The notes under the pieces: generated by a model | The model's database searches: none | Seen by the model: only the letters and a program-made list of their open reading frames with translations | What the model was told of the DNA's origin: nothing | Part shown: piece after piece, positions 1-34,119 of the stretch | Numbering within the stretch: the stretch's first letter is position 1 | How the letters are laid out: each line of letters opens with the position of its first letter | DNA from: Amoebophrya sp. AT5.2 | Taxonomy: Eukaryota > Sar > Dinophyceae > Syndiniales > Amoebophryaceae | Assembly: GCA_005223375.1 (NCBI GenBank) | Contig: RXOD01003967.1 | Span: forward strand, 1 to 34,119 | Length of the DNA: 34,119 nt | Direction of reading: 5' to 3' | Program-made: the position numbers and the translations under genes

Positions 1-76
1 TGTTGTTGCCGTCGATCGTCACGTTCAAGTGCGCAGGTAGGGCGTGACGTGAGCGTGACGATCGACGGCAACAACA
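1..76. repeat. Perfect inverted repeat, 23-bp arms, 30-bp loop
   Basis: Positions 1-23 are the exact reverse complement of 54-76, with 30 bases between them, so the transcript could fold into a strong hairpin. The left arm may extend beyond the window edge. The 14 bases at 15-28 recur exactly at 480-493, where they open the recognisable part of the phospholipase B-like exon; in the frame of that exon both copies read Ile-Val-Thr-Phe. The element therefore looks like exon sequence followed by an inverted copy of itself, similar in kind to the arrangement at 1995-2073 in the same gene. Confidence 0.85.
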
Positions 77-77
77 A

Positions 78-467
78 GTAAGGTGGAGGATTTGCCTCAT
101 AGCTTAGGGGATTGCTGCTTTCATAGCTGCTATACAGAGGATCGGGATCGGGAGTGGGGTCGGATAGGTACTCATGGGAATCGATGGGGTGCTGCACGGG
201 AATCGATGGCCATCTACGCAGTGGTCAGCGATTTTGCTAATCCTATCTTCAAACAGAAACGCAAACCCTGGACAGTCAGGCTCTACTAGGGCAGGCACAG
301 GCAGGCAGGTGCGCTCGGGAGGAGGAAAGGGAAATTGGGAATAGATCCGAGACGTCCCTCATCTATCGATCCTCGAAGTCTGGTAGTCCCTGAGGAGCAG
401 TAGACTCCATCGGCCCATAGGCAGGCCAGTTGTTGCACCACTAGGGAAAAAACACAAATCCGAAAAG
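78..467 (+). other. Probable intron in the phospholipase B-like gene
   Basis: A GTAAGG donor begins at 78, directly after the right arm of the terminal hairpin, and an AG acceptor ends at 467 in a purine-rich context. From 468 the frame runs without a stop into the conserved phospholipase B-like sequence. No conserved protein can be read in 78-467. The interval holds a 22-base tandem duplication: the 12-mer beginning GGGAATCG occurs at 176-187 and 198-209. The donor choice is uncertain, because the 14-bp direct repeat at 15-28 and 480-493 offers another way to define the inserted segment. Confidence 0.35.
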
Positions 468-3078
468 TCGTCGTCAATAATCGTCACGTTCAACGTGGGG
501 CCGCTGATCGAAACCCCTGAGGCTAATCCTCCACCTCTCAACAACAAGCACGTCGACAACGACGTAAAAATGTACTCCGCGGGCTTCATTGAGGGCATCT
601 TGACCTCCGTCCGCATGTCCGAGTTTTTCGCCAACCACCACAAGCTGCTGTTGAAGTCCGAGGCGTCCAATCACGCCCTGTTGAACATCAAGAGGGTCTT
701 GGGGAAGGAAATCGGCAAGATCAAGGGGAGGTCGCTGTTTGAGGACCACGTTTTGCCGGAAGAGCCCGCCGACGCCTACGGGCGGCAGCTGCGGTACTTG
801 CTGTTTCAGCTCTGGGGACTGCTGGACGGGTACAACCACATGGCAAAGCACTACCGCATCCACACCTTGCAGATGGTGGACCTGATGATGCTCAATGCTT
901 TCGCGGAGATCCAGCAGATGATGAAGGCCTACTCGCCGCGGGCGGTACTGGATAGAACAGAGGCGGCGGAGGCGGCCGCTACGCTCGTTTTCCTGCAGAA
1001 GAATATGAATAACGGAGGTTTCAAGAAGATGAAAACGAGGAGGTTTGAAAAAGACGATCTTTTGGACGACGAGCACTGGGAAAAACGCCTGTCAGAGGAC
1101 GGACACTGCACGGGGTACGTGAGACTGACCGGAACCGACCTGTTGATGGGGCACGCGACTTGGGGGGACTACGCGCAGATGCTACGGGTGTACAAATTCT
1201 ACGATTTCGCTCTGGATGGAGAGACCATAGGGAGGACAATCGCGATGAGCAGCTACCCGGGGCTGATATCAATTACACTAGCTGATCGACTTCATTTTTT
1301 GAAATTCAAAAAATTTAGTCAGGCTGAAGCTACGTGTGTTTGGTTGGATGATTTTTGAATGATGAGCCCAAGCCAGCCCAAGCGGGCCAATCAATCAACA
1401 AACAAAAGTAGGAGAATCCAAGGGGTGGTCAGGAGCAGTGGATCACGGCTGCGGCCGCATGGACTCGACAGCCGTGCTGTTTGATTCAGGGGGTAAGTCA
1501 TCCCTGGTTCCTCCAGGCCTATCCCGTTGATTTCGCATCCCCATGATTTTTCGCTAGCCCGCTCTGATTCTTTGATCCAGTGACGTCCAAGGGGGGGGAT
1601 GAGCTGGGGCTGTTCGCGAAGCATCCCGGCCCCCCCTAGACGGGGAAACGCTCCGAGCGAGTCCGCGCGGCCGCGGCCGCCATGCAGAGCTCCTGGCCAC
1701 CCCTTCAATTCTCGCTGTTTAGTTGGTTGTTATTGGTTCAATTCATTGGCTGGCTTGGGCGTATGGTTCCAAATTCGGAAAAACAAACCAAGTAGCCGCG
1801 GCCTATTTCAATTTTTTGAAGTTCAAAAAATGAAGTCGATTAGCCACTGTAAATCAAGTGGAGACGATTACATGATAACGAGCTCGGGACTAGCGATTGC
1901 GGACACGAGTCTCGAGATTCTGGACTCGACTTTACTGGACAAAGTGGATGACGTATAGTACTTACATCGCGATGAGCGACTCCTTACATCGCGACTTGAT
2001 ATCAGCCCCGGGTAGCTGCTCATCGCGATGGGAGGACAATCGCGATGAGCAGCTACCCGGGGCTGATATCAAGTGGGGACGATTACATGATAACGAGCTC
2101 GGGCCTAGCGATTGCGGACACGAGTCTGGAGATTCTGGACTCGACTTTACTGGACAAAGTGGATGACGTAAGTAGAAGTACATACGGTGTGCTCGATAGG
2201 ATTTGTCGCGTTCACTTTCCGCTCTAGTGTGGCCCTTGTCTATCTCCCATAAGAAAAATATGATCCATATCGATTTTATTTTTATTGTTCGTGGAAATAA
2301 AACAATAACAAAAACCCAATATCAGAAACCCACCGTTCCTGGCTTCATGCATCTTCTCACTACCACCCGTCTCGCCCGTTCCGGTGCGGACTGGGCTTCT
2401 CGTTACCAGCGCATGAACTCCGGCACCCGTGCGGCCCAGTGGATGGTTGTTGACTACAATGAGTACGTTCCGGGCCAGGCCCCGCTTGCCTCCGGTACCC
2501 TTTGGGTTGTCGAGGTGATTCCAGGCTACTCCGAGGCTCGTGACCTTTCCGCCCAGCTTGACACCGACAAGTACTTCGGTTCTGTGAACCGTCCGCTCTT
2601 CGAAACTACGCGCAAGAAGACCGGCTTCACCGCTGCGGAAGCGTCGCACGGAAGCTTGTATTCCGTCACCGAAAGCCCGCGCGGAGTGATCCTTAAAGGC
2701 GCAGCGCCGGGGTCTCTACTTGACATGCGAGGGTTGATGACGGAGAACAAGTGGGGTGCGTGGCCCGGGCCCACAAGCCCGGGGCACGACGTCGCGGCGC
2801 GGATGGACCTGGCGCGGAAAAATCGGATTCCGAATGGCGCGATCGACGCCAAAATCGTGAACCATTGCCTGGCGCGGACGTTGTCTGTACAGGCGCACTC
2901 CGGTCCGACAGACGCGGGCCAGAAGCCGTTCCGGTGGCAGAAAAAGGGCGGGGTGGAGCGATTCCCGGGGGTGTATCACTACGGACTGCCGAACGTGTGG
3001 GCCTTCCCATGGGTGCAGATCAGTAGGAGCGGGGTGGAGGTGGGGCTGTCGGATATCGACGACTGCCCAGGGGCATAG
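468..3078 (+). CDS. Phospholipase B-like lysosomal hydrolase, 5' partial
   Basis: This is a phospholipase B-like (PLBD/LAMA family) Ntn hydrolase, a secreted or lysosomal amidase/lipase-type enzyme. Exon A is 468-1271; a 96-nt middle exon exists in two copies (1857-1952 and 2072-2167); the last exon is 2326-3078, ending in TAG. Each choice of middle exon keeps the frame and gives about 550 residues, against roughly 550-590 for the family, so mainly the signal peptide end is missing. Visible family marks are the AGFIEG stretch near 570-590, the nucleophile-type Cys at 1107-1109 in GHCTGYV, the HATWGDYAQMLR stretch, SSYPGLISSGDD across the introner, NSGTRAAQWMVVDY in the last exon, and the C-terminal GLPNVWAF. 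The N-terminal part also offers the hydrolase-generating Cys expected to be exposed by self-cleavage. The gene carries an introner, exon duplication and inverted copies, so it could also be a mis-joined pair of alleles. Substrate is not known for this family branch. Confidence 0.87.
1230..2072 (+). repeat. Exact 43-bp direct repeat of exon sequence (1230-1272, 2030-2072)
   Basis: The coding sequence for the SSYPGLIS region occurs twice without a mismatch, offset by 800 bp. The first copy ends at the introner insertion point; the second runs on uninterrupted into the following codons of the exon. The entry spans both copies. Together with the duplicated 96-nt exon it shows a tandem duplication of part of the gene, in which one unit has gained the introner. 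Confidence 0.9.
1272..1853 (+). mobile_element. Introner-like element with terminal inverted repeats
   Basis: This 582-bp segment splits the conserved codons of the phospholipase B-like gene. TCA at 1269-1271 and TCA at 1854-1856 flank it as a 3-bp target-site duplication. Its ends are inverted repeats: the first 42 bases match the reverse complement of the last 42 with few mismatches, and weaker inverted similarity continues for more than 100 bases (for example the CCCAAGCCAGCC and AGGGGTGG words on each side). Each end contains its own 21-bp near-palindrome of the form ATTTTTTGAANTTCAAAAAAT at 1294-1314 and 1811-1831. Removal leaving one TCA restores Ile-Ser-Ser-Gly-Asp in frame. It has no coding capacity for a transposase and no GT...AG borders at its exact ends, so it would be a non-autonomous element removed by non-canonical splicing. 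A simple MITE insertion that inactivates one exon copy is the alternative. Confidence 0.8.
1857..2167 (+). repeat. Duplicated 96-nt exon (1857-1952 and 2072-2167)
   Basis: Two copies of the exon encoding SGDDYMITSSGLA through KVDD differ at three positions only, and all three differences are synonymous (two Gly codons, one Leu codon). The first copy follows the introner and ends at a GTATAG donor; the second follows the inverted and direct exon copies and ends at a GTAAGT donor. Both have phase 0 ends that join the exon at 2326. They could be mutually exclusive exons, or two alleles joined by the assembler. Confidence 0.85.
1995..2073. repeat. Perfect inverted repeat, 35-bp arms, 9-bp loop
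   Basis: Positions 1995-2029 are the exact reverse complement of 2039-2073, the exon sequence for the SSYPGLIS region, with only 9 bases (2030-2038) between. The inverted copy abuts the start of the 43-bp sense copy exactly at 2029/2030, a junction typical of template switching or fold-back synthesis. A 12-bp word, CTTACATCGCGA, also occurs twice just upstream (1961-1972 and 1983-1994). Confidence 0.9.
2168..2325 (+). other. Intron, GT-AG, phase 0
   Basis: The donor GTAAGT follows the codon GAC at 2167 and the acceptor ATCAG ends at 2325. Joining gives KVDD followed by KPTVPGF, and the family's conserved Arg-Leu-Ala stretch comes shortly after. The 158-bp intron is A/T-rich near its 3' end and includes a short inverted pair around 2286-2316 (ATTGTT and AACAAT). 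Confidence 0.8.
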
Positions 3079-3613
3079 TGAGAAGGGAAACAGCTTCGTA
3101 GCTCTGAGCTGAAATAATGAGGATCTCCGCACCAGTTCGTATCGCGACCACACAGGGAGCAGCGCAAGGCGATGAAGCCGCGCACTCCAGCGACGACCAC
3201 CAGGTTTTTCAGAAGCCGTTTTCTTTTCCGAAACATGTTTTGACGTTGCTTCGACACCGACAATGAAACAGCCGTAGACCACTTCCACGAAGTGGCATCG
3301 GGCGTACCGGTCGTGGTGACCTTCCGGCTCCAACATCAGAAATGAATAGTTGCATTGCCATATGCGGCTGTTCCTGTTGATAAAGTTTCGACTTCTTTAT
3401 TAGCGTATGTGTATACGAGAGATACTGGAACTGGACAGCTTCATGGTCACCAGCACGAAGTGTTGACCGAACCGTTTCTTTGTGGAATGCAGTTACAGAA
3501 GCAGCCAGGACTTTCTAAGGGTCGAAGTCGACGTCGACGCATCGACCTCCACAACGAACAACAGCAGCTGGCTCTATCTTTTCGAACCTCTGCTGCCAAT
3601 CAGAAACGCGAAG
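3079..3613. other. Intergenic region
   Basis: No conserved protein can be read here on either strand. The frame of the next gene is open upstream of its ATG to about 3482, but the residues there are not conserved-looking and the ATG at 3614 is preferred. No RNA gene or clear repeat was seen. Confidence 0.5.
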
Positions 3614-4797
3614 ATGGCCGAATTGAGTTGGTTCGAAAAAAGTGCTTCGTCGCAGTCTGCTGGCAAGCCGCCACCGCCTGCAGCTCCGTTTGCCAAGGCA
3701 GCGGCCGGAAAGCAGGATCCGCTTGCCGAAGATTTCGCGGCTCTGGTTGGCATGGCGGGTGTCACGAACGCTACTGGTGGGACCGGCGACAGTGGAAAAT
3801 CCTCTTCCGGGGCTATGACACTGACCAGGGGAATGGGCAGCTCAGCGAAGCAACCGCAAGTAGCACCGCAGTCGTGGTCGAGCGTGACCGCGGGCTCGCC
3901 CGCAACACCAGTGGCAGCCAGCGCCAGCGGCGCCTCGAATCCGAATCGGAGCAATGCAAGCACCGCGGCCTTTGCTCCGACTAATCGCGCGTCTTCAACA
4001 TCTTCTGCTTCTGCCGGCGCCGCTTCAAAAGCAAAATCCGCTGCAGGCGATGAGGGCCACAGCGCTGAGGTAGTGAAGAAGCACGAAGAGCAGAGCGCGT
4101 CGTCGAGTCTCTGGAGCACGTTTTTCGGAGGCGGTTCGGGCAGTTCCAGCGCCGTGGAGAAAAAGAAGAGACGTGGCTCCGGCAGTACGAAGCAACGCGA
4201 ACTCTCTACCGTAGAGGCGGAAGCGAGTATCCAGCGAGCGGTTGGGATGAAAAAGGACTTGGTCGTAAATGCGCTGCGAGAAAAGGTGCAGCAAGCAGAT
4301 AACGAGCGGAGAAGACTGGGGCGAATCGACGCGCAGATGCAGCGGCTGGATGCGAGAGAGCAGACAGGTACTTCTAGAACTTGTGAGTGTTCCCGTTGCG
4401 AATAAAATCAAAGTAATTTTTAAGAAATCGATGAATTAGTAAAGCAATCCCTCTTGGACTACTGACCACGACAGAGATAGCGGCCCTGCGCGCCCAGGTG
4501 GAGCAGTGCGCAACCAGGCTCGGCGTCCTCAACAAGGAGGCGGAGGTGAAGAAACAGGCACTTGACAAAGCCACCACGGAATACGTCGAGGTGAGTGAGC
4601 GGCTTCAGGATGCGCAACTCGAGAAGAAGGAGCTCGAGGATAGCCTCGTCGAAATGATTCTGCAAAGCGGAAAGAAAAAGGACGACGAGCTGAACAAGCT
4701 GCTGTGTCAAATTGAGACAGAGGAAAACGGGGACGTCGCGCCCGGGAATTCAGAGAAAAGCGCAAAGCCTCCCGATTCGTCGGAAGGATCAAAGTAG
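3614..4797 (+). CDS. Coiled-coil protein with low-complexity N-terminus, unknown function
   Basis: I do not recognise this gene. Two exons, 3614-4367 and 4475-4797, give 358 residues. The ATG at 3614 (MAELSWFEK) was chosen because the frame upstream looks like untranslated sequence. Residues 1-200 are rich in Ser, Ala, Gly and Thr and look disordered. A patch near 175-195 reads SLWSTFFGGGSG followed by basic KKKRRG. From about residue 205 to 335 the sequence is heptad-rich, with Glu, Lys, Arg, Gln and Leu and almost no Pro, so a long coiled coil is expected; the intron falls inside it and joining keeps the heptads (REQTEIAALRAQ). The tail is acidic and polar. It could be a structural or vesicle-tether protein, but nothing in the sequence decides this. 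Confidence 0.65.
4368..4474 (+). other. Intron, GT-AG, phase 1
   Basis: The donor GTACTT follows ACA G and the acceptor CGACAG precedes AG ATA, so G plus AG makes a Glu codon and the coiled coil continues without a break. The 107-bp intron contains in-frame stops and A/T-rich sequence. The GTACTTC donor matches that of the intron at 21755. Confidence 0.85.
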
Positions 4798-5315
4798 TGG
4801 CCATCAAAGACAAGAGCAAGGCGATGAAGTGACGCAAGAACAGCAACATTATTGCTTCAATGCGCAAGGGATTTATCGCTCGCAAGGTGGGATGGAAGAG
4901 CGCTCGCTTAGTCCACTTCCAAACTGCCGTTCCCGAAAGATCCCGTAATCATCTTCATCGTGGGCCTGTGCGTGTCGCGCAGCCCTTGTACAGTTGCATC
5001 GTCGTCGAAAAGTGCACTTTGAATCTGATCTGCGATCTTTGCTATCGTGAAAATTAGATCTTCTTTCAGATCCACCCCGTTCGTTGTGAGCAGCGAGCCG
5101 TCAAGCCCAAGCTCCGTCAGAATCAGATCAAAAAAATTGAAGATGCCAGTTCATCGCCACATTTTTCCACAGTCGCTAGTATCGCTCGTTTTTGACGAAA
5201 AATGAAAATCACAGCAGGCCGTGCCGCATAATTAGAGTTGGACGCAGAGATAGACGATTAGACTCGGGCAGTTTTGCGCATACTTGCCAGTGTACGTTCT
5301 TTTGACGAGGAGAAA
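4798..5315. other. Intergenic region with an open minus-strand stretch
   Basis: No confident gene is present. On the minus strand 5150 down to 4908 is open for about 80 codons and reads protein-like in its middle (ELGLDGSLLTTNGVDLKED), ending in TAA. It lacks an ATG and has no AG acceptor just upstream, though an internal AG near 5112 could serve. It is recorded here as a weak possible exon rather than a gene. Confidence 0.4.
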
Positions 5316-8090
5316 ATGGGTTCTTCAACAAAAATTGTGAAGAAGGTCAACGACAAGCCTGCGTCGTCTGAAACGGTAGAAAAGAAGAAGAAAAAGCGAA
5401 AGGACGAGAAAAAGAAAAAAAATACCACCGGCGCTGCAGAAGAGGCAATCAAGACTCCCTCTGCTTCCGCTCTTCACATCACGTCTCTTCCGAGCTTCGA
5501 CTTTAAGTTGCGCATTGAACGAAAAGACGTGGATTTGTCGTACACTGTGGCGCAGGCGACAGAAGAAAAAGCTACACAGCTTGCCAAAGTCGCCAAAAAA
5601 GACATCCAGATTTGGAGCGGCGATGACTGCATGCTTGAAGATGGTGCGGGCGGAAACTCAAACTCGTCTTTTTCGCAGCGCGTGCCTTTCTTCTTGCAGA
5701 AGTACCTGCGGCGAAGCTTTTCCCGTCCGTCGCCAATTCAGGCGATGTCCTGGCCGCTGCTACTTCCGGCAGCCGGCAGCTACGGCTACGAGTCGTCGCC
5801 TAGTACGGGCGCGGAACACAAACAACCTCATGTGCAGCAAGTGAGCCACTTGATTGGCGTTGCACCAACAGGCACAGGAAAGACGCTCGCGTACCTGCTG
5901 CCGCTGTTGGCCAACGTGTTGGCATCGCCGGAGCGGTCGACCAAGAAGCATACGCTACCACCACTTGCGCTGGTTTTACTCCCGACCCGCGAGTTGTGCT
6001 GCCAAAACAAGAAGCTGTACGACCAATTCCACCCGCGGATCCGGAGTGCCGGAGTTTTTGGTGGGAACTCGAAGGCGAAGCAGATTTTCGCATTGAACAG
6101 AGGCTGTGACCTTCTGCTGGCCACCCCTGGAAGACTGAACGACTTGCTTGCGGAGGCAGCGGTAGGCGTAGTCGCACCCTGGGCAGGAGCGGGTGCTGCT
6201 ACGGCATCGGGTGCAACGACACCAGAAGCACGCAAGGGTAACAAGGGTGCTGAGAAGAAAGGCAGCGGAAAAAAAGGGAAAGGCAAGAAAGGGCAGACTG
6301 CGGTTGACGCCGGCCTTGATGGTGAAGAACACAAACATGAGCAAGGTGAAGCTGAGGCAGATTTGGAGCCGAAAGCAGATGTAGAAACCGCGGACGCCGA
6401 GGGCGACCAACAAAGTGAAAACAACAAACCGCACGAATTCCTGGTTCTGCGTAAGGATCTGCTGGCACAGGTCGAGGTCATCGTTGTCGACGAGGCCGAT
6501 CGGATGCTTGATCTTGGCTTTGAGCCCCAGCTTCGAAAGATTTTCAAAAGCACAGAGTCGGCAGTTACAGAGGGAGTGAAACCGAAGAAGTCGAAGAGCA
6601 AGACTTCTCCTGCTGTTAGTAGAAAGCAGGCGAGGAGCTTCAGGTGCTGGTTTTTCTCAGCCTCCTGGCCCGCCACGTCCGACAAACTGGCGCGTGCGAT
6701 TGCCAACTCCCATGCGGCAGACCCAAACTCCGAGACCACAGAGACTGCAACGTCCGACGATCAGTTCGTGTACGTGGAAGTGGGCCACGAGCGAAAAACG
6801 ACACGAACAAGTCCGAAGGAGGAGAACAAGGAGAAAGCTGCTCAGGAAGATTGTGATCTTATCGCTGCGGCAGACACTGATGCAGGTACACGTACAGAAA
6901 GCTCTCCGGCCAGCACCCCAGCCTCCTCTTGCCGCCAGGAGTTCGTGATTTTCGAGGCGGACAAGCGCGGTTTCACGAAGAGCGAGGAGAAGCTGGATCG
7001 TCTCGTTCAGATCATCACGGCACACCCCAGCGAACGGATCCTCGTGTTCTGCAACATGAAGAAGACCGTCACGTGGCTGCAGGAGAAACTCCTCGAAAAG
7101 CTGAACGAAACTGTCCCTCCGGAAGGCGGCGCAAAAACATGGAACCGCATGAGCGTCCGCGGGATGCACTCCGATCTCTCGCAGGAGAAGCGCTGCGACA
7201 CGTATCTGAAATTCAAGACCAACAAGTTCAAGATTCTGCTCGCTACCGACATTGCGGCTCGGGGACTGAACATAGTGGGATTGAATGTCGTCGTAAACTT
7301 CGACTCCGCGGAGCAGGGCGAGGACCACTTGCATAGGATAGGCCGTTGCGGGAGAGGAGCGGGGCTGGTGCGCAAGGCGAAGACCTGTTCATCCGCTGAC
7401 ACAGCATCAACGGGTTCGGGGGCACAGAAGGAGGTTTCTGTCCTCGAGCCTCGGGCAATCACGTTTCTCGGCTCCAAGGACAGTAAGCAGGCAAAGCAGA
7501 TTCTGCAGTGGACATCTGGGAGTGTCGTTGTAGCAACGGAGCAGGAGGGATTGGAAAGGGACACTTCTGACGACCAATTTGGTTCCCTAAGGGCGCTCGC
7601 GAATGCTGCAGAGAGCCGTGGCGCATCCACTTCGGGGGACGGGAAAAACAAAAGGAAGCGCGCAGCTGCAGCAGCAGCGGGCGAAGGCGGAGACGCGAGC
7701 GGCGGCAGCGCAGCCAAGAGTGCACGATTGACGCGAACGGCCAAAAGGTTGCGAAACGAGGGCCACAATACCTCCGGTTTTTCGGATGATCAGCAGCCGC
7801 AAAAAAGCTGGCGCGAAGGAGAAGCTGCATTTGCGGAACGGAAATCGAAGAAACGGAAAACCGACTGCGCAGTGAAGCACGAAGTGGCGGTGGAAAAAGC
7901 GGAAGGCAAACAGGCACAGCAAGACCAAGATACAGTCGCTGACGCGAAGCGGGTTCCGCACGCTCAAACGGAAAACGCACCAAATCCGCAGGGTCAGTCG
8001 AGCTCCGCGAAGCGCAGAGCACGTCGCAAGCAAAATCTGATGCAGGAACGAAAACCAGAGGGCGCTGCAGTTGCAGATGAGAACAAGTGA
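5316..8090 (+). CDS. DEAD-box ATP-dependent RNA helicase
   Basis: A 924-residue DEAD-box helicase, which unwinds or remodels RNA using ATP. The ATG at 5316 follows a purine-rich GAGAAA and starts MGSSTKIVKK. All motifs are present: Q motif SRPSPIQAMSWP; motif I APTGTGKT (183-190); Ia PTRELC; Ib TPGRL (about 270); II VDEAD (391-395); III SASWP (about 447); IV ILVFCN (about 575); V TDIAARGLN (about 644); VI HRIGRCGR (about 672). SASWP resembles the SATWP form of the Dbp2/Dbp3/DDX5 group, with Ser for Thr, and motif VI has Cys in place of the usual Thr. Lys-rich N- and C-terminal tails suggest a nucleolar or nuclear protein, perhaps in ribosome assembly. Two long charged inserts, about 110 residues between Ib and II and about 110 between III and IV, enlarge it well beyond the usual 500-600 residues. 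No intron is seen. Confidence 0.95.
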   Translation: MGSSTKIVKKVNDKPASSETVEKKKKKRKDEKKKKNTTGAAEEAIKTPSASALHITSLPSFDFKLRIERKDVDLSYTVAQATEEKATQLAKVAKKDIQIWSGDDCMLEDGAGGNSNSSFSQRVPFFLQKYLRRSFSRPSPIQAMSWPLLLPAAGSYGYESSPSTGAEHKQPHVQQVSHLIGVAPTGTGKTLAYLLPLLANVLASPERSTKKHTLPPLALVLLPTRELCCQNKKLYDQFHPRIRSAGVFGGNSKAKQIFALNRGCDLLLATPGRLNDLLAEAAVGVVAPWAGAGAATASGATTPEARKGNKGAEKKGSGKKGKGKKGQTAVDAGLDGEEHKHEQGEAEADLEPKADVETADAEGDQQSENNKPHEFLVLRKDLLAQVEVIVVDEADRMLDLGFEPQLRKIFKSTESAVTEGVKPKKSKSKTSPAVSRKQARSFRCWFFSASWPATSDKLARAIANSHAADPNSETTETATSDDQFVYVEVGHERKTTRTSPKEENKEKAAQEDCDLIAAADTDAGTRTESSPASTPASSCRQEFVIFEADKRGFTKSEEKLDRLVQIITAHPSERILVFCNMKKTVTWLQEKLLEKLNETVPPEGGAKTWNRMSVRGMHSDLSQEKRCDTYLKFKTNKFKILLATDIAARGLNIVGLNVVVNFDSAEQGEDHLHRIGRCGRGAGLVRKAKTCSSADTASTGSGAQKEVSVLEPRAITFLGSKDSKQAKQILQWTSGSVVVATEQEGLERDTSDDQFGSLRALANAAESRGASTSGDGKNKRKRAAAAAAGEGGDASGGSAAKSARLTRTAKRLRNEGHNTSGFSDDQQPQKSWREGEAAFAERKSKKRKTDCAVKHEVAVEKAEGKQAQQDQDTVADAKRVPHAQTENAPNPQGQSSSAKRRARRKQNLMQERKPEGAAVADENK

Positions 8091-9033
8091 ACACAGCTAC
8101 TTTTGGTCTTGCGGAGGTTTCAAATTGCGCGTGGTTGACATGATGGTCCTCGAGAACGAGAAGCACATCGTATAATTAAGGATGGCAAAATGAAAATCGT
8201 GTTCGGTTTCTGGTGTGGTTTTTCTGCTTACGGTACTCGACTGGGGAACGTAGTTGATGTTCATTCTTGCGTGGCTATTCGGTCTCGAATTGCGTGCTGA
8301 CTCTGGAACGCATTTACAGGACGGTCGTTCTTGGAAGAGGAGGGATAGCTGCACTGTGGACGGAGCAGAGATTTCCATTTCGTTTTCGCCTCAAGGCTCA
8401 TTGTTGACAAGCTCTCTGTCTCTTCGCGGCAGCTTCGCCTCTTTGCAGTCTTGTCTGTGATGTCTCTCTGCGATGTCTCGGTGCTCTACGAATTCGCGAC
8501 AAAGTGGCTGCGCTGCCGCGCCGAGGTCTGTAGTTTGCTTTCCCAGCTGGGCATGCTGGAGGATCGGCGAGCAACTGATCGGATCTCAAATCGTGAAGAT
8601 CCGAACAGTAAAGTTTGGCAAGGACGATCAGGATTGGAAGTAAGTACTTCATCTACTTCATCCATCTAAGGCCGCTTCCGCTAGCGCTACTTTGCCCACT
8701 GACGCACTCGTTCCCGTTGCCATATCCTGGTTTTTTGCCAAACTTTAACTTTTCAACAGGTCGTAAAAAAAATCGCTGCTTTAGCAAACGTTCTACTATA
8801 ACTTGTACTTTCTTTCTCTTTGAGTTATGTATAATGACATCGCGACCGAATGTTGAATACCCAATCCGCCCATACCCATTATGTAACCGCATTCGAAACA
8901 AGCTTGCATAATGTCTGAGTTGTACCTGCTGAAGTTACCCAAGCCTCATTAAAAAAAGAGTTCTTGCTCACTACCTCCTCCACCTCATTCTCATTCCCAT
9001 TCCCACTCTACCGCTGATACTGAACAAATCAAG
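8091..9033. other. Intergenic region
   Basis: No confident gene in 943 bp. A possible terminal exon on + lies at about 8544-8645: after a pyrimidine-rich TTGCTTTCCCAG acceptor the frame reads LGML... or, in another frame, ends VKFGKDDQDWK and TAA. No upstream exon could be paired with it, so it is not called. The right end holds a pyrimidine tract described separately. Confidence 0.4.
8961..9033 (+). promoter_or_regulatory. Pyrimidine tract before the SMP-C2 gene, possible trans-splice acceptor region
   Basis: A 50-base C/T-rich run containing imperfect CATTCC hexamers is followed by AG at 9032-9033, directly before the ATG at 9034. In dinoflagellates mRNAs receive a spliced leader at an AG after such a tract. 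This is inference from composition and position; no leader sequence is visible in the window. Confidence 0.25.
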
Positions 9034-12000
9034 ATGCTTCAGCACACGGCGACTTTGATGGCTCGTCGCGCGAGCGACATCTATGGAGGCGCTTTTGACG
9101 AGGACGAGTGCGAGGACCTCCGCGGAACCAGCGCTGCGATTGCCCATTCCTCACCCGACCAGATCGCCACCCTCCGCGAGAATGCTTGGATGCGTGTCGT
9201 GCTTCGCGCTCTGTGGCCTAGGTTAATGCGGTACGTCGGCGAGATGGTTGCCGCCTATGTGTTCGAAGCGAGCGTGAAGCGCGTCGTCCGCGAGACCTTC
9301 CGGACACTGCCGATGCCGTGGCTTTCCCGCGACTTGACAGAATGGGTGAATGCTTCTTTTTTGCACGTGTGGCCCATGCTTCAGTCGGCCGTGCAGGACA
9401 TGATTGAGGCCCAAGTCACGCCGGAAATCGTCGCGGCGCTGCCGGCTGCTCTCGCGGGCAAGTGGGTGGTTAGCATCGAAGCGAACCTCGGAAGACGGCC
9501 CTTTGAGGTCGAAAGCGTTCGAACACTGCCGATGCGGATCGATCCGGAGACGGGGCGAAAAGATTTGGATGTGTGCTTCGATCTTTGCCTGGACCAGAGG
9601 CAGCAGGCGAGCGAGGGCGCCGTTGGAAAGCAAAACGATGCTCCTCTCCTGCGCATCGTAGTCGGACCCGCAAGTGCGTTTGTAAGGGATTTTGTCTTCA
9701 AGGGCCGGTTGTTTCTGACTCTGAATGATGTGAGTGCGGACCGACACGGGCCAGATTCACTTTTTTGCGCGGGCATTTCATGGTACTTCACGACTCCGCC
9801 GGAGATCGACTTTGAACTGGATGTCGGCGGCCTTGCGAGGCTGGCCCCAAACATACACACAGTGAAGCCGTCGATTGTAGCGGCGATACAGAGCGCGATC
9901 GCAAAAAGGATGCTGCTGCCAAAAAGAATGACCCACATTTTTTCCAGCGACACGAGAGCGTCAGCGGGGGCAGCAGCAGGGGACAAAAATCCCGCGGGAG
10001 ACGCCGAACAGAGCAAGATCAAGAACGAAAACAAGGACGAAGTCGCACGACAGAGGAGCGGCAACGCGACAGGCTTCCGCAATCTACCGGAGCGCGCCCG
10101 AGCGGAGATGACCTACCCAATGCCGAAGGGCAAGTTGACCATCCGCGTGCTGAGGGCGGAGAACCTCCGCGGTGACGACTGGAATCTGTGCACGCCCTTC
10201 ACCGGGGAGCGCACGTCGGATCCGTACGTGCGCGTTGCGATCGGCGCTGACGAATACTACACGCCGACCATCTACCGAAACTGCGACCCCGATTGGATGG
10301 CTTTTCCCGCCGGCGGCCGACAGCCGCGCCAGACCGGGCGACAAGCGACACAGGTGCGCGGTGGTGTGCCGGACAGCGCGCAGAAGTATCAACAGCACCA
10401 GCTGCATCAACATCCTGCGCCCAAGAAGAGAGCCCAAAAAAACGGCGAACCCACGAAGGGGCCGAAAGCCTTTCCGTTTCTCATCGAAAGTGTGGAACGG
10501 CAGACTTGTGAGATCAGTGTCTGGGACGAAGATGAGTTTTCTGGCGACGACCTCCTCGCCAAAACGAGCCTCCGCGTCCTTGACCTGGTTAAGGCTTGCT
10601 ATGCCAGCAAGAACTTGCAGCGGGGGCACCATAACCAAAACCAACACGACAGTGACCACATTCGCGGCGCAGGCGTGAAGGAGTACGTGAGTCAGGCCTG
10701 GTTTCCGCTCACCACCGTGAGCGCGGACGCAAAGACCGGGCGCGAGATCTTCTCGGAAGGAAAGTCGCGCCTGCTGCTCCGGTGCGAGTGGCAGTCGGTG
10801 GACCGCGCCACTGCGGAACGGGAGGAAGGGTACATGATGCGTTTTTTTCCGCCCGTGTTCTCGGGTCCGGCGGATCGCTTCGTGGTGCGAGTCGGGCTCG
10901 ATTGCGTCCAGAATGTGTACGACTTCACCGGGGTGAAAGTGCGCGTACGGAGAGAGAAAAGCGCTCGTGCTTCATCGGCAGTGGAACTGGCGAGTGCCGC
11001 GGCCAGACGGACCACCGTCAAGGCTAAAGAAGATCGAGAAGATGAGGATGGCAACACGACGAGGGTGTTTACGACGCCAGTGCACCAGGTTCTGCCCCCG
11101 ATCTCCAACCCGGGGCTGCTCGCGGAGGCCAAGAGAGACATCGCTACGCTGAAAAAGAAAGGCGTGCCGGCGGTGCTCATTTCAGAGATACTGGCCGTGG
11201 ATGTCGACCTAGTCGACGATCGCGTGTACGGAAAATGCCAGCTCGACGAGGTCTTCTGCTTCTCGCTGAGGGATCCGCGGGAAGAGACGCTTCGAGTGGA
11301 CGTGATCGGTGTGCGCGACGGAGCCGCTGGTGCGGATGGAGCACCGCCTGGGCCTGCTGCAGAAGAGTTAGTCGGCACTTTTCAGTACGCTTTGGGAAGG
11401 TTGTTGCGAGAGCGGTCCAACGTGCAAAAAATCGAATGCGAGGTGGCACCGCGGCAGGTGTTGCACGGCAGTCTCGAAATTGTCATGTTCACCGAGGAAG
11501 GAGGGGATGAGGAAGGGGACATGCCGCAGCAGGCGGACTGTGTTGCACGGCAAAAACGACCGGCCTTCAGGAAGTCGAGAACGGAGGAGTACTTCCTGAA
11601 AAATGGGGAAGCCGACGAAGAGGACACGGCAAGTGCATCGCACGACGAAGAGTTGCCAGTGTTGAAAAGTCGGGTGCATGGAAGCAGCGACCCTGACATG
11701 GGCCGAGTGGATGCTGGCGCGCCGGATCCAAAGCAGCGCTGGAAACAGGCTGTGAAGCTCGTTTCTACTGCACAGTCTGCCACGCAGAAGCTGGCCCCAG
11801 ACGAAAGCGGCTACCGAGAAGACTTCCTCGACAAGCTGATTCGCACGTTGTGGCCGTACGCTATTGAGTACGTGGTGAAGGAGATCGGCAATTTGGCGCC
11901 CAACTCCGCCCAGGCGGTCCGAACGGTGCTGGATGGATTACCCTCTCCCACGCCCTTCGGGCTGACTTGGCTCAACCTGCTGCTGCACAACCTCTGGTCG

Positions 12001-15000
12001 GTCGTCCAAGCAGTAATCGAGGACGTGATACAGACAGACGTGCTGCCCTCAATCCGTGCAAACCTGCCGGCAGCGCTGCGCGACCGCATGGGTTTGAAAC
12101 TTGTGTGTGATTTAGGCAACAACCCGCCGAAGCTGAAGTACATCCGTTCGCGCGTAAAGCGGAAGCACAGTGAAACGGAAACCAGCTGCGGCGCGGCCTC
12201 CGAGTCCGTCGAGCTGTTTCTGAACCTCGACGGCGACTTCAGCGAGGGAAGCCGTATCTCGCTGACCATCGGCGGCGTCAGCGTCGGCGTCGAGAATCTC
12301 AAAGTGCGTGGCTTGTTTGTGGTCTCACTCTGCGACCTGATTGACAGCCCGCCCTTCGTCCAGGGGATATCGGCCTACTTCGTGAACCCCCCGGAGTGCG
12401 AGTTCCGGTTTGCGGGGGGTTTGGATTTCCTCCATCAGGTAAATTTGTATCCGATCATCGAGTCGTCGATTTCTGGAGCGGTGGGAAGGCTTTGTGTCCT
12501 GCCGCAACGCATCGCGGTCCCACTGGTTGACACAGCCACGAGACCGGACGACGAAGAGGCGGATGAAGATGGTGCCGACGTTTCTCCCAGCAGTGCCTCC
12601 ACCATATCCGCGGGCTCGAGCAAAACAGCGTTCTCGACACCGACCACGGCGGCGTCGACAAAAGCAGGAGCCTCCGGTACGCCGTCGGGGACAACGATCA
12701 GTCCGTCCTCGTCGAGCATCGCGCGCAGTGCATTGAAGCCTTGCAAGGAACAAGGCGAAGTGCTGTCAAATGTCGGCTCGTCCGAAGGGGACCAGCACAA
12801 CTACAAGATGCCGCAAGAGCAGCGCCTGCGTTTCGCCGACCTCCTGGCCCCGATGCCGCAGGGTATCCTCGAGATCGAGGTTGTGTCCGCGTCGAATCTC
12901 CGTGGCGATGACTGGAACTTCCCGCGGTCGTTGTGGAGTGGCGTGCGCACGAGCGACCCCTACGTGCAGGTCGTGATCGGCGGTAGCGTCAAGCGGACGC
13001 GCACGCTGAACGCGAACAACGAACGCCCCGCGTGGCATACCGAAAACAAATTCACCTTCCTGATCGAGGACGCAGCCGTGCAGACTTTGAGTCTCCAAGT
13101 GTTCGACGACGACATGTTTTCTGGCGACGACAAAATCGGGGAGCGATCGATTCTGGTGAGAGATCTGCTCAGGCTCGCGGCGAGTGGGAAGGGCAATGGG
13201 AATGGAGATGACGAACACGTCGAAAGGAGTGCGAATAACACGAAGCAAAGTATCACTGGTAGCGGGTGCAGCAGAATTTTCGAGGGGGGAGAAGTTGTGC
13301 ATCTGGAACCGGGGCTCCTCTCGCAATCGACGGAAACCGGCTCGCGTTTGGATTTATGCCGGCCGTTCGAACATAGCAAGCGTCTCTTGGACGGCTATTT
13401 GCAACACGAAGGTGCTGGTGCACTGGCGTCCTCTGCAAGTCATCGGGACCAGCACATCAGCCCTGCCTCGTGCGTCGGGCTCTTTCGAGACACGGCTCCT
13501 GGCCAGGATGAAGCCATTTCTGTGCTCGCGCTGCACTGCCCGGGGGGCGCGTTTTTCCGACCCCACCCGAAGCTCTTCGTGCCTATAGCAGCGCAAAAAG
13601 CAGCGACCACGTATCGGGAAAAAGACGAGCCGTGTAGCTCTAGCGACAATGAGGAGCAAGGACAGGATGGCGATGACGCGGACTATTTCGAGGACGCAAG
13701 CGTGATTGAGAACGAGCCCCGGCTTCTGCTCACCCGACTAGTTTTTGGGCCGACCTCGAGCTATTCTGCAATCGGCTTACAAAAGGTCTGGCAGGAGTAC
13801 TACGATTCTGGATTCGCGTTGTTGTATGCCTGTTTGGAGCTCGTTCTCGGTTTTTTCTTCTTCTCCACTTGCGGCGGCCAGTGGAAGGCGGAAAACAAGG
13901 CGCTAGAGGTCCTCACCCGGAAAGATAAGTGGATGCGCCTCCTGCCTGTCGCGCATGACAACTCGCTCGGGGAAGGAGCTGGTGTAGGCACCGATGCGAA
14001 GAAGCAAGCTGCGGTAGCGCGCCAGGCCGTGAACAGGAAGTGCTCGGCTGTTTGCGACTTGGCGCTCACAACGATCTGCCCGGATGGAAAGGGCAACGAG
14101 GTACCTGAGGTGAAACTGATTGGCGACCGCATCCTGCACTTGATGCGGAAAAATGCGACAGGCCTGATGGATCGCTGGCGAGAGGCCAACGCAGAGAAAA
14201 CGCAGAAGGGCCGGCTAGGGAGTCGGGCTGGGCGCGGAAGGTGTAGGGCCTTTTGTGCGTTTTTGGCCTCCCGACTGAACACACCAGGCACAAGGACAAT
14301 TGGCCGGGCCATCTCGTACGTCGCCTCCATTTTTTCACTTTCCTCTGTTCGCGAATTCGCAGAGAAGGCTGCGGCTTTGCTTTATCGCGGCGTCCGGTTT
14401 GGGATGCTGCTCATCGCAGCTGCCGTTTTCACCCAGGCCTACCTCGCGTACCCAATGTTGACAATTTCGGCGGCGGTCGGCTGCGTGGCTGTCTACATGG
14501 TTCTCTTCGATGTGGGCGAATTCTTTGACGCCCTGCTCGACGCAATGCGCTGCCGAAGCGATCCCGACATGCGAATCGATAGCCTGCACGACGCGAGGAT
14601 TCGGCTACGCGTTCGGTTCCGCCCGGTTACGAGCGAAGTGGCCTGCATTACAAAGCTTGATGGCAAGGGGAGAAAACTTGCGCTTGCGGCACCCGTGAGT
14701 GAAGTGATCGAGCAGCAGCGGAAGCTCGCTGGCGAGCGACATCAGCGAGTGCGGTACTTCTTGCAACAACCGGAGCCTCTGGACGATGAGCGACGCGAGG
14801 AATTGGCGGGTCCTCCCAAGCAGGAGAGGTTAGCAGGAGAGGAAGCCGCGGCAATCCTTCGCGTCTCGATAGAGGCTGTAAAGAGCTTACTGGGTGTGAA
14901 CCGGTGCAAAGTACGCGTCCGCTTGATCAACCACGCCGAAGACGGATCCAGCAGTAGCAGTTCTTCGTCTTGTGATGAGCAAGAAGGGACAAAAATGGCA

Positions 15001-15894
15001 AACAAGAACCACACCGAACAACTGAAAGAGAACGAGAACGTTCAAGAAACCCAAATCGTGCCAACGCGGTCGCCACTCTTGGACAACGATTTTCTGAATG
15101 CGACGCTGACTCATGACACCCCGTCCGGCGATTCTCAGGCGCTGGCGGATCGCGAAAAACGACTCCGGCATAAAATTCAACTACTGACTGTCGTCGCAGA
15201 AGCGAGGTCAGGAAAACGTGCGTCAAGAGCATCGGCGAGGGGAGCATCTACGGTAGGAGTTGACGAAAGCGCCAGACTCGATCTCGCAACCGTTGCTGAT
15301 GCATGTAACGTCTCCGAGGACGTCGCACGCGTATACGCAAAGCAAGTTGTGCTTCCCCCCGGCGGCAGCAGGACGACGAGCACAGACAAATCAGAGCAAG
15401 ACGATGAAACAGCGATCGGTAATGCGGTTCTGAACGAGTGTTTTATGTTCAAACTGTGGGGGGACGGACAGCTCGCGAACGCAGCCGTGGAGATAGAAGT
15501 GCTCGCAATTTCGGAGAGCAAACCCAAAGACGGCAAAACGACGGGTAAAGATGCTGCCAAGGAGAAGGACAAAAAGGAGATTGAATCCCTGGTCGGGGTA
15601 TGGAGATATTCCGTCGCGGAATTACTGGAAGATGCGCGGGAGAAGAAACTAAAAAATGGAAGTGCTTGTTCCACCGCTTGCGTTTTTCCCGTGGCTTTCA
15701 CAGCACGGTCCTCTTTGATTTCTCGTCTACCGCTGGGTGCGGCGCTGGGAGGCGTAGCCTCTTCGGAAGAGGAAACAGGGGCCGCACCAGATGAAGTTTT
15801 GAACGAGGCAGCCGCGCTCAGGCGCGAAGTTCTGTCAGGTGACAAAATCAAGCCGAGGCTCACAGCCCACTTTCAGCTGGCCGTTTCGGCGTAG
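9034..15894 (+). CDS. Tandem SMP-C2 membrane tether (extended-synaptotagmin-like)
   Basis: A 2286-residue single-exon protein resembling extended synaptotagmins, which move lipid between membranes at contact sites. Order: SMP 1 (about 48-303, with the ALWP...WVNASFLHVWP core); C2 domain (about 363-588) with acidic calcium-type residues in RGDDW, SDPYV and WDEDEFSGDD; a divergent C2-like stretch (about 610-835); SMP 2 (about 927-1166, TWLNLLLHNLW); a second C2 (about 1274-1385) with RGDDW, SDPYV and FDDDMFSGDD; membrane segments at about 1590-1612 and 1789-1830; then another divergent C2-like region (about 1950-2260). The N-terminal and C-terminal halves are thus parallel modules. Family members usually carry one SMP domain and an N-terminal membrane hairpin; here there are two, and the hydrophobic segments lie late. 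ATG at 9034 is the first in a long open frame. Location at the ER or plasma-membrane contacts is inferred. Confidence 0.88.
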   Translation: MLQHTATLMARRASDIYGGAFDEDECEDLRGTSAAIAHSSPDQIATLRENAWMRVVLRALWPRLMRYVGEMVAAYVFEASVKRVVRETFRTLPMPWLSRDLTEWVNASFLHVWPMLQSAVQDMIEAQVTPEIVAALPAALAGKWVVSIEANLGRRPFEVESVRTLPMRIDPETGRKDLDVCFDLCLDQRQQASEGAVGKQNDAPLLRIVVGPASAFVRDFVFKGRLFLTLNDVSADRHGPDSLFCAGISWYFTTPPEIDFELDVGGLARLAPNIHTVKPSIVAAIQSAIAKRMLLPKRMTHIFSSDTRASAGAAAGDKNPAGDAEQSKIKNENKDEVARQRSGNATGFRNLPERARAEMTYPMPKGKLTIRVLRAENLRGDDWNLCTPFTGERTSDPYVRVAIGADEYYTPTIYRNCDPDWMAFPAGGRQPRQTGRQATQVRGGVPDSAQKYQQHQLHQHPAPKKRAQKNGEPTKGPKAFPFLIESVERQTCEISVWDEDEFSGDDLLAKTSLRVLDLVKACYASKNLQRGHHNQNQHDSDHIRGAGVKEYVSQAWFPLTTVSADAKTGREIFSEGKSRLLLRCEWQSVDRATAEREEGYMMRFFPPVFSGPADRFVVRVGLDCVQNVYDFTGVKVRVRREKSARASSAVELASAAARRTTVKAKEDREDEDGNTTRVFTTPVHQVLPPISNPGLLAEAKRDIATLKKKGVPAVLISEILAVDVDLVDDRVYGKCQLDEVFCFSLRDPREETLRVDVIGVRDGAAGADGAPPGPAAEELVGTFQYALGRLLRERSNVQKIECEVAPRQVLHGSLEIVMFTEEGGDEEGDMPQQADCVARQKRPAFRKSRTEEYFLKNGEADEEDTASASHDEELPVLKSRVHGSSDPDMGRVDAGAPDPKQRWKQAVKLVSTAQSATQKLAPDESGYREDFLDKLIRTLWPYAIEYVVKEIGNLAPNSAQAVRTVLDGLPSPTPFGLTWLNLLLHNLWSVVQAVIEDVIQTDVLPSIRANLPAALRDRMGLKLVCDLGNNPPKLKYIRSRVKRKHSETETSCGAASESVELFLNLDGDFSEGSRISLTIGGVSVGVENLKVRGLFVVSLCDLIDSPPFVQGISAYFVNPPECEFRFAGGLDFLHQVNLYPIIESSISGAVGRLCVLPQRIAVPLVDTATRPDDEEADEDGADVSPSSASTISAGSSKTAFSTPTTAASTKAGASGTPSGTTISPSSSSIARSALKPCKEQGEVLSNVGSSEGDQHNYKMPQEQRLRFADLLAPMPQGILEIEVVSASNLRGDDWNFPRSLWSGVRTSDPYVQVVIGGSVKRTRTLNANNERPAWHTENKFTFLIEDAAVQTLSLQVFDDDMFSGDDKIGERSILVRDLLRLAASGKGNGNGDDEHVERSANNTKQSITGSGCSRIFEGGEVVHLEPGLLSQSTETGSRLDLCRPFEHSKRLLDGYLQHEGAGALASSASHRDQHISPASCVGLFRDTAPGQDEAISVLALHCPGGAFFRPHPKLFVPIAAQKAATTYREKDEPCSSSDNEEQGQDGDDADYFEDASVIENEPRLLLTRLVFGPTSSYSAIGLQKVWQEYYDSGFALLYACLELVLGFFFFSTCGGQWKAENKALEVLTRKDKWMRLLPVAHDNSLGEGAGVGTDAKKQAAVARQAVNRKCSAVCDLALTTICPDGKGNEVPEVKLIGDRILHLMRKNATGLMDRWREANAEKTQKGRLGSRAGRGRCRAFCAFLASRLNTPGTRTIGRAISYVASIFSLSSVREFAEKAAALLYRGVRFGMLLIAAAVFTQAYLAYPMLTISAAVGCVAVYMVLFDVGEFFDALLDAMRCRSDPDMRIDSLHDARIRLRVRFRPVTSEVACITKLDGKGRKLALAAPVSEVIEQQRKLAGERHQRVRYFLQQPEPLDDERREELAGPPKQERLAGEEAAAILRVSIEAVKSLLGVNRCKVRVRLINHAEDGSSSSSSSSCDEQEGTKMANKNHTEQLKENENVQETQIVPTRSPLLDNDFLNATLTHDTPSGDSQALADREKRLRHKIQLLTVVAEARSGKRASRASARGASTVGVDESARLDLATVADACNVSEDVARVYAKQVVLPPGGSRTTSTDKSEQDDETAIGNAVLNECFMFKLWGDGQLANAAVEIEVLAISESKPKDGKTTGKDAAKEKDKKEIESLVGVWRYSVAELLEDAREKKLKNGSACSTACVFPVAFTARSSLISRLPLGAALGGVASSEEETGAAPDEVLNEAAALRREVLSGDKIKPRLTAHFQLAVSA

Positions 15895-16597
15895 GGGTGC
15901 AGTGGAGTGGCAGGTTGAAGAAAAAAATCCTACATTCGGAATCGTATCTTGTTGAACCCATTTTGCCACGTTGAAAACAAAAATTGTAGTGCCGGTGCGC
16001 ACGACATCAATCTTCAATGGCTGCGGCCATGCTCACTAACACCAGTTGGCCAATAGCAATAAGTACGAAGAAGGATTCATCTACAGCGGTCAGTCGCCCT
16101 TGTTCTGCATGTTCTCGAAGAAAGTCAAAGTCATTCCTGAAAGAAGCCAGGCCCCTCCATTTCGTTTGGAGCTCCAGCGTCACAGCAGCATTGAACTTCA
16201 ACTCGTGAACCTAAAGCGTCCATCGTTTCCGATGAGGTTGTCAATTTCATCCGTTCCCCACGTCGCCAGAGCAACCATTCGTTCCGTGGACCTTGCGTAT
16301 TTCATTTTTTCCGATCGTCGCGCTGCTCCTCGCGGCGCTTAGCTTAGTCCTTCGTCTTTCTTGCTTCATTTCGTGTCAACGGTTGCAAACTCGCAATTTC
16401 CAGGGCACAAGGTTGTACCCAGCACTGCACCTTTCAGCACGGCACACCCCCAGCCATAGCCTGGCTTGCGCTCGGTTTGGCACGACCCAGAACTAGTAGA
16501 CGCTCCCGTGTCTTTGAAGCGGTACTCGGCGTTTTCATTTCTACCCCATCAAGCATCGAACAAGCCAGCGTCTCCACGACGCTTGCCCGCATTCAAA
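15895..16597. other. Intergenic region
   Basis: No confident gene. The + frame of the next gene is open from 16466, but the ATG at 16598 is preferred. On the minus strand 16210 down to 16007 is open and ends in a hydrophobic stretch (ESFFVLIAIGQLVLVSMAAA); a TTTAG acceptor sits at its upstream border, so a small membrane-anchored exon is conceivable. No partner exon was found. Confidence 0.4.
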
Positions 16598-17410
16598 ATG
16601 GCGGTCTCGCTTCCTGGAGCACCGAATCTATGCGCGTTGTCCACCACTACGAGTAGTCCAGCGTACTCGCTCAAGGGACGGTGGCCCGATCCGAAGCCCA
16701 AACCGGGTCCGAGCTATTTGTTCGACATGCGCGACACGTACGCCAATTCCCGGCAGCTCCGCGCGCCGCGCGCAGCTATGTCTCAGGCACCGCGCTTCGT
16801 CTATCAGAGCAAGTACGCGTCGAAGATGGCCGAAAACGGCGATTATTGGAAGGACAAGTTGCCCACGCTTGTTGGCACCGAAACCCACGCGGTGGGCTGG
16901 CACAGCCACGATCTCGAGGAGGCGATCAAGGCGAAGAAGGCGGAGGCAAGAGTGTATCCGCCTGTATACGACACCCGAAACCAGACGTCCAAGTGCCACA
17001 ACACCTACCGAACCGAGTTCTCTCCAGCGTTCACCGAGCGCCACCACATGTTCAACGAGGTACCGCACTCGAAGAAGACCACGCCCGGATTCGACAAATA
17101 CAAGGTCAACTACAAGGCAGTGGAGCCGCAGCTGCTGTATGGATTCACGCCGACGACCGCCCGGACAGGGCTGCCGCCCGGTGTGAAGGTACCGAAAGAG
17201 GGTGACCCGACGACGGGACCGGGTAAGTACCCGATTCCAAGCACGTTCCACCAAAGCGGTGATAAGTTGAGCGATTGCACGCTGCGCCGGAGCGCCCGAT
17301 ACACGCTAGGCGCGGCTTCGTGGCGGGCGAAAGACAAAGTCCAGCTTAAGAAAAACGACTCGGACCCCCTGATCGTTGGAGCCTCGACCACTTTTGGATG
17401 GAGGAAGTAG
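16598..17410 (+). CDS. PG-rich (SHIPPO/STPG-like) flagellar protein
   Basis: A 270-residue basic, Pro-, Gly- and Tyr-rich protein. The ATG at 16598 (MAVSLPGAP) follows CAAA and begins the regular part; the frame is open to 16466. PG motifs typical of sperm-tail PG-rich repeat proteins occur as KPKPGPSYLFD near residues 33-43, TTPGFDKYKVNY at about 167-178 and TTGPGKYPIPSTF at about 206-218, and the end is STTFGWRK, a common finish of such repeats. Proteins of this group bind microtubules of flagella and cilia, often inside the doublets. A flagellated swarmer stage would explain it. Membership rests on repeat style only, so another microtubule-associated cortical protein is possible. No intron. 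Confidence 0.72.
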   Translation: MAVSLPGAPNLCALSTTTSSPAYSLKGRWPDPKPKPGPSYLFDMRDTYANSRQLRAPRAAMSQAPRFVYQSKYASKMAENGDYWKDKLPTLVGTETHAVGWHSHDLEEAIKAKKAEARVYPPVYDTRNQTSKCHNTYRTEFSPAFTERHHMFNEVPHSKKTTPGFDKYKVNYKAVEPQLLYGFTPTTARTGLPPGVKVPKEGDPTTGPGKYPIPSTFHQSGDKLSDCTLRRSARYTLGAASWRAKDKVQLKKNDSDPLIVGASTTFGWRK

Positions 17411-18398
17411 AAGATAGATGACAGGGCGGAACGGGAATTGAAGTAGTCGATAGCGGAAAGAATATCTACTGGAAGCCATTGCAGGAAGTTACTGGTGGCT
17501 CCCATGGTTACAACGGCTTGACAGGAAAACGCTGGGTACTCGCTTCAAAAGCAAGTGGACGAGGCAAAGACAAGGACGAAAGCGTATATCGAGCAGCATC
17601 CCCATTGACGTCCAAACCAAATTGTCAGATGACTTGAATGCGTACCCCCCTCTCCCTCACGTTCATCCGGTTCTACCCACATAGAGGAAGCCTAACCCAG
17701 CAAAATATGCGATTCCACCTTTTTAACTCCTCAAGATGAAGATCGGCTTGTACCTCCAGTGACCAGAGTTTTTACGTTTGAGTTTCAATGAGTTAGACAT
17801 CAGTTTCGTTTTATTTGTTTCTTTCTTTCCAGAGGCTACAGGAGATCTTTGTTTCCAGAGGAATAAAGGGAAATCCAAGGCGTCATCGCCGCAACATGAG
17901 CGTCGTCATTTCTTTCCTTCTTCATCAGCAGTGAGGCGTTGGCATCATTGGGAGAATTTTCCGGAGACGAGTCTACCCTTAGTATCCCTAGGTGTGCTCG
18001 TCCCGCACCCGCTGCCGCTCCACCCGGGCGAATTGAATTCGTAGCTGGGACAGCGTGCAACCCCAACTCCAACGTCGTGGCCTGCAACCCCAACTGATTT
18101 CATCTACGTGCAATCGGTCTTCATTATAGGCGGATGCTGGCTACGGCTAGTACTTGTCGACAGCGCTCTTGCAGCCACCAGTTGATGTGATCTACGAAGT
18201 CTGGTGTTCTCCATCAATATGCTAGAGAGAGCTGCAACTACTACTACAAGCCGTATGGTATATGAGGCTCGGGAGCTGCAGCTGCTGCGCGTGCGCGTGC
18301 TGCAGCAATGAAGATAGAAGTGAGAAGATGACAGAGCCGATGAGAACACTATACGGTGCCTATTTTCTTGTTTTTCCCGCTGAAAGTGAAAACTAAAA
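17411..18398. other. Intergenic region
   Basis: No gene could be supported in 988 bp. Two minor structures are visible: the 13-mer TGCAACCCCAACT is directly repeated at 18056-18068 and 18083-18095, and 18275-18306 is a palindrome-like GCTGCAG...CTGCAGC around an alternating CG/TG core. A C/T-rich stretch lies at about 18361-18380, ahead of the next ATG. Confidence 0.45.
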
Positions 18399-20747
18399 AT
18401 GTTGAGGTTTGCCTCCCGGTCGTCCAGTTCAAGCCATGGTGCTGGAGCACGGACTTTCTGGTTTCGGGCAGCTATGGGTGTCTGGATGTCGGTATTTGTG
18501 CGACAGACCATGGTGGTGGCACCCGTGACTGCAGAACCAGAAGACAGCAGGGCGGCCACTGCACCATCTAAACCGCCGACCGTTGTACCGGGGGAAGCCG
18601 ACGATTTTGTGTTTGCGCTCTCTTCGCAGGCTGGGCGGGCAGCCGAGGTCGACGCTGCCGAGCGCGTACGGATCGCGATTCCGCCTTCAGCGAATGTCGT
18701 TGCCACTCACGACTACGCCAACTTCCGGGAATCGCATGGCACGCACACGTTCCTGCCCTGGTTGTCGCGACTGCTTACCGAGTTTCCCGCCGCAAAATGG
18801 TTCGTCTTCCTCGACCCGCTCAGCCTCTTCACATCTGGGGCTGCTTCCGCAGTGGCGACGTCCGTCCACGGCACCAAAGGGAAGAGTATCGGGACCACAC
18901 CCGCGGCTGCGCGGCAGCTTCAAACGACGGGAAGAAAAACGCTCCGCGTCAGCTTTGCGAAGATGGTCAAGGCGTGCCGTGCTACAACTCCGGGCAGCGT
19001 CAGATCAAACTCAAATAAGAAAGCGCGTTCCAGCACGTCCTCCAGGCCGAGTAGAAAGATGGTTTTCCTTGCCGAGAAGATGATAACCGACGCAGGCGAG
19101 TTGCGGATCATCCACCACTACAACCGGGACGCGATAAGCTACCCGTCGAATGGGAATTTCGCCGTGAACCGAGCGCTGGCCGAAAACCTGCTGAGGTACG
19201 TAGACACTAAAATGTCGGGAAAACTGAACGGCCAGGACTTTGTCATAGACCCGCTCTTCGAGCTCGCGAAGCAAGTGAAGAAAATGGAGGACGATGTGCT
19301 CTTCATGCGCGGTCTAATGTCAACATCCTCGGGAAGAGAGAGTACGGCTGGGAAGTCCACCGCAGACCAGGTCAAGGAAGAGCCTTGGCCAATAGTCGTG
19401 CAGAATTTCGGAAGTGACGTTTTCCAGACCTTACCATCGATGACGATGAATACGGCGGAAGAGGATGAAGCTAACGGAGATCGGAACTCGAAGAAACCCG
19501 CAATACCAAATAGAGCAGGCCTGCCCGTTACTGCAGTCGCAACTGAGTTTCTGCGCGACTTGAGTGACGCGAATATCGTTTTGGCCGTGAAAACGACCGG
19601 AAAATTGATGCTGGAACGCGTGCGCGACGTTTTTCGAACAACCCTGCGGTTTCCCGCAGAGTGGGTGCGGCGCACGAAAAGCTTTCAAATCGTGTACATG
19701 CTGGATGCCGATACAGCGCGAGATGCTGCGCAGAAAGCAGCCATAGACAGGATGATGAAGCACACGGAGGGCACTGATCATATTTTTCCGGATTTTGACG
19801 ACGCCTCTGAACAAGAAGACTTGGATTTCCTCTCTCTCGATTGGGTACAGGAGTCCGCAGTTTACCTACCCATCAACAACACAAAGCGCGGACACTGCGG
19901 AAAAATGAGCGCGATTTTGAACTACGACGGGTACGCAGAATCGCCAGATTTCCTGGTTGTTTCAGACGACGACACGTTCTGGAACGTACCGGCGCTGCAG
20001 GACGTGCTTCGTGAGTTTCGTCATGGTGGAACTGTTCGATCTACTGCCAGCAGCGGTAGCAGTGGTAGTAGTACTGCTGCTTCTGCTGGGACTAGTGAGA
20101 CAACAGAGACGAGACGCGACGCCGCTCTCTACCTTGGGGAACGATACGGCTACGGCGTCGCTGCGCAGCGGCACACCAGCGGAAGAAACGCGCGCCGAAC
20201 GAGTGCTGGTAGTTCATCTTCTCCTCTCGTCGGCTACGACTACATCACGACTGGCGGCGGTATGGTCTTGAACCGAGAGGCGCTGCAGCTCTTCCGGGAG
20301 GCTGGGTTTGTTTGCCACAAGGAGGATACGCCGGACGACATGACGCTCGGCATGTGGTTCCGAGACCTGCAAGTACGCGCGACGCACCACGCCGGGTTTC
20401 ACCAGCGGAGGCCAGAGGACTATCCGACGGAGTACCTTTACCCGCCGTGGTCCTCGTCGCCGACTACTTCACCTCTAAGCCCGAAGAAGAACGAGGACTC
20501 CAATTTTGCAGCAGTGGAGCCTGTGTCGTTTCACAACGTTTTCTCGCAAACGATGGATCCGCTGGCGGAGATCTACTACCCGTGGTTGATCAGGCGGGAA
20601 CTGCGGGAGAGACTCGAAAAAGTGGAGGTGGACGAACGGAGCGATACTGCTGTGGGCCGGTTGAGCGTGCGGATTCTTGCGAAGCGAGCTTCGAATAAGA
20701 AGGGGAAGCAACCACGTCGCAGACGAGCTGCGGACGAAGAACTGTAA
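18399..20747 (+). CDS. GT31 beta-1,3-glucosyltransferase, B3GLCT-like
   Basis: A 782-residue glycosyltransferase resembling B3GLCT, which adds glucose to O-linked fucose on thrombospondin type 1 repeats in the ER. The N-terminus has a weakly hydrophobic segment (about residues 18-45) fit for a signal peptide or anchor. Two Fringe-like halves can be read: a first domain (about 65-310, DDFVFALSS ... WFVFLDPLSLF ... SNGNFAVNR) and the catalytic one (about 385-725) with the DxD motif in VVSDDDTFW (near 521), YDYITTGGGMVLNREA, KEDTPDDMTLGMW and FHQRRPEDYPTEYL, then PVSFHNV. The last four residues are DEEL, a KDEL-like retention signal; human B3GLCT ends REEL. Length exceeds the human enzyme (about 500) through low-complexity inserts. 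ATG at 18399 follows AAAA and is the first in frame. No intron. Confidence 0.88.
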   Translation: MLRFASRSSSSSHGAGARTFWFRAAMGVWMSVFVRQTMVVAPVTAEPEDSRAATAPSKPPTVVPGEADDFVFALSSQAGRAAEVDAAERVRIAIPPSANVVATHDYANFRESHGTHTFLPWLSRLLTEFPAAKWFVFLDPLSLFTSGAASAVATSVHGTKGKSIGTTPAAARQLQTTGRKTLRVSFAKMVKACRATTPGSVRSNSNKKARSSTSSRPSRKMVFLAEKMITDAGELRIIHHYNRDAISYPSNGNFAVNRALAENLLRYVDTKMSGKLNGQDFVIDPLFELAKQVKKMEDDVLFMRGLMSTSSGRESTAGKSTADQVKEEPWPIVVQNFGSDVFQTLPSMTMNTAEEDEANGDRNSKKPAIPNRAGLPVTAVATEFLRDLSDANIVLAVKTTGKLMLERVRDVFRTTLRFPAEWVRRTKSFQIVYMLDADTARDAAQKAAIDRMMKHTEGTDHIFPDFDDASEQEDLDFLSLDWVQESAVYLPINNTKRGHCGKMSAILNYDGYAESPDFLVVSDDDTFWNVPALQDVLREFRHGGTVRSTASSGSSGSSTAASAGTSETTETRRDAALYLGERYGYGVAAQRHTSGRNARRTSAGSSSSPLVGYDYITTGGGMVLNREALQLFREAGFVCHKEDTPDDMTLGMWFRDLQVRATHHAGFHQRRPEDYPTEYLYPPWSSSPTTSPLSPKKNEDSNFAAVEPVSFHNVFSQTMDPLAEIYYPWLIRRELRERLEKVEVDERSDTAVGRLSVRILAKRASNKKGKQPRRRRAADEEL

Positions 20748-21573
20748 GTACAGAGTATAAAAAAACGAGAATCAACGCCATGTCTATAGCCATAGCGCTA
20801 TGAGCGAACGCGAAGTGCAACTGTAGTACCTGCCGATTTCTTATTGCATCAACCACAACTACCAACAGCAACGACGAACGAAGAAGTGCAATTGAATTTC
20901 AAATTTGAGGCCGCATTCTGCAGAGATTCTCACAGCGGAGTTGTTCATCTACTTCATGCACAGAATTTGCCAAAATCAATTTGATAATTGGAAAATGCTA
21001 AAACCGTCGGTCTGGCTCTGGATTGATTCAGCGATGAAGATGTGGATATGAGAAGAAAAAAATCGGTTTCAAGTCAGCCTGGAGTACAGCACAGGGGACA
21101 GTTTCGGTCGCAGGGGGAATCAGTAAACTTCCGAGCAGAAGTAAAAGCGGCATAGTAGAGAAGATGCGCAGCGTCAGCCTACTCGAGGAGGAGGAGAAAA
21201 CGGGGTGTCGTGTCGGTCTCGGAAGTGAAGGAGGGCCACTTACCCATTCTCCAAAGTCGCGAGAGCGGCATTACCCCCAAACGAAACTGAAACCAATTCT
21301 TCAACAGACCGCGAAATAAAACAAACAGGCTTGAGCGACGATAGAAAAAACGTGATAGGAGGGAGGGCAGCCTCAGAGATTACCAACTAAAAGTAAAATT
21401 GCTACTCCGTCTCCGCTCACTTCTCTAGAACATCCCCATTGACACCAGCGTAGTTGTCGCGAGAGAAAAGACTAAGTTACCACTTACATCACTTGGTAAC
21501 ATCATCACTCAGCGACAACTCAGCATTTCTCTTGATCAAACCAACTTCGCCACCAAATAAAGATAGACGTGCG
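20748..21573. other. Intergenic region
   Basis: No gene is supported in 826 bp. A minus-strand hydrophobic reading frame reaches in from 20871, but it mostly lies antisense to the glycosyltransferase 3' end and is taken as a shadow. A C/T-rich patch (about 21401-21428) precedes the next gene. Confidence 0.45.
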
Positions 21574-22549
21574 ATGTCTTTTCTTGGGGGCCTGGCGGAC
21601 ACGTTCAACACGTTTCTCGGAAGCGGGCGAGCGAACGAAGATGGCACGGACCCAATAATCTCCAGGAGCGATATTGTCAAAGAAGGCTGGCTCGATAAGG
21701 AAAGCCGCAACGTTCGCGACTGGCGACGCAGATACGTCGTCCTCACAAGAGATTGTACTTCAGTTTTTGAGGACTTCGATTTTTTCTGATGAACAACGGA
21801 GAGCTAGACGAGCTAGCGGTGCTCTCGCCCTCAGGACCCTGATGCGTGGATGATTTTGAGCCCACAAAAATGGAATTGAACCTGAACCTCTAGAACGAAC
21901 TGAACAATGACAATCGTACTCGTACCCAGGTTTGGCTACCTTCCGGGCCGGCCCAGCCGAGTTGTATCGATGGAGCGAGGCGACTGAGCTGATCAATTTC
22001 GGGCAGATGATGACGGTACGGTCCGCGGACCATGAAACGCAGCGCGAGAACTCCTTCTGTCTGCAGCGCCAGAAGGACGGCAAGTTCTTTTTCTTCCTGG
22101 CGTCGTCCTCAGCGGAAAAGGAGGCCTGGGTAGGCGCGGTCGGCCGCGCCATGGTGCGAAGGACGGTGATGATAGACGAGGACTTCGCGGCGGGCGATGA
22201 CGACGATTACGGGAGCAGCACATACCCCATCGCGACGGCAGGCTCGCACGGAGCCGCGAGCTACGACGACACAATAGACGACCACTCGTCCGGACTAGAC
22301 ACATCATACGGGCGATTACTGCACGAGGGCGCCGGGGGCGGCGCAAGCGGCGGCGCATTGTTTGACCCCGGCGCGGGGATGCAGCATGGAATGCCGCTGC
22401 TGCAGCCACCAGGTGGAATCGGAAATGGCCAGCACCATCTGCAGCACCCGTCTTTCGCCGGCGCGCAGCATCAGCACCACCAAGCTTTCGGCGCAGCGCA
22501 AGCCCAAGCGGCATACAACTGCCAAGCAGCTGCATTGCCCGATATTTAG
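21574..22549 (+). CDS. PH-domain protein with Gly/Gln/His-rich tail
   Basis: Two exons, 21574-21754 and 21930-22549, encode 266 residues. The ATG at 21574 starts MSFLGGLADTFNTFL. A pleckstrin-homology domain spans about residues 35-145: KEGWLDKESRNVRDWRRRYVVLT forms the first strands, with basic residues suited to phosphoinositide binding; the domain continues across the intron and closes with the C-terminal helix EKEAWVGAVGRAM, which holds the family's conserved Trp. After it come an acidic patch (DEDFAAGDDDDYG) and a low-complexity tail rich in Gly, His, Gln and Ala. It probably acts as a membrane-recruited adaptor. The next gene, 680 bp downstream on the same strand, starts with a SAM domain, so a single longer gene joined by an unseen intron before the stop cannot be wholly excluded. 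Confidence 0.85.
21755..21929 (+). other. Intron, GT-AG, phase 1
   Basis: The donor GTACTTCAG follows GAT T and the acceptor GTACCCAG precedes GT TTG; T plus GT makes Cys and the PH-domain strand reads RDCLATFRAG. The 175-bp intron contains stops in the exon frame. No clear terminal inverted repeats or target duplication are visible, unlike the element at 1272. Confidence 0.9.
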
Positions 22550-22897
22550 GTGTGGCGGCTCCTGATCGTCTGTAACCGCATGATGACAGCGAATCAGATT
22601 CAGCGCCGATCCTGAATATTCAGCGTTCATCACGACCAAAGACAAGCACAAACGCGCTTTGCATGAGGGAAAAAACTCAAACCCATTTTTTGCGGCGATG
22701 ACTACAATGAAGATGAACAGAACTAGTCCTCGCTTCGCAGAAGCGACCACTCCCTCGTAAAATCCATTTGCATGCGTAATGCCGAGCGCTGTGCCGGAAC
22801 CGAAAATCAGGCCGGATACCAGGGAAAATAAATATAGCGGAAACGTGTTCCACCTCCATCTCTCGACGAAACGAAGAGACATCCACGACATCATCAA
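22316..22897 (-). CDS. Possible small membrane protein, antisense candidate
   Basis: A 193-codon minus-strand frame starts MMMSWMSLRFVERWRWN. Its first 80 residues lie in intergenic sequence and have two membrane-like segments: a Gly-rich one (PLYLFSLVSGLIFGSGTALG) and GLVLFIFIVVIAA, separated by a short basic loop. The remainder overlaps the 3' end of the PH-domain gene on the other strand and looks like shadow, so a real gene would need to end or splice near 22690. The Gly spacing is a little like that of MICOS10-type proteins, but this is speculation. It would be the only minus-strand gene in the window. Confidence 0.25.
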   Translation of the reverse strand: MMMSWMSLRFVERWRWNTFPLYLFSLVSGLIFGSGTALGITHANGFYEGVVASAKRGLVLFIFIVVIAAKNGFEFFPSCKARLCLSLVVMNAEYSGSALNLIRCHHAVTDDQEPPHLNIGQCSCLAVVCRLGLRCAESLVVLMLRAGERRVLQMVLAISDSTWWLQQRHSMLHPRAGVKQCAAACAAPGALVQ

Positions 22898-23230
22898 GAC
22901 AATGCACGTATAGCTATAGCATGAAAAACAAAAATGATAACAAAACTATGCTTGCAATTGCATCTTGTGCAGCTGCCGATTGATAGCTGTGTAGTGTGCA
23001 TGAGCATGAGCACGAGCTTGATCAGCAGCAGGGGCCCTCCAGATTAGGATTACGCACCTGAGAGGAATGCAGGCACCGAGAAAAAGGAAGTAGAGCCCTG
23101 ACATTGACAGTGACAGCTACTATACTAGTAGATTGATCTTCAGTCGTGCCCTCGACATCCCCCCCGACTGCCACGCCCACGAAAAATCGTAAGGGAGTGT
23201 GGATTCATACCGGCAGCGCGGACGAGCACG
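22550..23230. other. Intergenic region
   Basis: Apart from the minus-strand candidate starting at 22897, no gene is seen. The frame leading into the SAM domain is open upstream of its ATG to 23132, with an AG at 23142-23143 (CTTCAG) that could be a cis or trans acceptor, so a further 5' exon of the next gene may exist here. Confidence 0.4.
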
Positions 23231-26200
23231 ATGTCGATGGGGATTTCCTCTTGGAGCTGCGAGGTACTGGCCGCGTGGCTGCGGTCGAACGGAAAGTGGC
23301 AGGAGGCGGAACTCCTGCGGGGGGCAGACATCAACGGAAGCCATTTGGTGAGCATGCCTGACGAGGAGTTTGCGGAGATGGTAAAGGAAGTCTTTCCGCC
23401 TGAGTTGCGCACGTTCGGGAAGCGGAAAGACCTCAAGAACCTGATAGCGAAGGCGCGCGCAGAAGAACAGGGAGCAGAGGTTCGCGGAAGCGGCGCGACG
23501 GCGGCGATGCATGCCAATGCAAATGCTAGTAATCCGAATGCAGCTCCTGCGGCCAGCGTCCTGCATACGCCCGCGATGGTCATGCCCCTCGGCGCTTTGC
23601 AGCCGCAGCACTTTCAGGCACAACAAGCTGAAGTCCGTCTGCAGCAGCATCTTCTATGTAGTTCTTTTCTTTTGGCGTTTCTTTGCTCTTTGTCTTTCGG
23701 TAGAAACAAAAGAATCCGTGACTGAAGACAGTTGATCTGGTTTGATTGATGCCAGTGCTGGTGATGGCAGTTCGATCCTGTCGTAGTTGCAGACGTGAAC
23801 GCTCTAGCCCCTCCGCTCCTGACTGATCATACCCTAGTTCGCTTACGTTGATTTCTGGTTCTGGGCTAGATTGGTTTTTGCGCTCTGAGGACGACCAACG
23901 ACCACGACGAAATAATCCGAAAACTTTTATTTGTTCTGCGCAGATGCTACGCCAGCACCGGCGCCGGTCGTGCCAGCCCCAGCGAGGAGCTCACAAATCG
24001 ATGCTCCGACGGTGGCAAACGCTCCGTGCGAGCCGTCTTTCGAGGACAGCCTTCCGCCACGAGTTCCTGTTTCCGAGAAGCCACTCCGTAAGCAGCAGAA
24101 AGGGGTACTGGAACTTGCCGCGGCGGTCAACGAGGATCGGGAGAAGACGTCAATAATGTCGGGCGACACGATGATGTCGACGCCGGTGGCGGCTGGTGGA
24201 AACAGTTCTCGGCCGCGCGGTCCTCCGCTGCGGGCTGATACAGCAGCAGCGAGTACGGCCTACTTGTACGAGAGTCCGTTCGCGCCAAACCTGCGCAACA
24301 CGGTGAAGCCGCCGGATTTATCGGTAGGAGAGCCGACGCAGTCTTCCTCTTCGTCTTCTTCATCTTCGTCACGTGCTGTGGGAGCGGTACGAACGAAGGC
24401 CAGCAAAGCGGGCACAAACAACACGACGAAGCAAGCATGTGCAGGGACCTCGAGCACCGCGGAAGCGCAGAAGTCGACGAAAGCACATCGGCAGGACGCA
24501 GATGTTGAGAAGGCTTTGGAGCTTGAGCGAGAGGACGAGGACAAGAAAGTGCTCAATCTCTGCGGGCTTGTGACCGGTACTACAGCGGAGCAGGCTCGGG
24601 AGGCCTTGCGCCGGATGGGGGGAGTCATCGACGACGCAGCGTTGCTGCTGCTGGATGCGCAGCCACAAAGGCAGACAAGCTCAGCATCTGCCTCGGCGAC
24701 GGTTGTGGGAATCATGGAGAAGAAGCTCAAGAAAGCGAAGAAAAGTAAGAAAGAAGTAGATTCAGATTGCGGATACGAACAAGATGTGCCGTCAGCAGCG
24801 CCGACGCCGGGCCGAACGACGAAGACCAAGAGTAAGAAGAATGCGTCCTCAGAAGCTTCCTCTTCTTCTTCGAAGGCTGTCGAGCTGCGTTTGAATTCTC
24901 CGGATACGAGCACGGGCCTCGAAGGAGATGCACTCTCGACGCGGGCCGCGAACCTTTACTCGCAAGCCGCCACCCAGATTGATGGTCAGACAACAAGCAT
25001 CGCGAGGCAAGTAGCAGCGCGTAACGCGGCGCAGGCAGCGGAGGCCGCGGCCGCCCTTCAGGCTCAGCAACAAGCCTCCCAAAATAATCAAAACTCGCTT
25101 CAATTGCCCATCGGCTCTCCGACACCGAGCGCAAGTCAGATGCGCGACCAGTCGGCTGGGGTTACGCAGCCAGGCGCCTCGCTTAACCCGCAACATGCGT
25201 TCTACCACCCCGCAGGAACGGCACCGGTGCAAATTCAAAGTCATTATCAACATCATTTCGGGAAAGAGCAGTATCAACACCAGCATCAGGAGCTGCAGCT
25301 GGCTTACCCCTATCACGAAGCACCGCACGCGCACAAGAGCCCGTCTTTCGACCCTGCGGCTGCTGCTGCGTCTTCGTATCCTAGCACGTATCATGAGCGG
25401 CTGCTGCTGCGTCTGAGCACTACTTACGAGCACCAGCAGGCCTTCTATGAGCAGCAGATGCAACATATGCGAGCCACCCAGAGTAACTGGATATGCGAGC
25501 AATCCAGAGTTCTACCTCCAAGCGATCCATATGAACGACTTGCAGCGGAATATGCAGGAGCAGGAAGTTACAGCCAGCACTTCTACGCTGGCCACAATCC
25601 AGATGCGGTGGCTGGGCAGTGCTATCTGCCTTCGTCTGCTCATGAACAAGTGCAAGAGGTGATGCACGACGCGTACTATGGGAGCGGTCAGGAACAGCAA
25701 CACGCTCTAGCAACTAGTACTGCGACCCCGGCGGGAGTGGGAGAGGGCGCCTCTACGGAGCTCCCTGTCTCCAGCTCTGGTGCTGAAGAAGACAAAGACG
25801 GCGCGACAGCGGCGTGGCCTCCGACATCCTCGTCGGTCCATGACAGCTTCAGCAAGCTGCAGAAGCACGACGTGGAACCCGCTGCAGCAGTTGAAGAATT
25901 GCCAGCGCCAGAAAACGGTGGACATGAAAAGCCGGAACCGGAGGCATCCTCTTGTTTTACTTCGTCGTCTGTACCTGCTGTAGCTCTGAATGGTAATAGA
26001 ACTAGTTCTCCTGCACCTGCGCCTGACCCTGAGCCAGCGAAAACTACTGTCTCTAGTGCTGCTGCAGATCTTCGTTCGGAACCGAGCGCCAGGCCTACCG
26101 CTACTGCCATGAAGTCGACGGCAGCCGCTGCTTCGAAAGCGACGCTGGCGCAAAGAAAAAAATCAAAGGAAATCCTCCGCGAGCAGGAAACAGCTGCCGG

Positions 26201-29200
26201 GACGAGAGCAGCTGGTGACAGCAACCCCAACCGTCAACGAGGCGAAGGCACAGAAACAGACGCACCCGGCTCTAGCACGACAGGAACAGGTCCGGGGCCA
26301 AGGCCAACTACTTCTTCGACTTCACTGACCACGACTGCGTCTTCGAAGGAATCCAGCCCGGAGGTCGCAGAGGACCAGACCGCTCCGGTCGGTTTCAAGG
26401 AGCACAAGCGCCAGGTACAGCGACAAGAGGCACGGGCGGAAGCAGCAAAAGCAGCTTTGGCAGAGGAAGCAGCGGAGGAGGGCGAGTGGCCCTGCTTCGA
26501 AGACCGCAAAACGGCGGTAGACAAGATCCGCAGCTCCCAAAGCTATGTTCGCTACGTTGCTGCAGTGCCACGAAGGGAGCGCTTGCCGCGAGGGTCTCCG
26601 TCGACTCCATCTTGCCACCGCAAACACCGGAAGCGGTTTAACGAGGACCGAGAAAACTTCTGGGAGTTTCTTACGGAACACTACCCACCTGTTAAAATTG
26701 ACGAGTATGTCGGCGGCATTGGCTTGCGAGATGCAGAAGACCCTCCTTGCGAAAGTCAAGCTGCAGCTGGAAAACTACGCGGACGTGAAGAATTGCGGGT
26801 GTTGCATCTTGGCGCTAGCCCGGCAGTGCGCTTTGGCGCAGCTACAAGTTCGTCTTCGTCCGCTGCCAGTGCATCTTCCCAGGCTGTTCTTCCGCTCGGC
26901 GCACTCGATTTGGAGACCGAGAGGGCAGAAATTTTCGAAGTCGTTCGTCGCGCAAATGGCAAGCTCACTAGCATCAATCGCCCGGGCGCCGGCACTGGAG
27001 AAGCGTCTTTAGCATTGTCGTCACCTTGTTCGCTGGACCCGTTCCAGCTTGCGTTCGCCCCCTTGACCAAGGCAAACCTAACGCGTTGCATCGAAGGCGA
27101 CAGTGTAGTTGCCGATATCGTCATCATCTGCTGTCACGCAACGACGGACGGGGCGCTGCTTCTTGAAGGGAACGACGGCTACCTCCACCCAGCAGTTCCC
27201 TTTGCTGTGGAAAGGGAGCTCGCGCGGCTTCCACCGTCCGCTCGCCGAGCCGAAGCGCAGGGGCAGGGTCACCAGCCACGGCTTTTGATACTGCCAGTGT
27301 GCCACGCGCGAATGCTAGGCGAGTACTTTCTCACTTTCTTCGATTTCGTCCTCACCGTGGAGACGGGAAGCGTGACCGACACCGCCGCGCAGCTTTTTAC
27401 AAGCAGGTTTCTCATGGAGGTGCTGGCTTGCGGCTCAGTGGCGGGAGCGGGCGGCGACAAGAAGAAGTCTGGATCTGCAGGAGTCACTGGAGCGCACGAC
27501 CCTCCGACGGTGTTGCGAGCCTTCGTGAAGGCAGTCGCGTACCTGGAGCTGACGGGGCTTGAAAAGGAAGCAAGTAAAATGGTACTCCTGAGCCGCGATG
27601 GTGCGGATCCAGAAAACGGACCGATTCACGTCATCGACAACCGGAAGATGCGAGCGCTGTCTTCGACGACCTCCGCATCTTCAATGGAAAACTCGCTGAT
27701 GAAGATCTCCGCGGGGCCGTCGCTGGCTGCTTGCTACGGAATGCTGGATGCAGTTCTAATCGGCAGGGCATCCATGGCACCACTACCCGAGTTGGACTCA
27801 GCTGCTCGAGACGCAGCTTCATCTGCCCCTTTCGACATTTTTGAGGGGGTGACTGTAGTGGTCCTTGATCCTGTTGGAGAGGGCAGGGACGAGGACGACA
27901 CCTCAAGAAGAACCTCCGCTCTCGCAGCTACTGGCGCGCGACGTAAGGCAGACCTCGAGTGGGCGGACCAGCAGAGCGCCCACGACGATACGACCAAGCG
28001 GACAGGCGCTCACGACGCCGCGGACAGGCGCGTCGCCGACGAACAAAAGCTGCTGCAAGTGCATTTGTGCGCGACCGCGTTTTCCTCGGAACGGCACGAG
28101 GTCCTCGCCTGGAGGATCGCGCGGACGCTGTTCGTGGACGACATGCGCGGGGTGCATCTCGTGGGGCACTCGAATCTGTACGGGCGAAAGAGCGTGATGC
28201 GGCTGCTGGCAACGAGGCTGAACGGACAGCGGTTACCGTCGGGACAAATCGCAATGGTGAGTTTTGTGCGGTTCGACAACAACTCCTGCGAGGAAGAAGA
28301 GCGGGGCCGAGAGCTTCAACCGCAAGCCGCAGCCACTGCTGCAGCCTCCGGGGGAGATAGCGACGCTGATAAGCAGAAAACGAAGCAGATGAAAAGACCT
28401 GTAGAGGCTGGCACGAAATTGGTTTCCGGTTTCGACCTGGGCGCGTGCAAGTCGTGGAACGATGCGGCGGCAGGGATTCTGAAGCACCTTCGGAAGGCGG
28501 CTCGGGAGGTCGAGCGGAAGCTCAACGAGCAGGAGCATTTTCGATCAACGTCCCCTTTCATCCGTCCGATACTACTTTGTATGATCGAGAATCCAGACAA
28601 GATGATGTCGTGCGCGGCCGCGCCTGACGCCCTGCAACAGATTTTCCGGGAGCAAACCGAGACCAACTTTCATGTCGACACGGATGTGTTCGTGAAGTTT
28701 GTCTTCCTGCCAAGCTGTGCAACCGTCTGCAACCGCCTACCCATGTTCACACGGGTCGAGTTTTCGAGCGCCGCCTCGCTTGGGAGCTCGGGCGGAAACT
28801 ACAGAAACTGCACCTCCACTACAAAGACCAATAACCCGTCACCACAAGAAGAACCTCCTGCACTTTCCCAGGACCCGCTGCACCTCTTGCGAAGTTGCGG
28901 GGCGAGTTTCTCGCGGGAGCCGTTGTTGACGACGCAGGCGGGTGTGCGGCTCCTGAAGCGATTGCTCGGAAGGTCGAGCGCGACACCGCAGGCGCCGCCG
29001 TCCGCTCGGCTGCACGAGATACTATCCCTTCAAGCAGGCGACGCGACTGCGATTTGGATGCTGGAGCAGTTGGGTAAGAAGAGTGAGGCCGGTGTCCTCG
29101 GTCGCGGCTCGCGCGTACCGTACTGCTCGTTTCCGAGCGACGAGGATGCGGACGAAGGTAAAGCAGTGGATTCCTCGTGTTCTGGCGTTAGCTCCACCGC

Positions 29201-32200
29201 CTGTCCGTCTACACTGGCATCAGTTTCCATCGAGGACAGCATCGCGTATCAGCCGTGTCGCGAGTACAACAGGGAGGACGACGTGGATTTTGAGGTTTTG
29301 CAGACAGCAACGCACGCGGCGCTGCTACACGCGGTAGCGAAGAGTGGGGCCCAGGGTCAGAAGTTCGCGTCGCCCTCTGCGCTGCCGTATGCTGCAGATC
29401 CTCTTGCGGCGTTGGTGCTTTTGTGCGGTCACATTCCAATGGTGGTGGTTCGCGTGGGCCGGGCGCTCGCGGCGCGGAGCCGAAGATCCTCCGGCGAGAG
29501 CGAGGGAGCCGTGGATGAGTTTTTGCAAGACGTGCTTGCGGATCCGGTTTCGTTGATTTACCACGACGGCTTACCGAGCTTTTCGAAACAGTACGAACGC
29601 TTTGAAATGCTGCCGGTGTTTGACTACACCGCCGGCGCGGCTGGTTTTCCTACCCTGCATCGAGCCGCACACCGACTCATCCTGTTCGCGATCGCGCGCT
29701 ACTTCCCGGGCGGGTGCAATTTTTCCGCGCTGAAGGATGTTCTTTTGGCAAAACTTCCGGCCGGCAAAGCTGCAAGCAACAAGCTGACGTTGCTGGAGGA
29801 AGCACGGCAATTGCAGAAGGACGGCACTGGGGGCGACAGAACTCTAGAGCCGTTCCTGTCAGAGTTGGTAAAAGGCGAGCTGTTGCACGTCGACCGTGAC
29901 GCAACTTTTCCAGAGTCTGTCTACAGCCTACCTTACAGCGTATTCGGGGCTCTCTGTGTCGAAGAGCGGTTTCAGCGGCCAGTGATTCACGAGCTGCACC
30001 TTCGAGCGCACGACGACGAAATCCGCGCACAGTTCCTCCTGTTTACGTTGCGGACGCTGCATGAAGCAGAACAAACCTACCTCGCACCAAGAGAAACTGG
30101 ATCAGGCTCTCCGGGGAAGACGAGTTCATCCGGGACTCCGGCCCCGCCAACGAAATTCTTTTCGACTAAAAATATCGAACGCGCCTTCGACATCGCGACG
30201 CCCCTGCAATCCATTATTTTGGTGCAGGCGGGGCGGACCGTGCTCCAATACGCGCTGCATCCTCGCGCATTGGAGAAGGTCGCGGAATACATGTTGCTAT
30301 TCGTAGACCGAGAACTAGAGCTTGACTACGAGTGCAACTTCAGTAGCGCTACGCGCGGAGGTGGAATCGGGGACGGGGAAGATGAGGACGAAGCGGATTC
30401 CGATAGCGATTCGGAAGAAAACAACCGCGAGTCTGTTGAGGCAAAGCAGCAGCGTGAGTTCGAAAGGTCCACGCTGGGCTGGGTTGCCGGGTTTTGCGAT
30501 TTTTTGCGATGCGACGACGGGGGCGAGCGTCGTCCTTCTACGCGAAGGCCAGGCGGTTCCGCAGCGCTACCGATGACGACAGGACGGCGCCGGCTTGCCG
30601 TGGACGATTCTACGGGCCAGCGTGAGCGAGTACCTTCTTCGGAGAAGGATGTGGAGCAGGAGCTGCGTGCGGGAAGTTCGAACTTGGCAACGGACTTTCG
30701 CTCCTCTGAGGGATGGGCTGGCCAACCGGTGCTACCGACCAACAACCCGCTGTCGGGATTCGAGTCGTCAGTGCTTCTCGAGATGGAACACTTTGGCGCA
30801 GAAACCTTCAATCGGCTAGAGGCGCTCTCAGCGGACGTCTTGCGGGAGTTGCAGCGACACCACTTTTCGTTGGAAATGCGCGGCGGCGAGCAGGGCGAGG
30901 AAGGTGCAGAGCCAAGTCCTGCATCAAGTGAAGAAAACCACAGCGACGCAGCCTCAACATCAGTGGGTAACCGGCGAGCGCCGCCCCAGACAGACAAGGG
31001 ACTCCTGGTGCAGAAAAAGAGCTCGGAATACGACACGCGAAAAACCACGTCGCGCTCTCTGTCGCCGCTCGAATCGCGTTTGGTTTCTGAGTGGGAGTCT
31101 CTGCAACAAAAGACACGCACCGAGAGCCCATGCAAGAAGAAAAAGAAAAAAAAAGTAAGCGTAAGTGACCCGTATCTTGGATTCGTACCTGTTGCCAGCG
31201 ACACGGTCCTACTGAAGAAGGTGTATCCGCTGCGCAACTGGAGCGCGATTTCCTCGGCGGAGTGTCAGGCGCAACTCTTGTTCTGGTGTGCGGCAGTCTA
31301 TCTCAACTCCGGATACGCGACTGCCGCGCGGCGGTTGCTGATGCGTGCGGGAGAAATCCTCGTCGTTGCTGGGCGACAGGAGAAGGGATCCGACGGGGCA
31401 GTCGCGATGGAGCATCTGCAGCTTGCGATTTGGTGCGCCTTTCTTTTGGCCGAGGCGTTTCTCGCTGAAAACGACCTAGAGAGTGCGGCGACAATCCTCG
31501 AAGGGTGGGCCTGGCCGGACCTGATTCTGCCTGGGCAGAGAAGTTTTGGACAGGAAGATCCTTTCCTCGCGTCGCTCCGCACACTCTGCACCTCTCGTCT
31601 CGTGGCGCTGTATTGCCGTCGCGGGCAATGGAAGGATGCACGACTGCTCCTGCCAGACTCTGCGAAGTTGTTTCACCTCCAGAGCAGGGGACACGCCGAA
31701 CAAACCCTGAAAGCAGAGATGCTTCAGCTGGAGTTCGACGAAGCGTTTCTCCAGCTCGTATTCTTGGATTGCAGTATGTCCGCCGGCAAGATCCTGGCTG
31801 TCCGCACGGATTGGCGAAGTCGCTGGCTCCGCAGCTTCGCGCGTCGCTCAGGAAACCACTTGCAGGAGAATCCAGCGCAGGCGCAGGCGCTAGTAGAGAA
31901 GCAAGCTGCAGGCGCAGTTGCAGGCTCTCCCTCGTCTCAAGCGCCAGAGTCTGAGCGTGAAGATGTCGATGCCGAAAACGAGCAGTTGCTGAATCTTTCC
32001 AGTGTGCGGTACTTGTGCTCGGACGAGTTCCTCGAAGCGGTGGACGAGCCTGCAAACGCGGCGGTAAGACAGTCGGGCGGACCGCTTTTCGAGGTCGTGT
32101 TCGGGTTGCGGCAAATCATAAGTTCGCGCGAAGCCATCGTGGGCCGGCAACACCCCGACACAGCAATTGCGCGGATGCATCTTGCGTCAGTTTTCGGTGA

Positions 32201-33002
32201 ACTTGCTGCGAACGCGCAAAAAGAGTGGACGCAGGCACAGCAATTCTGCGACGAGTTCCGAGCGCGGAAAACGAAAGAAGCCGTGTCTTCGCTACAGCAT
32301 GTGCATGTGGAGGAGAGGAGCGACAGTGCGGCTGCTGTCGACAAGGGGGCAGAGAATCCTGAGAACGCTGCGGAGGAAGCAGCGCGCACTGCCGCGAAGC
32401 AGGCGGGCTGCACTAACCCACCATCCGAACAAGAAGTCGACTCCTCGACGGCGTCTAGCTCATTGGCCTCGGAGGGGCACCCGAACGAGGGCCAGCAGCT
32501 GCAGGCCGGCGTCCACGCTTCATCCCAACACTTCGAGCCGCAGACAAGTCCGAACGGCGCTTCACAGAGCGAAGGCTCTTTGTGGGCGAAATCATTGATG
32601 CTGATGTGCGAGCGAAGTCGAGGCGCGGTAGAAGCGGTGAGCGACTACTGCAGCTACGTTCGACAGATACAGCGACATTACCAGCGGGCTGAGAAGATGT
32701 TGTTCCAAGACTCAATCAAAACGCTGAGCTCCAGTCTGCGCCCTGATCATCCGAAGACGCTAGCGTGTCGGCTCAATTACGCTGGCAGCCTATTGCGAGT
32801 GGGAGACGTGGATACGGCGATTGTCGAACTGCAGGACGCCTATCGGAAGGGAACTGCCTACAACCGCCTCAGGAGCGGGCATCGTGGGGTGGGAACACGT
32901 ACATCGTGGAGAGACCGCATCTTGGTCCAAATCAAGCAGCGGATCACACGGGAGACGATGAAGAAGAAGAACGCCGCTAGTGTGGCGCTCATCAGTGGGT
33001 GA
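23231..33002 (+). CDS. SAM-CHAT-STAND-TPR protein, NLR-like
   Basis: Exons 23231-23657 and 23944-33002 give 3161 residues. Order: SAM domain (about 7-75); UBA-like helices (about 343-384, TTAEQAREALRRMGG); long Ser/Gln/His-rich disorder with a 10-Ser run; SLBP-like segment (about 991-1061); CHAT protease domain (about 1090-1360) with catalytic-type His1207 in CCHATTDG and Cys1262 in LPVCHARM, plus the SVTDTAAQLF stretch; degenerate STAND/NB-ARC NTPase (about 1520-2080) with a P-loop-like GHSNLYGRKS, a Walker B-like ILLCMIENPD, a GLPL-like CGHIPM and a winged-helix-like part; a Lys7 nuclear-signal-like patch; TPR helices (about 2575-2760, 2860-2905, 3058-3118), with kinesin-light-chain-type HPDTA and HPKTL motifs. 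Such proteins act as ligand-triggered switches that fire a protease. Here the ligand and substrate are unknown. The ATG at 23231 is the nearest before the SAM fold; an extra 5' exon is possible. Confidence 0.85.
23658..23943 (+). other. Intron, GT-AG, phase 1, joining SAM exon to the giant exon
   Basis: The donor GTAGTT follows CTA T and the acceptor TCTGCGCAG precedes AT GCT, so T plus AT makes Tyr and the frame passes from LQQHLL into ATPAPAPVV. Without splicing the SAM exon ends at a stop (TGA, 23723-23725) after a hydrophobic non-conserved run. The 286-bp intron has a T-rich 3' end. Confidence 0.75.
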
Positions 33003-34119
33003 AGCTGCGGAAACGATAAAACGACGCTCAGAAAGAGAGCATTGACATGGCCGTGGTTCCTTCGCAACAAACATAAACATTTATATTTCGCAGTTACTGA
33101 AATCCGTCCCGACCAACAGCAACACCAAGTTGAGGCTCATGTTGAGCGGTACTACTAGGCTGCGCCGTTGGCATTGCTGAGCACCACGAAGAGGAGGAGG
33201 AGTCAGTCTCTACTTATTCTACTGGTTCGCACAAGACGTAGATCTAGGTGCGAAGAACAAGGCAACCAAAGTTGACTTTCTTCCACTTGTATCCCAACAA
33301 CTCCAGCAGATCCATTCTTTTGCTCAATGCGCGGCGAGTAGTGCACTTGACGCATTTCTAGCGCCAGCAATAGACTCCGCTAGCACTAGTATGTGGTCTT
33401 CTCAACATCTATTTCTATGTCAAATTTCTTCATCTATCTTTCCTTTGTTTCTACGCGTACATGCAGATTTTATTTCTGATTACTTACTTGTACTGGATGA
33501 GGCACTGATTTTTTTCGGCAAAGAGAACGGCGGCAGTTACGATAACATGTTTTGCTGCTTCATTCTGAGCAAATTTGCAAATGGAAAAGCTGCACTACTA
33601 TACCCTCGCACTCGCACACCTCGCTGTCGCTCCCAGCACTACTACGGCACGGAGATGAAGCTATGCCCTTGGTCCGAACATCAAAATTGGGACCGCGTCT
33701 AATTCCTGCTTGTACCGTTTCTTTGAAATGACAGCGCCAATGAATGGCGACGACTTGCGACTCATTTTAGTACACTCACCACGACACTGACACTCGTTAT
33801 CGTTTGCGAACGTGACTTTTTCAGAACGCGATATTACAACAACGATGGAACCGCACAGCCAATGCTGATGCGCACTACAAACATAACGCGGATCGAGTTT
33901 GAGTTTGAGAGGGTGCATCAAGAAAAAAACAAGCGGCAGCTGAGCGATATACGAATGTATCTTCCGACACGAACATTAAAAACTACTTCGGAGAGTAAGG
34001 GTAACGAACAGTGACAGCATCTGCTCCACAGACTGACGTGCCTCCGCAAAGAGCCTCTGATGTTTTTCATGAGTAACGCAACACAGAAAGGCGAGGTGAA
34101 GAACTCTGATCCTCAGCCC
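33003..34119. other. Intergenic region at right edge
   Basis: No gene can be supported in 1117 bp. A + frame at 33391-33702 (103 codons, MWSSQHLFLCQ) begins hydrophobic, but has no recognisable domain and lies in A/T-richer sequence than the genes; a minus frame at 33661-33921 is equally weak. No repeats or RNA genes were recognised. Confidence 0.45.

Follow-up and report, generated by a model that had tools for sequence, protein, structure and literature searches.

The window analysed here (positions 1 to 34,119 of contig RXOD01003967.1 of Amoebophrya sp. AT5.2, contig C171 of the 50.7-Mb assembly that we scanned) contains on its forward strand a giant gene whose two exons, joined in frame by a predicted splice, encode a protein of 3161 amino acids. 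Its features are the following:

23231..23657, + strand: exon 1 (residues 1-142 and the first base of codon 143; joining to exon 2 predicted)
23243..23458, + strand: SAM-like domain, about residues 5-76 (weak Pfam matches)
23658..23943, + strand: predicted intron, GT..AG, 286 bases (from sequence and frame)
23944..33002, + strand: exon 2, a single open frame (from the remainder of codon 143 to the stop after residue 3161)
24549..24665, + strand: stretch previously described as UBA-like, residues 345-383 (unsupported)
26499..26690, + strand: SLBP-type RNA-binding domain, residues 995-1058 (PF15247, SLBPs in the PDB, shuffle test)
26784..27611, + strand: CHAT caspase-fold domain, about residues 1090-1365 (profile, alignment, alignment-assisted model)
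27135..27137, + strand: His1207 (at the position of the CHAT catalytic His in alignments)
27300..27302, + strand: Cys1262 (at the position of the CHAT catalytic Cys in alignments)
28164..28193, + strand: P-loop-like GHSNLYGRKS, residues 1550-1559 (deviates from a standard Walker A; 316 of the 2144 shuffles scored do as well against an NB-ARC profile)
29397..29480, + strand: GLPL-like stretch, residues 1961-1988 (3 of the 2371 shuffles scored do as well; hhalign P 0.0026)
31167..31865, + strand: weak TPR region, residues 2551-2783 (TPR_14 E 0.014, TPR_4 E 0.042, both below cut-off)
32706..32852, + strand: TPR_12-type unit, residues about 3064-3112 (E 9.3e-4 and 19.8 bits when the C-terminal segment is scanned; curated cut-off 30.1)

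The SLBP-type, CHAT and TPR regions all lie within the 9-kb open frame of exon 2, as expected for the single chain proposed in a preliminary description of this DNA. The frame contains its terminal stop only, and the other two forward frames have 72 and 79 stops. Separate genes or a mis-assembly read as one, or a series of chance matches, could be suspected from the weak SAM match and from the SAM exon being joined through a predicted intron only; nevertheless, given this uninterrupted frame and CHAT and SLBP scores higher than those of all 5000 and all 20000 shuffles, respectively, we consider such an artefact very improbable. Residues 791-3023 of P0001, compared with the genome at E ≤ 1, retrieved self-matches only, and therefore no further copy of the gene. 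Adjacent genes on this strand look like ordinary eukaryotic ones (a DEAD-box helicase, an SMP-C2 protein and a Fringe-like glycosyltransferase). Positions 9034-15894 of the window encode a protein of 2286 residues in which we found three C2 stretches and, at two places, matches to SMP-type lipid-binding domains; it resembles a tricalbin but has two SMP-like units. A 21-base string that we take to be the dinoflagellate spliced leader occurs genome-wide in 18 exact copies (33 with at most one mismatch) and its reversed-pattern control in none, which places the host in the dinoflagellate lineage, in agreement with the alveolate origin initially suggested. The 18 exact strings are spread over 17 contigs and are either genes for the leader RNA or remnants of mRNAs that were retroposed. 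Amoebophrya is described as having compact genomes with genes in unidirectional clusters (PMC7789003), and the compact size and same-strand neighbours found here would fit a syndinian host.

No other family matches the protein as strongly as the SLBP-type RNA-binding domain, which was missed in the preliminary description and lies about 35 residues upstream of the CHAT domain in the same exon. In a six-frame scan of the genome with PF15247 (SLBP_RNA_bind), the giant-gene locus was the top one of three matches and the only one above the cut-off (27.7 bits; cut-off 27). The isolated segment matched the same family with 27.1 bits (E 4.4e-6), just above the cut-off, and the whole exon-2 protein with 20.1 bits (E 6.6e-4), under it; SLBP_RNA_bind was the only Pfam family found in the exon-2 protein with E < 0.01. 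Four distinct solved SLBPs were retrieved from the PDB by sequence search with the segment (E 0.0012-0.0097). When aligned with the SLBP of 4l8r, presumably the human protein, 15 of the 61 ungapped positions are identical, compared with a mean of 3.5 and a maximum of 11 in 20000 shuffles. Arg1040 aligns with SLBP Arg181 and Thr1030 with Thr171, and the Thr171-Pro172 pair is kept. The full TPNK motif of SLBP is absent, the giant protein having TPSC instead, and in the alignment Tyr144, Lys146 and His195, which we take to be RNA contacts of SLBP, are replaced by Lys, Arg and Glu, respectively. Such changes could be those of an SLBP-derived module that has moved past RNA binding and become a protein-docking piece of a CHAT protease. 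This seems quite improbable to us considering that both the TP pair and the base-reading Arg (Arg181 in SLBP; PMC10388802) are kept. Contig C1423 harbours another SLBP-like RNA-binding half-domain (L002, 1501-1623; 20.7 bits, below the cut-off) that reads TP...SKRFW; only its second half matches PF15247, and the upstream half, read by eye, had no Pfam match. It may be the ordinary SLBP of the organism.

The second well-supported part of the protein is the CHAT domain, for which the preliminary description had located the codons of the His-Cys pair exactly, 55 residues apart. His1207 and Cys1262 occupy invariant columns in an alignment with 27 CHATs and are also aligned with the catalytic pair by hhalign, whose profile score exceeded those of all 5000 shuffles. 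An alignment-assisted structural model of the region supports the CHAT fold, although it is not independent of homology since CHAT sequences served as its alignment. The claim of a CHAT protease is thereby upheld by our own profile, the alignment and this model but not by Pfam's own CHAT model, which gave no match. Two alignments were built. The first (A1) comprised 11 of 13 fetched CHATs (L033 and L034 omitted), these 13 records having been taken from 60 listed rows with Staphylococcus and Agrobacterium records deliberately left aside. The second (A2) drew on a source of at least 557 relatives, all collected by similarity to a cyanobacterial sequence and with 80 loci kept; it comprised 27 of 31 chosen CHAT loci, after omission of L084 (because of a stop codon), L130, L132 and L140. 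When the segment was aligned pairwise with 13 CHATs, between 0 and 163 of 200 shuffles did as well; for 12 of the 13 there was at least one such shuffle, only the alignment with the bacterial L032 beating all 200, so that the CHAT domain is visible by profile only. L032 used alone as a query returned no match in the genome, an empty result that is uninformative. Single-sequence structure prediction of a longer segment alone gave a pLDDT of 35.5. A PDB sequence search with the CHAT region had no match at E ≤ 10, and tblastn with this region found only two records among plasmids (E 7 and 8, the second with no listed gene beneath) and none among phages. From 106 pattern matches in viral contigs none was confirmed, a Halorussus plasmid record contained no CHAT, and scans of P0001 with NCBIfam and PADLOC found 0 families each. 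In the aligned set, glycines flank the CHAT His almost invariably; the giant protein has Cys1206 and Ala1208 in their place, substitutions that could impair catalysis. On the bacterial Acaryochloris plasmid pMB06 (L022, L050), three genes lie side by side, namely one for a CHAT protein, one for an NB-ARC-WD40 protein and one annotated as TIR that also bears CHAT.

Downstream of CHAT, the preliminary description had recognized a STAND NTPase and hence an NLR-like immune or cell-death switch, in which a STAND ATPase would control CHAT and the TPRs would act as the sensor. We built an NB-ARC profile from 11 bacterial sequences (P0008 and ten fetched from 72 records, 50 of them listed). Residues 1501-2190 scored only 2.5 bits against it, and 19 of 2000 shuffles scored higher. 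The same region was examined in pieces, for each of which 3000 shuffles were made, counts being given over the shuffles scored. There is no standard P-loop, and the Walker-type pieces did no better than shuffles, the score of the Walker-B-like IENPD being reached by 1139 of 1801. The GLPL-like stretch fared differently, as only three shuffles attained its score, but it is a weak piece that, taken from the sequence, might at most be a remnant of an NB-ARC-type domain. It also raised the score of a concatenation of the three stretches, which 12 of 1848 scored shuffles reached. When the genome was scanned with the NB-ARC family of Pfam, four weak places were found, the giant-gene locus not being among them. 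We thus rejected a STAND ATPase over the whole region, the three pieces and the concatenation, apart from this GLPL-like piece, and on the basis of the NB-ARC profile, piecewise and Pfam results we do not call the giant protein STAND or NLR. An immune or death switch of this kind could still draw on the presence of CHAT with weak TPRs, on the shuffle counts of the GLPL-like piece and the concatenation, on bacterial CHAT genes that adjoin NB-ARC genes, and on the CHAT-bearing NLRs and the gasdermin-activating TPR-CHAT protease that fungi possess according to PMC12881547. Weighed against the lack of a significant STAND profile match over the region and of a standard P-loop, the missing locus in the Pfam scan and the 0 PADLOC families, this makes it unlikely.

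The remaining parts of the protein are less conspicuous. The C-terminal TPRs have weak support from the TPR_12 match, which is below its curated cut-off. SAM_PNT, SAM_2 and SAM_1 were the only Pfam matches of residues 1-89 (E 0.13-0.22, all below their cut-offs), but the whole 164-residue frame of exon 1 matched no SAM family at E ≤ 1; the protein probably has a SAM domain at its front, as had been proposed. By contrast, the UBA-like reading was abandoned, as no Pfam family matched that segment.

Few histone genes were detected in this genome, with seven exon matches on four contigs (C1060, C853, C48 and C383; L035-L041), some of which resemble divergent H3. In a genome scan for the histone hairpin, for which 75 of 5146 candidates were scored, the best score was 15.5 compared with the 34 of Rfam. 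A loose search for 16-base matches to what we take to be the hairpin consensus (at least 13 consensus positions and at least 5 of 6 pairs) yielded three matches in the seven histone loci; a pair of them were upstream on the gene strand, the third was on the opposite strand, and none lay downstream of a histone exon on its strand. Since none of the scored candidates reached the Rfam score and no loose match was found downstream of the histone exons on their strand in these seven loci, the standard histone hairpin may not be the target of the giant protein. The dinoflagellate lineage is described in PMC6723414 as having given up bulk nucleosomal packing by histones. These data bear on the idea that the giant protein is an atypical regulator of histone or other mRNAs, namely an SLBP-like protein with CHAT and TPR parts that form an inactive scaffold. 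That the SLBP domain is the best-scoring one and that Cys and Ala replace the usual Gly around the CHAT His would agree with such a role. However, both catalytic residues are kept, the hairpin searches failed as described, and the SLBP-like place on C1423 suggests that the ordinary job may be taken; we find a regulator of this type unlikely, though not far-fetched.

With SLBP-type and CHAT homologies in the same exon, the His-Cys pair and the base-reading Arg both retained, we favour (with a probability of roughly 0.4) a CHAT protease controlled by an RNA hairpin, Craspase-like in its action but made of one chain, in which RNA binding, proteolysis and their coupling are all predicted activities. 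Indeed, the position of the SLBP-type domain next to CHAT and the lack of a STAND domain make an RNA-controlled protease likelier than an NLR. The SLBP-type domain would bind hairpin RNA, and binding or release of this hairpin would shift the adjacent CHAT between closed and open states, allowing it to cut a partner protein held by the TPRs; the SAM domain may cluster copies of the giant protein. More specifically, the SLBP-type domain might read a particular RNA, either one of the cell's own mRNAs or that of an intruder, and directly switch CHAT, which would make the protein a eukaryotic hairpin-gated protease in a single chain and an independent counterpart of Craspase without guide RNA, a proposal that we regard as doubtful at present. 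By analogy with the fungal TPR-CHAT protein that activates gasdermin, a role in defence or death is possible.

Several known systems share parts of this architecture. In Craspase (the type III-E CRISPR effector gRAMP/Cas7-11 with the TPR-CHAT Csx29), TPR comes ahead of CHAT and RNA is recognized by a guide-RNA effector that is a distinct component, whereas the giant protein has its SLBP-type domain on the CHAT chain itself, ahead of CHAT, with the TPR-like region behind. In PMC9729208, the distance in the Craspase dyad is described as falling from about 7 Å to about 3 Å when non-self RNA binds, whereby the TPR-CHAT protease is switched on. The fungal TPR-CHAT proteases and CHAT-NLRs that act on gasdermins resemble the giant protein as eukaryotic CHATs adjoining TPRs, but the text at hand of PMC12881547 mentions no RNA-binding domain in them and their STAND part was not found in the giant protein. 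SAVED-CHAT (8tl0) has as its sensor a SAVED domain and not an SLBP-type RNA-binding domain. SAVED domains bind cyclic oligonucleotides. SLBPs (PF15247) share with the giant protein the RNA-binding domain with the Arg181 and Thr171-Pro172 equivalents and differ from it in the TPNK motif; to our knowledge, they are small and have neither protease nor TPR parts. Our literature search found no paper combining 'stem-loop binding protein' with 'CHAT domain' and, as far as could be checked, no protein that combines CHAT with an SLBP-type RNA-binding domain has been described, although each part is known. If our reading is true, the RNA-triggered proteolysis known from the CRISPR Craspase would have a second, guide-free route that combines a hairpin reader with the same protease family, and SLBP, known for histone mRNA, would be linked to caspase-like proteolysis. 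In a lineage past bulk histone packing, as PMC6723414 describes dinoflagellates, one may also ask to what other use SLBP-type domains were put.

Separases, the protease domain of which is C-terminal, were also considered as relatives. We rejected a separase (Peptidase C50) identity for the giant protein, as the PF03568 scan of the genome did not retrieve its locus and found a distinct separase gene on C2692 (L145-L147), which matches Peptidase C50 with 55.7 bits in an open frame of 1984 residues. Another set of C50 pieces, perhaps a tandem copy, lies in a frame of 442 residues on the same contig.
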